A stretch of DNA of 64,000 nt, taken from contig NZ_VYQF01000008.1 in assembly GCF_008710285.1 (NCBI RefSeq), positions 108,667-172,666 on the forward strand, given 5' to 3'. Below the pieces are notes generated by a model. The model saw only the letters and a program-made list of their open reading frames with translations. It had not been told where the DNA came from and made no database searches. Source of the stretch: Ginsengibacter hankyongi. GTDB taxonomy: Bacteria; Bacteroidota; Bacteroidia; Chitinophagales; Chitinophagaceae. A program made the position numbers and the translations under genes. This document shows positions 1 to 64,000 of this stretch, piece after piece. Position 1 is the first letter of the stretch, and every line of letters begins with the position of its first letter.

Positions 1-1241
1 GCCGTTATATCTTTATTGGGTTTGGCAAAATTATGTTTATAGCTGAATACGCCGCCGTAATTATGGAACGTGAAGTTGCCATTAGTATTACTTATCCCTG
101 TTTCATGGGTCACGTAAGCAGGAAAAGTGCTGTCCCTGGTAATGTTGAGCAAACCTTCGCTGCTAAAACTTCCCCCAACAATTACACCTGATAAAGTGAA
201 TGTATTTCTTATATCCGGAAAATAATCGAACCCTGCGCGGCCAAAGGCAAAGTGCCCGTTATTTTCGGGCTTCCCGTTTTGAAATAGATTGGCAGTAACA
301 TTGGGCAGGTGATCGACCCTTGAAACACTTTGTGTTCCCAACGATTTACGCTGGTTATACATAGCGTTTGCGAAAAAATTTATTTTACCCTGCTTAATAT
401 TAATATCACCTCCTCCTCCGTAACGTAATCTCGAATCCAGGTTGGCTCTCACATTGCCATTATATCCTGCCTTCCTGTTTTTCTTTAAAACAATATTTAA
501 TATGCCCGAGCCGCCGCCTGATGCATCAAACTTTGCCGAAGGGTTTGTAATAATTTCAACACTTTCAATTTCATCAGCAGGTATCTGGTCCAGCGTTAAA
601 GTGGTGGGCCTTCCATCAATAAATATCTGCGGCGTTGAATTACGCAGCGTTACATTGCCATCAATATCTACATTTACCGAAGGAATATTTTTCATTACAT
701 CGATAGCGCTACCACCAACACTCGTGAGGCTTTTATCAACGTTAAAAACTTTACGGTCAATGTTCATTTGCACCAGGCTTTTATCAGCAGCCACAACAAC
801 GGCCTGCAGTTGCTGATCGTCGTGCGGCATTTTAATATTGCCCAGGTCTTTATCAACCGCATTCAGCATCTGGCTCATATCGCCGCCGCCCATTTTTAAA
901 TTAAAAGCAACTTTTTCATTATAAGTTTTATAACCAACGGCCGTTATCAACAGTTGATAAGGAGTAATAACCGGCAATTTATCAATACTGAAGTCTCCTT
1001 TTTTATCCGTTAGCATAATGGCTACTACAAAATCTCTTCTTTTTTTAAGAGCCGTATCCATTTTATTTTGAGACAGTTGAATGGAAGCGCTTTCAATCGG
1101 CTTGCCTGTAACAGCATCAACCACTTTTCCATAGAAATGCCCAAGGTTCATGCTTTGTCCGCGGTTAGCACCGCCGGCATACTGTCCAAAGGCTATGGGC
1201 GAAATTACAAGTGCAAGCAGGGTTACGTAAAAATATCTCAT
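1..1241 (-). CDS. TonB-dependent outer-membrane receptor, OMP_b-brl type (3' end beyond window)
   Basis: The reading frame runs from an ATG at 1241 on the minus strand and leaves the window with no stop, so about 413 N-terminal residues are visible. They show a signal peptide (roughly residues 1-19, ending in AFG), a carboxypeptidase-regulatory-like beta-sandwich at about 35-120 (GKVVDAVTGKPIESASIQL), and then a plug domain at about 145-240 with IDGRPTTLTLDQIPADEIES and NPSAKFDASGGG. The start of the barrel follows. This order is typical of Bacteroidota 'outer membrane beta-barrel family' proteins of about 800 residues, which act in the outer membrane as TonB-linked transporters or related barrels. 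The substrate cannot be read from the sequence. A weak promoter-like box (CACATTTG on the minus strand, 1300-1307) lies about 60 bases upstream. Confidence 0.85.
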   Translation of the reverse strand, partial: MRYFYVTLLALVISPIAFGQYAGGANRGQSMNLGHFYGKVVDAVTGKPIESASIQLSQNKMDTALKKRRDFVVAIMLTDKKGDFSIDKLPVITPYQLLITAVGYKTYNEKVAFNLKMGGGDMSQMLNAVDKDLGNIKMPHDDQQLQAVVVAADKSLVQMNIDRKVFNVDKSLTSVGGSAIDVMKNIPSVNVDIDGNVTLRNSTPQIFIDGRPTTLTLDQIPADEIESVEIITNPSAKFDASGGGSGILNIVLKKNRKAGYNGNVRANLDSRLRYGGGGDINIKQGKINFFANAMYNQRKSLGTQSVSRVDHLPNVTANLFQNGKPENNGHFAFGRAGFDYFPDIRNTFTLSGVIVGGSFSSEGLLNITRDSTFPAYVTHETGISNTNGNFTFHNYGGVFSYKHNFAKPNKDIT

Positions 1242-1457
1242 GTTAGAATAGATTGATTTGATTTTGAGTCTTAGACGTCTTTAGTTTTAGAAATCTGCGC
1301 AAATGTGAAAATAAAATTTCGAAAGAATTTTCTAAATATAGATGAGTGGTAGTTGCGGACTTTTGGCCTGGCTTTACATCAATGAGAAACGTCCATATTT
1401 TGTTTCGGCACTAAAAAATATTTCTTCGTGCCTATATCTTTTAATAAAATGCTTTTG

Positions 1458-1485
1458 TTGTAAGTTTAAATTTTAATTAATTTTG
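1458..1485 (+). promoter_or_regulatory. Bacteroidota-type promoter of tRNA-His
   Basis: TTG at 1458-1460 and TAATTTTG at 1478-1485 match the Bacteroidota -33 (TTG) and -7 (TAnnTTTG) elements, with 17 bases between them. Transcription would start near 1491, just before the tRNA at 1500. The call rests on motif match and position only. Confidence 0.55.
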
Positions 1486-1499
1486 GCGCTTCATAAACG

Positions 1500-1573
1500 G
1501 TGGTTGTAGCTCAGTTGGTTAGAGCATCAGATTGTGATTCTGAGGGTCGTGGGTTCGAGCCCCATCATCCACC
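1500..1573 (+). tRNA. tRNA-His (GTG anticodon)
   Basis: The sequence folds as a full cloverleaf: acceptor 1500-1506/1566-1572, D arm GCTC/GAGC, anticodon arm TCAGA-TTGTGAT-TCTGA with anticodon GTG, and T arm GTGGG-TTCGAGC-CCCAT. The base before the acceptor (1499) is G and the discriminator (1573) is C, the G-1:C73 pair diagnostic of tRNA-His. CCA is not fully encoded. The fifth acceptor pair (1504/1568) is a T-T mismatch, which is unusual but tolerated in some tRNAs. Confidence 0.93.
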
Positions 1574-1582
1574 CAAAAATTT

Positions 1583-1607
1583 CCCGCAGCAATGCGGGAT
1601 TTTTTTT
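1583..1607 (+). terminator. Rho-independent terminator after tRNA-His
   Basis: CCCGCA (1583-1588), a GCAA loop and TGCGGG (1593-1598) form a 6-bp GC-rich stem closed by a stable tetraloop, followed by eight T residues. It lies 10 bases past the tRNA. Confidence 0.85.
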
Positions 1608-1831
1608 AAACGACAGCACATTGATAACTGTGTAGAAAATTTTATCTCTTCTATTTAACTCTTTTATTTCGTGGGTTCGTTTTAGTTTTTTGAGACGTTT
1701 CTTCTCTCTAATCCTGACAAATAATTACTGCATTATTTTCATCTTTATATTTTTCAAAAAAGTAAATTGCTTTTATTTTTAAAATGAACAGCTGAATTGT
1801 AAGCGTTATTTTCAAATTAATTTTAATAACT

Positions 1832-2722
1832 ATGACGGGATTTCTCACTGACCAGGTAGCCATGCTTTTCAGTACCCCCATAACCTTATCATTGGTTTTA
1901 ATTGAGATATTCATAAGTGTACGGTACGATAAGCAATACTATAATGTAAAAGATACCAAGGCTAATCTGGTACTTGGATTGGGATATGTAATAACAGATA
2001 CTTTAAGTCGTACCGCCGGCTTATTTTTATTAGCCATTTTTTATTATTATGGATTTCATTTTTCATTAAGCAGCCATCATATTGTTTTGTACTGGATTTC
2101 ATTGGTATTGCTGGAAGATTTTGTTTATTGGTTTATGCACATGATGGATCACCGTGTACGTTTTTTGTGGGCAGGACATATTCATCACCATTCATCAAAA
2201 GAATTTAACTTTTCTGTAGGCCTGCGCTCTGCTGTATTCGAGCCCATTGAAAAATTTTTCTTCTTCATCCCATTGGCTTTAATAGGCTTCCGTCCTTTGG
2301 ATATTATTCTAATATATGTGCTTGCACAAGGATGGGGAACATTTGTACATACCAGGATGATTAAAAAGTTGGGGCCGCTGGAGTATTTTTTTACTACACC
2401 TTCCCATCACCGGGTACATCATGGGACCAATATAAAATACCTCGATAAAAATTATGGGATGTTCCTTATTATCTGGGATAAAATTTTTGGAACTTTCTGT
2501 GCTGAAGACCCTGTTGAACCCGTGCAATTCGGAACAGTAAAAAATGTTGAATACAGGAATTATATGGATATTATATTCAATGAATATGGCGCCATTATAA
2601 AAGACACTAAACAGGATATTTCCTTTAAAGAGAAGATGCAATATATCTTTGGGCCTCCAGGTTACAGCCATGATGGAAGCCGCAAAACAACCCGTGAAAT
2701 GCAAAAGGGTAACAAGAATTAA
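1832..2722 (+). CDS. sterol desaturase / fatty acid hydroxylase family membrane protein
   Basis: The 296-residue protein carries the histidine clusters of the membrane di-iron hydroxylase superfamily: H103-x3-H107 (HMMDH), H116-x-HHH (118-120) and HHRVHH at 192-197. Hydrophobic segments at about 10-30, 47-72 and 82-100, plus one near 140-165, would anchor it in the inner membrane with the iron site facing the cytoplasm. The family hydroxylates or desaturates lipids such as fatty acids, sterols, carotenoids or ether lipids; which lipid is used here cannot be told. The ATG at 1832 gives a standard length. It stands alone between the tRNA and the protease gene. Confidence 0.85.
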   Translation: MTGFLTDQVAMLFSTPITLSLVLIEIFISVRYDKQYYNVKDTKANLVLGLGYVITDTLSRTAGLFLLAIFYYYGFHFSLSSHHIVLYWISLVLLEDFVYWFMHMMDHRVRFLWAGHIHHHSSKEFNFSVGLRSAVFEPIEKFFFFIPLALIGFRPLDIILIYVLAQGWGTFVHTRMIKKLGPLEYFFTTPSHHRVHHGTNIKYLDKNYGMFLIIWDKIFGTFCAEDPVEPVQFGTVKNVEYRNYMDIIFNEYGAIIKDTKQDISFKEKMQYIFGPPGYSHDGSRKTTREMQKGNKN

Positions 2723-2890
2723 TTAAGTATTTTCTAATATCTTCAATGAGTTATTGAAACCAAACGCAATAATTTCTAAAATTAACCGTCCATACATTAT
2801 ACAAAACCTTTGTTAATAAAACATACTATTTTTAATCGCAGAATCTATTTTCTGTTATTTTTACGTATGAATCCTTTAATGAATTTTATT

Positions 2891-5029
2891 ATGAGTAAAA
2901 AATTTCTACCCGTCCTGCTGGTATTGATATGTGGCGGTTTGTTTGTAACCTATGGAGTAATGGGCAGGGGCGACCGGCTGAGTGATAATCCAAAAACCAA
3001 GTATGAAAAGATACTCAAGAATGTAGGGATTGTGCTGGAAGAAGGCCATTACAGCCCCAAGACTATTGATGACGCATTTTCCAAGGAAGTGTTGAATAAA
3101 TATGAAGATGGATTAGACCCTGATAAATTTATATTTTATCAGAAAGATATAGACGACTTCAAAAAATATGAAAATAAGATTGATGATGAAATTCACGGTG
3201 CTCCGCTCGAATCATTTTATGCAATAAGCAAAACCTACCTGGCAAGGCTAAACGAAGTTTCTAAAAATTACAAAGAGATCTTAAGCAAGCCATTCGATTT
3301 TTCCAAAGATGAATCGTTACAACTGGATGGCGAAAAGAGGACTTTCCCTAAAACCGAGGCCGAAAGATATGATTACTCCAGGAAGCGCTTAAAGTACTTA
3401 GTGCTCGGCCGTTTCGTTGATTTACAGGATGAAAGGGCAAAGCTGAACAAGGACTCTTTGCACAAAGCTGATTCAACGCTTGAAAGAGAAGCCCGTGAAA
3501 TAGTTAGCCGGCAAATGGATCGCTATTTTCTTACTTTAAAAAACCACAATACGCCCGATGATATGTTCAGCGATTTTGTAAATGCGATCACGGGTAGTAT
3601 GGATCCGCATACAACTTATTTTGAGCCTGTTGATAAAAGAAGCTTTGATGAACTTTTAAGCGGTACTTTTTTTGGAATCGGTGCTCAATTAAAAGAAGAT
3701 GACGGCAAAATAAAAATAGGCAGTCTTATTACAGGGGGCCCGGCCTGGAAATCCGGCGACATTCAACCGGAGGATGAAATAATTAAAGTTGCGCAAGGTA
3801 ATGCAACGCCCGTTGACGTAACAGGCTATGCAGTTACCGACGCGGTAAAATTGATCAGGGGTGAGCAAAAGGGCTCTGAAGTAAGGCTTACACTTAAAAA
3901 AGCAGACGGCTCCATTAAAGTGGTTCCTATATTAAGAGATAAAATTTCTTTGGATGATACTTTTGCAAAAAGCGCTATTGTAAATGACGGAACTAATAAA
4001 ATTGGTTATATATATCTGCCGGAGTTTTACGCAGATTTTGATGACCCATCCGCACGCCGCTCTGCAACTGATGTTGCAAAGGAAGTGCAAAAGCTTAAAG
4101 ATGCAAAGGTGGATGGTATTGTAATAGATCTTCGTGGCAACGGGGGAGGTTCGTTAAATGATGTTGTGGACATGGTTGGCCTGTTTATTAAAGATGGTCC
4201 TGTTGTTCAGGTGAAAGGCCGCGATGAAAAAGCAAGCGTCCTGAACGACAGGGATAAAGATGTTTTATACTCCGGCCCGCTAGCCGTAATGGTAGATGAA
4301 ATGAGCGCATCAGCCTCAGAAATTTTCGCGGCAGCCATACAGGATTATCATCGTGGTGTTATTATTGGCAGCACCTCTACCTATGGTAAAGGAACAGTTC
4401 AGCGCAGCATATCTTTAGACCCGCAGTCAGAAAATCCTTTGTTCAGCAAGCCTTCAGAAGGGCTCGGTGATCTTAAACTTACCTTCCGTAAATTTTACAG
4501 GATCAACGGCGGCGCCACTCAATTGCGTGGTGTGGTTCCCGACATCATAATACCTGACAGGCTGGAAAATGTGAAATTCCGTGAAAAAGACAATCCGGAT
4601 GCATTGAGCTGGGATGAAATTCCTAAAGCAACTTACACTACCTGGAACCCGGGTTATAGCTATAATTCTATCGTAAGTGAAGCTAATACCGATCTTCAAA
4701 AGAGCCCGGTTTTTAAAGGCATAAGAGAAGACGTAGACCAGCTTGATAAATATAATGACGCGGAAACTCCTCTTAATATTCAAAAATATCGTGCACAAAT
4801 AGAACAGATCAAAACACTGTCTAAAAAGCTGGATAGTCTTACTAAACTTAGCAGCGAGTTCCCGGTTCATAATATTGCTTCCGATTCATTGACCCTCGGT
4901 AACGATTCTGATAAAATTGCCAAGAACAAACAATTTTTGAAACATATTGGTGATGATATTTATATTAATCAAACGGTGAAGGTTGTAGAAAAAATGATTG
5001 GCGAAGAGCAACTGGCTCAAACAAAATAA
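2891..5029 (+). CDS. prc: carboxy-terminal processing peptidase Prc/Tsp (S41A)
   Basis: This is a periplasmic tail-specific protease, expected to trim or degrade envelope proteins from the C terminus. The preferred start is the ATG at 2891 (MSKKFLPVLLVL), directly before a signal anchor; upstream in-frame ATGs exist at 2867 and 2879. That start gives 712 residues, close to the family length. After an N-terminal helical region come a PDZ domain at about 245-335 (FFGIGAQLKEDDGKIKIGSL) and the S41 catalytic domain with VDGIVIDLRGNGGGS. The Ser-Lys dyad is near Ser474 (SASASE) and Lys500 (YGKGTVQ), spaced as in E. coli Tsp. A DUF3340-like helical tail closes the protein. It ends at a strong terminator, so it is probably monocistronic. 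Confidence 0.93.
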   Translation: MSKKFLPVLLVLICGGLFVTYGVMGRGDRLSDNPKTKYEKILKNVGIVLEEGHYSPKTIDDAFSKEVLNKYEDGLDPDKFIFYQKDIDDFKKYENKIDDEIHGAPLESFYAISKTYLARLNEVSKNYKEILSKPFDFSKDESLQLDGEKRTFPKTEAERYDYSRKRLKYLVLGRFVDLQDERAKLNKDSLHKADSTLEREAREIVSRQMDRYFLTLKNHNTPDDMFSDFVNAITGSMDPHTTYFEPVDKRSFDELLSGTFFGIGAQLKEDDGKIKIGSLITGGPAWKSGDIQPEDEIIKVAQGNATPVDVTGYAVTDAVKLIRGEQKGSEVRLTLKKADGSIKVVPILRDKISLDDTFAKSAIVNDGTNKIGYIYLPEFYADFDDPSARRSATDVAKEVQKLKDAKVDGIVIDLRGNGGGSLNDVVDMVGLFIKDGPVVQVKGRDEKASVLNDRDKDVLYSGPLAVMVDEMSASASEIFAAAIQDYHRGVIIGSTSTYGKGTVQRSISLDPQSENPLFSKPSEGLGDLKLTFRKFYRINGGATQLRGVVPDIIIPDRLENVKFREKDNPDALSWDEIPKATYTTWNPGYSYNSIVSEANTDLQKSPVFKGIREDVDQLDKYNDAETPLNIQKYRAQIEQIKTLSKKLDSLTKLSSEFPVHNIASDSLTLGNDSDKIAKNKQFLKHIGDDIYINQTVKVVEKMIGEEQLAQTK

Positions 5030-5052
5030 TTTAATTTATAGTAATACAAAAG

Positions 5053-5077
5053 ACCGGCTTTCGTGCCGGTTTTTTTT
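5053..5077 (+). terminator. Rho-independent terminator after prc
   Basis: ACCGGC (5053-5058), loop TTTCGT, GCCGGT (5065-5070), then seven T residues, 24 bases after the protease stop codon. Confidence 0.88.
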
Positions 5078-5171
5078 GTCATAAATCGCTTTGATAATCA
5101 TTATTTATTCAACATTTTTTATTAACTCATTTTTACTATAAACTCATCAAACATTATTTTTCTTTTTACCC

Positions 5172-5179
5172 TATCTTTG
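5172..5179 (+). promoter_or_regulatory. -7 promoter box of the pdhA gene
   Basis: TATCTTTG is an exact TAnnTTTG -7 element. A start point about 7 bases downstream would leave a leader of only about 13 bases before the TTG codon at 5199. This supports that non-ATG start, because no ATG precedes the conserved N terminus in frame. No convincing -33 TTG is seen. Confidence 0.6.
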
Positions 5180-5198
5180 CCGCCTAAAAATTATAAGC

Positions 5199-6191
5199 TT
5201 GGCTACAAAGTTTACTAAAGAAACTTATCTCTACTGGTACGAATTAATGCTTTTGCTTCGCAGGTTCGAAGAAAAAGCAGGCCAGATGTATGGTATGCAG
5301 AAGATCCGTGGTTTTTGTCATTTATATATTGGCCAGGAAGCAATTGCTGCCGGCTGTATGACTGCCACAATTCCCGAAGACATTTTTATTACGGCGTATC
5401 GCGACCATGCCCTTGCGATCGCCAAAGGCGTTTCCGCGAAATCATGTATGGCGGAACTATATGCAAAGGCTACCGGTTGCAGCAAAGGAAAAGGAGGCAG
5501 TATGCACATGTTTGGTGTGAAAGAAAGATTTTTTGGAGGACATGGTATTGTGGGAGCGCAGATAGGAACCGGGGCAGGCCTGGCTTTCGCAGAAAAATAT
5601 AAAGGCACTAAGAACGCTGTGCTTTGTTTCTTTGGGGATGGCGCCGCAAGGCAGGGCATACTTCATGAAACATTTAATATGGCCATGTTATGGAAACTGC
5701 CGGTAGTTTTTATTTGCGAGAATAATAATTATGCTATGGGAACTTCAGTGGCACGCACTTCGAATGTTTTGGATATTTATAAACTGGCAGATGCGTATGA
5801 TATGCCGGGCGACAGGGTAGATGGTATGAATCCTGAGACAGTGCATGAAGCCGTTGAAAGAGCTGTGAAAAGAGCAAGAGACAATGGTGGCCCGACTTTA
5901 TTAGAAGTAAAAACGTATCGCTATAAAGGCCACAGTATGAGTGACCCTGCCAAGTACCGCACTAAAGAAGAAATGGAAGAATATAAATTACAGGATCCAT
6001 TAGAAACGTCCCTGGCCAAATTAAAAAACGATTTTGGCGTAAGTGATGAAGAAATTGAGACTATTAATGAAAGGGTAAAAGCCGAAGTGGAAGAATCAGT
6101 GAAGTTTGCTGATGAAAGCCCTTTCCCTGATGATGATGAGATGTATAAAGATATATATGTTGAAGAAGATTATCCTTTCATCATGGACTAA
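5199..6191 (+). CDS. pdhA: pyruvate dehydrogenase E1 component, alpha subunit
   Basis: The enzyme catalyses thiamine-diphosphate-dependent decarboxylation of pyruvate and acetyl transfer to the lipoyl domain of E2. The 330 residues show the family signature throughout: RRFEEKAGQMYG near the N terminus, GQEAIAAG, YRDHALAIAKG, KGKGGSMHMF, and the ThDP-binding motif from GDG (146-148) to the Asn run at 175-177 (ENNNYAMGTS). The C terminus has the RYKGHSMSDPAKYR phosphorylation-loop equivalent. The start is TTG; no in-frame ATG lies upstream. The beta subunit and E2 are not adjacent, so the complex is encoded at more than one site. A strong -7 box lies just upstream. Confidence 0.95.
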   Translation: MATKFTKETYLYWYELMLLLRRFEEKAGQMYGMQKIRGFCHLYIGQEAIAAGCMTATIPEDIFITAYRDHALAIAKGVSAKSCMAELYAKATGCSKGKGGSMHMFGVKERFFGGHGIVGAQIGTGAGLAFAEKYKGTKNAVLCFFGDGAARQGILHETFNMAMLWKLPVVFICENNNYAMGTSVARTSNVLDIYKLADAYDMPGDRVDGMNPETVHEAVERAVKRARDNGGPTLLEVKTYRYKGHSMSDPAKYRTKEEMEEYKLQDPLETSLAKLKNDFGVSDEEIETINERVKAEVEESVKFADESPFPDDDEMYKDIYVEEDYPFIMD

Positions 6192-6254
6192 AAAAATAAT
6201 TGACTAATAAACCAATCAACCAATAAACCAGTTAACAAATCAACAAAAAAAATA

Positions 6255-6968
6255 ATGGCTGCTAAAGCAATACAACACACAGAAATTGATCCCGTACAAA
6301 GAGCCCGTGGATTTTGGTTAAACTATAGTAAGCCTTTAATTTATATAGGTTCTGCAGTTATTGTTATCCTCGCCGGATGGCTTATTTATAAATACATGTT
6401 TAAACTTCCCAAAGAAGAAAAAGCAAACGATGCAGTATTTATAACACAAAAATATTTCTCAGATTTTGCCAATGCCCAGGGTTCAGATTCAGCGAAAGCA
6501 TTGCAGGCTGCAAAAATTCTTAATGGCGATGGAAGGAATGACGGGGCTTTAAGAATCATTAATAAATATTCCGGTACTGCTGCTGCAAACCTTTGTGAAT
6601 ATTATGCGGGCGCTTGTTACCTCCATCTTCACCAATATGATAAGGCAATAAAATTTCTTAAAGATTTTGATGCGGATGGTGCCACCCAAATAAAAAGCAG
6701 GGCTTATGGAATGATTGGTGATGCAAGCGCTGAGCTTAATAAAAATGATGATGCGCTTGATTATTATAAAAAGGCAGCTAATGTGGATGATAAAGATGAA
6801 TATACTTCTTCAGAATATTTGTTCAGGGCGGCGCTCTTTGCGCAATCAATCGGTAAAACAAAAGATGCTATTGATCTTTTTAAAAAGATAAAAGAAGAAT
6901 ATCCTTTATCAGAGAAGGCAGCAGATGTTGACCGCTATTTAGCAAAACTGGGAGAATTTTCAGAATAA
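6255..6968 (+). CDS. TPR-containing inner-membrane protein
   Basis: This 237-residue protein has a short cytoplasmic N terminus, one transmembrane helix at about 27-49 (PLIYIGSAVIVILAGWLIYK), then a region of helical TPR-like repeats from about 95 to 230 (YAGACYLHLHQYDKAIKFL; LFRAALFAQSIGKTKDAIDLF). The architecture resembles YfgM/ancillary SecYEG translocon proteins and other tetratricopeptide adaptors, so a scaffolding role at the periplasmic face is plausible but not shown. It starts 63 bases after pdhA and its stop is 16 bases before ribH, so it is probably co-transcribed with ribH. Confidence 0.75.
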   Translation: MAAKAIQHTEIDPVQRARGFWLNYSKPLIYIGSAVIVILAGWLIYKYMFKLPKEEKANDAVFITQKYFSDFANAQGSDSAKALQAAKILNGDGRNDGALRIINKYSGTAAANLCEYYAGACYLHLHQYDKAIKFLKDFDADGATQIKSRAYGMIGDASAELNKNDDALDYYKKAANVDDKDEYTSSEYLFRAALFAQSIGKTKDAIDLFKKIKEEYPLSEKAADVDRYLAKLGEFSE

Positions 6969-6984
6969 TTTTATTGCAAACCTG

Positions 6985-7473
6985 ATGGGATCAGTAAACG
7001 AAAATCTATATAATTTTAATGCAGGCATTCTTTCAAAGGATGCCTGTATTGTTATTGTGCATACTGAGTGGAATGCTGAAATAGTGAATAAGCTGCTTGA
7101 GGGTTGTAAAAAGATCCTTAAGCAATATGGTATGAATAATTATAAGATTATTACCGTTCCCGGTGCATTTGAAATTCCATTTGCGGTAAAGAATTTTTGG
7201 GATACCTATCAGAATAAGTTTGAAAAACCGCAGGCATTTATTGCATTGGGTTGCGTACTGCGTGGTGACACACCACATTTTGAGTATGTATGCAAAGCCG
7301 TGACGGATGGAGTGTTGCACCTTAATTTAATATTGCCCGTACCTACAATTTTTGGCGTGCTTACGGTAGATAACCAGCAACAGGCAGACGAACGTACTGG
7401 TGGGGTACATGGCAATAAAGGAGAAGAAGCCGCATTATCAGCATTGAAGATGATGGCACTTAAATATTCATAG
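6985..7473 (+). CDS. ribH: 6,7-dimethyl-8-ribityllumazine synthase
   Basis: This is the penultimate riboflavin step, condensing 5-amino-6-ribitylaminouracil with 3,4-dihydroxybutanone phosphate. Its 162 residues match the family length. Recognisable elements are VPGAFEIPFAVK, the GCVLRGDTPHFEYV segment with the proton-transfer His98, and PTIFGVLTVDNQQQADERTG followed by GNKGEEAA. The ATG lies 16 bases after the TPR gene, which suggests one transcript. No FMN riboswitch is visible, and other rib genes are not nearby. Confidence 0.95.
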   Translation: MGSVNENLYNFNAGILSKDACIVIVHTEWNAEIVNKLLEGCKKILKQYGMNNYKIITVPGAFEIPFAVKNFWDTYQNKFEKPQAFIALGCVLRGDTPHFEYVCKAVTDGVLHLNLILPVPTIFGVLTVDNQQQADERTGGVHGNKGEEAALSALKMMALKYS

Positions 7474-7549
7474 TTCATTTTTCGTGTTGGCTTACCTGTT
7501 AGCAACAGCCATTATATAATTGAACACCCTTAATGAAGAAATTTTATAA

Positions 7550-8272
7550 ATGAAAGTACAATTATTCATACCCTGTTTTGTTGACCAGTTATATCCTCAA
7601 ACGGCCTTTAATATGGTGAAGGTGCTGGAGAAAGCCTGTTGCGATGTTGAATACAATACCAACCAAACCTGTTGCGGCCAGCCTGCTTATAATGCGGGTT
7701 TTTGGGAAGATGCAAAAAAGGTAGCTACCAAATTTTTAAAAGATTTTGAGGGAACGGATTATATCGTGGCACCATCCGCATCGTGCGTAGGTTTTGTAAG
7801 AAATTACTATAATACACTGTTTGAAAATTCTTCTTTGCATAACAATGTAAAAGATGTTTCTAAGAGAATATTTGAGTTCACTGAGTTTCTTACTAACATT
7901 TTGCGCATCGAAAACTTTGGCGCAACATTAAATGCCAAAGCTACCTATCACGATAGTTGCGCAGGCCTGCGTGAATGTAAAATAAAAGAAGGCCCGAGAA
8001 AATTGCTCGATAAAGTAAGAGGGCTTGAACTGATTGAAATGGCTGACAACGAAACCTGCTGCGGTTTTGGAGGTTCGTTCGCTGTTAAGTTTGAAGCCAT
8101 ATCAATTGCAATGGCCGATCAAAAAGTAAATAATGCCCTGAATACAGGCGCCGAATATATCATCTCTACAGACCTGAGCTGCCTTATGCATCTTGATGGA
8201 TACATCACCAAAAAAGAATTGCCAATAAAAACAATGCACATTGCCGACGTGTTGGCGAGTGGATGGGAATAA
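7550..8272 (+). CDS. (Fe-S)-binding protein, LutA/YkgE type (CCG domains)
   Basis: The 240-residue protein has two cysteine-rich CCG domains: one with C9 and CCGQPAYN near residue 42, the other with YHDSCAGLRECK near 144 and CCGFGGSFAVK near 168. This is the LutA/YkgE layout, known as one subunit of the LutABC L-lactate oxidation complex and related to heterodisulfide reductase subunits. LutB and LutC partners are not next to it here, so the lactate role is inferred from the family only. It may form a loose operon with ribH upstream (76-base gap). Confidence 0.85.
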   Translation: MKVQLFIPCFVDQLYPQTAFNMVKVLEKACCDVEYNTNQTCCGQPAYNAGFWEDAKKVATKFLKDFEGTDYIVAPSASCVGFVRNYYNTLFENSSLHNNVKDVSKRIFEFTEFLTNILRIENFGATLNAKATYHDSCAGLRECKIKEGPRKLLDKVRGLELIEMADNETCCGFGGSFAVKFEAISIAMADQKVNNALNTGAEYIISTDLSCLMHLDGYITKKELPIKTMHIADVLASGWE

Positions 8273-8314
8273 AGAACCACGGTAGCATAAAATTCGTACA
8301 TAATTAAAAATTTT

Positions 8315-9607
8315 ATGTTGAAAAATCTCTTCCCCCTTATGGCGATTATTGCTATCCTTTCTTCATGCAATCATGATAAGAAAATAATTGTTGAATCTGC
8401 TTATATTGATAGCTTAATTAATAATTACACAGAACCAGCTGTAGCTGCGAATGCGGCAGACATCAAATTCTGGGGCAGCAGGATAGATACTGCCCATCCC
8501 GGCTTTACCAACGAATTGAAATACTCGTCTATGCTGGCGGCAAGATTTGCATTGAAAGGGGATATTCATGATTTGAAGTCTTCTGACAGTATTTTAAAGG
8601 CTATCGCCAAAACGTTTAATTATAAAGAAACTGCTCCTTATACTGCTTTGGTACCTCGTTCCATTTCGCAACATAAATTTAACGAGGCGGATACCTTTTT
8701 AACCAAAGCCAAACAAATAGGAATAAAGCCATATGATGATGGCGCTTATTCTTTTGATGTAAATTTTGAATTGGGAAGGTACCTGCCAGCGACGCAATAT
8801 TTAAATAAAATAAAATCGAATACGGATTACGGTTATGAATTCAGGTTATCGAAACTGGAACACTACAAGGGCAATCTCGATTCTGCTATAAAGGCTATGC
8901 TGAATGCTTCATTGCTCGCAGGTAACAATCCCACGTTAATTGCTGCTGCTTTATCAAATGCCGCTGATTTATATGTTCACGAAGGAAAACTGGATGAAGC
9001 ATATCAGTTATATAAAAAATCTGTTGCTGCTTACTCAAGCGATTTGCATAGCATCATGGGTATTGGATGGATTGCATTGGTTCATGACAGAAATGATTCT
9101 CTTGCAAGAAAAATATTTCTTTTTGTATCCACTAAAACACAGGCGCCCGATCCGATTTTAAAACTTTCTCAGGCTGCTGAATTAAATAATGATTCTGCAG
9201 CTGTGAAAAAATATGCACAACAATTTGCTGACATTACTGGTAATCCGCTCTATGGGACTATGTATAACAAATACCTGGTTGAATTGTACACCGGTATATT
9301 AAATGATCCTGCAAAAGCAGAAGCAGTTGCACAAAGTGAAATTGCTAACAGGCAAACGCCACAAACTTATGCATGGTATGTTTGGTGTTTGTATTTCAAT
9401 AATAAGAAAGACGAGGCTTATAAACTATATGAAGCACATGTTTCCGGCAAACCTCTTGAGGGTATTGAATTGTATTGGATGGGTAAATTTATGAAGGGAT
9501 TGGGCAAAGGATATAATGCTCATGAATTTTTTAAAGCCGCAGCTAAAAACAAATATGATCTCAGTCCTTCAATGATGAAAGACCTGCAAGATAATTTAGA
9601 AGAATAA
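8315..9607 (+). CDS. TPR-containing lipoprotein
   Basis: A signal peptide ends in a lipobox (ILSSC, lipidated Cys18), so the mature 413-residue protein should be membrane-anchored on the periplasmic side. The rest is helical repeat sequence consistent with tetratricopeptide repeats, e.g. NAADLYVHEGKLDEAYQLYK at about 210-230 and YVWCLYFNNKKDEAYKLYEA near 353-373. No enzymatic motif is seen. Its last 12 bases overlap the convergent HupE gene. Together with HupE and the two DUF4331 genes on the other strand it may form a functional neighbourhood, though this rests on proximity. Confidence 0.75.
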   Translation: MLKNLFPLMAIIAILSSCNHDKKIIVESAYIDSLINNYTEPAVAANAADIKFWGSRIDTAHPGFTNELKYSSMLAARFALKGDIHDLKSSDSILKAIAKTFNYKETAPYTALVPRSISQHKFNEADTFLTKAKQIGIKPYDDGAYSFDVNFELGRYLPATQYLNKIKSNTDYGYEFRLSKLEHYKGNLDSAIKAMLNASLLAGNNPTLIAAALSNAADLYVHEGKLDEAYQLYKKSVAAYSSDLHSIMGIGWIALVHDRNDSLARKIFLFVSTKTQAPDPILKLSQAAELNNDSAAVKKYAQQFADITGNPLYGTMYNKYLVELYTGILNDPAKAEAVAQSEIANRQTPQTYAWYVWCLYFNNKKDEAYKLYEAHVSGKPLEGIELYWMGKFMKGLGKGYNAHEFFKAAAKNKYDLSPSMMKDLQDNLEE

Positions 9608-10282
9608 TCTTTGAATAGTCCAGAAGGCGGCAACCATTGCAATAATTACCGATAAGGGAATAACAATTCCTTTGCGGTACCAGGGTTTATTTCCAAACCA
9701 TTTTCCAAATAATAAATAAGCTGAAATAATAACGGTCATTTGTCCGAGTTCCACACCCAGGTTAAACATTAAGATAGAAGTCAGGTAAGATTTTGCAGGC
9801 AGCCCTAACTGTCCTAAAGCGCTCGCAAAGCCCATTCCATGTACAAGTCCGAATAAAAACACAATCCCGATTCTTGATTTTTTTAATTTAGGTGAAAAGA
9901 TATTTTCAAGGGCTACATACATAATGGAGAGTGCAATCACAGGTTCCACGATGCTGGCCGGTGGTTTAATTATATGGTACATGGAAAGTCCTAACGTTAC
10001 AGAGTGTGCAACCGTAAACGCAGTTGCCTGCCATAATACCGGCTTTAATTTCGGGCTTAATAAATAGAGGCTTAATACAAATAAAATATGGTCAAGGCCC
10101 AAAGGAAGTATGTGGGTATATCCTAATTGCAGGTAAAGGAAAGCCGCATCTTTGCCGGACATTTTTTCAAGTTCGCCAACTACAGTATGAGCAAATAATG
10201 TGTTGCTGATAACCAAACTTAAAATGAAGATGCCAATAATTTTTCTATAATGGCCTCTGCTATATGAATTCGTGTCTTTCAT
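9596..10282 (-). CDS. HupE/UreJ family membrane protein
   Basis: A 228-residue polytopic protein with a cleavable-looking N-terminal signal (SLVISNTLFA|HTVVG) and about six membrane segments. Conserved HupE/UreJ_2 motifs are present: GYTHILPLGLDHILFVLSLY, TAFTVAHSVTLGLS and LFGLVHGMGFA. The His and Asp residues in them are thought to bind Ni or Co. The family includes hydrogenase/urease accessory nickel transporters, but no hydrogenase or urease gene is in view, so metal and partner are unknown. The 3' end overlaps the TPR lipoprotein gene tail-to-tail by 12 bases. Confidence 0.88.
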   Translation of the reverse strand: MKDTNSYSRGHYRKIIGIFILSLVISNTLFAHTVVGELEKMSGKDAAFLYLQLGYTHILPLGLDHILFVLSLYLLSPKLKPVLWQATAFTVAHSVTLGLSMYHIIKPPASIVEPVIALSIMYVALENIFSPKLKKSRIGIVFLFGLVHGMGFASALGQLGLPAKSYLTSILMFNLGVELGQMTVIISAYLLFGKWFGNKPWYRKGIVIPLSVIIAMVAAFWTIQRLFF

Positions 10283-10512
10283 TATCTTTTATTCAAAGCG
10301 GAAAATTTATTTATCCTGTTACTATTGATCATAAGTACTATTTATTAATCTGCATTTATGCTTCCCTGTTAGTCCTGCTCCGTTTATCAATTTGGCAGTA
10401 TTGCCTTTTAATATCACTATTTTTTTGTCTTCCTTCTGTAGATACGTTATTATTAAAAACCCAGTTTTAGCTTTTATCATACAGCAGTCAAAATTTGTTG
10501 TATTGAGTTTAT

Positions 10513-10545
10513 AAAAAAACCGGGAATTTCTTCCCGGTCTTTTTT
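10513..10545 (-). terminator. terminator of the DUF4331 operon (bidirectional shape)
   Basis: An 8-bp perfect stem (10519-10526 with 10531-10538, ACCGGGAA/TTCCCGGT) encloses a TTTC loop. On the minus strand it is followed by T7 (A run 10513-10519), and on the plus strand by CTTTTTT. It lies 18 bases past the end of the DUF4331 lipoprotein gene, so its main job is probably to end that minus-strand transcript. Confidence 0.85.
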
Positions 10546-10562
10546 ATAAATGGATGAATTTA

Positions 10563-11093
10563 TTAATGAGGAGTTGCTAAATAGGGAAATGTAGTTGAAA
10601 ATGCCACATCATTTGCGTTAACATGATCACTTGTTAATCCCGGGTTACCCGTACCTGTAGGCCCTCCGAAGATCAATAACAATTCAACATCAATTACATC
10701 ATCATTTAGCGCACGGCCGGTTAAAACATTGGTGCCATCGAAAAATGTTGTTTTGCCGGTCGTTGATACATTTAGCACATCGGTGGCCAGTAACGTGGTA
10801 AAAGCTTTTGCATCAAGAGTTAATGCATTAGTGGTATACGCTGAGTTTAATGCTAACAACCTTGCCTGGAATTTTGATTGAAAGGCGGCTCCCATCGCGG
10901 AGGGTACTGTAACATTGAATGCTTCTTTATCTGTGGCGTTTGCATTAAATACGGTATTGATAGCGGGCCTGGCCATTTGATCCTGTTGCTCATAATATAC
11001 GGTAGGACCATTTCCTGGATTTTTATCTTTACACGCTGTGAAAATCATGCTGCCGGTAATAAGGAGCGTTAATAATTTTATTGTTGTTTTCAT
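10563..11093 (-). CDS. DUF4331 C-terminal-half lipoprotein
   Basis: The 176-residue protein has a lipoprotein signal (GSMIFTAC, Cys21). Its C-terminal part contains FDGTNVLTGRALNDDVIDVE, then DHVNANDVAFSTTFPYLATPH at the very end. These match what I recall as the C-terminal end of full-length DUF4331 proteins (GR-L-DDV-D and D-V-AND-F-FPYLA-PH). The N-terminal half of that family is encoded by the separate gene just upstream (11132-11794), 38 bases away on the same strand. The two therefore look like a split DUF4331 unit in one operon. Function of the family is unknown; periplasmic membrane anchoring is predicted. Confidence 0.8.
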   Translation of the reverse strand: MKTTIKLLTLLITGSMIFTACKDKNPGNGPTVYYEQQDQMARPAINTVFNANATDKEAFNVTVPSAMGAAFQSKFQARLLALNSAYTTNALTLDAKAFTTLLATDVLNVSTTGKTTFFDGTNVLTGRALNDDVIDVELLLIFGGPTGTGNPGLTSDHVNANDVAFSTTFPYLATPH

Positions 11094-11131
11094 TGTAATA
11101 ATATTTTTATTGTAATTAATAAGTTAACAGG

Positions 11132-11794
11132 TTATACTTTTTTCTTTGTTTCAAGCCAAACATTTATTTTTCCTGATCCGCCTAGGGCTACTTTTGGAAC
11201 TTCTACAACTACGCTCATGACGTTAGTACCTGCAAAAGCATCTACACCTGGGTTCCTGAAGCCTTCTGCCGTTCCGGCTAAAATTGCATGAAATTGATCC
11301 AGGTCAAAAAAGAAAGGATCATCCCTGGGGCCTGCAAAAACAGAAATCCCGTTTTTAGTGGCTACTATTGGAGCTGAAGCACCATAAGGAGTTACTTTTA
11401 CAGATGCCGTTGCGGTTCCTTCAATCTTACTGCGGGTACCGGTTACTGAAGGCGCTATTGGCCCGTAAACCTTCATCATATTTGATGCAGCATCATACTT
11501 GCATTGAATAACCAGATCTTCAATATTGTCATTGTTGTTGTCAATATTAAATTCAATAAGCGTGTTCTCGTCAAATTTTGCTGCGCCGGTAGTTGCAGGG
11601 GTTAAGAGGCCTTGTGTGTTTGCTACAAAAACCATGTTGTCAGTATTCGCACCCTGGAATACATACAAATCTGTAATGTCTGTAGTCTGGTTGGTTACTG
11701 ATGGTGCATCAATATGGTCGGCTGCATAAATGATGCCTCCGGTAACCAGTGCAATGGCAGCGATAGCCGCGAAAAGAATTTTTTTACGTTTCAT
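11132..11794 (-). CDS. DUF4331 N-terminal-half exported protein
   Basis: The 220-residue protein has a signal peptide ending near IIYAA, followed directly by the DUF4331 hallmark DHIDAPSVTNQTTDITDLYVF. An internal FAGPRDDPFFFDLDQFH is another family hallmark. It stops where a single-chain DUF4331 protein would continue; the missing C-terminal hallmarks occur in the next gene (10563-11093). It is the first gene of a two-gene minus-strand operon ended by the hairpin at 10513-10545. The biochemical role of DUF4331 is not known. No clear TAnnTTTG promoter is seen upstream. Confidence 0.85.
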   Translation of the reverse strand: MKRKKILFAAIAAIALVTGGIIYAADHIDAPSVTNQTTDITDLYVFQGANTDNMVFVANTQGLLTPATTGAAKFDENTLIEFNIDNNNDNIEDLVIQCKYDAASNMMKVYGPIAPSVTGTRSKIEGTATASVKVTPYGASAPIVATKNGISVFAGPRDDPFFFDLDQFHAILAGTAEGFRNPGVDAFAGTNVMSVVVEVPKVALGGSGKINVWLETKKKV

Positions 11795-12037
11795 TTTTTT
11801 ATATTTTTTAGATTAATAATCAGTTCGGCGAATTAAACTTTCAGGAAGATTAATAAACTGAACAAATAATTTGATGCCACATACAGTTACGAGAAAGAGA
11901 TAATTATGGTTTTATTAAGAAAAAAAATATTAATCAATGAGAATAATGTGATAAATAATAATTGCGCTTAAAATTTTAAGTGGTTACATTTTCTCATAAT
12001 CGTTTTATCTTTCCCGAAATATTTAAAAAATTATTTT

Positions 12038-12445
12038 ATGAATTATTGGCTCGTCAAATCCGAACCCTCCGTTTATAGCTGGGAGCAACTGGTAAAAGAT
12101 AAAAAGACAACGTGGGACGGCGTAAGAAATTATGCAGCAAGGATCCACCTGCGTGCAATGAAGAAGGGAGATGAAGTTTTATATTATCACAGCAACGAAG
12201 GAATGGAAATCGTTGGCATTGCAAAGGTTGATAAAGAAGCATACCAGGATCCCACAACAAAAGATGAATGGGTTGCTGTTGATTTGAAGCCTTTTAAAAA
12301 ATTGAAAAAACCCGTAAGCCTTATAACGGTAAAGAATGATAAACGTCTAACGGACATGGCGCTCGTTCGGCTTGGCAGATTATCTGTTCAGCCTGTTGCA
12401 GAAAAAGAATGGAAGATTATTATGGAGATGGCAGGAGAGAAATGA
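12038..12445 (+). CDS. EVE domain-containing protein
   Basis: The whole 135-residue protein is a single EVE domain: NYWLVKSEPSVYSWEQL at the start, TTWDGVRNYAARIHLRAMKKGDEVLYYHS, then GIAKVDKEAYQDPT. EVE domains are PUA-like folds that bind modified bases in DNA or RNA (eukaryotic THYN1 reads 5-hydroxymethylcytosine-type marks). Stand-alone bacterial copies lack a proven substrate. A near-consensus -7 box (TATCTTTC, 12006-12013) precedes the ATG. The sirtuin gene follows by 40 bases, so the two are probably co-transcribed. Confidence 0.9.
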   Translation: MNYWLVKSEPSVYSWEQLVKDKKTTWDGVRNYAARIHLRAMKKGDEVLYYHSNEGMEIVGIAKVDKEAYQDPTTKDEWVAVDLKPFKKLKKPVSLITVKNDKRLTDMALVRLGRLSVQPVAEKEWKIIMEMAGEK

Positions 12446-12485
12446 ATTTTAATCTGATTTTTCATTATTGATAATAATTATTTTA

Positions 12486-13169
12486 ATGAAAAAAAATCTT
12501 GTGGTACTAACGGGCGCAGGCATAAGCGCAGAAAGTGGTTTAAAGACTTTCCGCGATAGTGATGGGCTTTGGATGGGCTACAACGTGTATGAAGTGGCAA
12601 CACCTGAAGGCTATAAAAAGAATCCTAAACTCGTTCTTGATTTTTATAACATGAGAAGGAGAGAAGTGGCCGCGGCGCAGCCCAATGCAGCACATAAAGG
12701 AATTGCTGATTTACAAAATCATTACAACGTAACCGTTATTACACAAAATATAGATGACCTGCATGAACGGGCAGGATCAAAAAATGTGTTGCATTTGCAT
12801 GGAGAGATTTTTAAAATGCGCGGAGAAAAAGACCGCAACACATTGTATGAAATTACCAGAGATATTAATGTGGGCGACCTGGCTCCTGATCAAACACAAT
12901 TTCGCCCGCACGTGGTATGGTTTAATGAGCCGGTGCCCATGATCGAAAAAGCGAGCATTATAATGTCAGAAGCAGATATTTTTATTTTAGCAGGTACATC
13001 GTTGCAGGTATACCCAGCCGCCGGCTTAATAGATTACCTGCCCGCAGACGTTCCTAAATATATTATAGATATTCATCCGCCATACCTACAGCCCCATCAC
13101 AATTTTTATGTAATTAAAAAGTCGGCTACCGAAGGAATTGCTGAACTGTTGAATATTTTAACCAGTTAA
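12486..13169 (+). CDS. cobB: Sir2-family NAD-dependent protein deacylase
   Basis: This enzyme removes acyl groups from lysine using NAD. The ATG at 12486 places MKKNLVVLTGAGISAESG at the N terminus, the usual start; an earlier TTG at 12468 would add six residues. Visible motifs are GAGIS (10-14), TFRDSDGLW, TQNIDDLHERAGS and the catalytic His105 in LHLHGE. Tyr54 and Arg57 (FYNMR) form the pair that gives class III sirtuins (SIRT5, CobB) their preference for succinyl/malonyl lysine, so desuccinylase activity is likely. No cysteine is present, so the structural zinc site is absent. Confidence 0.92.
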   Translation: MKKNLVVLTGAGISAESGLKTFRDSDGLWMGYNVYEVATPEGYKKNPKLVLDFYNMRRREVAAAQPNAAHKGIADLQNHYNVTVITQNIDDLHERAGSKNVLHLHGEIFKMRGEKDRNTLYEITRDINVGDLAPDQTQFRPHVVWFNEPVPMIEKASIIMSEADIFILAGTSLQVYPAAGLIDYLPADVPKYIIDIHPPYLQPHHNFYVIKKSATEGIAELLNILTS

Positions 13170-13222
13170 AAGCGTTTGAATATCTTATTACTTTCGATAA
13201 TTGAAGTGATATGATCTGTTAG

Positions 13223-13565
13223 TTATATATTTATATTCTTACGATAGTATTCAATTTCTTCCCCGTAAAAAAATACCCATGTTGCAAAATCATGAGAAAA
13301 ATTAATAAACCGGTTTCCATCTTTGCAGGAACAAAAATTATATCACCCTGTTGGCACGTTATCGTTTCTTCATTTCTTGAATTCAGCAATTCCCGATGCA
13401 ATGATATAGAGTTCATCTTTCTTGTGAGGTTGTTGTTCATCCTTGTTTTGGTGCAAAGTATTTAACCGTCATGGTCCCGTCTTTCATTACTTCATTAAAG
13501 AATTTCTTCTCTTTATTTAAGAGTGTAGAAGCTTCGTCTATGCTTATATGATAGTCATGCTTCAT
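13223..13565 (-). pseudogene. cupin-domain gene broken by three frameshifts
   Basis: Reading the minus strand from the ATG at 13565, one frame gives a start like MKHDYHISIDEAST up to KYFAPKQ. A second frame continues with DEQQPHKKDELYIIASGIAE, a third with RNEETITCQQGDIIFVPAKM, and a fourth with RFINFSHDFATWVFFYGEE to a TAA at 13223. Pieced together this is a complete small cupin of about 113 residues: PHKKDELYII is the first cupin motif and GDIIFVPA the turn before the second. Shifts lie near 13440, 13368 and 13317. Cupins are small beta-barrel metal-binding proteins or enzymes; this copy cannot make one. Confidence 0.8.
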
Positions 13566-13731
13566 TTGATGATATAAAATATGGGCCTTTTATTTAAAGG
13601 CAAATTTTATGCGTCATTTTTGCCGGCATACACAAAAGCTACTGTGTAATGGGATGGCTGAATGGGGACCTGTTTTCTTTGGTGTGATTGTTGTGGATGA
13701 AATTCCTTTTATTATCCTATTTCCTATTCAA

Positions 13732-14088
13732 ATGAGTAAAATTCTCGTAGTTGACGACGACACTGATATACTAACTGTAGTTGAAATCGTACTAAGTATG
13801 AATAACTATAGTGTGAAAGCAATTTCCAGGTGGGAAGACATTCCCCATAGTATTGAAAGTTTTTCCCCCGATTTGATTTTGCTCGATGTGGCGCTGGGGG
13901 GCGCCGATGGACGTGAAATATGCAGGCAATTAAAAAATTCAGGTGAGACGCAGCACATCCCCGTTATCTTGTTCTCAGCTCATTACGACCTGGTGAACAA
14001 TATTAAAGGCTGCATGGCAAATGGTTTGGTTACCAAACCGTTTGAAACTTCGTATTTATTAGAAACGATCAGGAAAAATATAGCCTGA
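13732..14088 (+). CDS. stand-alone response-regulator receiver domain
   Basis: The 118-residue protein from the ATG at 13732 is one CheY-like receiver domain with no output domain. It has the acidic pocket (DDD at 8-10), phospho-acceptor Asp52 (LILLDVALGG), the switch Ser in ILFSAH, and the conserved Lys in VTKPFE. A longer frame begins at 13609 but its extra 41 residues do not look conserved. It lies 128 bases upstream of the TonB receptor/YfiR/histidine kinase genes on the same strand, so it may be the phosphorylation partner of that kinase (inference from position). Confidence 0.88.
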   Translation: MSKILVVDDDTDILTVVEIVLSMNNYSVKAISRWEDIPHSIESFSPDLILLDVALGGADGREICRQLKNSGETQHIPVILFSAHYDLVNNIKGCMANGLVTKPFETSYLLETIRKNIA

Positions 14089-14216
14089 CGGTGTAAAGAC
14101 CACCTTTTTCAACGGGCTGAATGTTGAGGTGCCTTTATAGGATCACGTGAACAAGTGGGCCATGCGAAAGGCATGATGCCCGATTATCAAACTATCAGGC
14201 AATAAAAAAGTTCTGT

Positions 14217-16334
14217 ATGAGAATAAGCACTTTTCTTGTATTTGTTTTTTTAACTTCTGCTTCTGTTGTAACGGCGCAGCAGGATTCCGTGAACAATGTC
14301 ACCCAGCTCGCCAATCTTTCCCTCGAAGAGTTAATGAATATTAAAGTGGTCACCGCTTCCGGCTATTTGCAAACAACTTCTGAAGCGCCTTCAACCATTA
14401 CGGTAATTACTGCAAAGCAAATTGCCGAAAGAGGATACGAGCAGTTGGAAGATGCGCTTCGCGATATTCCCGGAATTGACATGATTCACATTAACGGTTA
14501 TGCCCCCACACTCATTTACTTCAGGGGAATGTATGGAGCGGAAAACCTCCGGGCATTGTTAATGATCGACGGTGTGGTTGAAAACAACATCCTTGGAACC
14601 AATGATATGGCCGGTCCCGCTTATAGCCTTCACAATGTGGATCATATTGAGATTATCTGGGGGCCCGCATCTGCATTGTATGGGGCCAATGCTTTGGGTG
14701 GCGTTATTAACGTCATTACCAAAAAGGGAGCCGACATCAATGGATTGCATGCGGAACAGGGATTTGGCAGCTTTAATACTACCTTCGAAAAGGTAAGCCT
14801 TGGGGTAAGGAAGTCAAATTTAGAGTTCGCTGTCGCCGGCACATTATATAGCAGCGATGGCCCGAAATTCAGCAACAGGGACTCTCAATATTCAAATTCG
14901 TATGTTGACAAGGCAAATTCATTTAATGGAACGGTAAGTTATTATGCAAAAAAATCAAAAACTACCATGGGGTTTAGGTCTTACAACACACCTATGGGTT
15001 ATGGAACGTTTTTTAACAGCGCCACGGTTATATTTGGCCTTCCGGCACCGGGCTACGATAACAACGGCAGAGTAGGGTTCGTCTCAAGAAACATCAGGGG
15101 AGAAAAAGGAGGACTGGCCAACTATTATTTACGGACCTACTATTTAGAAAATGAATGGAAGCCTAATAACAAATTCAGCTTGCTTAGCCGGGTTGTTTAT
15201 CGAGAAACGGGTACGGCTGATGACTCTTATGTGTATATTACCTTTGATGGAAGAAAGCTTATCCGTGGTATTTTTTCAAGTTATTCCAATCGCATTCAGG
15301 GAGAGTTAAAGGCAAATTACGCTCCTGCTCAAAATCAAAATTTTTCTGCCGGTATTCAGTATTATAGCGACAATGTGGAACGGGGGCAGAGAAAATCAAC
15401 ATTAAACCTTACCACGCCCTATCTGCTTGATGGCAGAGATACGTTATATAACCTGAATGCCACTTTTTTGCCGAGGGTATATGACATACGAAATAATTTC
15501 GGCACTTATCTGCAATATGTATTAAATACCCGCCTGTTTGGTAAAACCAACTTCACGCTGGGCACGCGTTATGATTATAACAGCTATTTTGGAAGTGCAT
15601 TTAATCCGAGAGCGGTTATTGTAAACCAGCCCAATGAGAAGCTGACCTTTAAATTACAGTTTGGTACTGCCTTCCGGGCGCCCACTGAAAACGAAATACA
15701 GCAGGCACCGCCTACGCTCGACCTTAAAACGGAAAAGATAAAAACCTTCGAGGTAAATGCTATTTACTCGCCATCAAAAGCGGTAAGAGTTCAGTTAAAC
15801 TTTTTCCGTAATGTACTTAGCGATGTAATTGTCATCGGCAATCTTTCCGGGCTGAACCCAAACAAGAATCCGGGTGCGGAAAAAATTAACGGAATAGAAT
15901 TCACTTCTGACATGATGATTACAAAAAATATTTCGGCCTTTACCAATTTTACTTACCAGGATGCCACCGGCCGGAATTTTGTAACCCATTTTTCGGGTGA
16001 ATTACCGGGAGTTGCGAAATTTAAAGGAAATGCGGGCCTGGCCATCCATATACAACCACTGCTCACGATAAGCCTGGTAGAAAACTGGGTAGGCCAGAGG
16101 CGGGTACCCACGACGGATCCGTATGGCCCCGTTCCGGGTCATTTTCTTACCAACTGTGTTATCAGCACGGGAAAGTTATTTAATAAAGGCATAAGTGCCA
16201 GTTTAAATGTTCGTAATATTTTTAATGCCAAATGGCTGGATCCAGGCTTCCGCACCGCTGATGGGCTTTTATTTTCAACGGTAATGGAACAGCCAGGTGT
16301 TAATGGTTTATTTAAGATCGGGATAGATTTATAA
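14217..16334 (+). CDS. TonB-dependent receptor of the YfiR/kinase unit
   Basis: A 705-residue outer-membrane receptor: signal peptide 1-20 (SASVVTAQ), a TonB-box-like/linker region LANLSLEELMNIKVVTASG, plug domain from about 55 to 170 (APSTITVITAKQIAERG, YFRGMYG, LMIDGVVENN, WGPASALYGANALGGVINVI), then a 22-strand barrel ending in the aromatic-rich terminal strand. It lacks the carboxypeptidase-like domain of SusC proteins and resembles small-ligand (siderophore/cobalamin/colicin) receptors. The gene is followed after 38 bases by a YfiR-like gene and then a sensor kinase, so the barrel may take part in sensing rather than, or as well as, uptake. Confidence 0.88.
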   Translation: MRISTFLVFVFLTSASVVTAQQDSVNNVTQLANLSLEELMNIKVVTASGYLQTTSEAPSTITVITAKQIAERGYEQLEDALRDIPGIDMIHINGYAPTLIYFRGMYGAENLRALLMIDGVVENNILGTNDMAGPAYSLHNVDHIEIIWGPASALYGANALGGVINVITKKGADINGLHAEQGFGSFNTTFEKVSLGVRKSNLEFAVAGTLYSSDGPKFSNRDSQYSNSYVDKANSFNGTVSYYAKKSKTTMGFRSYNTPMGYGTFFNSATVIFGLPAPGYDNNGRVGFVSRNIRGEKGGLANYYLRTYYLENEWKPNNKFSLLSRVVYRETGTADDSYVYITFDGRKLIRGIFSSYSNRIQGELKANYAPAQNQNFSAGIQYYSDNVERGQRKSTLNLTTPYLLDGRDTLYNLNATFLPRVYDIRNNFGTYLQYVLNTRLFGKTNFTLGTRYDYNSYFGSAFNPRAVIVNQPNEKLTFKLQFGTAFRAPTENEIQQAPPTLDLKTEKIKTFEVNAIYSPSKAVRVQLNFFRNVLSDVIVIGNLSGLNPNKNPGAEKINGIEFTSDMMITKNISAFTNFTYQDATGRNFVTHFSGELPGVAKFKGNAGLAIHIQPLLTISLVENWVGQRRVPTTDPYGPVPGHFLTNCVISTGKLFNKGISASLNVRNIFNAKWLDPGFRTADGLLFSTVMEQPGVNGLFKIGIDL

Positions 16335-16372
16335 GGTTTTCAACCCAAAAAAGCAATCGAATCGGAAGCTGT

Positions 16373-16888
16373 ATGTTTAAAAAAATTGTATATCTCATCA
16401 CCCTCTGTTCTGCTTACAGCCTTTGTGGTGTGGCGCAGCGCGGAGAAGAAGATTACAAACTGAAGGCAGCTTTCATTTATAATTTTACCAAATACATCGA
16501 TTGGGGAAACGCGAATTCCGGCGCCTTCAGCATTGGCGTTATTGGAAACTCGCCCGTCTATAATTCACTACAGGAAATAGCAAAAACAAAAACGGTGAAT
16601 AACAAAAGAATCGTAGTGTTTCATTTCGACGATCCTGACGATATAATCCCCTGCCATATCCTGTTTATTTCCGCCAATAACAGCTTTTCGCTGTCTTCTG
16701 TTTTAGCAAGGGTTAGCAAGGGAACGCTTACTATTAGTGAGGAGCCCGGTTTTGCCGACTTTGGAACCGCTTTTAACTTCTTTGTAGATAATCATAAACT
16801 TAAATTTGAGGCCAATATAAATACGCTTAATGAAGAAGGGATGAAAGCAAGTTCCCAGTTATTAAAACTTGCAACCATTGTAAAATAA
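16373..16888 (+). CDS. YfiR-family (DUF4154) periplasmic protein
   Basis: A 171-residue secreted protein: a signal peptide of about 22 residues, then the YfiR hallmark EEDYKLKAAFIYNFTKYIDW, IGVIGNSPVYNSL, CHILFIS and the terminal NFFVDNHKLKFEANI segment. In Pseudomonas, YfiR binds the periplasmic domain of the diguanylate cyclase YfiN and represses it. Here the gene sits between a TonB receptor and a membrane histidine kinase instead, so it probably regulates that kinase (inference from operon order). Gaps of 38 and 36 bases support a single transcript. Confidence 0.88.
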   Translation: MFKKIVYLITLCSAYSLCGVAQRGEEDYKLKAAFIYNFTKYIDWGNANSGAFSIGVIGNSPVYNSLQEIAKTKTVNNKRIVVFHFDDPDDIIPCHILFISANNSFSLSSVLARVSKGTLTISEEPGFADFGTAFNFFVDNHKLKFEANINTLNEEGMKASSQLLKLATIVK

Positions 16889-16924
16889 TAAAATGAAAAC
16901 AGGCGTTACTCTACCACTAAACCA

Positions 16925-18304
16925 TTGGTGAACTTACGGAACATATCGATAAAAAATAAGCTCATTCTCATGCAGGTATTTACCAGCGTGATTGTTTTGG
17001 GTCTCTGCTTTGCTGCCTTCGTCCTCTCGCATATCCGCGATTACAAAGAGCGAAAAGTGGCAAGCCTGTCGGGCATCGCCCAGGTTATCGCTACCAACAG
17101 TGTTTCAACTCTTCAGTTCCAGGACAATGAGGCTGCAAATGATATTCTTTACGACCTTAAAAAGATCTCTCCTGAAATTATCAATGCCGCGATACTTGAT
17201 CAGGAGGGAAGAGTTTTCGCATCCTATGTAAAAGCCGGGGCAGATTCTTTTCAATTTTCGCCGCCCAAGTCTGCATCCCAAACGAATGAGTTCAGGAACC
17301 GGGAATTGCTCATATTTAACCCCATAACCTACAATAATGAAATGTTGGGTACAGTTTGCCTGCACGCAAGTTTAAGTGAGATGGATGCCTTCGAAAGCTT
17401 CCAGTACAGACTTTCTTTTATGCTCCTTATAGTGGGAGTGGCCCTTTCTTTTTTAATTGCGTTTGTGGTACAACGTTATATTTCGAAGCGGATTTTAAAC
17501 CTGGTGGGTGTCATGAAGGAGGTGAGTGAAACCGGTAATTATAAAATGCAGGTACAGGATGATTATAAGGATGAGATCAATACCCTTACCCGGGTTTTCA
17601 ACGAAATGATGGACCAGATCAACATCAGCCTCCAGAAAAAGGACGAATTTATAGGTATCGCCAGCCACGAATTAAAAACACCGCTTACGAGTATTAAGGC
17701 CTACCTGCAGGTGCTTGATTCCATCGAACAAACTGAACCCAATAGGCAGTACGTAAAAAAAACTTTGGATAATGTAAACCGGCTGCAGCAACTGATATAC
17801 GATCTCCTCGATGTATCAAAAATTCAAAGTGGCCAGATGCATTTGAATGTCACCAAATTTAACGTGGACGATTTAATTGATGATACAATTGCTTCTTTCC
17901 GGTTTGTTGCACGGGATCATACGATCATACGCTCCGGGGAAAAAATCAACCAGCTTATAACTGCCGACCGGCAACGCCTGGAGCAAGTGTTGGTAAACCT
18001 GCTGTCTAATGCAACGAAGTATTCGCCTAACGGGAAGAAAATTATTATTTATACCGGAAAAAGGGGCGGTCAATTGATTATTTCCGTGAGGGATTTTGGA
18101 ATTGGCATACCGAAAGAAGAGCAGGGTAAAGTTTTCGAGCGCTTCTACCGGGCAAAGAAAAATTCGATTCTTATTTCCGGCTTTGGGTTAGGCCTTTATA
18201 TCTGCAAGGATATTATTAAAAGGCACAAAGGTAAAATATGGATAGAAGGAGAGGACAAAGGAACTTCTTTTTATGTTTCATTGCCTTTGGACAAAGAAGG
18301 CTAA
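16925..18304 (+). CDS. membrane sensor histidine kinase with CHASE8-like periplasmic domain
   Basis: The 459-residue kinase has a first transmembrane helix at about 12-34, a periplasmic sensor of about 115 residues (ATNSVSTLQFQDNEAANDIL, AAILDQEGRVFASY) that resembles the CHASE8 domain of YfiN, a second helix near 160-182, a HAMP linker, a HisKA domain with the phospho-His in FIGIASHELKTPLTS (about residue 247), and a HATPase_c domain (NLLSNATKYSP; DFGIGIP; GFGLGLYICK). It starts TTG at 16925, or GTG at 16928. CHASE8 is the YfiR-binding domain in YfiN, which supports pairing with the gene upstream. No DNA-binding domain is present. Confidence 0.88.
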   Translation: MVNLRNISIKNKLILMQVFTSVIVLGLCFAAFVLSHIRDYKERKVASLSGIAQVIATNSVSTLQFQDNEAANDILYDLKKISPEIINAAILDQEGRVFASYVKAGADSFQFSPPKSASQTNEFRNRELLIFNPITYNNEMLGTVCLHASLSEMDAFESFQYRLSFMLLIVGVALSFLIAFVVQRYISKRILNLVGVMKEVSETGNYKMQVQDDYKDEINTLTRVFNEMMDQINISLQKKDEFIGIASHELKTPLTSIKAYLQVLDSIEQTEPNRQYVKKTLDNVNRLQQLIYDLLDVSKIQSGQMHLNVTKFNVDDLIDDTIASFRFVARDHTIIRSGEKINQLITADRQRLEQVLVNLLSNATKYSPNGKKIIIYTGKRGGQLIISVRDFGIGIPKEEQGKVFERFYRAKKNSILISGFGLGLYICKDIIKRHKGKIWIEGEDKGTSFYVSLPLDKEG

Positions 18305-18653
18305 CCTTTATTATAACTGGTACGGGTACCCGCAATTTTAACGGGTACCGGTTACACGAAAAATGATAAATAATTTTTCCGGTCACATTTCCTATAGTTA
18401 AATTTCCTTCCCGATAAAAGTTTGCCTGCTGTTTATATCAAATAAAAAAATATATATAATAACCCTTTGCACTTTTTATAATTTTTTTATAAATTGGCAT
18501 AGACAATTCTCCTCTAATAGAATTTTTTTAATAGCCACCCAGCTATTTTCATACCCCTGTGAATTATAAGCGCATGCAGCTTGCTTCCGGCATATTCTAT
18601 TGCCGGAGATGAATGATGTATGCCCTGGCGTAACAACTTTTAAATTAAATTAT
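18305..18653 (+). other. intergenic region with a hairpin and an A/T-rich promoter-like tract
   Basis: No gene is seen in these 349 bases. GGTACCCG (18325-18332) pairs with CGGGTACC (18342-18349) around a 9-base loop, just after the kinase stop. It lacks a T run, so it may be an mRNA-end hairpin rather than a classical terminator. A strongly A/T-rich stretch at 18440-18535 precedes the next gene but holds no clear TAnnTTTG box. Confidence 0.45.
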
Positions 18654-21600
18654 ATGAAGGAAAATTTCACCTTAAAGTTAAAGTGCTTATTATTCTTATT
18701 GAATTCTGCCATTGCTTTCGATGGTTTTAACCAGTCCGCTGGTGATTTTCAAACCAAAAACGCAACCGGTAACTGGAGCGACTATACTGCATGGAACAGG
18801 CACAACGGCACGTCCTGGGTTCCGGCAACAATAGGCCAGGTTCCCGGCACTACCAATAGTGTATTTGTTCAGGCAGGCCACACGATCGCGGTTGATAATG
18901 CCAACGCTGTCTGTAAAGACCTGGACGTAAATGGCGATAATTCGAGTAAAATTGCTTTTTCCGTTTCAACCGCCATCCTGAATGTAAAAGGAAACATGTT
19001 ACTGGCTTCTGTTACTCATAACTGCTTTGGCATATGGTCTGCCGGTGCCAAAATTGTTTTTTCCGGGAGTACGGGTCAATCATTTACTAACCTATCCGCC
19101 TATTCGGCTTTTCTTAATACGGAAGTGAACAAATCTGCGGGCACATTAAGCCTTGCGGGTAATGCCCTGTCAATTGATGGCACCTTAACATTAACTTCGG
19201 GCAACTTAAGCATTGGAGCAAACGGGACACTTATCATCAACGGTCCGCTGCTGAGCACATCGGGAACAATATCAGGAACTACAACCAGTGATATAAGTAT
19301 TACCGGAACAACAGGCAGTTCAGTTGTATTACCGGTATCCGCCAATATCAGTTTGAGAAATATAACAGTATCGGGTACACGCACACTTATTATGGATGGG
19401 TCGCATAATATCAACCTCAATGGGACCTTCACCATTGCAAATGGAGCAACGTACGATAACGGGGGAGAAAGCCAGGTTACCAACTCCGGGGGAACTGTTG
19501 TAGTTAGCGGCAAATTCCTAAACAGGGATAAAGATAATTTTTGCGGAACCAACGGCGCCCTTTCTTCAAGCTTCAATCCAATACTTAATGCCGGGTGTAC
19601 TATAGAATTTGCCCGGGTCGGTGACCAGTCCTTTACGGTGAGGAGTGATTTCAAAAATATCACCTTTTCAGGAAGTGGTACAAAAACGCCTTCCAGTTCT
19701 TTCACCCCTTCGGGAGCCTTATACATTACCGGGGATGCGATTGTTGACGCTTCCGGTCATAATATCGGTGATGGCACCGCAATCACTGATTTTAAGATGG
19801 ACGGCGGCCGCCTAATATTAGGCACCGGGGGAACGCAACCCGGGATGGATGGGTCTTACAACCTAACGGGTGGCATAATCGAATTTAGTGGCCCGAGTGG
19901 CCAGACGATCCGTCCAAAATCTTATCAAAATATTGAAGTAACCGGGGCCGGGGTGGGCAATTCTAATGGCAATATCACACTGAATGCGAATGGCACCTTT
20001 ACCGTTAAAAACAGTGGCGTTTTCCTGATAAATGACAACAATATTACCGGCGTTGGCGGAACGCAAACCGTTACAGTGGAAAGTGGCGGTATTTTCCGGT
20101 GCGGGAATAACCAGGGCTTCAATGGTTATACAGCAACGCTTTATGATAATTCTTCTGTTGGTTCCTCCATCTCAAAGATCAATTTAAAAACCGGCAGCAC
20201 CGTTGAATACATGAAGGCAGGAGACCAGCCCATAACAAACGCTAACGGGCTTACATACAGCAATCTTATTATAGCCGGCACAGGGATTAAGAAGGCCACC
20301 GGAACCCTTACTATCAAGGGTAATTTAACCAAAGCCGGAACCAGCATATTTGACCATAATAACGGAACAGTGTTGCTTAACGGAACCAATCAAACATTTG
20401 CCGGCCTTACTTACAATAATCTTATACTAACGGGCGGCACCAAGTCCGCTTCAGGTAGTAGCACCATTATTGACAGTATTAAAATAATTGACGGCACCAA
20501 TCTTTCTATAAGCACCAATGATGTAATTACGCTCCATTCTGATGCTATCAAAACGGCAAGGGTAGGACAAATCGGTACCGGAACAATTACCTACACCGGT
20601 GCTGCGAAATTTATGGTGGAACGTTATATCCCCGCAAGGAGAGCGTGGCGGTTTTTGTCAGTTCCAACCATCTCTTCCACGCAAACAATAAAACAGGCCT
20701 GGCAGGAAGGGGCCACCTCCTCTTCATCCGATCCTAAAACGGGGTATGGCATCCAAATTACCAGCGACAGGGCTTCCTGGGCTGCCGATGGTTTCGATGC
20801 ATTATCTTTTTCTCCTTCAGTGAAAACATACAACCCGGTTACCGATACCTATTCAGGAATAACCTCAACGAACAGCCCGTTTGACCCCGCGAAAGGAGGC
20901 TTTATGACCTTTATAAGAGGGGACAGAAGCGCTACTACACTCGGGTCAGCAGTTACCGGCACCACCTTACGAACAGCCGGTGCACTTTTTACCGGTGACC
21001 AGCCACCCGTTAACTTAATTCCCGGGCAGTTTATTCCCGTTAACAATCCTTACGCCTCTGCGCTTGACCTGCGTAATATCTCACGTTCCAACAGTATATC
21101 TTATTATGTTTGGGACCCTAAACGTGGCGGCGGCTATGGCTTTGGAGGCTTCACCACTTTATCGTGGGACGGCTCGGGCGATTACGACGCCGTGCCTGCC
21201 AATACGGGAAGCTACGGAGCCACCAATAATTATATTGCCAGCGGGCAGGCATTTTTTGTATCCGGAACCAGCGGATCTATTCGAATAACCGAAAATGCAA
21301 AAACTGCCGCCACACTTCCAGCCATTCCGTTTACCCCAGTGGGTGTTCCTTTACAAAAATTGCGTGCTAATCTCCATAGTATAAATGCAAATGGCACTTT
21401 CCTTGCAGATGGAGTACTCATTAGCTTTGGTAATAACTACAGCAATGCCGTAGATGGAATGGATGCAAGAAAAATAATGAATGCTTCCGAAAACCTTTCA
21501 ATCAAAAGAGAAAACATACACCTGGTAGTAGAGAGAAGGAATCCATTGCTGGCAGGGGATACTATTTTCTTCCATCTTACCGGCCTCCGTCAACAACCAT

Positions 21601-22349
21601 ACTATTTTGAATTTATTCCTGCTCAATTGAGCCCAAAGGGCCTGGATGCCTACCTCGAAGACTGCTACCTTGCAAAACGTACCCTTTTAAACTTAAATGA
21701 TACAGCCCGCATAAATTTCGCAGTAGATAATAATCCAGCCTCTGCGGCGCCTGGCCGTTTCCGCATTGTTTTTGATGCGGCAGGGGCAGCCCTCCCTGTT
21801 ACCTTTACTAACGTGAAAGCCTACCCTGAAAATGACAACATCGCCGTGGAATGGAAGGTGGCAAATGAAACAGGTATTATAAATTATGAAGTAGAAAGAT
21901 CACCCGGTGGAACTATGTTTATACCTGCCGCTGTTATTACGGCACAGCACACCGCGGTGAGCAATTACAAATGGACAGATGAACAGCCGGTAACCGGGTA
22001 TAATTATTACCGTATAAAAAGCACGGGCAGCGCGGGGGAAGTGCAATACAGCAAAACCATAAAGGCATGGGCAGGCAATAGCAACAATGGGATCACTGTA
22101 TATTCCAATCCTTCAAATAATGGCATCATCCACCTTCAGTTCAATAGCCAGCCCGCAGGAAGGTACCAGCTTGGCGTGGTGGATAACGCAGGGCAGGTCA
22201 TTCAATCCGCCATAGTTCAGCGCACAAACAGCAGCGGTAGTATTGAGACAATTCAATTGGAAAAATCGATTGCAAGCGGCCGTTACCTGCTGCACATCAT
22301 CCGGCCCGACAACACGGAAGTGAATATTGCTATAATTTATGAACCATGA
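18654..22349 (+). CDS. large secreted beta-repeat surface protein with T9SS C-terminal sorting domain
   Basis: From the ATG at 18654 (MKENFTLKLKCLLFLLN) this is about 1231 residues. A signal peptide is followed by a G8-like start (GNWSDYTAWNRHNGTSWV, then VFVQAGHTIAVDN). Next comes a long region rich in Gly, Thr, Ser and Asn with repeating LTLTSGNLSIGANGTLIING-like units, as in beta-helical adhesins or filament proteins. A beta-sandwich region (VTFTNVKAYPENDNIAVEWK) precedes a final 85-residue domain (ITVYSNPSNNGIIHLQF, GRYLLHII) that matches the type A T9SS sorting domain. It should be secreted across the outer membrane by T9SS and anchored or released. The 523-base repeat region downstream separates it from the polysaccharide genes. 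Confidence 0.85.
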   Translation: MKENFTLKLKCLLFLLNSAIAFDGFNQSAGDFQTKNATGNWSDYTAWNRHNGTSWVPATIGQVPGTTNSVFVQAGHTIAVDNANAVCKDLDVNGDNSSKIAFSVSTAILNVKGNMLLASVTHNCFGIWSAGAKIVFSGSTGQSFTNLSAYSAFLNTEVNKSAGTLSLAGNALSIDGTLTLTSGNLSIGANGTLIINGPLLSTSGTISGTTTSDISITGTTGSSVVLPVSANISLRNITVSGTRTLIMDGSHNINLNGTFTIANGATYDNGGESQVTNSGGTVVVSGKFLNRDKDNFCGTNGALSSSFNPILNAGCTIEFARVGDQSFTVRSDFKNITFSGSGTKTPSSSFTPSGALYITGDAIVDASGHNIGDGTAITDFKMDGGRLILGTGGTQPGMDGSYNLTGGIIEFSGPSGQTIRPKSYQNIEVTGAGVGNSNGNITLNANGTFTVKNSGVFLINDNNITGVGGTQTVTVESGGIFRCGNNQGFNGYTATLYDNSSVGSSISKINLKTGSTVEYMKAGDQPITNANGLTYSNLIIAGTGIKKATGTLTIKGNLTKAGTSIFDHNNGTVLLNGTNQTFAGLTYNNLILTGGTKSASGSSTIIDSIKIIDGTNLSISTNDVITLHSDAIKTARVGQIGTGTITYTGAAKFMVERYIPARRAWRFLSVPTISSTQTIKQAWQEGATSSSSDPKTGYGIQITSDRASWAADGFDALSFSPSVKTYNPVTDTYSGITSTNSPFDPAKGGFMTFIRGDRSATTLGSAVTGTTLRTAGALFTGDQPPVNLIPGQFIPVNNPYASALDLRNISRSNSISYYVWDPKRGGGYGFGGFTTLSWDGSGDYDAVPANTGSYGATNNYIASGQAFFVSGTSGSIRITENAKTAATLPAIPFTPVGVPLQKLRANLHSINANGTFLADGVLISFGNNYSNAVDGMDARKIMNASENLSIKRENIHLVVERRNPLLAGDTIFFHLTGLRQQPYYFEFIPAQLSPKGLDAYLEDCYLAKRTLLNLNDTARINFAVDNNPASAAPGRFRIVFDAAGAALPVTFTNVKAYPENDNIAVEWKVANETGIINYEVERSPGGTMFIPAAVITAQHTAVSNYKWTDEQPVTGYNYYRIKSTGSAGEVQYSKTIKAWAGNSNNGITVYSNPSNNGIIHLQFNSQPAGRYQLGVVDNAGQVIQSAIVQRTNSSGSIETIQLEKSIASGRYLLHIIRPDNTEVNIAIIYEP

Positions 22350-22355
22350 GTATCG

Positions 22356-22712
22356 GAACCATGATCAAAGGATTTTCCTGATTGCCCTGATTGAAATGCA
22401 CAACCTACAAAGCGGTAATTCTATAATCCTTTAATCATGCAAATCAAGGTTCAGACAATTCTGAACCATGATTAAAGGATTTTCCTGATTTATCATGATT
22501 GAAATGCACATCTTACGAAGGTGGTAATCCTATAATCATTTAATCATGCAAATCATGGTTCAGACAAATCGTGAACCATGATGAAAGGATTTCTCTGATG
22601 GCCATGATTGAAATCCACATCTTACGAAGCCGCTAATCCTTTAATCCTTTAATCATGCAAATCAGGGTTCAGACTACTAATCCTTCAATCATGTAAATCA
22701 TGATTCAGACAA
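22356..22712. repeat. three tandem ~108-bp palindromic repeat units plus a partial fourth
   Basis: Units begin at 22356, 22463 and 22573 (spacings 107 and 110); a truncated copy covers about 22671-22712. Each unit starts with GAACCATGATnAAAGGATTT and ends with ATCATGCAAATCAnGGTTCAGA, so its two ends are inverted copies (TGAACCATGATT / AATCATGGTTCA). Transcribed, each unit could fold into one long hairpin. The region between the T9SS protein and the wza-like gene has no gene of its own. Confidence 0.85.
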
Positions 22713-22814
22713 TGTAAATTTCAACCCCTCTTTGCAACAGATAATTGAATCTGAAAATAAAGCAGGCAAGGAAAACAGCCCTCTTATAGAAAGTATTTAT
22801 TGAATATTTTCGGC

Positions 22815-22822
22815 TAAATTTG
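22815..22822 (+). promoter_or_regulatory. -7 promoter box of the polysaccharide operon
   Basis: TAAATTTG fits TAnnTTTG exactly, 50 bases before the ATG of the wza-like gene, the first gene of the long plus-strand glycan locus. The -33 element is not clear. Confidence 0.5.
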
Positions 22823-22872
22823 TTTCTGCCAAATAAAAGTGCCGGCAATTCGTTATTGCCAATGTATCCATT

Positions 22873-23682
22873 ATGCAAAATTCAAAGAAAACTTTTTCCC
22901 ACAGGAAGAAATATATCGTGCTGTCAACAGAAAATTCATTATCCATTCCCAAAGGACGGCTCATAGAATGGCTGCTTTCTTTACTTATTTTATTTTCTGT
23001 TACCTCCTGCAGTAGTACCATCAAGAACCGGATCTATTTTAACGATCTGCAAAAAGATACCACTCTCCGCAATATCGTCACCGAGAATTATGACCTTAAG
23101 ATACAGAAGAATGACTTGCTTGGCATAACTGTGGCAAGTCTTAGCCCGGATGTTGCTTATTACAATGCTCCTCAAAATTCTGAAGCCGGGACAAATGGCT
23201 TCCTCGTAGATGAAAAGGGGGATATTAATTTTGTAAAATTAGGTACCTTACATGTGGAAGGATTAACGAGAAAACAGTTAAAAGATACATTGGAAACCCA
23301 ACTCATCCCCTGGCTAAAGGATGCCGTAGTTTCTGTGGGGTTTTTAAACCGGCACGTTACCATGCTTGGTGCTGTAAAATCCCAGATTATTTCGTTGCCG
23401 GGTAATATGACTATACTGGACGCGATCGCCTCCTCCGGTGATATCGGAGCAGGAGGAAAGATAGATAACGTTCTGGTTATAAGGGATACCGCTGGAACAA
23501 AAGAATTCAAAAGATTGAGCCTGAAAGATCATTCAATATTCTATTCTCCTTATTATTACCTTCAGCCAAATGATATCGTATATGTTGAGCCCGTTAAAAT
23601 TAAAACCCAGCTAACAATTCCGCAGGTAATTTCATATATCACCACGGGAATATCCCTTATTATTTTGTTATCACGGTTGTAA
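22873..23682 (+). CDS. polysaccharide export lipoprotein, Wza-like (Poly_export/SLBB)
   Basis: The 269-residue protein has a signal with lipobox (FSVTSC, Cys46), a polysaccharide-export beta domain (YDLKIQKNDLLGITVASLSP, VDEKGDINFVKLGTLHVEGL), an SLBB-like segment (VTMLGAVKSQIISLPGNMTI) and a C-terminal hydrophobic stretch (ISYITTGISLIILLSRL). In Wza the C terminus forms the outer-membrane helical barrel; Bacteroidota versions are shorter, as here. It probably forms the outer-membrane exit for the glycan. The N terminus before the hydrophobic core is unusually long (about 28 residues), so a later start is possible. Wzc follows by 20 bases. Confidence 0.88.
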   Translation: MQNSKKTFSHRKKYIVLSTENSLSIPKGRLIEWLLSLLILFSVTSCSSTIKNRIYFNDLQKDTTLRNIVTENYDLKIQKNDLLGITVASLSPDVAYYNAPQNSEAGTNGFLVDEKGDINFVKLGTLHVEGLTRKQLKDTLETQLIPWLKDAVVSVGFLNRHVTMLGAVKSQIISLPGNMTILDAIASSGDIGAGGKIDNVLVIRDTAGTKEFKRLSLKDHSIFYSPYYYLQPNDIVYVEPVKIKTQLTIPQVISYITTGISLIILLSRL

Positions 23683-23702
23683 TTCAAAAGTGTTATTGAC
23701 TA

Positions 23703-26099
23703 ATGGAAGAAGAAGAATTTTTTAAGGAACGAGGCAGTACTAATATCTTTAAACAGGTAATTTATAAATATTTACCTTTCTGGCCATTATTTGTCATAAC
23801 CACTTCAGTTGCCCTTGCCGTTGCTTTTATTGATCTTCGCTCCCAGATACCCATTTATGTGGCATCAGCCAGGGTTTTGCTCAAAGACCCCCAGAAAGGT
23901 GGCGGAGATTCCAAGGTGCTGGATGCATTGAATATTTTTAGTGAAAAGAAAATTGTGGACAACGAAATCGTCGTCTTGAGATCTGCCGATGTAATGCAGG
24001 AAGTAGTAAAGCAACTTGACTTATATGCAACTGTATTTAATAAAGGGAATGTCCGTACAGAAGAGTTATACAAAGAAAATTCTCCTGTCTGGTTCACTGC
24101 TGCTAATAGGGAAAATTTTAACCTGTGGGGTACCTATTTTTTTTCAGTTAACTGGGCAAAACGGCTGGTTCTGATTGATAACCGTTCAGTCCCGTTTAAC
24201 GATACGTTGATCCTGAATAATGTGCCGGTTATCATAAGGCCGAACAATGATTATAACCAACATCTTCAGGGTAAAAATTACTTCGTGCGGTTTTCTGCTC
24301 CGGGCGCTGTTGCGGGCGGATTAATAGGTGGCCTGAAAATTTCGCCGTATTCTTATTCGTCCACCATTTTAAATGTTACGCTTGAAAATGCTGTTCCTCA
24401 AAAGGCAATGGATGTGCTTACCAAATTATTCGAGATTTATAATTACGATGCAATAGACGACAAGAACCAGATCGCCGATAAAACCATGCATTTTATTGAC
24501 GACCGCCTTGCATTTGTGACCGCCCAACTGGACAGCGTCGAAAAAAATATTGCCACCTATAAATCAAGGAATTCGATTGTTGACCTGGGTTCACAGGCTA
24601 CCAATTATCTCAGTAATGTAAAAAGTCTTGATGATCAGAATTCAGCAATCGAATTAAAACTGGCCGCTTTGGATAATCTTAATGATTATGTAAAGGCAAA
24701 GGGAAAAAAGACCGGTACAGTACCTTCGCTGTTGTTATTATCTGATCCTACCCTTTCAGATCTCTTAAGTAAACTATACGGCGCAGAAACAAAAGCGGCA
24801 TCCCTGCAAAATATTACCGGTGAAAAAAATGATGCACTACTGTTGGCAAATACGGAAGTGACGCAGATTAAGAATGATATTCTTGAAAATATGGCCAATA
24901 TAAGAACGAACCTGGAAATGATGAAAAAGCAGGTTAGTGACAAGTTAGCCGAAAATAACAGCTTACTGAAGGCAGTTCCCGAAAAGGAAAGAGCGTTCCT
25001 GGATATCAGCCGCCAGCAATCCATAAAAAATGATATCTATACTTTCCTGCTGCAAAAACGGGAAGAAACAGCGATCTCTTCGGCGTCCACATCGGCGGAC
25101 CTGCGGGTAGTTGAGGCCCCCGGCTCTTACGGCCCCATCAGGCCTGTGGCCAATAATTTTTATATGGCCGGTCTTGTTATCGGGCTGTTGGCAGGCGCAT
25201 TCCTGGTGCTGCTTAAAGAAATGTTCAGTCGAAACGTGTTGTTCCGGTCAGAAATCGAAGATAAAATTAAAGTGCCCATTATGGGGGAACTGCTGCAAGT
25301 AAAAGATAAGGATCCTATCGTGATTCTCGATGGAAAACGTACCGTCATCGCGGAACAGTTCCGTTCGGTAAGAACCAACCTGAACTTCATGGGGCTTAAT
25401 GAACAACACAATACCCTGATGATTACTTCGAGCATTTCCGGTGAAGGCAAAAGCTTTGTGGCCATTAATCTTGCAATAAGCCTCACCCTTACCGGTAAAA
25501 AGGTTGCCATAATGGAGATGGACCTCCGAAAACCAAAATTAAGCAGGGTTTTGAATGTAAAGAGAACGCCCGGCATCTCCAGTTACCTGGTAAATAAAGC
25601 GCCCCTTGACGAGATCGTTAAAACAACGGAAATACCCGGTTTGTTTGTTGTGTCTGCCGGCCCCATACCGCCCAATCCAACAGAGCTTATACAAAGCGAA
25701 AAATTCAGGGAGTTAATGACTGAATTGAAGAAAAGGTTTGACTTTGTCATCATGGACACGGCACCGGTTTCCCCGGTTACTGATGCACAGTTGCTGCAGG
25801 AATTTGCCGACATTAATTTATTTGTAATAAGGCATGGCATTACTCCCCGTAACTTTCTCTCGATGATCGATGCGCTGCATAAGCAAAAGAAATATAAAAA
25901 TATGTGTATTGTCTTTAATGGCTTAAAACCACGGGGGTTCCAGATTTACGGGTACGGGTTTGGCGGTTACGGCAATGGCTATGGTTACGGGTATGGCTAT
26001 GGTTATGGTTATGGTGGCGAATATGGAGGAGGCTATTACCTGGAAGAGAGAATAGGTATCCGCTCAATATTCAAAGCATTTTTTAAAAGAAATAAATAG
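23703..26099 (+). CDS. polysaccharide co-polymerase/tyrosine autokinase, Wzc-like
   Basis: The 798-residue inner-membrane protein has a Wzz domain (membrane helix at about 25-43), a coiled-coil periplasmic region (about 250-470), a second membrane helix near 490-508 (AGLVIGLLAGAFLVLL), and a cytoplasmic BY-kinase domain. The kinase has Walker A (SSISGEGKS, near 580), Walker A' (VAIMEMDLRKP) and Walker B (FDFVIMDTAP). The C terminus is a Gly-Tyr repeat with 12 tyrosines, the expected autophosphorylation cluster. Wzc-type proteins control chain length and export with Wza. The DNA of the tail is a 6/12-bp repeat (about 25960-26020) that could vary in length. Confidence 0.93.
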   Translation: MEEEEFFKERGSTNIFKQVIYKYLPFWPLFVITTSVALAVAFIDLRSQIPIYVASARVLLKDPQKGGGDSKVLDALNIFSEKKIVDNEIVVLRSADVMQEVVKQLDLYATVFNKGNVRTEELYKENSPVWFTAANRENFNLWGTYFFSVNWAKRLVLIDNRSVPFNDTLILNNVPVIIRPNNDYNQHLQGKNYFVRFSAPGAVAGGLIGGLKISPYSYSSTILNVTLENAVPQKAMDVLTKLFEIYNYDAIDDKNQIADKTMHFIDDRLAFVTAQLDSVEKNIATYKSRNSIVDLGSQATNYLSNVKSLDDQNSAIELKLAALDNLNDYVKAKGKKTGTVPSLLLLSDPTLSDLLSKLYGAETKAASLQNITGEKNDALLLANTEVTQIKNDILENMANIRTNLEMMKKQVSDKLAENNSLLKAVPEKERAFLDISRQQSIKNDIYTFLLQKREETAISSASTSADLRVVEAPGSYGPIRPVANNFYMAGLVIGLLAGAFLVLLKEMFSRNVLFRSEIEDKIKVPIMGELLQVKDKDPIVILDGKRTVIAEQFRSVRTNLNFMGLNEQHNTLMITSSISGEGKSFVAINLAISLTLTGKKVAIMEMDLRKPKLSRVLNVKRTPGISSYLVNKAPLDEIVKTTEIPGLFVVSAGPIPPNPTELIQSEKFRELMTELKKRFDFVIMDTAPVSPVTDAQLLQEFADINLFVIRHGITPRNFLSMIDALHKQKKYKNMCIVFNGLKPRGFQIYGYGFGGYGNGYGYGYGYGYGYGGEYGGGYYLEERIGIRSIFKAFFKRNK

Positions 26100-26197
26100 T
26101 TACCTGTATAAAAAAGCGATTTTTACTTCGGCTACCAGGAATGTAACTGAGGAATAGCGAAGCTTTGCCAAGAAGGGTACGGGTTTTGCAGGGGCAC

Positions 26198-26761
26198 ATG
26201 AACAATTACATACAATCGTTGGTTAAAGAGATGATTCAAATGGAACAAGTTAAAAAAGCTATAGACGAAACCTATGCGTGGTACGCGGTATATACCAAGC
26301 CAAGATGGGAGAAAAAGGTGGCGGAACACCTGCAGGAAAAAGGAATTGAACATTATTGCCCGCTTAACAAAGTTACCCGCCAGTGGAGCGACCGGAAGAA
26401 AGTGGTCCTGGAACCTATATTTAAAGGATATGTTTTTGTAAAGCCCCGCATTGAAAATAAATGGGAGCTTAGAAAGATTCCCGGCATTTTAAACTTTGTA
26501 TTCTGGCTGGGCCGCCCTGCACAAATCAAGGAAGAAGAGATACTCACTATTAAAAAGTTTTTAAACGAATTCAGCAATGTGGAAGTAGAAAAAAAGACGC
26601 TTGTGCCAAACACGCCCGTGCGCATTACACAAGGCATATTGATGAATTACGAGGGCATGGTTATAGAAGTATTTGGCAACCGGGCCGTGGTTAAAATAGA
26701 CAGCCTCGATATCCAGCTCAGCGCCCATTTCGATAAAAAGAACCTGGAATTGATTGGCTAA
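26198..26761 (+). CDS. UpxY-family (NusG-like) transcription antiterminator
   Basis: A NusG N-terminal domain (YAWYAVYTKPRWEKKVAEHL; LEPIFKGYVFVKP; RKIPGILNFVFW) is followed by a KOW domain at the C terminus (PVRITQGILMNYEGMVIEV), as in RfaH and Bacteroides UpxY. In Bacteroides, UpxY proteins bind RNA polymerase in the leader of their own capsule operon and allow read-through of the long transcript. Here it sits third in the locus, so it probably acts on the downstream glycosyltransferase genes. I chose the ATG at 26198 (187 residues); ATGs at 26231 and 26240 are equally compatible with the domain. Confidence 0.9.
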   Translation: MNNYIQSLVKEMIQMEQVKKAIDETYAWYAVYTKPRWEKKVAEHLQEKGIEHYCPLNKVTRQWSDRKKVVLEPIFKGYVFVKPRIENKWELRKIPGILNFVFWLGRPAQIKEEEILTIKKFLNEFSNVEVEKKTLVPNTPVRITQGILMNYEGMVIEVFGNRAVVKIDSLDIQLSAHFDKKNLELIG

Positions 26762-26876
26762 CCAATTAACGGTTTTCCCTGAGCCCTTCGTAGAGCAATG
26801 GGTGCGGCGATCACCCGGCCTGATGAAATCAAATGAGGCTCCTGCCATTTAATACGTACCCAACACAACCACTTAC

Positions 26877-27989
26877 TTGAAAATCCTCTTCCTTGCCGAA
26901 AAAACCTTCTCCGCTTCCGGCGGCATAGAAAAGGTTTGCCGTATAGCCGGGAGAACCATGTACGAATATGCCATAGCATCCCGCGGCCAGTTCAATATGT
27001 ACGCCCGCAAAGATCCACCAGGCATCAACACACAGCCTTACCTGCCGTCAACGGTGTACAGGGGCTTTAAGAGTTCAGGGTTGTCTTTCATTTCGAAAGG
27101 TGTACGGGACGGTATGAAAAGCAATGTGGTGGTGCTATGCAGCATCCGCATGCTATTGCCCGGTTATCTTATTAAATTATTGTCGCCCAACACGAAACTG
27201 CTACTTTTTACGCATGGAATAGAAGCCTGGGAAACGCTGTCATCCTATAAGCAAAAAATGCTCAGGCAAATGGATAACATTCTTGTGGTAAGCAATTACA
27301 CGAAAGAAAGAATAAGTGAATTATTGGATATACCCGCTGAAAAATTTGCAGTGCTCAACCATTGCTTTGATCCGTTTCTGCCTGAATTTACCAACAGCAA
27401 AAGACGAAACGATTTCAGGAGCAGTTATGGCCTGGCCGAAAATGATATAGTGCTCATGACCATCAGCCGCCTTTCTTTAAAGGAGAAAATGAAGGGATAT
27501 GAAAAAGTGATGGTGGCCATCAAGAAGCTGCATAATACCTATCCACATTTGAAATATGTATTTGTAGGCAAATATGACGATGATGAAAAAAAACAGTTGG
27601 ACAGGCTTGTGTATGCCCTCGGGATTGAATATGATGTAACCTTTACCGGCTTCGTGCCCGACAGTGTTATAGGGGATTATTACAATATGGCGGACGCATT
27701 TATTGTGCCGGGTGAAAAGGAAGGTTTCGGCATCTCCCTCATTGAGGCCTTATATTATAACAAGCCCGTGATTGCCGAACGCAGCAATGACGTTACGGTG
27801 AGCCCGGAGAGCACCAGCCTGGGCATACAGGTTGATTTTCAAAGCCAGGAAGAGGTGACCAATGCCATCCAAAAAGTAATTGGCAATATAAAAGCATTTA
27901 TGCCAGACCGTAAGCTGGTGCTGGAAAAGTTCAGCTACCCTGTTTACAAAAATACCCTCGGGCAATTACTCGACCGTTGTATAACGTAA
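26877..27989 (+). CDS. glycosyltransferase family 4 (copy 1 of a paralogous pair)
   Basis: A 370-residue GT-B enzyme, expected to retain the anomeric configuration of a nucleotide-sugar donor. The N-terminal acceptor domain begins MKILFLAEKTFSASGGIEKV. The donor half has SRLSLKEKMKGYEKVM, GFVPDSVIGDYYNMADAFIV and the EKEGFGISLIEAL donor-phosphate/EX7E motif. Start is TTG (26877). It is clearly paralogous to the GT at 30035-31243 (same start sequence, GGIEKVCRI, HGIE and LNHC/LNNCFDPFLP motifs), which lies on the other side of the AsnB-like gene. Linkage and sugar cannot be read. Confidence 0.9.
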   Translation: MKILFLAEKTFSASGGIEKVCRIAGRTMYEYAIASRGQFNMYARKDPPGINTQPYLPSTVYRGFKSSGLSFISKGVRDGMKSNVVVLCSIRMLLPGYLIKLLSPNTKLLLFTHGIEAWETLSSYKQKMLRQMDNILVVSNYTKERISELLDIPAEKFAVLNHCFDPFLPEFTNSKRRNDFRSSYGLAENDIVLMTISRLSLKEKMKGYEKVMVAIKKLHNTYPHLKYVFVGKYDDDEKKQLDRLVYALGIEYDVTFTGFVPDSVIGDYYNMADAFIVPGEKEGFGISLIEALYYNKPVIAERSNDVTVSPESTSLGIQVDFQSQEEVTNAIQKVIGNIKAFMPDRKLVLEKFSYPVYKNTLGQLLDRCIT

Positions 27990-28083
27990 ATGGATACGCG
28001 AAAAAATGCTACCATGTTCTTGGCGGTGTACCGTCAAAGTCAATTCAGCGCGAATGCGGTGACTAACTCGTAAATAAACGGTC

Positions 28084-28118
28084 TTTGAATTATCAATTAT
28101 CCATTATCAATTTTCAAT
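28084..28118. repeat. TATCAATTATC-type A/T-rich intergenic repeat
   Basis: The stretch is made of near-repeats of TATCAATTATC and TTTTCAATTATT just before the AsnB-like start codon. The same kind of sequence occurs before other genes of the locus (29915-30033 and 35657-35690). Confidence 0.6.
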
Positions 28119-28122
28119 TATT

Positions 28123-29913
28123 TTGTGTCGCATCGCCGGAATAGCTAACAAATCACTGTCGTTACCATCTTTGGAAGCAATGGTAACGCAGATGTGTAAC
28201 CTCCAGCAACATGGGGGGCCCGATGATGCCGGCGTCTATAGCTGTCCGGAAAGCAACCTCGTACTTGGGCACCGCCGCCTCGCATTGCTCGATCTTTCAC
28301 CGGCCGGTCACCAGCCAATGGTATACGGGGACCGCTATATCATTTCTTTCAACGGCGAAATCTATAATTTTCCGGAGCTTAAAAAAGAATTGATGCAGGC
28401 AGGAATGATCTTTCACACCCAGTGCGATACAGAAGTGATACTGGCAGCATTTGCCAGGTGGAACACCCAGGGCTTCGCACGCCTCAAGGGGATGTTTGCC
28501 TTCGCGTTGTACGATACCATTGAAAAAGACCTTTACCTGGTTCGCGACCCTTCAGGTATTAAACCATTGTATTATTCAGTGAGTGATACTTCCATAGAAT
28601 TTGCATCCGAAATGAGGGCATTTGCTGCGTCAGGCAATAAAAGTGAAAACCAGCACTGGCCGGTATTCCAACTCGCTTACGGCCACGTGCCGGAGCCGGT
28701 AACTACTTTGCTGGGGGTAAAACCTCTGCACAAGGGATGTTTTTATAAATACAACCTTTCTACCGGTGTTTCCAGCTACCAGTCGTTTACGCATTATAGT
28801 TATAGCAATAGTATCACCGATGTTTCAGCCGCAAGGCTTGCTATCAAAAATGCACTGCATAATGCCGTTGGCAGGCATTTATTGTCTGATGCACCTATCG
28901 GTGTTTTCTTAAGCGGGGGAATCGATTCAGGTATTATAACAACCCTTGCGTCTGGTTTCCAGCACCGGCATTTAAAAACTTTGTCCCTCTATTTTAAAGA
29001 AGAACAGTTTTCCGAAAAAAAATACCAGGACAGCATCATTGACCAAATACATTGTAAGCATTACCAGCATTTACTAACAGAAACGGAATTCAATGCATGT
29101 TTCCCGGCAATATTACAGGACATGGATATGCCCAGTTGCGATGGCATCAACACCTGGTTTATCAGTAAATATGCAAAGCAGCAGGGATTAAAAGCAGTTC
29201 TTTCAGGCATAGGCGGCGATGAATTGTTCGGCGGCTATCCTTCTTTCAACAGAATATCGATCGCAGGCCGTCTTCAGCGCATACCCTCACGTGTATTACT
29301 TCAGGCTAAACAAAACGCCGATAAAAGAATGAACCGCCTCACGTACCTGTCGCTTGAAGGTATAAAAGGGAAATACCTTTTTTTACGGGGCCAGTATATT
29401 CCACGCCAAATAGCCCGGCAATTGGGTGCCACAGAGAAACAGGTATGGTCGATATTGGAGGAACATCCTGCACTTCCATCCTTATCCCGGTTGCTGCCCA
29501 AGAACCAGGCAAGCTGGATGGAGCTGAACATGTACATGCAGAACCAGTTATTGCGGGATGCAGATGTAATGAGCATGGCGCATGGGGTGGAAATAAGGGT
29601 GCCTTTCCTGGACGAGGAGGTAATTAAAACCGCCTTGTCGGTTACCCCCGCAGTAAAATATAGTGGGCGTATCCCCAAGCAATTGCTGATAGACGCCTTT
29701 AAAAACAAATTGCCTGAAGTGGTCTGGAACCGGCAAAAGATGGGGTTCAGCCTTCCCTTCACCCAATGGCTGCATAAAAGTGCCTTTGTAAAAGATACCA
29801 TGGAAAGCGGCAATGCCGCCGCCCGTAACAATTATAAAGACTTCAAAGAAGGAAAGCTCCACTGGATTCACTTAATGTCATTGATCATCCTGCAAACGCG
29901 GGGAGTAAGTTAG
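28123..29913 (+). CDS. asnB: asparagine synthase-like glutamine amidotransferase (AsnB family)
   Basis: The 596-residue protein begins TTG-TGT, giving Met-Cys, and the N-terminal Cys2 is the class II glutaminase nucleophile, which fixes this TTG as the start. The glutaminase half has GHRRLALLDLS and SFNGEIYNF; the usual HRGPDD is HGGPDD here. The C-terminal synthase half has the PP-loop SGGIDSGIITTLAS and the SGIGGDELFGGYP segment. In surface-glycan loci such enzymes often amidate sugar acids or transfer nitrogen in modified sugars rather than make free asparagine. It lies between the two paralogous GT4 genes, so a shared assembly step is plausible. Confidence 0.9.
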   Translation: MCRIAGIANKSLSLPSLEAMVTQMCNLQQHGGPDDAGVYSCPESNLVLGHRRLALLDLSPAGHQPMVYGDRYIISFNGEIYNFPELKKELMQAGMIFHTQCDTEVILAAFARWNTQGFARLKGMFAFALYDTIEKDLYLVRDPSGIKPLYYSVSDTSIEFASEMRAFAASGNKSENQHWPVFQLAYGHVPEPVTTLLGVKPLHKGCFYKYNLSTGVSSYQSFTHYSYSNSITDVSAARLAIKNALHNAVGRHLLSDAPIGVFLSGGIDSGIITTLASGFQHRHLKTLSLYFKEEQFSEKKYQDSIIDQIHCKHYQHLLTETEFNACFPAILQDMDMPSCDGINTWFISKYAKQQGLKAVLSGIGGDELFGGYPSFNRISIAGRLQRIPSRVLLQAKQNADKRMNRLTYLSLEGIKGKYLFLRGQYIPRQIARQLGATEKQVWSILEEHPALPSLSRLLPKNQASWMELNMYMQNQLLRDADVMSMAHGVEIRVPFLDEEVIKTALSVTPAVKYSGRIPKQLLIDAFKNKLPEVVWNRQKMGFSLPFTQWLHKSAFVKDTMESGNAAARNNYKDFKEGKLHWIHLMSLIILQTRGVS

Positions 29914-29914
29914 T

Positions 29915-30033
29915 CAATCGTCAATCGTCAATGGTCAATGGTCGCCGGCCCATTATCAATTCGCCATTCACTGTTATCAATTCACGATTCACGATTCACG
30001 ATTCACCATTCACGATTCACCATTCACCATTAA
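29915..30033. repeat. short degenerate tandem repeats (TCAATCG/ATTCACGA)
   Basis: Seven- to nine-base near-repeats (GTCAATCGTCAATGG, then CACGATTCACGATTCACC) fill the gap between the AsnB-like gene and GT4 copy 2. There is no reading frame of its own. The last copy runs directly into the TTG start codon at 30035. Confidence 0.75.
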
Positions 30034-30034
30034 C

Positions 30035-31243
30035 TTGAAAATCCTCTTCCTCACCCTGCGCACTTTCTCCGCCACCGGCGGTATTGAAAAAGTGTGCCGC
30101 ATCATGGGGAAAGCATTATACGAGGAAAGCCTGGAGAACAATGGTTTGGTAAAGATTTGCAGCATGTACGACAAACAGGAGGATGCCTTCGATAACCCTT
30201 ATTTCCCGGCTGAAAACTTCAGGGGATTTGGCATCAATAAACTGAGGTTCATAAAGGAAACGGTACACTCAGGGTTTAAATACGACCAGGTAATATTGAG
30301 CCACATTAACCTGCTGCCCGTTGGATGGCTCATTAAAAAGCTGTCACCCGGTACTACAATAATCCTGCTGGCGCACGGAATAGAAATCTGGTACCCGCTT
30401 AATCCCTACAAAAAAAGAATGCTGCGTACATGCGACAAGGTTATAGCGGTTAGTAACTACACCAGGGAGCAGATCAGTACGGTCCATGGCATTCCGCGCA
30501 GCAAAATTGCAGTGCTTAATAATTGCCTGGATCCTTTTTTACCACTGCCCTCCGGGCGTAAAAAAGATAAGGAACTGTTGCGTAAATATGGCTTCAGCGA
30601 ATCGGATACCATCCTGATGTCATTAACGAGGCTGGCTTCACGGGAGCGGTATAAAGGCTACGATAAAGTGATCGAAGCAATAGCAACTATGCAGGCCCGC
30701 TATCCCGGTATTAAATATTTTATTGCCGGCCGCTACGACAGCCGTGAGAAAGCATTTGTAGAAGACCTGGTAAAAAAGGCGGGAATGGAAAACAGGGTAG
30801 TGATGCCCGGGTTTATACCGGAAGAAGAGCTCAAAGCGCATTTTGCCATGAGTGATATCTATGTAATGCCGAGCCGTAAAGAAGGTTTCGGTATTGTATT
30901 TATCGAAGCGATGTATTATGGGCTTCCTGTAATAGCCGGCAATATAGATGGCTCGGTGGATGCTTTACTCAACGGACAATTAGGCCAGTTAGTGGATCCT
31001 GATAGTGTAGAAGACATTAAGGATGCCATAGCCAATATTATGGAGGACAAAACTTCGTTTACCCCTTCCCGTAAGGTATTAACAGATCATTTCAGTTATG
31101 AAGCTTATAAGTGGAAACTGGAAGGAATACTAAGCCTCACCCCTAACCCCTCTCCTGAAGGAGAGGGGGACAGAAAACCCTATCGAGGTGTTTATTCTGA
31201 TCCCGGCGAAGCAAGCCTGTCGAAGGGAAATTTAAATCGTTAA
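30035..31243 (+). CDS. glycosyltransferase family 4 (copy 2), repeat-extended C terminus
   Basis: A 402-residue GT-B enzyme paralogous to the one at 26877: MKILFLTLRTFSATGGIEKV start, LLAHGIEIWYPL, VLNNCLDPFLPL, SRKEGFGIVFIEAMYYGLPV. Start is TTG, directly after the short tandem repeats. The last 30 residues or so do not look like GT sequence. They are translated from a CCCCTCTCC-TGAA-GGAGAGGGG hairpin repeat (31147-31168, read as LTPNPSPEGEG) and an AGCCTGTCGAAGGG repeat (31214-31227), so a dispersed repeat has replaced the original end. The enzyme core is intact and probably active. Confidence 0.9.
   Translation: MKILFLTLRTFSATGGIEKVCRIMGKALYEESLENNGLVKICSMYDKQEDAFDNPYFPAENFRGFGINKLRFIKETVHSGFKYDQVILSHINLLPVGWLIKKLSPGTTIILLAHGIEIWYPLNPYKKRMLRTCDKVIAVSNYTREQISTVHGIPRSKIAVLNNCLDPFLPLPSGRKKDKELLRKYGFSESDTILMSLTRLASRERYKGYDKVIEAIATMQARYPGIKYFIAGRYDSREKAFVEDLVKKAGMENRVVMPGFIPEEELKAHFAMSDIYVMPSRKEGFGIVFIEAMYYGLPVIAGNIDGSVDALLNGQLGQLVDPDSVEDIKDAIANIMEDKTSFTPSRKVLTDHFSYEAYKWKLEGILSLTPNPSPEGEGDRKPYRGVYSDPGEASLSKGNLNR
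31147..31168. repeat. 9-bp hairpin repeat CCCCTCTCC-TGAA-GGAGAGGGG inside a coding end
   Basis: This is a perfect 9-bp inverted repeat with a TGAA loop. I recall similar hairpins as dispersed elements in many Bacteroidota genomes. It lies in frame within the 3' end of the GT4 gene. Confidence 0.8.
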
Positions 31244-31252
31244 CATCTAAAA

Positions 31253-31561
31253 ATGGAAAGTAATCCTGGCTTTATTTCCCAATTCTCCCCCCATTTGTTT
31301 TGGGATGTTGACCCCGTAAACCTGGATGCAGATCGCAGCAAAACTTACATTATAAAACGGGTACTCGAATACGGACTATGGGAAGACTGGCTATTACTCA
31401 AGAAACAATACAGCCTGGAAACAATCGCTAATGAAACAACAGGTTTCAGGGAACTGGATCCTAAAAGCCTGGCATTTATTTCCGTTCTTTCCGGAATCCC
31501 TAAAGAAAATTTTCGATGTTACACTACCAATCAGTTGACTCCGAAACACTGGAACTTTTAA
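31253..31561 (+). CDS. putative antitoxin partner of AbiEii toxin (DUF6922-like)
   Basis: A 102-residue protein with FSPHLFWDVDPVNLDADRSK followed by YIIKRVLEYGLWEDWLLLKK, a pattern I associate with small Bacteroidota proteins encoded before AbiEii/AbiGii nucleotidyltransferases. Those partners act as antitoxins in type IV-like systems. Its 3' end overlaps the toxin gene by 46 bases, which supports translational coupling. The family name is recalled from memory and should be treated as tentative. Confidence 0.65.
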   Translation: MESNPGFISQFSPHLFWDVDPVNLDADRSKTYIIKRVLEYGLWEDWLLLKKQYSLETIANETTGFRELDPKSLAFISVLSGIPKENFRCYTTNQLTPKHWNF

Positions 31562-32136
31562 AACAATTACTGGCCATTAATTTGTTCAGGAGTTTGCGTT
31601 TGGCGGGTGGAACTTCACTGGCGTTGCAATTAGGCCATCGAAGATCTATTGACCTGGATTTGTTTGGTGACATTGATGCAGATGTACTGGAGATAAATAA
31701 GGCACTTTCCACCCTAGGAACTGTGACCCAGTTAAAAGACAGTAAAAACATTCACATTTACCTGGTGAATGGAATTAAAGTGGATATTGTAAATTTTACC
31801 TATCCCTGGTTAAGTGATTGTATACAGGAAGATGGGCTCCGGCTTGCAGGGTTTAATGATATAGCTGCCATGAAGCTGTCAGCTATTACCGGGAGGGGCA
31901 CTAAAAAGGATTTTGTTGACCTTTGGTTTTTATTGCAACAATTTACACTTTCTGAAATGCTGCAATTTCATTTAAGCAAATATCACGATAGCTCCTTATT
32001 TATGGTACTAAAAAGCCTGGTTTATTTTGAAGATGCTGAAGCTGACGAAATGCCTTATATGATGATCCCGGTTAAATGGGAGAAAATAAAGTCAACAATC
32101 ATTGCAGCACATAATGATTATGTTAACCGGTCATGA
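31516..32136 (+). CDS. nucleotidyltransferase toxin, AbiEii/AbiGii family
   Basis: The 206-residue protein carries the nucleotidyltransferase signature GGTSLALQLGHRRSIDLDLF at about 31-50 (GG-S followed by D-x-D) and the later FNDIAAMKLSAITGRGTKKD segment with conserved Lys residues. AbiEii-type toxins transfer nucleotides to a cellular target such as tRNA acceptor ends, and the systems act in phage defence or plasmid maintenance. It overlaps its probable antitoxin gene. The module sits in the middle of the polysaccharide locus between GT4 copy 2 and the ABC exporter, a common place for mobile cargo. Confidence 0.85.
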   Translation: MLHYQSVDSETLELLKQLLAINLFRSLRLAGGTSLALQLGHRRSIDLDLFGDIDADVLEINKALSTLGTVTQLKDSKNIHIYLVNGIKVDIVNFTYPWLSDCIQEDGLRLAGFNDIAAMKLSAITGRGTKKDFVDLWFLLQQFTLSEMLQFHLSKYHDSSLFMVLKSLVYFEDAEADEMPYMMIPVKWEKIKSTIIAAHNDYVNRS

Positions 32137-32165
32137 TTTTCAACTGTAAGCTGCAGACCTTTGTC

Positions 32166-32200
32166 GCCTAGAGCCTGTCGAAGGGAGCCTGTCGAAGGGC
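32166..32200. repeat. two direct copies of AGCCTGTCGAAGGG
   Basis: The 14-base element AGCCTGTCGAAGGG occurs twice in a row here and again at 31214-31227 inside the end of GT4 copy 2. The copies bracket the AbiEii module, so they may mark the edges of the inserted segment. Sequence of this kind is widespread as dispersed repeats. Confidence 0.7.
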
Positions 32201-32414
32201 ATTGTTATATCCAAAAGTTGTAATGGGTGCTCTCTTTTGTGTGAAATTCCAACGCAAAAGAATAAACCAGCCCGTCCATTCGTTGATAAAAATGAACCAA
32301 TGAATTGTAACCTAAAAATGGTTTGCAGGCTATCTTCTCTATACCTTCTTCGCCCCAACTCCGTCAATGACGTACTTGGGGCGAAGGAAACAGCTCCCAG
32401 ACAGCTGGAAAACT

Positions 32415-33128
32415 ATGGGAATACAAACAAATATTAAACTCAGGGGTACGGTAGAGAACATTATCTACTACCAATGGAAAGGTATCCATTGTATACGTAC
32501 GGTGCCTGCTAAAGTAAGGCAGACAAAACCCACAAAAAAGGCGGCTAAAGATTTTGGCCTTGCAGTAAAAAGCTCCGCTGTGGTGAGATACCTGTTGCGA
32601 CCCCTGATGCCGAAGGATGGTGACCGCTCTGTTATTTACAAGGTGGATGGCGCCTTCCGGAAATGGCTAAAGGAAAATCCATTGGATAATACAGAACCGG
32701 CGGATGGCATCCCTGACTTTGAGGGGCTTGCTTTTAATGACGACTGTGACCTGCAAAAGATTGTCCAGTTTCAAATTACTTTTAGCCGGGGCGCTTCGGG
32801 GGAAGTTTTGTTGCAATGGCCGGCATGTAATCCTGTTAGTGCAATCAAGGCACCCACAGGCACCTGCCAGCTCGTGGTACAATGCATTGCCGCAACCGTT
32901 GATGTAAAAGCGCCTGGCCGGCAGCAATCCACCGCTATCAATTTTACTATACCTTATAGGGATGAGATGATGCCTGGCCGCGAAATTGTTTTTGCGAATG
33001 CTACATCACCTCAATGCCTGGCATTGGTAGGCATGTCAATCCGTTATTATAAAGATGAACTGCAAAGCAAACCCATCAATATTATGCGTTGGAAACCGGC
33101 AGGGATAGCAGCCAGCTTTTTTAACTAA
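32415..33128 (+). CDS. lineage-specific hypothetical protein between two TA modules
   Basis: From the ATG at 32415 the protein is 237 residues, with no signal peptide or membrane segment. It begins IKLRGTVENIIYYQWKGIHC and IRTVPAKVRQTKPTKKAAKD. I recall families of Bacteroidota proteins with this opening ('RG-x-N-x-YY-WKG-x-x-x-RT-P') but know no function for them. The body has beta-rich segments (VQFQITFSRGASGEVLLQW; QSTAINFTIPYRDEMMPG). It lies between the AbiEii and PIN modules, so it may be part of the same inserted cargo. An upstream TTG at 32367 is possible but less likely. Confidence 0.6.
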   Translation: MGIQTNIKLRGTVENIIYYQWKGIHCIRTVPAKVRQTKPTKKAAKDFGLAVKSSAVVRYLLRPLMPKDGDRSVIYKVDGAFRKWLKENPLDNTEPADGIPDFEGLAFNDDCDLQKIVQFQITFSRGASGEVLLQWPACNPVSAIKAPTGTCQLVVQCIAATVDVKAPGRQQSTAINFTIPYRDEMMPGREIVFANATSPQCLALVGMSIRYYKDELQSKPINIMRWKPAGIAASFFN

Positions 33129-33177
33129 ACCACAAAAAACGTTATCTTTTATAACCTTCAACCTGACTTTATCTTAT

Positions 33178-33185
33178 TAATTTTG
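33178..33185 (+). promoter_or_regulatory. -7 box for the PIN toxin-antitoxin pair
   Basis: TAATTTTG matches TAnnTTTG, 34 bases before the antitoxin ATG at 33220. No clear -33 box. Confidence 0.4.
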
Positions 33186-33219
33186 CAGATTACCTGAATT
33201 GAATTAAATTAATTGAAGT

Positions 33220-33468
33220 ATGATCACTATAAATTTAAAACAAAAAACCAAAAAAAACGGGCACCTGGTTATAGATGTTCCCACTACGCTAATTGACAAA
33301 AACGTAGATATAGTATTAGTTATACAGGAAAAAGAAGAAAAACCGCTCAATAATATTGAAGGAAGAAAAGCAAAAAAGAAATACGATTTTTCCCATCTGT
33401 ATGGAAAATTGGAGTGGAAGGGAGATGCCTTAGCTGAACAAAAAAAAATCAGATCTGAATGGCAATAA
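33220..33468 (+). CDS. putative antitoxin of PIN-domain module
   Basis: An 82-residue protein with a beta-rich start (MITINLKQKTKKNGHLVIDV) and a basic/charged C-terminal half (GRKAKKKYDFSHLYGKLEWK) of the sort that binds the toxin in type II systems. The ATG of the PIN gene overlaps its end by 10 bases, the usual antitoxin-first arrangement. The family is not recognised beyond this. Confidence 0.65.
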   Translation: MITINLKQKTKKNGHLVIDVPTTLIDKNVDIVLVIQEKEEKPLNNIEGRKAKKKYDFSHLYGKLEWKGDALAEQKKIRSEWQ

Positions 33469-33836
33469 GGTTACTGCTCGATACTAATTCAATTATTGCT
33501 CTGTTAAATGAAAATGCGGGAGTGATAGAAGCAACGAATAACGCTGATGACATTTTTATTTCAGTTATTAATGAATTAGAGTTCAAATCTTTTTCAAACT
33601 TGTCTTTACAGGATATGGAATTATTTGATGCTTTTGTTTCCATGGTCAAGGTGGTGGATTTAGTGGCTTCAAATATTACTCTTAAAAATAAAATTATAGA
33701 AATCAGGAATACTTATAAGTTGAAACTACCCGATGCAATCATAGCAGCATCTGCAATTATTAATAACGCTATATTGATAACCGCTGATAAAGGATTTAAA
33801 AAAGTTGAAGAACTTCAATTGAGGATTATCCAATAA
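33459..33836 (+). CDS. vapC: PIN-domain toxin (VapC-like)
   Basis: The 125-residue protein is a complete PIN domain with the four acidic positions: Asp8 (LLLDTNSIIALL), Glu (VINELEFKSF, near 47), Asp (LKLPDAIIAASAII, near 96) and Asp (ILITADKGFKKV, near 114). VapC toxins are RNases, often cutting initiator tRNA or 23S rRNA. The antitoxin gene overlaps upstream. It is the second toxin-antitoxin pair within 3 kb, both on the same strand as the polysaccharide genes. Confidence 0.88.
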   Translation: MAIRLLLDTNSIIALLNENAGVIEATNNADDIFISVINELEFKSFSNLSLQDMELFDAFVSMVKVVDLVASNITLKNKIIEIRNTYKLKLPDAIIAASAIINNAILITADKGFKKVEELQLRIIQ

Positions 33837-33922
33837 CCAGAAAGCATCCCGGGAATACATTCCTCTTCGTGCCCTTCGTGCCTTTGTGGTATAAATATCC
33901 TTAGTGGTATATAAAAAAAGAA

Positions 33923-34687
33923 ATGTCCTCCTCCCACACCCGCCGCGACTTTATGAAGAACACCGGTGCCCTCGGCCTGGGCCTGGTTACACTTCCTTCA
34001 TTAGTGTTGGAGAAAAGGAACAACCCTGGCGATGCCAATAAAAAAATAGTTTGTATAGGCGGCCATCCTGACGATCCGGAAAGCGGGTGCGGCGGCACAT
34101 TGGCAAAACTGCGAAACGCAGGCCATGAGGTAACCATTATTTATTTAACCACCGGCGAAGCAGGCATCCCCGGTAAAAGCCACGATGAAGCGGCTTCTAT
34201 CCGCCGGCAGGAAGCCATCAACGCCTGTAAGGTGTTGGATGCAAAGCCCGTCTTTGCGGGACAAATTGATGGTGACACCGTTTGCAACAATGAGTGGGTA
34301 ACAAAAATGCGGCAACTCATTATGAACGAAAAACCCGACATTGTATTTACACACTGGCCACTGGATGCGCACAAAGACCACCAGGTAGCCAGCCTGTTAA
34401 CGATACAAACATGGCTCAGGGAGCCTCAACAATTTGCCCTTTATTTTTTTGAAGTATGCACCGGTGAGCAAAGCCTTATTTTTCATCCAACCGATTATGT
34501 GGACATTACCGGTACACAGGAACAAAAGAAAAAGGCGGTATACTGCCATGTAAGCCAGGACCCTCCCAGCATTTATGCATGCGGCCATGCGGCGATGGAA
34601 GATTTTCGTGGGCGTGAATTGGGGGTGAAAGCAGGGGAAGGATTTACCAGGATGTCTGGGAAACTGCAAGGCGGAATGGTGATATAA
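33923..34687 (+). CDS. PIG-L family deacetylase with N-terminal export signal
   Basis: The 254-residue protein starts with a Tat-like signal (RRDFMKNTGALGLGLVTLPS). The LmbE/PIG-L zinc site follows: GGHPDDPESGCGG (His-Pro-Asp-Asp) near 48-60 and DAHKDHQ near 149-155. Family members deacetylate N-acetylglucosamine-containing lipids or sugars, so it may deacetylate the glycan made by this locus on the periplasmic side. It stands between the PIN module and the Wzm/Wzt exporter; link to the glycan is inferred from position. Confidence 0.88.
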   Translation: MSSSHTRRDFMKNTGALGLGLVTLPSLVLEKRNNPGDANKKIVCIGGHPDDPESGCGGTLAKLRNAGHEVTIIYLTTGEAGIPGKSHDEAASIRRQEAINACKVLDAKPVFAGQIDGDTVCNNEWVTKMRQLIMNEKPDIVFTHWPLDAHKDHQVASLLTIQTWLREPQQFALYFFEVCTGEQSLIFHPTDYVDITGTQEQKKKAVYCHVSQDPPSIYACGHAAMEDFRGRELGVKAGEGFTRMSGKLQGGMVI

Positions 34688-34780
34688 TATTGCGGGTGGC
34701 AGATGGGTCTACAAGTGGGAGATAAAGCCGCTAAAACAGCAAATAAAAATTATTACCAAATTTCCGTTTAAAAATTATAA

Positions 34781-35635
34781 TTGAAACAAAACGAAGAACA
34801 CTGGGACCTTGTTATAGTACCAAAAACGCCGTGGCTCGACCTGAAGCTTAAGGAGCTATGGAAGTACCGTGACCTTTTGTGGCTGTGGGTGAGGCGCACT
34901 TATGTGGGCACTTATAAGCAGACCATTATGGGGCCGCTGTGGCATTTTATAACCCCCATCTTTGGCACGGTTACTTACATGCTGGTATTCGGCAAGATTG
35001 CAAACCTCCCGACAGATGGGGTACCCATGTTTTTGTTTTATAACCTGGGCATTACCGCATGGAATTTTTTCAGCGGTTGTTTCTCAAGTTCCTCCTCAGC
35101 ATTTACGGCTAACGCCGGCATCTTTGGCAAAGTGTATTTTCCGCGACTTATCATGCCGCTGGCCAGCATTATTTCGAGCCTTATAAAATTGGGCATACAG
35201 ATGTCCTTGTTCATCCTGGTATATTTTTATTTCATATTCTCAAAAGGATTTCACCCCCATGTAGGTACAGGATTATTGCTTATTCCTGTATCATTGCTGC
35301 TGTATGCCGGAATTGGTTTTGGATTTGGTATTATGGTTTCTTCCATCACTACCAAATACCGCGACATAAATATATTCGTAGGCTTCATTATGCAATTGCT
35401 GATGTATGCAACACCGGTCATCTATTCTTTTACCACGGTGAATGCCCGGCTAAAACCCTACCTGGCCTTTAACCCGCTGGTAGCGCCAACGGAGGCTTTT
35501 AAATATGCTTTTTTTGGCGTGGGAGAATTTTCTTTATCATCGCTTATGTACAGTTTCGCATGGATGATAGTATTAATGCTCGGCGGCATTATTTTATTCA
35601 ACCGAACGGAAAAGAATTTCATGGACAATGTTTAA
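34781..35635 (+). CDS. wzm: polysaccharide ABC exporter permease, Wzm-like
   Basis: The 284-residue protein has six membrane helices and the ABC-2 layout: LWLWVRRTYVGTYKQTIMGP before the first helix, FFSGCFSSSSSAFTANAGIF in the middle, and YATPVIYSFTTV near the fifth helix. Starts TTG-AAA. With the ATPase gene 55 bases downstream it forms the inner-membrane exporter that moves the undecaprenyl-linked glycan to the periplasm in the ABC-dependent O-antigen pathway. Confidence 0.93.
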   Translation: MKQNEEHWDLVIVPKTPWLDLKLKELWKYRDLLWLWVRRTYVGTYKQTIMGPLWHFITPIFGTVTYMLVFGKIANLPTDGVPMFLFYNLGITAWNFFSGCFSSSSSAFTANAGIFGKVYFPRLIMPLASIISSLIKLGIQMSLFILVYFYFIFSKGFHPHVGTGLLLIPVSLLLYAGIGFGFGIMVSSITTKYRDINIFVGFIMQLLMYATPVIYSFTTVNARLKPYLAFNPLVAPTEAFKYAFFGVGEFSLSSLMYSFAWMIVLMLGGIILFNRTEKNFMDNV

Positions 35636-35656
35636 TAATTCCCGCATCTTAATATT

Positions 35657-35690
35657 ATGAATTATCAACTATCAATTATCAATTATTACA
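35657..35690. repeat. TATCAATTATC-type A/T-rich repeat before wzt
   Basis: Direct near-repeats of AATTATCAAC/AATTATCAATTATT fill the gap between the wzm stop and the wzt ATG at 35691. Confidence 0.6.
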
Positions 35691-36974
35691 ATGGGTAACA
35701 CCGTAATAAAAGTAGAAAACCTTTCCAAACAATACCGGCTGGGCGAAGTAGGTACCGGCGCTATGAAAGATGATATTAAGCGCTGGCGGTATAAGATGAT
35801 GGGCAAGGAAGACCCGTTTTTAAAAATAGGGGAGGAAAATGACCGCACGGTTAAAAGCAACAGTAAGTATGTGTGGGCATTACGGGATATAAACTTTGAA
35901 GTACGGCAAGGCGAAGTTCTTGGAATAATTGGCAGGAACGGCGCGGGAAAATCTACCTTATTAAAAATATTATCACGTACCACGGGGCCTACTATTGGTT
36001 CTGTAAAAATGAAAGGCCGTATTGCAAGCCTGTTGGAAGTAGGTACGGGCTTTCATGGGGAGTTATCGGGGCGTGAAAATATCTTTTTGAACGGGGCCAT
36101 TATGGGTATGACCAAGGCCGAAATTAAAAGCAAATTAGATGAGATCATAGATTTTGCAGGGGTTGAAAAATATATTGACACCCCTGTAAAAAGATATTCC
36201 TCGGGCATGTATGTGCGTTTAGCCTTTGGCGTAGCTGCACACCTGGACCCGGATATTATGATCGTGGATGAAGTGCTGGCAGTTGGTGATGCTGACTTTC
36301 AAAAGAAAGCATTGGGAAAAATGAAAGACGTTAGTACAAAGGATGGCAGAACTGTCTTATTTGTGAGCCATAATATGGCTTCAATACAAACCCTGTGCAG
36401 CAAAGCAGTCGTTCTAAAAAATGGAAGAATTGACTCACCCGTAGGAGATGTTCAAAATGCTATAAAAGAATATTTGTTTTCAGCGCAGAAAAATTCAATA
36501 ATCGAATTAAATGCAAGAAATGACAGGCAGGGAAGAGGAAATATAAAGTTTGTCAATATAGAATTTTTGAACGAGGATGACCAACCACAAATAGACTTGA
36601 TTACCGGGCAATATGTGAAAATAAAACTTGATTATGAGAGCGGTAAAAACGCAATTTTGTCGAATATAACCGTTGCTGCAGCGATTTACGGTGATGATGG
36701 ACTTCTATATACGATGGTAGGAAATGAATTCTCTTCAGGCTCATTTGCAAAAATTAATTCTAATGGCTCTTTTATTTGCGAATTAAAAAAGTTGCCCATT
36801 GTTGCTGGAAATTATTTACTGAACATAATTGTGAGTCAAGACGGAGTAATGGAAGATTGGGTTCAGGAAGCGATTAGTTTTAATGTCGAAAACGGTGATT
36901 TTTATGGCACAGGTAAAATCATACCAATCTCTCATAGAAGTTTGCTCATTGAAAATCGATGGAATATTATCTAA
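35691..36974 (+). CDS. wzt: polysaccharide ABC exporter ATPase, Wzt-like with carbohydrate-binding tail
   Basis: The 427-residue protein is an ABC ATPase with Walker A GRNGAGKSTLLK (about 85), signature YSSGMYVRLAFG, Walker B DIMIVDEVLAVGD and the H-loop SHNMAS. A C-terminal beta-sandwich of about 170 residues (from about 255) follows, as in Wzt proteins whose tail recognises the modified chain end. The presence of this tail suggests the glycan is capped, for example methylated, before export. This fits the methyltransferase genes that follow (36985, 38871, 39730). Confidence 0.93.
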   Translation: MGNTVIKVENLSKQYRLGEVGTGAMKDDIKRWRYKMMGKEDPFLKIGEENDRTVKSNSKYVWALRDINFEVRQGEVLGIIGRNGAGKSTLLKILSRTTGPTIGSVKMKGRIASLLEVGTGFHGELSGRENIFLNGAIMGMTKAEIKSKLDEIIDFAGVEKYIDTPVKRYSSGMYVRLAFGVAAHLDPDIMIVDEVLAVGDADFQKKALGKMKDVSTKDGRTVLFVSHNMASIQTLCSKAVVLKNGRIDSPVGDVQNAIKEYLFSAQKNSIIELNARNDRQGRGNIKFVNIEFLNEDDQPQIDLITGQYVKIKLDYESGKNAILSNITVAAAIYGDDGLLYTMVGNEFSSGSFAKINSNGSFICELKKLPIVAGNYLLNIIVSQDGVMEDWVQEAISFNVENGDFYGTGKIIPISHRSLLIENRWNII

Positions 36975-36984
36975 ACCACCTTTG

Positions 36985-37740
36985 ATGAAAAAGACTATCA
37001 AAAGAATATTTTCCATTTTCGGTTTAGAACTACGCAGAGTACCTAAACATGTCAAAATTGAAGATAACGAACAACGTCCAATCACACATAGAGAAACGAG
37101 CAAAACAAGTATTGATGAATACAAAGTCTTTGAAATTAATTCGCCAATTGAGCACAATACCGAAAATCGAATGAACGATTTTTTTTCAGATGCCAAAATC
37201 ATTGAACAATATCTTGTTCCCTCTCGCCTTGAATTTTATAGATCAGTTATCGCAACTGCCCAACAAAATGATGTTACGTTTTATAGAAAATCTATCGTTG
37301 ATGTTGGCTGTGGCACAGGCCATTTACTTTCCTTTTTAAGTGAGAATTTTCCTGAATCCAATTATTCGGGCATTGACTTTTCAGAAGCGGCCCTTCTAAT
37401 AGCCAAAAAGACATTGCCAACAGCTGTGTTTAAAAAGGCAAATATCTATGAAAAATTAAATGAGAAATTCGATATCGTCATTTGTACAGAAGTATTGGAG
37501 CATTTAACTAATCCGGATTCCGCGCTGCTAAATCTACTCGAAGGTTTGAAGCCTGGAGGAGTGTGTATTTTGTCCGTTCCAAATGGAAGAATAGATAATT
37601 ATGATGGACATATAAATTTTTGGAGCCCGGAAAGTTGGAAAATATATATAGAACGTCATGCTCCTGAAGGAAGCATAGCGATTTCCGGTGAATTAGGTAA
37701 CCAGACTGATTTATTCGCGATAGTGAAAACTTGGCTTTAA
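36985..37740 (+). CDS. class I SAM methyltransferase
   Basis: A start at 36985 (MKKTIKRIFSIFGLELRRVP) gives 251 residues and leaves 10 bases after the wzt stop; the frame extends upstream into wzt but that part is not conserved-looking. Motif I is SIVDVGCGTGHLLSFL at about 105-120, with FDIVICTEVLEHL as motif II and LKPGGVCILSVPNG. The acceptor is probably a sugar hydroxyl of the glycan or a chain-terminating residue. It lies immediately after wzt, as capping methyltransferases often do. Confidence 0.85.
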   Translation: MKKTIKRIFSIFGLELRRVPKHVKIEDNEQRPITHRETSKTSIDEYKVFEINSPIEHNTENRMNDFFSDAKIIEQYLVPSRLEFYRSVIATAQQNDVTFYRKSIVDVGCGTGHLLSFLSENFPESNYSGIDFSEAALLIAKKTLPTAVFKKANIYEKLNEKFDIVICTEVLEHLTNPDSALLNLLEGLKPGGVCILSVPNGRIDNYDGHINFWSPESWKIYIERHAPEGSIAISGELGNQTDLFAIVKTWL

Positions 37741-37764
37741 GTAAGCTTTGTAATTTGTTCAGGA

Positions 37765-38874
37765 ATGCGCATAGTTTTCTTAACTACATACTATCACCCC
37801 TTCTTAAAATCATTTTATGACAAGCATACTGGCCTGTCCAGACTTTCCTATCAAGAAATACTGGCACTGTTATTAAATGAATACTTTGCTGATACAGGTG
37901 CACTTTACCACTATGCCACTAAACACCAAAACCAGTGTTTTCTTATCATTGATAATTGTGAACCTTTGCAAAAAAAATGGGCGGAAGAGAATAATGTGAA
38001 TTATTCCGAAGCTAACTGGGCAAAAGAAATTGCATTTGCCCAGGTTAAAGCTTTTCGACCAGATGTGTTTTACCTAGAAAGTGTCTTTAGTTATTTCGGT
38101 CATTTTATCAAAGAGGTTAAAACATTTTGCAGGTCCGTCGTGTCGTGGATATCAAGTCCTGTAAACAGCAGTTTGGATATTGCTTGTATTGACCTAATCA
38201 TTTCCTCGACGCCTGATTTTGTTGAGAAATTCAGAATGCAAGGAATAAAGTCGGAGTACATGCTACCGGCTTTTGATACCAGGATAGCTGAATTGCTAAA
38301 CTCTTCCGAGCCAAAAGATATTTCATTCTCTTTTGTTGGAGGCTTAAGTGATGTTCATGTTAACAGGAAACGGGCTTTAGAAAAGCTGGCAGATGAAACC
38401 TGCATTCAATTATGGGGCTATGGATATTCGAAAAAAGATTATAAAAAATACACGCTAAGATATTATCGTAATTTAATTGTGCCTTATTCTGACCCTATAA
38501 TGGATGCGTATAGAGGCGAGGTTTGGGGTTTGGAAATGTATAAGGTCCTCCAGAGGTCTTTGATAACTTTTAATATACATGAATCTCTATTAAAAGGCTT
38601 TGTTGGCAATATGCGAATGTTTGAAGCAACAGGTGTAGCATCGATGATCTTGAACGACAATGGTAAAAATCTGCCCCAACTTTTTGTTCCGGGAAAGGAA
38701 ATTGAAACTTATGACTCAATTGACGAGGCGATAGAGAAGGTTAATTATTTTAGCAATCACCAGGATGAAGCTATCGCTATAGGGAAAATGGCGCAACAGC
38801 GAACGATCAGGGATTATAATTACGATAATTTTATTTTGCAACTTTCAAGTTATTTGAAAAAGCACCTGTCTTGA
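37765..38874 (+). CDS. CgeB-like glycosyltransferase
   Basis: The 369-residue protein starts MRIVFLTTYYHPFLKSFYDK. It has the CgeB/GT-B C-terminal features: FSFVGGLSDVHVNRKRALEK (start of the donor domain), VGNMRMFEATGVASMILNDN (the usual MR-FE-x-x-G-x-G segment) and LFVPGKEIETYDSIDEAIEK. The N-terminal domain has FRPDVFYLESVFSYFG. CgeB-like proteins decorate spore coats and surface glycans; donor and acceptor are not known. The next gene overlaps its stop by 4 bases. Confidence 0.8.
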   Translation: MRIVFLTTYYHPFLKSFYDKHTGLSRLSYQEILALLLNEYFADTGALYHYATKHQNQCFLIIDNCEPLQKKWAEENNVNYSEANWAKEIAFAQVKAFRPDVFYLESVFSYFGHFIKEVKTFCRSVVSWISSPVNSSLDIACIDLIISSTPDFVEKFRMQGIKSEYMLPAFDTRIAELLNSSEPKDISFSFVGGLSDVHVNRKRALEKLADETCIQLWGYGYSKKDYKKYTLRYYRNLIVPYSDPIMDAYRGEVWGLEMYKVLQRSLITFNIHESLLKGFVGNMRMFEATGVASMILNDNGKNLPQLFVPGKEIETYDSIDEAIEKVNYFSNHQDEAIAIGKMAQQRTIRDYNYDNFILQLSSYLKKHLS

Positions 38875-39740
38875 ATCAAGTTAAATTGAGGGGAAAAATT
38901 AAAAATATTATTAACGGGTGGGTGCCTCCAATTGTAGTATCAGCTTTTAAGAAGCCTGAAATAAGAATACAAGTCCAACATAAAATTGAACCCCAAATTT
39001 GGTCTGGAAATTACGAAACGTGGTCAGATGCCAAGGCTCGTTCAACAGGATACGATGGTGTAACTATTTTAGAAAAATGTAAAACAGCTTTATTAAAAGT
39101 AAAAAATGGCGAAGCAGTTTACGAACGGGATAGCGTACTGTTTGATGAAATTGAATATAGCTGGGGGCTACTCGCCGGGCTGCAAAGAGCCGCACTCGAA
39201 AGCAATGGAAAGCTATGTGTCATGGATTTTGGTGGTAGCCTGGGTTCTACCTACTATCAAAATAAAGATTTCCTGCAGGCCCTCGATCACCTGCAATGGT
39301 GCATAGTTGAGCAAAGTAATTTTGTTGATTGTGGCAAGCAGTACTTTGAAAATGAAGAATTGAAATTTTACTACACGGTTGATGAATGTATCTTGAAGCA
39401 TAAGCCCAACGTTTTATTATTAAGTAGTGTACTGCAATACCTGGAAAGGCCGTATGAATGGATTGCAAAATTTGTTGCGTTAAAAATCCCCTATATTATT
39501 ATTGATCGCACTGCATTTGTAGATTCGGAAAGAGACATCTTATCGGTACAAAATGTTCCTGAAGAAATTTATAAGGCAAGCTATCCTGCATGGTTTTTTG
39601 GAGAAAAGTTTGTTCGGGCATTTACCGGTAAATATCGCAGTATCGCAAAATTTGATAGTGGCTTTACCAATCCGGTTCAATTAGATAAAGGCATTAGGGG
39701 GTATTGGGAAGGAATGATACTTCACAAAATTGACACCTGA
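38871..39740 (+). CDS. TIGR04325-type putative methyltransferase
   Basis: The 289-residue protein matches the TIGR04325 pattern: IWSGNYETWSDAKARSTGYD, the SAM-like VMDFGGSLGSTYYQNKDFL, VEQSNFVDCGKQYFENEELK, and YIIIDRTAFVDSERDILSVQ. The family occurs in O-antigen and capsule loci. The TTG start overlaps the stop of the GT upstream (TTGA). Specific acceptor unknown. Confidence 0.85.
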   Translation: MNQVKLRGKIKNIINGWVPPIVVSAFKKPEIRIQVQHKIEPQIWSGNYETWSDAKARSTGYDGVTILEKCKTALLKVKNGEAVYERDSVLFDEIEYSWGLLAGLQRAALESNGKLCVMDFGGSLGSTYYQNKDFLQALDHLQWCIVEQSNFVDCGKQYFENEELKFYYTVDECILKHKPNVLLLSSVLQYLERPYEWIAKFVALKIPYIIIDRTAFVDSERDILSVQNVPEEIYKASYPAWFFGEKFVRAFTGKYRSIAKFDSGFTNPVQLDKGIRGYWEGMILHKIDT

Positions 39741-40587
39741 AAAAATGAAATATCTTAACCTCGGTTGTGGAGTGCATTATTCAGCAGAGAAGGAATGGAC
39801 AAATATTGATTTTCACAAGACAGGAGAATCCGTAATTGCCTATAACCTTTTAAAGGGAATTCCATTTGAAGATAGAAGTTTTGACCTGGTGTATCATTCA
39901 CATGTGCTGGAACATTTTTCGAAAGATGACGGGGAAAAAATGATAACAGAATGTTTAAGGGTTTTAAAGCCGGGAGGGACCATAAGAGTGGTAGTGCCGG
40001 ATTTAGAAAGAATCGCAGCAGATTATTTAAAAAGCCTAAATGAAGCACTTACTAATTCCACAGATGAAGTATGTAAGGCAAATCACGAATGGATGATAAT
40101 CGAGATGTATGACCAATTTACGAGAAGTCAATCCGGCGGAAACATGGGTAAATACCTTTACCAGGATGTGATAATAAATGAGGACTTCGTTTTCAACAGG
40201 ATTGGAGAAGAAGGAAAGTCTATAAGGACACAATTCATAGCTTCTAAAAAGATGCAAGCTATAGAGGAACCCGGAAACGTAAAAAAAGGCAAGTCACAAA
40301 GTATACGTGCAAGATTAAAAGATAAAATAAACAAATACCTGATAAAGAAATTGGAAATTGATGAAACTGCATTGAGATTGGGTAAATTTAGATTGGGTGG
40401 CGAAGTACATCAATGGATGTATGACCGGTATTCCATCAGCAATTTATTGCTAAGTAAGGGAGGAAAGAATATAAAAATCCGTGATGCTTTCACAAGCTAC
40501 ATTGATAACTGGGCTGATTATAATATCGATGGCAGTCAAAATATAGTTCGTAAACCTGACTCGCTTTTTATCGAAGCTGTTAAATAA
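39730..40587 (+). CDS. SAM-dependent methyltransferase (type 11-like)
   Basis: The 285-residue protein has KYLNLGCGVHYSAEKEWTNI (motif I with NLGCG), then FDLVYHSHVLEHFSKDDGEK and LRVLKPGGTIRVVVPDLER. The tail of about 140 residues is longer than a minimal methyltransferase and has IGEEGKSIRTQFIA. TTG at 39730 or ATG at 39745 could start it. It overlaps the previous gene by 11 bases and leaves 4 bases before the next GT, so it is in the same transcript. Confidence 0.85.
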   Translation: MTPEKMKYLNLGCGVHYSAEKEWTNIDFHKTGESVIAYNLLKGIPFEDRSFDLVYHSHVLEHFSKDDGEKMITECLRVLKPGGTIRVVVPDLERIAADYLKSLNEALTNSTDEVCKANHEWMIIEMYDQFTRSQSGGNMGKYLYQDVIINEDFVFNRIGEEGKSIRTQFIASKKMQAIEEPGNVKKGKSQSIRARLKDKINKYLIKKLEIDETALRLGKFRLGGEVHQWMYDRYSISNLLLSKGGKNIKIRDAFTSYIDNWADYNIDGSQNIVRKPDSLFIEAVK

Positions 40588-40591
40588 TTTA

Positions 40592-41623
40592 ATGTTTTTC
40601 TTCACTACATATTTCGATAAAAATTATCTTACAAGAGGCCTTGTATTATACGATTCACTAAGAGAACATTACAGCCAATTTGAATTATACATTTTATGTC
40701 TCGATGAATTTACTTTGGAATTTTTTCAAAAGAACGGCACACGCTACCCCGAAATAAAAACACTTTCGCTGGCGGAGATAGAGGCTTCAGATACTGAGTT
40801 AAAAGCTTGTAAAACAAACAGGAGTTTAATAGAGTACTACTTTACCCTAAGCCCCTGTCTTCCGTTATTTATATTAAATAAATATAAACTGGCCCATATT
40901 TGTTCTCTAGATGCTGATATCCTGTTTCTCGATTCGCCAAAAAGTTTATTTGACAATTTAGAACAACATTCAATTGTGATAACGCCGCACAAATTCTCTA
41001 AGCAAATTGAGCATTTTAAAACATTTGGTATTTACAATGTAAGTTTCCAAATATTTAAGAATAATGAAACGGGAATTAGATGTTTGCAATTTTGGCGAAG
41101 TCAATGTATTGAATGGTGTGGCGACTCTTTCGATGAAAAAAACAACCGCTATGCAGACCAGAAATACCTCGATAATTGGACCGAGTTATATCCCGGTGAA
41201 GTAAAGGTATTGGATGACAACGTGAGCGGTTTGGCTCCCTGGAATTTGAATAATTTTCAACTAACCAAAAGAGGAAATAAGTTTTATTCCAATAATGAGA
41301 GAATCATATTTTATCATTTTCATCATTTTAAGTTCTTTAATAATTACTGGGCATCTAATGGGCTGAATAAATACGGTGCAACAGCCAGTCCTGTAATTGC
41401 AAAACTTTATTTGAAGTATTGGAAGAAGCTGGAAAGATATAATGCCAGTTTATCGTTATCTATGGATCACTCGGTAAGATTTGCCCAGGCAAATAATTTA
41501 TGGATAAAGTTGATGAATGAAAACTACGTTTATCTTAAGCTGGTAAACAATTATATTTTCTCTGTTCAGGTTAATACTTTACCTGGAATATTAAAAAAGC
41601 AATTAGCCAAGAGATATGCCTGA
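40592..41623 (+). CDS. GT8-like glycosyltransferase
   Basis: The 343-residue protein has the fold cues of nucleotide-sugar GT-A enzymes: TTYFDKNYLTRGLVLYDSL at the N terminus, LAHICSLDADILFLDSPKSL with the metal-binding DAD motif near 108, and RYADQKYLDNWTELYPGEV. The His-rich IIFYHFHHFKFF is seen in the C-terminal half and is likely part of the donor/acceptor site. It resembles the N-terminal half of the fusion protein at 42553. Confidence 0.8.
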   Translation: MFFFTTYFDKNYLTRGLVLYDSLREHYSQFELYILCLDEFTLEFFQKNGTRYPEIKTLSLAEIEASDTELKACKTNRSLIEYYFTLSPCLPLFILNKYKLAHICSLDADILFLDSPKSLFDNLEQHSIVITPHKFSKQIEHFKTFGIYNVSFQIFKNNETGIRCLQFWRSQCIEWCGDSFDEKNNRYADQKYLDNWTELYPGEVKVLDDNVSGLAPWNLNNFQLTKRGNKFYSNNERIIFYHFHHFKFFNNYWASNGLNKYGATASPVIAKLYLKYWKKLERYNASLSLSMDHSVRFAQANNLWIKLMNENYVYLKLVNNYIFSVQVNTLPGILKKQLAKRYA

Positions 41624-41676
41624 TTTAATTTTGCTGCCCACCTTCACGGAGGCCAGGGGTTGCTTAACTGTAACTT

Positions 41677-42471
41677 TTGAAATTGCCTAAACTCTCCATC
41701 ATAACAGTAAATCTTAATAACAAAGCGGGTTTGCAAAAAACTATGGAAAGTGTATTTGAACAAACATTTAAAGATTACGAATATATAATTATTGATGGCG
41801 GTAGTGAGGATGGAAGTAAAGAGTTAATTGAAACTCATTCAGATAAATTGTCATATTGGATTAGTGAGAACGATAACGGCATTTATAACGCAATGAATAA
41901 AGGGATAGTGAGGGCACAAGGTGATCTAATCATATTTCTTAACTCAGGTGATTACTATGTGTCAAATAATTTACTACTTTATGCATCAAAAAGAATTGAC
42001 CCTGGTAAGGCAGATGTTTTTTTTTGCCGCTTTATATTTGACAACCCTGTAAGTAATATAATTGTGGTCTCTGACGATTCTGGTAATACCTATGATTGGG
42101 ATTTACAAAATTCAAATTTCCCGCATCCGGGCACGTTCTATAAAAGAAGCGTTTTTTTAACAATTGGAGTGTTCGATGAGAACTATAAAATTTTGGGAGA
42201 TTTTGATTGGAATGCAAAGGCATTGATTAATCATAGAGTTGCCTTTCAGTACGTCAATTTAATAACTGCGTTTTTTAGAGCGGATGGTGTTTCCAATGCA
42301 GCACATCACATGAATACATTTGAACACGAAAAGAATAAAATACTCAGTACTTATTTCCGACCCGCATGGTTATTTAAGTATATAAATAATCATAAGGATA
42401 AAATCTATGGCGCTTTGTTGGAGAAAGCCCTCGGTAAAATGTATAAAAAGAAATTAAATAGAGTTTATTAA
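41677..42471 (+). CDS. glycosyltransferase family 2
   Basis: The 264-residue GT-A enzyme starts TTG-AAA: LPKLSIITVNLNNKAGLQKT, then EYIIIDGGSEDGSKELIE, AMNKGIVRAQGDLIIFLNSG (the DxD equivalent is NSGD), and HPGTFYKRSVF. The segment ISENDNGIYNAMNKGI is typical of WcaA/WcaE-like GT2 enzymes of polysaccharide loci. Confidence 0.88.
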   Translation: MKLPKLSIITVNLNNKAGLQKTMESVFEQTFKDYEYIIIDGGSEDGSKELIETHSDKLSYWISENDNGIYNAMNKGIVRAQGDLIIFLNSGDYYVSNNLLLYASKRIDPGKADVFFCRFIFDNPVSNIIVVSDDSGNTYDWDLQNSNFPHPGTFYKRSVFLTIGVFDENYKILGDFDWNAKALINHRVAFQYVNLITAFFRADGVSNAAHHMNTFEHEKNKILSTYFRPAWLFKYINNHKDKIYGALLEKALGKMYKKKLNRVY

Positions 42472-42552
42472 CTGGGAAATAGGATAGTCCGGTTTTTATT
42501 TATATAAATTTAGACATACAGCATACCGGGCTTTTCTTATAAATATTACATA

Positions 42553-44184
42553 ATGGATTTTGCCTTTTGCACAATTATTACCTCTGACTATATTCATTAC
42601 GCATTAGCACTTCATAAATCACTATTAGATTTTGGTAAGAATGTTAAACTTTATATTCTAATCTCCGATAGAAAGGAAATTGTACGTACAAAGATCGAAG
42701 AAAAATATCCAGGCATTTTTATACTTTATTCAGAAGACCTGTGTAATTCCGGTCTCGGTAAAAACATTTATGATAAATATCACGATACGGATATAACTGC
42801 TTTCAGGTGGAGTATGAAGCCGGTGTTGATCAATTATTTGCTGGAAGTAAAAGACTACCAAAAAGTAATTTACCTGGATGCAGATATTTACTTTTATAAT
42901 GATTATAATTTTCTATTAAATGAGTTGGACAGTTATGATATATTGCTGACACCACATTGGCGCTCACGGGATCCACATACGGATTTAATTAATTTCAGAT
43001 CCTTATATAAAGAGGGGATATTTAACGGCGGGTTTATTGGCGTAAACAAAAAGGGTATTGCCGCAATGGATTGGTTCGCAAAAGTCTGCGAATTCATCTG
43101 TATAAATGATCCGTCACAGGTAATGTACTATGATCAGCTTCACCTTAATATGTTGCCGGTTTATTTTGATAAAGTAGGTATTATAAAACATAAGGGATGT
43201 AATGTGGCTAACTGGAACATGATTGAATGCAAACGCTTACTCGATATAGACAAAAAAACAGTTTTAATAGCCAATGAATACCCGGTAGTATTCATTCATT
43301 TTTCAACAAGTACCGTTAATGGCATTATCAATGGGGAAGACCCTCTATTGTTGCCTTATCTCGATCAATATTATCTCGCGCTCAATCAATATTCGTCAGA
43401 AATAGAATTGATGGGAATAGAACTTCCTGGAATGGAAAATTCAAAAACCAGCAACAACAAGCCTGTTAAGGTCATTATTGAATCGGTAAGGGCTGAGCAT
43501 CAGAAAAGCCTTTCTAAAGAGTTTACCCTTGATTACTATTCCAACATCGCTATTTTAAATGCTATGAAAAGATTTTCCAACTATTTCAAAGGAAATCTTT
43601 TAAACATGGGTCCGGGTGATGAAAACCGAAAAGCACATATCCTTCAAAATTGTTGGGTTACCGGATTTAATGAACTGGATGTAGAGAAAGCCTGGCAATT
43701 TAACGCGTCAACAAAGTCCAAAACCTTATGGAGCGGCATTCAAATACCTTATGGGGATAACTTATTTGATACAGTGCTGGGAGTAGATATCTTACAAAAT
43801 TGTGCGAGGCCCGAAATATTTTTTAAAGAAGCAAACCGGGTGATGACGCAGAAAGGCGTTTTCTTTTTTACGATTCCTTACTTATATCCGTTAGATGAAA
43901 GCGATAAGAACAGGTATACTATATTTTCTCTAAAAAGACAATTGCAGGAAGCTGGTTTTGTAAATACAGATATCAGTGCAACCGGGGGATGGCATGCATC
44001 AATGGCCCAGATGCTGGCCTTATGGGTTACAAGATCATCGATAAGTGATAAACGAAAAAAAATATTGTCGGCTATATTAAAGCCACTCATTAAATACCTG
44101 GTGAAACTTGAGAAGTATACTAAAGTGGATTTAGACAAGCGCCCTATGGTAACCGGATTATGTGGAGTTGCATTTAAGCCCTGA
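42553..44184 (+). CDS. fusion of GT8-like glycosyltransferase and SAM methyltransferase
   Basis: The 543-residue protein has two parts. Residues 1 to about 290 form a GT-A enzyme: FAFCTIITSDYIHYALALHK, YQKVIYLDADIYFYNDYNFL with a DAD motif near 108, GIFNGGFIGVNKKGI, MYYDQLHLNMLP. Residues about 340-520 form a class I methyltransferase-like domain: FSNYFKGNLLNMGPGDENRK, then DNLFDTVLGVDILQNCARPE and EANRVMTQKGVFFFTIPYLY. Motif I (NMGPGD) is weaker than usual. The protein may add and methylate a sugar in one chain-building step (inference). The neighbouring gene at 40592 holds a stand-alone relative of the first half. Confidence 0.82.
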   Translation: MDFAFCTIITSDYIHYALALHKSLLDFGKNVKLYILISDRKEIVRTKIEEKYPGIFILYSEDLCNSGLGKNIYDKYHDTDITAFRWSMKPVLINYLLEVKDYQKVIYLDADIYFYNDYNFLLNELDSYDILLTPHWRSRDPHTDLINFRSLYKEGIFNGGFIGVNKKGIAAMDWFAKVCEFICINDPSQVMYYDQLHLNMLPVYFDKVGIIKHKGCNVANWNMIECKRLLDIDKKTVLIANEYPVVFIHFSTSTVNGIINGEDPLLLPYLDQYYLALNQYSSEIELMGIELPGMENSKTSNNKPVKVIIESVRAEHQKSLSKEFTLDYYSNIAILNAMKRFSNYFKGNLLNMGPGDENRKAHILQNCWVTGFNELDVEKAWQFNASTKSKTLWSGIQIPYGDNLFDTVLGVDILQNCARPEIFFKEANRVMTQKGVFFFTIPYLYPLDESDKNRYTIFSLKRQLQEAGFVNTDISATGGWHASMAQMLALWVTRSSISDKRKKILSAILKPLIKYLVKLEKYTKVDLDKRPMVTGLCGVAFKP

Positions 44185-44212
44185 TACTTACCAGTAATTA
44201 TATAACTATTTC

Positions 44213-45346
44213 TTGAAAATACTTTTTATTTCGCATGATGCTTCATTAACCGGAGGATCTGTTCTATTGTTGAATTTAATAAAATTATTAAACGAGCCAG
44301 GTATTTATGAATCAACGGTTTTATTCAGGAAAGGAGGGCCGATGGAACCTGATTTTGCAAAAGTTGCGAGGACATTTTTATGGGATCAACCTGTAGTACC
44401 CGAAACAACAAAAAGAAAGAAAATTATCAGAAGACTTCGGAATAGACACATAGGCAATGATGAGCATAATAGTGAAATATTAGAAGAGGTGAGAAAAGCC
44501 GATGTGATCATCAACAATACGATTACTAATGGGGAATTATTAGAAACCATTTTAAAAGATTTTAACGGTAAAGTATTTAGTTACATTCATGAACTTGAAA
44601 TGGCTTCTGTTCGCTTCGCTACTCCGCGGGGAATTAAGCTGACACTTGATTTATCTGATAAATTAATCGTTCCCTCTGAAGCAGTTAAACATCATTTGCA
44701 TAGCAAGTATGCAATAGATGTCAAAAAAATCGTGCCTTTGTCTTATTATATACACAATAAAGGAACGGGTAAAAATGAGGTGCCGCATAAAAAGCAAAAC
44801 GAATTAATTGTTGGCGGTTGCGGTACGCTTGATTGGAGAAAGGGCATAGATATATTCATAGGTGTTGCCCGTCGTTTATTGTCCGCAGATTTACTTCAGC
44901 ATTTTGTTTTCAGATGGAAAGGAGCTAATATTAATAGTAGTGAGTATGCTCAATGCCTTTATGATATTGAAAAAGCAGGATTAAGTAACAGCATTACATT
45001 AATGAGCGCAGACACTGAAATGGATTCATTTTATAACAACATTGATATTTTCTTTCTATCATCCAGGGAAGACCCTTATCCTTTAGTTGTTTTGGAGGCA
45101 GCTTCTTTTGGTAAGCCTACGGTTTGTTTCAGCAATGCGGGTGGAGCACCGGAATTTGTACAGGAAGATGCGGGAAGTGTAGTTCCCTACCTCGATATAT
45201 CTGCAGTCGTAGCTATTTTATTGGAATATAAAAGTAATCCGGAAATGGTTTTGGAAAAGGGGCAAAAGGCAAAATGCCGGGTGCAGGAGATGCATCAAAC
45301 CCAATCGGCAATACTTCAACAATTTGATCAGATAGTAAATAATTAG
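44213..45346 (+). CDS. glycosyltransferase family 4
   Basis: The 377-residue GT-B enzyme (TTG start, MKILFISHDASLTGGSVLLL) has SYIHELEMASVRFATPRG in the acceptor half, and GGCGTLDWRKGIDIFIGVAR and SSREDPYPLVVLEAASFGKP in the donor half, which is the E-x7-E region of GT4. The C-terminal helix returns to the first domain as usual. Followed by a collapsed gene remnant. Confidence 0.9.
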   Translation: MKILFISHDASLTGGSVLLLNLIKLLNEPGIYESTVLFRKGGPMEPDFAKVARTFLWDQPVVPETTKRKKIIRRLRNRHIGNDEHNSEILEEVRKADVIINNTITNGELLETILKDFNGKVFSYIHELEMASVRFATPRGIKLTLDLSDKLIVPSEAVKHHLHSKYAIDVKKIVPLSYYIHNKGTGKNEVPHKKQNELIVGGCGTLDWRKGIDIFIGVARRLLSADLLQHFVFRWKGANINSSEYAQCLYDIEKAGLSNSITLMSADTEMDSFYNNIDIFFLSSREDPYPLVVLEAASFGKPTVCFSNAGGAPEFVQEDAGSVVPYLDISAVVAILLEYKSNPEMVLEKGQKAKCRVQEMHQTQSAILQQFDQIVNN

Positions 45347-45356
45347 TTCTTTTTTT

Positions 45357-45851
45357 ATGTCAATTCGCCCCCCTTGCATTTTATCTTCCGCAATTTCATC
45401 CAAATAACGTAAACAAACGAGCTGGCCTTTAAAGAAATTCAGGTATTGAAAATGCAAGCTCTGATTATTTGGCATTCTTAGATGCTGATAATTATTTTCT
45501 TCCTGATCGCTTCAGGGCAGAAAGGGAGTTATTCAGGACGAAGCCAAATATTGATGGCGTTTATGGAATGATAGGACAGATTAAGGCAAACCCTTTTCAA
45601 AGTTGTTTCAGGCCTTTTTAATGATTGAAAAGTTACAAGTATGTGGCAAAGGTTTTTTTAAATTATTTTGGTTTAGTTTAACCAATAGGTTGTTCCTTAG
45701 TAAAGCCATCTCTTTTCGTCCGGAATGCTTACATGTATTGAACAAGAAATTAGTTTGGTATTGTATCAATTTTAAGGAGCAAATTCAGCAAAGACTATAT
45801 AATAGTGATACAAATTCCTTAATCTTTGATGACTTTTTTTATAAGACTTAA
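45357..45851 (+). pseudogene. collapsed remnant of a WbsX-GT2 gene pair
   Basis: The ATG at 45357 begins MSIRP, and after one extra C in a run of six C (45368-45373) the next frame reads PLAFYLPQFHPNN, matching the N terminus of the WbsX gene at 47660 (SIRPLAVYLPQFHPIPEN). The same frame then jumps to NKRAGL, a stop, RNSGIENASSDYLAFLDADN and YFLPDRFRAERELF, then KPNIDGVYG, matching residues about 64-120 of the GT2 gene at 48833. About 1.2 kb that separates these parts in the intact pair is missing. The region 45603-45851 reads as another piece (FFKLFWFSLTNRLFLSKAI) that may be the decayed GT2 C-terminal end. No functional product is expected. Confidence 0.82.
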
Positions 45852-46724
45852 ATGCAAACATCTTTGAAGAAATTAATTAAAAAAGCATTTAACCTAGTTG
45901 GGCTTGAAATAGTAAACCTGAATGCATTTACTAACTACCAAAAAGTACAAGCATTAAAGCTGAATGAAAATACTGAATTAAAATATGCTCTTGACAGGCT
46001 TACATTTATAGTTAGAAATATCAGGTATAAAAAATCAAACAATCTGGATTCGTATGATTTCTTTAAATATGCAATTGATAAATTAATAGTATCTAAGTCT
46101 CAATTATTCCAGGACCTTTTTGTTCTTTACTGTTTAAATAATAAAAAGAATGGATTTTTTATTGAATTTGGTGCAGCAGATGGAATTGTTTATAGTAATT
46201 CATTCTTACTCGAAAATGAATACCAATGGAACGGAATCCTTGCGGAACCTGCCGTTATCTGGAACACAAAATTAAAAGAAAATAGAAATTGTTTTATTGA
46301 CAACAGGTGTGTTTGGTCAAAATCAGGTGAAGTTCTAAACTTTAATGAAACAAGTATCGCCGAATATTCGACAGTCGATATATTTACTAATTCTGATTCT
46401 AATTATGGCTCCCGAAAAAATAAGCAAACTTATAAAGTCAAAAGTATAACATTAAATGATTTGCTTAAGGAGCATAATGCACCATTTGACATAGATTATT
46501 TATCAATTGATACGGAAGGGTCGGAGTTTAACATACTCGATGCTTTTGATTTTTCCCGGTACAAAATAAAAATAATTACAGTTGAACACAATTACACTCC
46601 AAACCGGGAAAGCGTATTTAAGTTATTAACTGAAAAAGGCTATACACGGGTATTTACTTCAATAAGTTTATTCGATGATTGGTATGTTATGGATTCAATA
46701 AATGATGTTTTAAAAAATAGATGA
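45852..46724 (+). CDS. FkbM-family methyltransferase
   Basis: The 290-residue protein shows the FkbM signature: SQLFQDLFVLYCLNNKKNGF, FFIEFGAADGIVYSNSFLLE (SAM motif I), NGILAEPAVIWNTKLKENRN, and DIDYLSIDTEGSEFNILDAF. FkbM enzymes O-methylate sugars or polyketides. It overlaps the next gene by 4 bases (ATGA). The sequence around 45600-47550 is visibly more A/T-rich than the rest of the locus. Confidence 0.9.
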   Translation: MQTSLKKLIKKAFNLVGLEIVNLNAFTNYQKVQALKLNENTELKYALDRLTFIVRNIRYKKSNNLDSYDFFKYAIDKLIVSKSQLFQDLFVLYCLNNKKNGFFIEFGAADGIVYSNSFLLENEYQWNGILAEPAVIWNTKLKENRNCFIDNRCVWSKSGEVLNFNETSIAEYSTVDIFTNSDSNYGSRKNKQTYKVKSITLNDLLKEHNAPFDIDYLSIDTEGSEFNILDAFDFSRYKIKIITVEHNYTPNRESVFKLLTEKGYTRVFTSISLFDDWYVMDSINDVLKNR

Positions 46725-47554
46725 TAATAGTAAAGCCATTAGCTGGTTTATGTAATCGGATGAGGGTGATCAATTCATGTATCTCTTTACAAAACAGAAA
46801 TTCGAATGCAGGAGAAATCCAAATGATATGGGAAAAAAATGAACTGTTGAACTGTGATTTCAGTGATATCTTTCAACCAATTAAAAATATTAAAATAATA
46901 AGATCACATCCGGCTCTTACTCATTTTTTGCACTATCATAATAACCGTACATTACCCTTAAAATCAAGGATTAAGAAAAATATACTGTATTATAGTTTGC
47001 TAAATTATAAACTCTATGATAACGATATTATTTTGCCATTCAGATTTCAGGAAGAATACTGGGATACGGCTAAACATAATTTTGTAATAAATACTTATTC
47101 TGAATTTTATGATTCGCAAAAGTTTAATAATTATCAGGCATTTAAACCAGTTGATCAATTACAATCCTTAATCAACAGCCAGGTAAAAAAATTTACTAAA
47201 ACAACAATTGGTGTACATATTCGCAGAACCGACAATATCGAATCTATTAAAAAAAGTACCACAAAATTATTTATAAATGCGCTTGCTGACATTTTAGAAA
47301 AAGATAGTAATCAATTATTTTATTTGGCTACTGATGATTTGGAAGTTGAAAATCTACTTAGAAAAAGATTTGAAAAATATATAATTACACAGGAAAATAA
47401 AGATTTTAGGAGAGGAACAAAAAAAGGGATACAAGATGCTTTAGTAGATTTATATACATTGAGTAGAACGAAAAAAATAATTGGATCTTATTATAGTTCT
47501 TTTAGCTGGACAGCATCATTTCTAAATCGGATACCAATGCAAATCATTGAATAA
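46721..47554 (+). CDS. fucosyltransferase-like (NodZ/O-FucT fold) glycosyltransferase
   Basis: The 277-residue protein begins MIIVKPLAGLCNRMRVINSC, where GLCNRMR is the hallmark of this GT-B group, and has TIGVHIRRTDNIESIKK (the GDP-fucose-binding R-R region) and ALVDLYTLSRTKKIIGSYYS near the C terminus. NodZ and related enzymes transfer fucose from GDP-fucose. Donor GDP-fucose genes are not in this window. The gene overlaps the FkbM gene by 4 bases, so the two may install a methylated fucose (inference). Confidence 0.78.
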   Translation: MIIVKPLAGLCNRMRVINSCISLQNRNSNAGEIQMIWEKNELLNCDFSDIFQPIKNIKIIRSHPALTHFLHYHNNRTLPLKSRIKKNILYYSLLNYKLYDNDIILPFRFQEEYWDTAKHNFVINTYSEFYDSQKFNNYQAFKPVDQLQSLINSQVKKFTKTTIGVHIRRTDNIESIKKSTTKLFINALADILEKDSNQLFYLATDDLEVENLLRKRFEKYIITQENKDFRRGTKKGIQDALVDLYTLSRTKKIIGSYYSSFSWTASFLNRIPMQIIE

Positions 47555-47659
47555 ATATTATTGCATTAGTAAACCTCCAGCTTTAAATAATGGCGTGAAC
47601 TCCATTTTAAAAAAGATTACCAAAGCATTCCAAACTGATTAAAACCTGAGAATTATTTC

Positions 47660-48766
47660 ATGCAATCTATCCGCCCTTTAGCAGTCTATCTTCCGCAATT
47701 TCATCCTATACCGGAGAACGATCAATGGTGGGGGAAAGGTTTTACTGAATGGACGAATGTAACAAAGGCAAAGCCATTATTCAAAAAACACTGGCAGCCA
47801 CGATTGCCTGCTGATCTGGGTTTTTATGATTTGAGAGTAGCTGAAGTAAGGGAGGCCCAGGCCATGCTGGCTAAGGAGTACGGGATTTATGGATTTTGCT
47901 ATTGGCATTATTGGTTTGCTGGAAAACGTATCATTGAAAGGCCTTTCACGGAAGTAGTGAAGAGTGGAAAACCTGACTTTCCATTTTGCGTAGCATGGGC
48001 CAACCAAACATGGGCAGGTACCTGGCATGGATTATCAAATAACCAAACCCTTATTGAACAAACATACCCCGGAGTGGAAGATTATACTGCACATTTCTAT
48101 TCATTATTAGAAGCTTTCGCAGACAAAAGATATATAGAAGTAAATGGAAAAAAACTCGTGTTTATTTTCAGCCCGATGGAAATACCTGATTCACGTAAAT
48201 TTATTGAAACCTGGCAAGAACTTGCTATTAAAGAAAACCTTGGAGGGATTCATTTTGTAGGGATGCATATGGGGAAAGAATGGGTGCCCGAACTTATGGG
48301 GTATGATGCAATGTTACATGGCTTTCTTGAAATAATGAAATACAAGAATTATACATTCAAAGAAAAAATACAAAGATATTTCCATGGAACGAATACATTA
48401 AAGTTGATTGACAAAAAAAGGCCTGACCTTATTTCCTATCCAAAATACGTAGAAAGATATCCGGATCACCAGCTAAAAGCAAATGAATACCCTTGGATTT
48501 ATAGTGACTGGGACAATACACCCCGGACAGGAACAAATGGTTGGCTCTTTGAAGGTTCGACTCCTGAGCTTTTTGGAGAGCTTTGTACAAAAGCCTTCGA
48601 AGCTACCGCAAATAAGGTGAAGGACGAAAAAATCGTGATTTTAAGATCATGGAATGAATGGGCAGAAGGTAATTACCTCGAGCCGGATCATAAATTTGGG
48701 ACCGCTTACCTCGAAGCTTTTAGGACAAGCCTTATCAATTATGATAATGAAGTATCTATAATTTAA
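47660..48766 (+). CDS. WbsX-like protein (GH99-like, glycan assembly)
   Basis: The 368-residue protein is a typical WbsX: SIRPLAVYLPQFHPIPENDQ, WWGKGFTEWTNVTKAKPLF, GIYGFCYWHYWFAGKRI, FCVAWANQTWAGTW, and near the end ILRSWNEWAEGNYLEPD. The fold is that of GH99 endo-alpha-mannosidases, and in O-antigen loci it is usually listed as a glycosyltransferase. The N-terminal 17 residues match the start of the remnant at 45357, so a second copy once existed. A GT2 gene follows. Confidence 0.88.
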   Translation: MQSIRPLAVYLPQFHPIPENDQWWGKGFTEWTNVTKAKPLFKKHWQPRLPADLGFYDLRVAEVREAQAMLAKEYGIYGFCYWHYWFAGKRIIERPFTEVVKSGKPDFPFCVAWANQTWAGTWHGLSNNQTLIEQTYPGVEDYTAHFYSLLEAFADKRYIEVNGKKLVFIFSPMEIPDSRKFIETWQELAIKENLGGIHFVGMHMGKEWVPELMGYDAMLHGFLEIMKYKNYTFKEKIQRYFHGTNTLKLIDKKRPDLISYPKYVERYPDHQLKANEYPWIYSDWDNTPRTGTNGWLFEGSTPELFGELCTKAFEATANKVKDEKIVILRSWNEWAEGNYLEPDHKFGTAYLEAFRTSLINYDNEVSII

Positions 48767-48832
48767 TTCGAGCAAAAAGTCTTTCGAATATCAATTTGAT
48801 AGTACTGGTAGGGAATTATAGGGCTACTTTTT

Positions 48833-49888
48833 ATGAATACGGATTTAGATAATAATATTTCAATCATTATTCCCGTTTATAACGCTGGATCTTTTGTTTC
48901 AAAAGCTGTTGAGTCTGCACTGATTCAACCTGAAGTTAAGGAGGTAATTTTAATCGAAGATGGCAGTCGGGATAACTCGCTGGATATATGTACTCAATTA
49001 GCAGCCAACTATGAAAAAGTAAGGCTGTTTAAACATCCCGGTAATGCAAATAAAGGAGCGGGTCTATCCCGTAATTTGGGCATTGAGGGTGCAACAGGAG
49101 ATTATATAGCATTTTTAGACGCGGATGATTATTTTCTTCCGGATCGATTCATGGCTGAAAGGGAACTATTTAAAAATAAGCCAAATATTGATGGTGTGTA
49201 TGGAGCTTTAGGGTTTCACTTTTATTCGGAGCAGGATAAAAACAGATTTCCCGAGCTGCAAACCGGCAACCTCACAACTATGCCAGGCAAAGTTCCTCCG
49301 GAAGAATTATTTTTATCGCTGCTTTGGCTTCACCCAAAAGTGAATGGTTATTTTTCAGTTGACGCGCTTACAGTAAAGAGAAACATTTTTCTTGGAAAAA
49401 CCCCACTGTTCAATGATTTGAAATTACATGAAGACACCGTTTTTCTTTTGCAGCTTGTATCGAATTGTATGATCGAGCCCGGGATTTTAGATAGGCCCGT
49501 TGGCATAAGAGGAGTTCATGGCCATAACAGGATAACTAAAAATCCCGAAAATTCACAAAGCAGGCTTTTAATGTGGAAATACCTGTATGACTGGTCGGCT
49601 AAGGCGTCAAAAAATAAATATCTCCAAAAGTGTTTTGAAGCCTATGTGGTATCAGAAAAAATAAAACATGTGAAGCGGATACCGGCCCTCAAGCTTTTTA
49701 TTACTCATAGCTTTTCAAACAGGTATTTTCTAACGATGGGTGTTTGTTTTAATCCATCCTGCCGAATAGCCTTAGGTAATTTTTTTGCAGGGGGGATACT
49801 ATTTCTAAAAGTCAGGATACAGGCTCGTTTTTTTAAAAACAATTCTTTTATAAGAAACTATAGAAGTTATCTGATCCAAAAACATTAA
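48833..49888 (+). CDS. glycosyltransferase family 2 (intact partner of the remnant)
   Basis: The 351-residue GT-A enzyme has ISIIIPVYNAGSFVSKAVES, EVILIEDGSRDNSLDICTQL, GAGLSRNLGIEGATGDYIAF and LDADDYFLPDRFMAERELF with the DAD motif near 99-101. The C-terminal half is a less conserved helical region. Residues 64-120 are about 75-80 percent identical by eye to the remnant at about 45412-45567, so this gene or a close copy was the parent. Acts in glycan assembly at the cytoplasmic face. Confidence 0.88.
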   Translation: MNTDLDNNISIIIPVYNAGSFVSKAVESALIQPEVKEVILIEDGSRDNSLDICTQLAANYEKVRLFKHPGNANKGAGLSRNLGIEGATGDYIAFLDADDYFLPDRFMAERELFKNKPNIDGVYGALGFHFYSEQDKNRFPELQTGNLTTMPGKVPPEELFLSLLWLHPKVNGYFSVDALTVKRNIFLGKTPLFNDLKLHEDTVFLLQLVSNCMIEPGILDRPVGIRGVHGHNRITKNPENSQSRLLMWKYLYDWSAKASKNKYLQKCFEAYVVSEKIKHVKRIPALKLFITHSFSNRYFLTMGVCFNPSCRIALGNFFAGGILFLKVRIQARFFKNNSFIRNYRSYLIQKH

Positions 49889-49964
49889 CATTAGCCACTG
49901 GCACGTAGTAAAAAATTAATGACTGCTTTCAATATCTTGCTGGGCATAAAATCAATAACTTTTT

Positions 49965-50798
49965 ATGCCACCATCTGAAGCGAGCCTTGTTTCAGTTATA
50001 GTACCCTGTTATAATTATGCCCATTTTTTACGTGAAGCGTTGGACAGTGTTATGGCACAAGGCTACCAAAATTGGGAATGTATTATTGTGAATGATGGTT
50101 CCCCAGACAATACTGAAGAGGTTGCCCTGGAATATTGTAAAAAAGACCAGAGAATCAAATATTTCTGCAAAGAAAATGGAGGACATTCATCTGCGAGAAA
50201 TTTTGGTATTAAAAACTCCCTGGGGAAATATATTCTTCCGTTAGACCCTGATGATAAGATCGCCAATTATTTTTTAGAGCAAGCAGCTAACGTTCTAGAT
50301 AACAATCCAACTGTAAAAATTGTCTGTTTCGAAACACAGTTATTCGGTGAATCAAATCAGATAATTAAAATGCCCGATTATGATTTACGTTCTCTGCTAA
50401 TAGTAAATTATTTAGTGAATACCTGCATGTATCGTAAAAAGGACTTTGAACAGACTAAAGGTTACGATGAATCAATGCTCGGTTTTGAGGATTGGAATCT
50501 ATGGATTAATATTTTAAAATCAGGTGGGTCAGTTATTGAACTTCCATCGATTGGTTACTACTATAGGAAAAAAGACGTTTCCGTTTTCAATCTATTTTTA
50601 AAAGATAAAAAAAGGGTATTCAGAGATCTATTGACGTTATATAATAACCATGTAGATGTTTATGAAAAATATTTTGATTCGCCTATAACACTAATCCAGG
50701 AAAATGAAAAGATGAGAAGAGTCATTAATGCCTACCACCAAACGAGAACATATAAATGGGGAAAGAAATTTTATAAATTAAAATCTTTGTTTAAATAA
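49965..50798 (+). CDS. glycosyltransferase family 2
   Basis: The 277-residue protein has LVSVIVPCYNYAHFLREALD, ECIIVNDGSPDNTEEVAL, and NGGHSSARNFGIKNSLGKYI with LPLDPDDKI as the DxD site. The late region has FEDWNLWINILKSGG, the ED-acceptor motif of inverting GT2 enzymes. It is separated by only 1 base from the next GT2, so the two are translationally close. Confidence 0.88.
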   Translation: MPPSEASLVSVIVPCYNYAHFLREALDSVMAQGYQNWECIIVNDGSPDNTEEVALEYCKKDQRIKYFCKENGGHSSARNFGIKNSLGKYILPLDPDDKIANYFLEQAANVLDNNPTVKIVCFETQLFGESNQIIKMPDYDLRSLLIVNYLVNTCMYRKKDFEQTKGYDESMLGFEDWNLWINILKSGGSVIELPSIGYYYRKKDVSVFNLFLKDKKRVFRDLLTLYNNHVDVYEKYFDSPITLIQENEKMRRVINAYHQTRTYKWGKKFYKLKSLFK

Positions 50799-50799
50799 G

Positions 50800-51732
50800 A
50801 TGAACTGCAGGACTGGACCTTTGGTATCAATAATTATACCCTGTTATAACGTTGCCGGTTTTGTTGAGAAAGCCATCAATTCAATACTATCACAAACATA
50901 TTACGAGCTTGAAATCTGGATTATTGACGATGGTTCCACTGACGATACTTTGGAAAAAATAAAAGCATTTAAAGATGACAGAATTAAAGTGGTATCATTT
51001 AAAAAGAATACAAAAAAAGTAGGAGCTGTAAATGAAGTTTTGAAAAAAGTGAATGGACAATATATTGCCTTCCAGGATGCAGATGATTGGTCAGAACCCG
51101 AAAGAATAGAAGTGCAACTAAAAGAATTTACCAAAGATGCTGCTTTAGGTATCTGTTTTACTAACTATCGATATGTAGGAAAAAAAACGATTGCCTCATG
51201 CAAAATTGCATTAACTAATGAAGAGTTAAGAAATGAATTTCTACACTATACTTATAAAAGACAACCTGGAACAGCTCCAACTATTTGCGCCACTATGATG
51301 ATTTCTAAAGCATCATTGGATAAAACGGGTGGCTATAATCCCTATTTTGCCGGTAGGGTAGCGGAAGATATTCAGTGGATATACCGGATATTGAAAGAGT
51401 TTAAAGGAATTACAATTGATAAGGTCTTATATAATTATTCTGTGAGAGCGGGGTCATTAACAGAAATATCCTCGACCGGGAGAAATGTAAAATCCTCTTA
51501 TTCCGTTCAATTATTATCTAAGATTATAAAAAAGGACATACAAGAAGGTATTGATATACTTAGCCCGGAAAACGCATCGGAACTAAAATTATTGGAACTG
51601 GAGGCTTGTGAAGACGCACTCGCAGAAAGTATACATGCATTAAATGAAACAAAGGCGCTTTATAAAGGCAGTATGAGCTTTAAATTGGGGCAATTTATTT
51701 TACGTCCACTACAATTATTAAAAAGAAGGTAA
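50800..51732 (+). CDS. glycosyltransferase family 2
   Basis: The 310-residue protein begins GPLVSIIIPCYNVAGFVEKA, then EIWIIDDGSTDDTLEKIKAF, KVNGQYIAFQDADDWSEPER (DADD) and RVAEDIQWIYRILKEFKGI (catalytic ED). The order of motifs is that of inverting GT2 enzymes such as those making beta linkages. The acceptor is unknown. Confidence 0.88.
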   Translation: MNCRTGPLVSIIIPCYNVAGFVEKAINSILSQTYYELEIWIIDDGSTDDTLEKIKAFKDDRIKVVSFKKNTKKVGAVNEVLKKVNGQYIAFQDADDWSEPERIEVQLKEFTKDAALGICFTNYRYVGKKTIASCKIALTNEELRNEFLHYTYKRQPGTAPTICATMMISKASLDKTGGYNPYFAGRVAEDIQWIYRILKEFKGITIDKVLYNYSVRAGSLTEISSTGRNVKSSYSVQLLSKIIKKDIQEGIDILSPENASELKLLELEACEDALAESIHALNETKALYKGSMSFKLGQFILRPLQLLKRR

Positions 51733-51767
51733 TATTAAATAATGATAACGCCGAATAGAATAATTGT

Positions 51768-52532
51768 ATGAGAAGTTTCTTCTCAAAAAAATATGATGGG
51801 CTATTGATGCGTTTAAAATATTCTACTTTAGGGATATTTTATCTTAAAAGCTCTGACATCCGGATTCCAAATGAACTTAAGATCAACGGACGCTTTAAAA
51901 GAATGAATTTCCTGGATCGAACCCATAAATTCTTTTCCTATGAATTCAGGGAAATTTGCATTAACGATTGTTATCAGCTGCATCTTTTAAAGCGCCAATT
52001 GAATAAAGTAGAAAATATTATTGATATTGGCGCGAACCAAGGGCTGTTTACAATTGCTGCAAGACAACAATTTCCAAAAGCAAACATCTCGTGTTATGAA
52101 CCGAATAAGGAACTTCAAAATGTATTGGATTATAATTTAAAACAACTAAATGCGGAAGTTTGGTATGAGGCCGTAACAAAAGAAGATTGTAAGGTGGAAC
52201 TGGAATTTGGAGAGACGGACTTGCAGAACAAGACTAAAGTTTCTTTAAATGGTGAGATACCGGGGACTGCTTTCAGGAGAGTAATAAAAAAAGCCGGTGG
52301 AAGCGTTGATCTTTTAAAACTGGATTGCGAAGGTGCAGAATGGGCATTATTTGAAGATGAAGATAGCTGGCAAAAAATCAGGGGGTTGACTATGGAATAT
52401 CATCTTTGGGCAAGGGATGGCAGTTCCTTTAATGACATTAAGACAATATTGGAAAAATTGAATTTTAAAATACTCAGTCATAACCCTCTTTCAGATTCTT
52501 TTGGAATTATAGCCGCTATTAAAAAGAGCTAA
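51768..52532 (+). CDS. FkbM-family methyltransferase (second)
   Basis: The 254-residue protein has VENIIDIGANQGLFTIAARQ (motif I), ANISCYEPNKELQNVLDYNL, then VDLLKLDCEGAEWALFEDED, the FkbM D-CEG-E motif. It is not closely similar to the FkbM at 45852. Probably O-methylates a sugar of the glycan. Confidence 0.9.
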   Translation: MRSFFSKKYDGLLMRLKYSTLGIFYLKSSDIRIPNELKINGRFKRMNFLDRTHKFFSYEFREICINDCYQLHLLKRQLNKVENIIDIGANQGLFTIAARQQFPKANISCYEPNKELQNVLDYNLKQLNAEVWYEAVTKEDCKVELEFGETDLQNKTKVSLNGEIPGTAFRRVIKKAGGSVDLLKLDCEGAEWALFEDEDSWQKIRGLTMEYHLWARDGSSFNDIKTILEKLNFKILSHNPLSDSFGIIAAIKKS

Positions 52533-52576
52533 GTATTGTATTTGATGGTACCTGCAAAAAAAAGTACTCCTTACGA

Positions 52577-53611
52577 ATGAAAATTGCCATTCTAACAAGA
52601 CCCGACTATAGAAGTCCACGCGTATTGGCAGAAACACTCAAGCCTCAATTACAACAAACGAGCGTTTCTATCGAGATATTTTATGATATAAACTTTCTAA
52701 ACCGCCTCGTGAGTTACCGGGACAGCAAGCTCAGTTTACATTTTTGGTTGAAAGAAAAATTGTTCAATTACATCAGTGATAAAATAGTAATTAAAAAACT
52801 GGGGAAGTTCGACGCAGTCGTTATTAGTGAATGCAGCCCGAATGGATTTGTAAAAAGTCTGTATAATGTTGAGCGGTTTAAGAAGATCTATAGGAATCCG
52901 GTTCTGTATTATGAAGTGTACTACCTGGGGAATGCTCCCTCTCAAATTAACAAATTAAGGAAGTCAGGTGATGCTGTGATGAACAGGTATGACCTGCATC
53001 TATCCGTATCAGAAATAACGGAGATCCGGCAACAGCCTTCAGGTAATTGGTTTAATATCGGGCTGTATGCAAAATCATGGAATTTAACACCAGTGCCCAA
53101 AAAGGAAATGATTGCCATAATAGATTTTGAACATCCGGGTTACGAAACATATAGGCAAATGCAGATTAGCGCTTTGCAAAAGGTGGGCATTAAATATATT
53201 TCTTTAGAAAAATCTTATTCTATAGAAGAGATAAGAAGCATTTACCAGCAGGGTTCTATTTACTTTATGCAATCCCCTGAAGCTTTCGGGCTGCCGATAT
53301 TGGAATGCCTTTGTTGCGGTAATCAAATATTTACACATTCACACACCTGGCCTATGTCCTGGAGATTACATAGCAATCCTGGGTTCCCTGAAAATGATGT
53401 TTTGCCGGAATGTTTTACTGTTTGCAGCGATGAAGAGGAACTGGTAGAGAACTTAAGCAAGTTTAAAAAAAACTATCATCCCTCGGAAACACCTCAAAAA
53501 GTATTTCAAAACTTTATCCGGCATTATCCCTCTTTTTATCATGGTAATGAACATGAATTGCAAAGGCTCTTGAATGTTTTAAAAGCAGGAAGAATGGGGG
53601 ATAATTCATGA
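52577..53611 (+). CDS. GT-B glycosyltransferase, family unassigned
   Basis: The 344-residue protein starts MKIAILTRPDYRSPRVLAET. The C-terminal half has the donor-domain cue SPEAFGLPILECLCCGNQIF (an E-x-F-G-x-P-x-x-E motif like GT4). The first half lacks the usual GG loop. The next GT4 gene starts within its last codon (ATGA overlap), so they are coupled. Confidence 0.78.
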   Translation: MKIAILTRPDYRSPRVLAETLKPQLQQTSVSIEIFYDINFLNRLVSYRDSKLSLHFWLKEKLFNYISDKIVIKKLGKFDAVVISECSPNGFVKSLYNVERFKKIYRNPVLYYEVYYLGNAPSQINKLRKSGDAVMNRYDLHLSVSEITEIRQQPSGNWFNIGLYAKSWNLTPVPKKEMIAIIDFEHPGYETYRQMQISALQKVGIKYISLEKSYSIEEIRSIYQQGSIYFMQSPEAFGLPILECLCCGNQIFTHSHTWPMSWRLHSNPGFPENDVLPECFTVCSDEEELVENLSKFKKNYHPSETPQKVFQNFIRHYPSFYHGNEHELQRLLNVLKAGRMGDNS

Positions 53612-54849
53612 AAAGAGTATTAATAATTGTTCCCTTTGAAAAAATTTACCCGCCCATCAATGGTGGGATGCAAAGGTTTTTTCATATCATTCACCAGTTG
53701 GCGATACATGCTGAATTGACGCTTATTACCAAACAGGAAAAGGCTGAATTTTTACTGGCAAAAGATGAATATCCGGCTATTGAAAATGTAAACATTCTCA
53801 GCACGAAAGATGCTCCAAAGCCAAAAGATATTTTCAATCTGTTACCGGAGAAACTACAGAAAGCATTGAGATACCGATGGTATAAAAAAAATATAAAAGG
53901 GCCTGCAGATGGCGACTATCTTGACTATTACCCTATCGTAAAAGAATTGCTTCAGAAAGAAAAATTCTACACGGTTATTTTAGAAAGCCCTGCGACCCTG
54001 AATGCGGCCAGCCTTATCAGGAAGTATGATAAAAAAGCGAAGATCATTTTTGATGCCCATAATGTGAATACCAATTTAGACGCCGCTTTCCTGGAAAAAA
54101 AAGAAATCAGTTCAGCAAGATACCTGAATACCAGGAGAGTGGAGAGTGAGTTATATAAAACAGTGGATGGCGTGCTGGCCTGCAGTAAAAAAGATAAGGA
54201 TGATTTTGACAGTTTAAACGACGGAAAACTGGCCATATCGGTAATTCCTAACGGAGTTACCGTAAACGATAAATTGTGCGATGCAGGGGTAAGATCAGAA
54301 AATCCGGAACATATTCTCTTTTGCGGTTATTTAAGTAGCAGGCCAAACAGTGAAGGCCTTTACTGGTTTTACCGTTCAATATGGCCCATGGTGCAAAAAG
54401 CGTATCCTCAATTGAAATTACTGGTTGTTGGAAGCGGTAAGCTGCCCGCGGAAATGAATGATTTATTAAATGACGAGGGTTTGATCTTTACGGGAAGCGT
54501 GGAGGATGTGAAGCCCTATTATAGCCAGTCGGCAATTTCAATAGTTCCGTTAAAAACAGGTAGTGGTACCAGGTTGAAAATACTGGAAGCAATGAGTTTT
54601 GGTGTGCCGGTGGTATCTACCTCTCAAGGCGCCGAGGGAATAGATTATACGAACGGATTTGATATTATAATAGCCGATGAGGAGCAGTTGTTCGCAGAGC
54701 AAATCATTCACTTATTAAAAGATAACGAACAAAGATTAATGATACAAAAAAATGCCAGGGCCCTGGTAGAGAGAAAATATGATTGGAATATAATTGGCCA
54801 CGAATTATTGGAAGTGATAAATTTAATTGATATAAAACGGGCGGTTTAA
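53608..54849 (+). CDS. glycosyltransferase family 4
   Basis: The 413-residue GT-B enzyme has PINGGMQRFFHIIHQLAIHA, IFDAHNVNTNLDAAFLEKKE, CGYLSSRPNSEGLYWFYRSI and VPLKTGSGTRLKILEAMSFG, which is the GT4/GT1 donor motif pattern. The layout resembles sugar transferases of the PslF/WcaC class. Overlaps the preceding gene by 4 bases. Confidence 0.88.
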   Translation: MKRVLIIVPFEKIYPPINGGMQRFFHIIHQLAIHAELTLITKQEKAEFLLAKDEYPAIENVNILSTKDAPKPKDIFNLLPEKLQKALRYRWYKKNIKGPADGDYLDYYPIVKELLQKEKFYTVILESPATLNAASLIRKYDKKAKIIFDAHNVNTNLDAAFLEKKEISSARYLNTRRVESELYKTVDGVLACSKKDKDDFDSLNDGKLAISVIPNGVTVNDKLCDAGVRSENPEHILFCGYLSSRPNSEGLYWFYRSIWPMVQKAYPQLKLLVVGSGKLPAEMNDLLNDEGLIFTGSVEDVKPYYSQSAISIVPLKTGSGTRLKILEAMSFGVPVVSTSQGAEGIDYTNGFDIIIADEEQLFAEQIIHLLKDNEQRLMIQKNARALVERKYDWNIIGHELLEVINLIDIKRAV

Positions 54850-54913
54850 GAAATAATTAGTCAATAGTTTCCAGGACTTACATAAATTTAGAATTATTAA
54901 CGACGCTTTTCTT

Positions 54914-55891
54914 ATGGGGAAGGAAATTGATTCGAATGAGATGGAACCAGGTAGTAAGGATATTTCAATTGTAGTTTTTGCTAACAGGAAGGATTTTTTC
55001 CTTACAAAATTGTGCATTACCAGTATCCGGTTATATTACCCGGATGTTCAAATTTTACTTGTGAAGGACAAACTAAACGGAGACTTTAATACAAGGCGTT
55101 TACGAAAAGTTCATAATGTGGAAATTTTGGATTTAGGTAAAAAATATTATGGTTGGGGAGCTGCAAAAATTCATTTCTTATTAAAAGATAATTTACCTAA
55201 AAGGCGTTATTTATGTTTGGATTCTGATATTGTTTTTGTCGGCAGGGTATTAACGAAAATCCAAAATACTAAAGGTGATTTTGTTTTTAATCCACACTAT
55301 TTAAGTCAGCCGTTTTCAAGAGACGCCATAGACATTTATTTTGACCCTGACACTGCAAAAGAAAGCTACCCGGGTTATGAATATCCCGGGTATTTTTTCA
55401 ATGCAGGTCAAACGGTCGTTACACCAGGTTTACTTAAAGAATGCATGCTAAGTACGACTTTTCAAACCAGGAGGTATCCTTATTATTTAAAAACGTTTCG
55501 ATGTGCTGACCAGCCCATTCTGAATATGGTAATGCCTGTTCTGAAGAAAGAGCAAAATGTAGAAATGAATGCTGTCACCTATATGATTTTAAGTCCCCAG
55601 TTTTTTTTGGACAGCACGAATAATGACTTCGAAAAGTTCATAAATGGCGAAACGGAGATTATGGTTCATTATGCGGGCGATACCCGAAACAATGATCTTG
55701 ACAAAATGAGAGGGAATATGTTGCTTAAAGGAATAAAAAAAGAGTATCACTTAAAATTATCCCGTTTTTCCAGGCTGCTTGATACCTGGCAGGATAAGAT
55801 ATGTGCTCATCAAAAAATTAATAGAATTCTTTACCTGCGTAACAGGATTTGGATAGAATTGATGAATAAAATTAAATACTACAATTATTGA
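54914..55891 (+). CDS. GT-A glycosyltransferase (GT8-like)
   Basis: The 325-residue protein has ISIVVFANRKDFFLTKLCIT at the N terminus, GWGAAKIHFLLKDNLPKRRY, then LCLDSDIVFVGRVLTKIQ with the metal-binding DSD near 109-111, YFFNAGQTVVTPGLL, and CADQPILNMVMPV. This order is that of GT8-like/DUF-type nucleotide-sugar transferases. Acceptor unknown. Confidence 0.75.
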   Translation: MGKEIDSNEMEPGSKDISIVVFANRKDFFLTKLCITSIRLYYPDVQILLVKDKLNGDFNTRRLRKVHNVEILDLGKKYYGWGAAKIHFLLKDNLPKRRYLCLDSDIVFVGRVLTKIQNTKGDFVFNPHYLSQPFSRDAIDIYFDPDTAKESYPGYEYPGYFFNAGQTVVTPGLLKECMLSTTFQTRRYPYYLKTFRCADQPILNMVMPVLKKEQNVEMNAVTYMILSPQFFLDSTNNDFEKFINGETEIMVHYAGDTRNNDLDKMRGNMLLKGIKKEYHLKLSRFSRLLDTWQDKICAHQKINRILYLRNRIWIELMNKIKYYNY

Positions 55892-55939
55892 TTTCGCTTT
55901 TTATTGGCAGGTTTTATTCTTGTAGGAATTACTGAGCAG

Positions 55940-56860
55940 ATGAAAATTGCCGCACAACCGGGTATAAGTGTTTTAATGACCGCGTTCAACCGGGAGAAAT
56001 TTATAGCAGAAGCAATAGAGAGTGTGCTGGCATCCGGGTACGAAAATTTTGAATTGATTATTGTAGATGATAAATCCTCTGACAACACTGTTTCCATTGC
56101 GAGGAGATATGAATTAACGGATGACCGTGTGAAGGTGTATACGAATGAAACTAATCTGTCTCAGTTCCCAAATCGCAATAAAGCGGCATCACTCGCAAGG
56201 GGAAAATATATTAAATATGTTGACTCTGATGATATGATTTATCCGTGGAGCCTTGAATATTGTGTTGAAATGATGGAGAAGTATCCCGGGGCAGGAATGG
56301 GTATTTTATATACGAAAAATAAAATTGATAGGGAATATCTCAATCCGGCAGAAACGATTCAAAAAAATTTCTTCGAGAGCAGCATTCTGAATATTGGCCC
56401 GGTGGGAACTATTTTGAATAGGGAACTGTTTGAAAAGGCGGGCTATTTCAATTCAAATTATGGTGTGCCGTCTGACATGTATTGTAACCTTAAGATGGCC
56501 TCTCTTTACCCGACTGTGCTGCTTAACAAAGATTTCTTCTTTTACCGGGTACATGAAGGACAGGAGTTTAATAACAGGTACAGCTACTTATGTTATAACT
56601 ATAAATACTTATCGGATGCAATTAACCTGCCTGGATTTCCATTGAGCACTAAGCAGAAAAGATTTTTACTTCATAAGGCGGAATGTTATTACGTAAAGGA
56701 TCTCCTGGTGTATTTAAAAAATACAAAGAAATTAAAAAGTACAATAGCGGCATTTTCTGTATCCGGGATGAATACGTTTAAGTTACTTAGGGGACTCTCA
56801 AATCTCGTCCTGGCAAAATGTGGTTTTCAAAAATTTAAACCCGTTGACAGCGGGATATAA
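55940..56860 (+). CDS. glycosyltransferase family 2
   Basis: From the ATG at 55940 (MKIAAQPGISVLMTAFNREK) the protein is 306 residues; a TTG at 55904 would add 12. It has FELIIVDDKSSDNTVSIARR, FPNRNKAASLARGKYIKYVD with the DSDD site following, and the late GVPSDMYCNLKMASLYP where the catalytic acid is expected. Typical GT2. Confidence 0.87.
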   Translation: MKIAAQPGISVLMTAFNREKFIAEAIESVLASGYENFELIIVDDKSSDNTVSIARRYELTDDRVKVYTNETNLSQFPNRNKAASLARGKYIKYVDSDDMIYPWSLEYCVEMMEKYPGAGMGILYTKNKIDREYLNPAETIQKNFFESSILNIGPVGTILNRELFEKAGYFNSNYGVPSDMYCNLKMASLYPTVLLNKDFFFYRVHEGQEFNNRYSYLCYNYKYLSDAINLPGFPLSTKQKRFLLHKAECYYVKDLLVYLKNTKKLKSTIAAFSVSGMNTFKLLRGLSNLVLAKCGFQKFKPVDSGI

Positions 56861-56908
56861 ATGGTTCAACCGAACTATTGAGCATATTTAATAGTTGGTA
56901 AAGAAATA

Positions 56909-58132
56909 GTGGGCATAAAAATTTTATTGGTTACAGGAAATTATTTACCGGGTAGAAGCGGGGGAATTGAAAATTATACTCACTGGCTTGCCGGTATTTT
57001 GCAGCAACATCATTTTGAAGTGGAAATAGCAGCTTTGAAACTCGTTGAACGGAAAGATTATGTTTATGAAGGAATCAAAGTAAATTATTTGAACAATAGC
57101 TTGTCAGTCCTGGAGAGCCTGATAAAAGATGGAGATTTTGATATTTGTCATTTTCATGAATATTCTGAATATGGAGGTATTGAAATTCCATGGTTTGCAA
57201 TGGCAAAGGAGTATTGTAAAAAAGTATACTTTACATTTCACCTGCCTTATTTAACCTGCTACAAAGGTGATTTCAGGTACATGGGTATAAGAGATTGTAA
57301 CAACTTTTCTTCAATGGCAAGATGTGTAGAATGCGTGTTTGCAACGAAACTGGGTTATAAGGACACTTCCCGTTTTGATATTTATAACACTGGAATTAAG
57401 ATGCTCACCCGTTTAATAAAAAAGAGCGGCAGGATCAAACTGGTACAGACTAAATTTCAATCAAAAAAAAATGCCCTGGAAGAATTAATTAAAACCTGCG
57501 ACACTATCTTTATTTATGGTGCATGGTTTAAAAGAATATTAAATGAAAATGGGTATCATTCTCCCACACTCAGGGAAATTCCACACATAACTAAAATGAC
57601 TTCTGAAGTTTCGAAAGTAAATGATTGGAGCCTTAAAAAGAAGATATTATTTGTGGGAAGAATAGAGGAAGTAAAAGGCCTTCATTTACTCTGTAATGCC
57701 ATGGCTTTGATTCCGGAGGCTGCAATTGCGTTAGATGTATTTGGAAATATAGTGGATGAAAGCTACTACAAGAGCTGTAAAGAAAACTTTAATTTCAATT
57801 ACAGGGGAGCAGTACCACGTGTTGAATTACTAAATAAATACAGGGAGTATGATTTTTTAATTCTACCAAGTGCATTTACCGAAATGTATTCTTTAGCATT
57901 AAGGGAGGCCTTTGATGAGGGATTACCTGTTATTGTATCTGCGGCAAAAGGGAATAAAGATGTAGTTGATGAAGGAATGAACGGATTTATTTTTGAGTAT
58001 GATAATTACAAGGACCTTGCAAATGTTATTGTGAAAGCATATAAGCTAAAAGAAGAGGGGTGGAAGCCGGTATTTAAGACAACTAACCTTCCTGAACAGG
58101 ATATTGAAGAAATAATTTCTTATTACCGTTGA
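56909..58132 (+). CDS. glycosyltransferase family 4
   Basis: The 407-residue GT-B enzyme starts GTG (MGIKILLVTGNYLPGRSGGI). It has HFHEYSEYGGIEIPWFAMAK and, in the acceptor half, a cysteine-rich CNNFSSMARCVECVFATKLG. The donor half has FVGRIEEVKGLHLLCNAMAL and LPSAFTEMYSLALREAFDEG. Two to four cysteines spaced like this in the acceptor half are seen in some GT4 enzymes (CxxC) and may form a metal site. Confidence 0.87.
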   Translation: MGIKILLVTGNYLPGRSGGIENYTHWLAGILQQHHFEVEIAALKLVERKDYVYEGIKVNYLNNSLSVLESLIKDGDFDICHFHEYSEYGGIEIPWFAMAKEYCKKVYFTFHLPYLTCYKGDFRYMGIRDCNNFSSMARCVECVFATKLGYKDTSRFDIYNTGIKMLTRLIKKSGRIKLVQTKFQSKKNALEELIKTCDTIFIYGAWFKRILNENGYHSPTLREIPHITKMTSEVSKVNDWSLKKKILFVGRIEEVKGLHLLCNAMALIPEAAIALDVFGNIVDESYYKSCKENFNFNYRGAVPRVELLNKYREYDFLILPSAFTEMYSLALREAFDEGLPVIVSAAKGNKDVVDEGMNGFIFEYDNYKDLANVIVKAYKLKEEGWKPVFKTTNLPEQDIEEIISYYR

Positions 58133-58158
58133 TTTTTATTCTTGCAATTATTTAAAAG

Positions 58159-58986
58159 ATGCTTGGCTTTATAGTACCTATTAAACCAAAACAATATTCC
58201 AAAAACTGGAACCTGGACAATGCGATCCTTGAAAGGACGGTGAAGTCGATATGCAACCAGAACTCACAGGATTTTAAATTAATTATTGTTTATACGGATA
58301 AGCCTGAGATTAGTTTTTCACATCAGAACCTTAATTATGTACATTTTCCTTATGCGGATGTACCGGTTAATGATATTGAGGACTGGGAAGACCGGAAACA
58401 ATGGTACACCCCGGTATTCGCGGAAAGGATGATGGACAAATCCCGGAAGATCATCCTGGGATGTAAGACGGCGAAATCTCTTGGTTGTACCTATTTGATG
58501 GGGGTAGATAGTGATGACCTGGTATCTTGTAAATTATGCTCCTTTATAAAAGACTACCCGGAAAAAAACTGTGCCGGGTGGAGAATAGCCCGTGGTTATG
58601 TTTATGAAGAAGATGCGATGGTTGCCGTTAAAAATAAAAGAATCTGGGAAATGAACGGGAGTGTCCACATCATCAGGGCCGACCTGGTTAATATTCCTGA
58701 TTTTGACTCCAATTTCAGGTTGTTTGATTACAGCTTATTCCAGAGCCATGTTTATACCTATCAGCGGTTAATAGACTTTCATCAAGAGAAATTAGCGGCG
58801 GTTCCATTCTATGGAGTTGTATACCTTATTCATAAAAATAATTACTCAAAAGTGAGGGAAATAATCTCGTCCAACACTTTTAAACTGTTTATAAAAAAAA
58901 TACTCCGGGGGAAATTAGTAACCAGGAAATTAAGGGATGAGTTTGGTTTATACCCTTTAAAAAATAGTGTTAACCGCGGAAATTGA
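58159..58986 (+). CDS. GT-A glycosyltransferase, rhamnosyltransferase-like
   Basis: The 275-residue protein has MLGFIVPIKPKQYSKNWNLD, FKLIIVYTDKPEISFSHQNL, then CTYLMGVDSDDLVSCKLCSF with the DSDD metal site. The later FDYSLFQSHVYTYQRL replaces the usual GT2 ED motif. Such proteins are commonly named putative rhamnosyltransferases; no rhamnose genes are in view. The next gene overlaps the stop by 4 bases (TTGA). Confidence 0.75.
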   Translation: MLGFIVPIKPKQYSKNWNLDNAILERTVKSICNQNSQDFKLIIVYTDKPEISFSHQNLNYVHFPYADVPVNDIEDWEDRKQWYTPVFAERMMDKSRKIILGCKTAKSLGCTYLMGVDSDDLVSCKLCSFIKDYPEKNCAGWRIARGYVYEEDAMVAVKNKRIWEMNGSVHIIRADLVNIPDFDSNFRLFDYSLFQSHVYTYQRLIDFHQEKLAAVPFYGVVYLIHKNNYSKVREIISSNTFKLFIKKILRGKLVTRKLRDEFGLYPLKNSVNRGN

Positions 58987-60149
58987 AACCCAAAATATCT
59001 TACTACTTAAGTCATCCGATCCAATATTTTTCTCCACTGCTTAGAGAGATGAGCGAGGAATTTGATCTGCACGTTTATTATTTTTCTGACGCAAGCATCA
59101 GGGGAAATGTAGATGTTGGATTTGGACAGCCGGTAAAATGGGATATCCCTTTGTTGGAAGGTTATTCGGCTACCTTTCTTAAAAATATCTCGGGAAGAAA
59201 ATCACTATCAAACAGGATTTGGGATGTTGTCAATCCTTCCGTGGTAACCTCTTTATTTAAAAGGGACGCGTCCATTGTTATAGTTAATGGCTGGAGTTAT
59301 TTTTCTAATTTACTCACTATTATAGCGGCGAAGATGCTGGGTAAGAAAGTCTGGCTGAGAGCCGAGAATCCCCTGCACCAGGAATTAAAAAAAAGTAGGA
59401 ACGCCCTCCGGATTAAAGCAGTAATATTAAAGTACCTGCTTTTCCCTTTTATCGATAAGTTCTTATACATCGGTAAAGAGAGCAAACAATTTTTTGAATA
59501 TTACGGAGTAAAACCCTCCCGGTTAGTGTACACGCCTTATGCGGTAGACAATGAATTGTTTCAAAAAGAATCCGCTTGTTTAAAAAATAAGGAATTGGTG
59601 AAACACCAGCTTGGGCTGCCACGGGAAAAGGATATCATATTGTTTACCGGGAAATATATTGAAAAGAAAAGGCCGCTTGATTTAATAAAAGCATTTCATT
59701 TGCTGAATGCATCGTCTGCGGTTTTAGTGATGGCAGGTGAAGGAGAATTGCGCAAAGAAATGGAAGTATACATTCATGAAAATGATATTAAGAACGTTAT
59801 CCTGGCTGGTTTTATTAACCAATCTGAAATTGCAAGGTATTATGCGGCGGCAGACGTATTTGTGATGTGTTCAGGAATGGGGGAGACGTGGGGCCTCTCT
59901 GTAAATGAGGCGATGAACTTTGCTTTACCGGTTATAGTATCTAAAACCTGCGGCTGTGCTGAAGACCTGGTTCACGACAATAGTAATGGATTTTTGTACG
60001 AGGAACGGGATATAAAGGCGTTAAGTGACGGGATAAGAACGCTGCTGGAAAATGAAGAGTTACGGGGCAAATTCGGAAATGCTTCGTTGAAGATCATCAA
60101 TGATTTTTCAATACAGCATATTGTTCAAAATATGAAAGCGGCTATTTGA
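58983..60149 (+). CDS. glycosyltransferase family 4
   Basis: The 388-residue GT-B enzyme starts TTG-AAA: KPKISYYLSHPIQYFSPLLR (a typical PIQYFSP opening), LRAENPLHQELKKSRNALRI, FTGKYIEKKRPLDLIKAFHL and CSGMGETWGLSVNEAMNFAL with the E-x7-E donor motif. It is the last gene of the compact run; a 1.4 kb repeat array follows with no gene. Confidence 0.9.
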   Translation: MKPKISYYLSHPIQYFSPLLREMSEEFDLHVYYFSDASIRGNVDVGFGQPVKWDIPLLEGYSATFLKNISGRKSLSNRIWDVVNPSVVTSLFKRDASIVIVNGWSYFSNLLTIIAAKMLGKKVWLRAENPLHQELKKSRNALRIKAVILKYLLFPFIDKFLYIGKESKQFFEYYGVKPSRLVYTPYAVDNELFQKESACLKNKELVKHQLGLPREKDIILFTGKYIEKKRPLDLIKAFHLLNASSAVLVMAGEGELRKEMEVYIHENDIKNVILAGFINQSEIARYYAAADVFVMCSGMGETWGLSVNEAMNFALPVIVSKTCGCAEDLVHDNSNGFLYEERDIKALSDGIRTLLENEELRGKFGNASLKIINDFSIQHIVQNMKAAI

Positions 60150-61560
60150 TGTATTGCGGGGAGCCAAATGGAGAAGATTGCCGCGGCGCACCAGGTCTTT
60201 TCAAATTGCAACTTTTGTTATGCGCCTCGCAATGACGTAAACAACGGGCTTCAAGTCCTTAAATGAGCAGATTACCATTGGTAGCGTCATTTGCTGTAGA
60301 AGCCCCACGGATGCCAATCGCTGCTACGTCATTGCTGTAGAAGCCCCATGGATGCCAATCGTTTAGAGAATTTTAATGGCGACGCGGCAATCTCCTAATT
60401 AGAACAAGGATTGTCTTCTTAAGGAGCAGATTGCCATTTGCTACGTCATTGCGAGGAGCTAAGTGGATGTCAAACGTTTAGAGAATTTTAATGGCGACGC
60501 GGCAATCTCCTAATTAGAACAAGGATTGTCTTCTTAAGGAGCAGATTGCCATTTGCTACGTCATTGCGAGGAGCTAAGTGGATGTCAAACGTTTAGAGAA
60601 TTTTAATGGCGACGCGGCAATCTCCTAATTAGAACAAGGATTGTCTTCTTAAGGAGCAGATTGCCATTTGCTACGTCATTGCGAGGAGCTAAGTGGATGT
60701 CAATCGTTTAGAGAATTTTAATAGCGACGCGGCAATCTCCTAATTAGAACAGGGATTGTCATCTTAAGGAGAAGATTGCCATTTGCTACGTCATTGCGAG
60801 GAGCTAAGTGGATGTCAATCGTTTAGAGAATTTTAATAGCGACGCGGCAATCTCCTAATTAGAACAGGGTTTGCCTTCTTAAGGAGCAGATTGCCGCGGC
60901 GCACCCAATCTTTTCAAAATGCAACTTTTGTTATGCGCCTCGCAATGACGTAAACAACGGGCTTCAAGTCCTTAAATGAGCAGATTACCATTGGTAGCGT
61001 CATTGCTGTAGAAGCCCGTGGATACCAATCGCTATGACGTCATTGCGAGGAGCTAAGTGGATACCAATCGTTTAGAGAATTTTAATAGCGACGCGGCAAT
61101 CTCCCGGTTACCGTCATTGCGAGGAGCCAAGTGGATGCTAATCAGTTAGGAAATGTTAATGGCAACGCGGCAATCTTTCAATTACCACAGTCTCCGCCCA
61201 ACTAACAGATTGCCACGGCGCACCCAATCTTTTCAAAATGCAACTTTTGTTATGCGCTTCGCAATGACGTAAACAAGGGGCTTCAAGTCCTTAAATGAGC
61301 AGATTACCATTGGTAGCGTCATTGCTGTAGAAGCCAGGTGGATACCAAGCGCTGTGACGTCATTGCGAGGAGCTAAGTGGATGTCAAACGTTTAGAGAAT
61401 TTTAATAGCGACGCGGCAAGCTCCTAATTAGAACAGGGTTTGCCTTCTTAAGGAGCAGCTTACCGCGGCGTACCAGATCTTTTCAAAATGCAACTTTTGT
61501 TATGCGCCTCGCAATGACGTAAATAACGGGCTTGCCGGTTCTGAAATTTTAAACTATTAA
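60150..61560. repeat. dispersed/tandem repeat array, left segment
   Basis: This 1.4 kb stretch has no gene and is almost entirely repeats. Two unit types are seen. Type B units open with CGTCATTGCGAGG and close with GCGACGCGGCAATCT; type A units open with AGATTGCCGCGGCGC and close with CGCCTCGCAATGACG. The two ends are inverted copies of each other. Four exact-length 115-bp type-B units are in tandem at 60361-60820, with a partial fifth after. Type A cores occur near 60208, 60920, 61240 and 61493. The link TGCTGTAGAAGCC recurs between units. Confidence 0.92.
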
Positions 61561-61594
61561 TTAGCGCCTGTTTTTCCTTTACGTTCAGAAAGTT

Positions 61595-62620
61595 TTGGTT
61601 AAAACTATTTTATATATCGGGAGTTTAAATGAATCTGGTAATTCATTTGGCAGGTATAAGACATTGAAAGCAATGGGAAACGAGGTGACGGGCATAGATA
61701 CAGACGCCTATGTTTACGGTGGTTTATTTGATAAGTTTCACCACCACCTGAATGTGGGGCCGGGGATCCTTGCCTTAAATAAGAAGGTATTGCAAACCAT
61801 TGAAGAGGTTACTCCGGAAATTATATGGGTGGATAATAAACCATTCCTTCAATCCCGGGCATTAAAAAAGATAAGGAGCAAATGGCCCGGAATAAAAATA
61901 ATTAACCTGGTAACCGATGACCCGACCGGCAAATACAAAAATGCCTGGCGGCTGTGTTTACGCACTGCAAAATATTACGACTTCCATTTTGTTCAACGTG
62001 CAGTCAATATTCCTGAATTGAAAAAATACGGCGCCAAACGGGTGGAAATATGTTACCGCTCTTATGATCCTTCCCTACATAGGGTCGTTTCATTAAATGC
62101 AGCAGATCTGAAAAAATACAAAACGCCGGTTGGCTTTATAGGAACACACGAAAGCTATCGGGAGGAATATATTGTTCATCTTATAAAAAATAAAATTCCC
62201 GTAAGCATCACAGGCAATGACTGGCAACATGCAAAGCAGTGGGATGTTATAAAACCCCATTACAAGGGTCCGTCAGTGTATGGCAATGCCTATATTAAAA
62301 CGATTAATGGTTTTGATATCGCGTTACATTTTTTAAGGCATACCAACAGGGATGAGCAGGATAGCAGGACGTTCGAGATACCTGCCTGCGGTACTTTTAT
62401 GCTTGCGGAAAAAAGCGGGGTGCATTTGTCACTTTTTGAAGACGGTAAAGAAGCGGTTTTTTTCGAAACCAAAGAACAGTTGTTAGAAAAAATAAAATAT
62501 TATTTAGAACACCCGGACGAAAGAAAGACTATTGCAAAAGCAGGGCATGAAAGGTGCACGTCAAGTGGCTACTCTCATGCTGCCAGGTTACAGGAAGTAA
62601 TTGGTAAAATATTTACTTGA
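61595..62620 (+). CDS. CgeB-like glycosyltransferase inside the repeat array
   Basis: The 341-residue protein starts TTG-GTT (MVKTILYIGSLNESGNSFGR) and has ELKKYGAKRVEICYRSYDPS with the YDP of CgeB proteins, then VGFIGTHESYREEYIVHLIK, and SRTFEIPACGTFMLAEKSGV followed by LSLFEDGKEAVFFETKEQLL, the CgeB C-terminal signature. It is framed on both sides by repeat arrays and is more than 1.4 kb from the previous GT gene, so it probably has its own promoter. Role in glycan assembly inferred from family and position. Confidence 0.88.
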   Translation: MVKTILYIGSLNESGNSFGRYKTLKAMGNEVTGIDTDAYVYGGLFDKFHHHLNVGPGILALNKKVLQTIEEVTPEIIWVDNKPFLQSRALKKIRSKWPGIKIINLVTDDPTGKYKNAWRLCLRTAKYYDFHFVQRAVNIPELKKYGAKRVEICYRSYDPSLHRVVSLNAADLKKYKTPVGFIGTHESYREEYIVHLIKNKIPVSITGNDWQHAKQWDVIKPHYKGPSVYGNAYIKTINGFDIALHFLRHTNRDEQDSRTFEIPACGTFMLAEKSGVHLSLFEDGKEAVFFETKEQLLEKIKYYLEHPDERKTIAKAGHERCTSSGYSHAARLQEVIGKIFT

Positions 62621-62639
62621 GGCCTGGTTGTTGGGGGCA

Positions 62640-64000
62640 TGGAGCACCATAAACGTCATTGCCAGGAGGTAAGTCGATGCCAATCATGTAGAAATTTTAA
62701 TAGCGACGCGGCAATCTCATAATTAGAACAGGGATTGTCTTCTTAATGAGCAGATTGCCGCGGCGCACCAGGTCTTTTCAAATTGCAACTTTTGTTATGC
62801 GCCTCGCAATGACGTAAACAACGGGCTTCAAGTCCTTAAATGGGCAGATTGCCGCGGCGCACCAGATCTTTTCAAATTGCAACTTTTGTTATGCGCCTCG
62901 CAATGACGTAAACAAAGGGCTTCAAGTTCTTAAACGAGCAGATTGCCGCGGCGCACCAGATCTTTTCAAATAGCAACTTTTGTTATGCGCCTCGCAATGA
63001 CGTAAGCGACGGGCTTCAAGTTCTTAAATGAGCAGATTACCTATTTGCAACGTCATTGCTGTAGAAGCCCCGTGGATACCAATCGCTATGACGTCATTGC
63101 GAGGAGCTAAGTGGATGCCAATCGTGTAGGGAATTTTAATAGCGACGCGGCAATCTCATAACAGGGATTGTCTTCTTAAGGAGCAGATTGCCATTTGCTA
63201 CGTCATTGCGAGGAGCTAAAGAGATGTCAAACGTGTAGGGAATTTTAATAGCGACGCGGCAATCTCATAATTAGAACAGGGATTGTCTTCTTAAGGAGCA
63301 GATTGCCGCGGCGCACCAGATCTTTTCAAATTGCAACTTTTGTTATGCGCCTCGCAATGACGTAAACAAGGGGCTTCAGGTCCTTAAATGAGCAGATTAC
63401 CGCGGCGCACCAGATCTTTTCAAATTGCAACTTTTGCTATGCGCCTCGCAATGACGTAAACAAGGGGCTTCAAGTCCTTAAATTAGCAGATTGCCGCGGC
63501 GCATCAGATCTTTTCAAATTGCAACTTTTGTTATGCGCCTCGCAATGACGTAAACAAGGGGCTTCAACTCCTTAAACGAGCAGATTACCTATTTGCAACG
63601 TCATTGCTGTAGAAGCCCCGTGGATACCAATCGCTATGACGTCATTGCGAGGAGGTAAGTCGATGCCAATCATGTAGAAATTTTAATAGCGACGCTGCAA
63701 TGTCCTAATTAGAACAGGGATTGTCTTCTTAGGGAGCAGATTGCCGCGGCGCACCAGGTCTTTTCAAATTGCAACTTTTGTTATGCGCCTCGCAATGACG
63801 TAAACAACGGGCTTCAAGTCCTTAAATGGGCAGATTGCCGCGGCGCACCAGATCTTTTCAAATTGCAACTTTTGTTATGCGCCTCGCAATGACGTAAACA
63901 AGGGGCTTCAAGTCCTTAAATGAGCAGATTGCCGCGGCGCACCAGATCTTTTCAAATTGCAACTTTTGTTATGCGCCTCGCAATGACGTAAACAAGGGGC
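62640..64000. repeat. dispersed/tandem repeat array, right segment (continues past the window)
   Basis: The same two unit types as in the left segment fill the window end, but type A dominates: type A cores occur near 62786, 62881, 62972, 63332, 63426, 63520, 63773, 63866 and 63960. Where adjacent they repeat every 91-95 bases (e.g. 63831 to 63925). Type B copies are near 62652, 63091, 63200 and 63641. No gene or open frame of note is seen. The array is cut by the window end. Confidence 0.92.

Follow-up and report, generated by a model that had tools for sequence, protein, structure and literature searches.

Towards the end of a 64,000-nucleotide stretch of the Ginsengibacter hankyongi genome (the window), a glycan locus carries many copies of a short repeat in which the same pair of ends encloses different interiors. 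This arrangement raises the question of how one end-pair comes to hold unrelated sequences, and which enzyme, if any, acts on it.

Repeat units, interiors and local expansion

Across the whole 64-kb window, GTCATTGCGAGG (at most one mismatch) has 11 matches on the plus strand and 13 on the minus strand, all between 60225 and 63987. The first-pass annotation had described two-ended repeats with common inverted ends and differing interiors, and the count of 13 A units (minus) and 11 B units (plus) bears this out. The unit layouts were also found as described: B is 65 nt long (13+37+15) with a 37-base interior, and A is 63 nt long (15+33+15) with a 33-base interior. Read in one sense, both follow the pattern CGTCATTGCGAGG...GCG(A/C)CGCGGCAATCT, but their middles are unrelated. 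A, B and two C1 units start with CGTC, which is unpaired in predicted folds, and the lower stem of A and B is ATTGC/GCAAT, placing complementary AT at the first stem positions. In a short G109 unit, CGTC is predicted to pair with an inner GACG and is not free. Tandem copies are spaced regularly, at 94 bp from A to the next A and mostly 115 bp from B to the next B. A partial third repeat type (GTCATTGCTGTAGAAGCC...) is present five times, and its copy at 60327 is fused to the 3' half of B. The copy numbers given for a single array are real, but the copies form two blocks split by a glycosyltransferase gene (Table 1).

Table 1. Features of the repeat cluster, in window coordinates
Feature	Position	Strand	Remarks
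REP array block 1	60175..61520 (approx.)	both	A, B and partial third-type units
Block 1 A units	tag ends 60237, 60950, 61269, 61519	minus	
Block 1 B units	starts 60444, 60559, 60674, 60789, 61038, 61112, 61358	plus	
Block 1 partial third type	60327, 60998, 61317		
REP array block 2	62654..64000 (approx.)	both	A, B and partial third-type units
Block 2 A units	tag ends 62814, 62908, 63002, 63362, 63456, 63550, 63800, 63894, 63988	minus	
Block 2 B units	starts 62654 (1 mismatch), 63092, 63201, 63640 (3' end altered)	plus	
Block 2 partial third type	63051, 63599		
Glycosyltransferase PF13524, between array blocks	61595..62620	plus	gene order also in sister species G114
Glycosyltransferase PF00534, immediately before block 1	58983..60149	plus	G114 ortholog 72% identical
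B(+)-A(-) heterodimer taken as example, with outward-facing CGTC tags	60789..60950		predicted single long hairpin
61 bases common to window end and start of contig C5	63940..64000	plus	likely junction

The exchange of interiors between A and B is real, yet it is not peculiar to this array. Further interiors occur in the G. hankyongi genome, with 20 distinct ones among 31 complete units in four scanned stretches. Across the family, 145 distinct interiors occur among 233 units while the ends are kept, and unlike pairs, or heterodimers, appear in the accessible text of PMC3733652. Exact copies of CGTCATTGCGAG number 36 in the G. hankyongi genome, at three places.

That neighbouring A and B copies can form long hairpins is supported, as a prediction, by one folded pair: the example in Table 1, taken as one DNA strand, reaches -36 kcal/mol (z -5.7), a value equalled by 0 of 200 shuffles, with most interior bases unpaired in the centroid fold. 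Folded alone, B performs worse than its own shuffles (z +1.7) and A slightly better (z -1.2). In Rfam, the sole match was a sub-threshold Histone3 hit within a glycosyltransferase gene, which was taken as chance.

Contig C32 ends at position 64000, and contig C5 opens with 61 bases identical to the last 61 of the window. This overlap, together with synteny (collinear with the sister species G114), indicates that C5 likely adjoins C32 and that the repeat cluster is continuous across both, the array going on in C5 up to about 1360. Because the window stops at a contig end and the array runs on, the glycan locus does not end at this point. The earlier description of a REP-like family amplified at the end of a glycan locus is thus right about the family and the locus, but the end is that of a contig only.

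Amplification itself is upheld by copy number in the sister species, where the two matching gaps measure about 370 and about 680 bp, against 1445 and about 2690 bp in the array. With B units identified by eye, the first G114 gap holds about one B-A pair, and the second holds one B-A pair, one extra B-like unit and decayed partial copies. The GIY-YIG gene discussed below is absent from these gaps; the array therefore appears to have expanded locally. A(-) and B(+), both present in the matching gaps, are probably what were once the two parts of a single heterodimer whose tags face outward, and copies would have multiplied locally, likely via unequal recombination or slippage, perhaps aided by nicks at hairpins. 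The array and its short-form sister locus offer a setting in which to study array growth.

A small GIY-YIG gene and its association with CGTC repeats

Inside the repeat cluster, at C5:228-533, lies a gene for a small GIY-YIG protein, about 170 bp past the window end if the assembly collapsed no units. No other GIY-YIG ORF in the genome is both small and stand-alone, the other two matches falling in frames of 613 and 461 aa, and the gene is present at only one of the three genome places with the motif. The protein matches PF01541 (8.9e-18), and the Y, R and E columns, positions with a catalytic role in the GIY-YIG domain, are invariant in an alignment of 16 sequences. Its structure model (pLDDT 94.7) is nearest to the solved fold UPF0213 (E 7.5e-4), followed by Slx1 and the UvrC N-domain, both at E > 0.01. 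PADLOC returned no match for it, and the one NCBIfam match, to a group I intron endonuclease, was weak and fell below the cut-off.

Such genes are often neighboured by CGTC REPs. GTCATTGCGA lies within 500 bp of the gene in 74 of 80 Bacteroidota-type GIY-YIG loci and on both sides in 52, in a set biased by its query, A2, which was made from five proteins encoded at repeat-bearing loci. Its density there is 5.6 per kb at 0-250 bp, whereas no 250-bp bin farther out than 1250 bp departs from the range 0-0.24 per kb, and a reversed control motif gave 0 matches against 355. In a set of 30 loci picked by homology to protein P0001 alone, 11 have the exact motif and 17 have tagged REPs. Repeats of at least 14 bp common to both 300-bp flanks occur in 59/78, 19/29 and 13/17 GIY-YIG loci in three sets, with a CGTC/GTCA word in 48, 15 and 13 of these, respectively; in the 80-locus set, control windows at a distance of 1.2 kb share repeats in 2 of 143 cases. 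Repeats in both flanks are not unique to GIY-YIG genes, as 11 of 31 Y1 transposase loci have them, 2 with the tag word.

Recurring tagged stems are found at 86 of 127 GIY-YIG loci, and five control tags gave 0, 1, 2, 22 and 27. For the two highest, the loci in which every match overlaps the same palindromes number 14 of 22 and 5 of 27, respectively, and examples from the remainder, such as GACGAAGCAAT, resemble REP 3' halves. With two control tags reaching 22 and 27 of 127, the tagged-stem test is imperfectly specific. At the genome level, a P0001 relative (E<=1e-10) is present in 17 of 23 genomes with at least three exact CGTCATTGCGAG copies versus 15 of the 75 remaining genomes (Fisher p 3.8e-6; p ranged from 0.0035 to 2.9e-6 over the twelve threshold pairs tried).

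The association extends to other lineages with other stems. REP stems of different types flank GIY-YIG relatives in proteobacteria and one cyanobacterium, among them CGTCATCCTCGGG in Shinella, Sinorhizobium and Neorhizobium, CGTCATCCCAGGG in Rhizobium, CGTCATCCCCGCG in Azospirillum, and CGTCATTCCCGCG in Neisseria, Photobacterium and Aeromonas, the Neisseria homolog being 46.7% identical to P0001. Stem labels are clustered on the GIY-YIG tree, requiring 45 changes versus a shuffled mean of 61.1, a value as low in 0 of 200 shuffles, with "none" counted as one label. Presence and absence at the same site can also be compared. In Azospirillum lipoferum, a REP-gene-REP unit lies between sufB and sufC and is absent from three relatives at 93.7-94.7% identity, and one site on Sphingobium plasmids occurs in three states: REP-gene-REP, a single palindrome, and no clear CGTC hairpin. 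The exact junctions and any target-site duplication were not resolved in these empty-site alignments, and the array ends are inverted-repeat-like.

Around the gene, the orientation of REPs varies (+/- 20, -/+ 14, +/+ 9 and -/- 9 in 52 loci), and the idea that flanking tags always point outward fails across the 80 loci and in some plasmid loci. One G069 stretch seemed to hold a GIY-YIG remnant, but inspection showed that it does not. Among the literature matches listed (titles and abstract starts, from a coverage that excludes preprints and many journals), none links GIY-YIG to REP, CGTC or palindromic repeats, and GTCATTGCGAG used as a search word retrieved unrelated papers only.

Explanations of the array

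By sequence, the array units are CGTC-tagged REP palindromes. The reading preferred here, to which a probability of roughly 0.7 is assigned, is that the array is a locally expanded cluster of CGTC REPs whose shared ends are the putative recognition and cutting site of the GIY-YIG nuclease encoded in the same cluster. The conserved foot comprises CGTC, the lower stem ATTGC/GCAAT and then GAG. The interior forms the predicted hairpin's tip and can probably change freely, which would account for one end-pair carrying different interiors. Foot-only conservation offers a reason for identical ends with unrelated interiors. At REP sites, the nuclease may serve to move REPs or, within the glycan locus, to limit or steer DNA uptake and recombination.

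A bolder form, held tentatively and at somewhat less than even odds, is that CGTC REPs are mobilised by the neighbouring GIY-YIG single-strand nuclease, as an analogue of the REPtron with different chemistry, and that unlike tips pair into heterodimers. A mobilising nuclease that reads the hairpin foot only would let tips diverge freely, and the presence or absence of REP-gene-REP at the same site in close relatives (Azospirillum, Sphingobium) supports this form. Alternatively, the gene may be a passenger: REPs would spread and persist in some other way, and cutting or homing by the nuclease in REP-rich gaps would be what brings the gene there, so that it does not drive the array. This is unlikely, though two REP-rich relatives, G064 (48 copies) and G069 (8 copies), lack a P0001 match, 11 of 14 G064 stretches (mostly chosen for showing a pair) contain a tag-outward pair, and the variable REP orientation around the gene points the same way. 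Furthermore, the 20 REP stretches read contain no convincing GIY-YIG frame, four loose pattern matches being judged chance, one of them after frame inspection. Against a passenger stand the clustering of stem type on the nuclease tree and the tight recurrence of differing stems beside the gene in distant lineages, although a homing passenger could show both.

Less probable still is a role confined to the host, in which the palindromes serve the glycan operon by terminating transcription or stabilising mRNA, have multiplied through slippage, and have no functional link to a nuclease. The position of the copies between same-strand glycan-locus genes, the strong B-A fold and the 94- and 115-bp spacing agree with this, but a stem-matched GIY-YIG association across phyla would not be expected from it. 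Mobilisation of classical REPs by a RAYT (TnpA-REP tyrosine transposase), a link suggested in the first-pass annotation, is scarcely credible. Four Y1_Tnp genes do exist in the G. hankyongi genome, but GTCATTGCGA occurs in none of the 33 Y1_Tnp loci fetched from a larger number of matches (about 3.2 kb each; 4 from this genome and 29 from the family), and GTCATTGCGAGG (at most one mismatch) is absent from three 20-kb stretches holding the genome's own Y1_Tnp genes. The tag is CGTC rather than GTAG, the accessible text of PMC3733652 reports no RAYT flanked by CGTC repeats, and the enzyme associated with these repeats is of the GIY-YIG nuclease type. Of the label "REP/MITE-like", the first half is retained, and a link to MITEs gained no clear support.

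Comparison with known systems

Ssn proteins, reportedly the subject of a study by Chenal and others in Nature Communications in 2025, are said to be GIY-YIG site-specific single-strand nucleases with a cognate repeat, NTS, in Neisseria, whose copies reportedly number in the hundreds. We take the array and its GIY-YIG gene to be most likely a variant of this Ssn/cognate-repeat system, with a putative activity. As in that system, the protein is a small GIY-YIG one whose active-site positions are conserved, and its gene lies beside multicopy palindromes of a matching type. The differences are a Bacteroidota host, an ATTGC stem, long variable interiors, and 36 exact CGTCATTGCGAG copies at three genome places instead of hundreds. 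In REPtrons and REPINs, a RAYT gene lies between palindromes that match its own type, and paired palindromes are dispersed without the gene. There, the enzyme is an HUH tyrosine enzyme and the tag is GTAG, whereas here they are a GIY-YIG enzyme and CGTC. Such RAYT systems are the subject of PMC2817692 and PMC3116915.

The closest described repeats are the CGTC-tagged REPs of Di Nocera, De Gregorio and Rocco (2013, PMC3733652). According to the accessible text, these carry a CGTC or TGTC (or CCTC) tag at one end of a stem starting with AT, occur in Bacteroidetes, and include the CGTC-1 elements of Neisseriae (dRS3) and the Rickettsia RPE within one superfamily; opposite-orientation unlike pairs predominate in families 2 and 3. 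The array units likewise have an unpaired CGTC tag, an AT stem start and opposite-orientation dimers, seen as B(+)-A(-) neighbours in the array and as B-A pairs in both G114 gaps. The described REPs have stems of 8-9 bp, loops of 4-5 bp (with some exceptions) and mostly CCA tails, unlike A and B, which have a 5-bp lower stem, a variable middle of 33-37 nt and a TCT tail, and which stand in a large tandem cluster. Owing to this stem, middle and tail, the array is not filed in CGTC-REP families 1-4. That text reports no dedicated enzyme for the CGTC superfamily, and "GIY" is absent from its main text. If mobilisation holds, the superfamily would gain the dedicated enzyme said to be lacking in 2013, and the many natural enzyme/repeat pairs with different stems make specificity and mobility directly testable. 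To the question left by that work, which enzyme, if any, serves the superfamily, the measured association points to one small GIY-YIG lineage.

A repeat array that probably continues across a contig break

Allowing at most one mismatch, GTCATTGCGAGG occurs in 11 plus-strand copies (B units) and 13 minus-strand copies (A units) in the last 3.8 kb of the window. This confirms the copy numbers of the first-pass annotation, and the sequences of the units bear out its description of common outer ends with unlike middles. The annotation had likened the ends to repeats dispersed in many bacteria; a genome-wide search does return 35 exact copies of the shared-end 12-mer (the motif), and their distribution is clustered, not dispersed. 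The array has periods of 94 and 115 bp, which suggests growth by tandem duplication rather than by repeated insertion.

Features of the array and of related loci
Feature	Location	Details
Glycosyltransferase gene	window 61595-62620	PF13524; plus-strand gene run; flanked by two array blocks
Rfam Histone3 stem-loop match	window 62450-62495	sub-threshold (24.3 vs 34 bits); in glycosyltransferase gene; probably chance
GIY-YIG protein (P0001)	C5:228-533	101 residues; Pfam PF01541, 8.9e-18
Exact 12-mer	window array	22 copies
Exact 12-mer	C5 start	7 copies
Exact 12-mer	C1, 492-498 kb	5 copies
Exact 12-mer	C1, 415 kb	1 copy
Second REP cluster, L036 (own genome, C1:485001-505000)	7.4-8.1 kb and 12.7-13.4 kb of L036	interiors differ, e.g. 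GGCGCATTCG... and GGAAATATGCGC...
Small ORF in L036	15330-15701 of L036	presumably of 'GxxExxY' type
GIY-YIG frame, L230	G101 C6:85464-85751 + flanks	internal TGA

The window and contig C32 end at the same point. The last 61 bases of the window are identical to the first 61 of contig C5, in which A and B units run on to about position 1360 and are followed by a glycosyltransferase-like gene; unit numbers at this break are minimum values. The join is supported by G114, a sister species of the same genus, in which a single contig carries these genes in matching order. The two G114 gaps matching the array blocks measure about 370 and 680 bp, versus 1445 and about 2690 bp here, the array being longer in the present genome. 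In gap 1 there is approximately one B-like unit together with an oppositely oriented A unit, and in gap 2 one B-A pair and one more B-like unit (B units read by eye), with recognisable interiors alongside decayed partial copies. These pairs indicate that the A/B pair is older than the split from that species. A GIY-YIG gene of the present type is absent from the matching G114 gap, and a different one, 41% identical, lies elsewhere on that contig.

Association of GIY-YIG genes with CGTC repeats

The P0001 gene lies among the repeat units at the start of C5, and a family search returns only two other GIY-YIG matches in the genome, whose open frames span 613 and 461 aa. The Y, R and E columns are retained in relatives, and a confident structure model of a relative (L073, 20 sequences, pLDDT 94.7) resembles UPF0213 (E 7.5e-4), followed by Slx1 and the UvrC N-domain (E >0.01).

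Among 80 loci from genome contigs (one record titled Azovibrio, the rest Bacteroidota), a set biased by a query made from repeat-bearing loci, the motif lies within 500 bp of the GIY-YIG gene in 74 and on both sides in 52; its density is 5.6 per kb beside the gene and 0-0.24 per kb per bin beyond 1250 bp. Where loci were picked by homology to P0001 alone, 11 of 30 carry the exact motif and 17 of 30 tagged recurring stems. From a plasmid collection, 17 of 33 matches were fetched: short-loop CGTC palindromes adjoin the gene in 10, long shared tagged repeats occur in 13, and tagged stems recur in 15. Shinella, Sinorhizobium, Neorhizobium, Rhizobium, Azospirillum, Neisseria, Photobacterium, Aeromonas, Sphingobium, Novosphingobium, Spirosoma and the cyanobacterium Planktothrix are positive by at least one of these tests.

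The motif is absent from all 33 control loci of Y1 tyrosine transposases, which argues against a link to the REP-associated transposase that the annotation proposed to look for. Long repeats common to both flanks occur in 2/143 shifted control windows and in 11/31 Y1 loci (2 with the tag word), the latter being expected because such genes carry their own terminal repeats. Recurring tagged stems are found in 86 of 127 GIY-YIG loci, versus 0, 1, 2, 22 and 27 for five control tags. The tag test, though strong, falls short of full specificity, given the last two tags, whose matches all overlap the same palindromes in 14/22 and 5/27 loci. Stem labels are clustered on the GIY-YIG protein tree (45 changes with 'none' as a label, shuffled mean 61.1, as low in 0/200; 19 changes for labelled rows only), a tree whose 101 columns resolve few branches and in which near-copies favour clustering.

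At the genome level, a P0001 relative is present in 17/23 genomes with three or more exact motif copies versus 15/75 others (p 3.8e-6; p ran from 0.0035 to 2.9e-6 over the twelve threshold pairs tried). Clear exceptions are G064 and G069. No P0001 relative was found in G064, which has 48 exact copies of CGTCATTGCGAG; 14 stretches covering 26 of these sites (L182-L195), mostly picked for visible pairs, include 11 with a tag-outward pair at a spacing of about 110-175 bp.

Variable interiors and variable occupancy

Across the 80 loci, 233 complete units carry 145 different interiors, with a median length of 15 nt (10-90% range 8-45). A GIY-YIG gene of G109, a genome of this genus, contains a stop and is flanked by the short forms CGTCATTGCGAGGAGGAACGACGAAGCAATCT and CGTCATTGCGAGGAGCAAAGCGACGAAGCAATCT; the B unit has nearly their ends but a loop about 30 nt longer, and the A unit has a different tip. 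The REPs of L036 flank a long ORF resembling, by eye, a CheB/CheR-sensor kinase fusion, and the family search found no GIY-YIG match at this cluster. In L230, also of this genus, the interrupted frame is followed by a tandem array of another stem type, TGTCATTCCGAAGCG..GAGGAATCT, at 39-bp spacing. On a Planktothrix agardhii plasmid (L204), a GIY-YIG gene with CTGTCATTCTGAGTGAAACGAAGAATCTCT on its flanks has a type IIL restriction gene on one side and DISARM drmA on the other.

Azospirillum lipoferum plasmid AZO_p3 (L216) carries a GIY-YIG gene and four CGTC REPs between sufB and sufC, where the REP-gene-REP unit is absent in three relatives (L244-L246, 93.7-94.7% identity). One intergenic site of Sphingobium plasmids (L215 versus L248-L250) exists in three states, namely with REPs on both sides of a GIY-YIG gene, with a single CGTC palindrome, or without a clear CGTC hairpin, and the single-palindrome form seems to derive from a deletion between short direct repeats in the two REPs. 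At either site, absence could reflect loss or a unit never gained.

Relation to known repeat systems

Passages of PMC3733652 define CGTC REPs, note heterodimers among them and present them as apparently lacking a dedicated transposase. A fold prediction agrees with the earlier proposal that neighbouring A and B units pair into hairpins: the B-A pair is predicted to form one long hairpin (z -5.7), with B alone predicted to fold poorly. The nuclease would read the foot of the repeat (CGTC + ATTGC), and it may cut or move the repeats or influence recombination or DNA uptake. A family of GIY-YIG single-strand nucleases (Ssn) with its own repeat in Neisseria and many homologs was reportedly described in 2025, which lowers the novelty of the present system. 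The gene and array are most likely a Bacteroidota variant of this kind of nuclease/repeat pair, marked by long, variable interiors and by local growth of the array.
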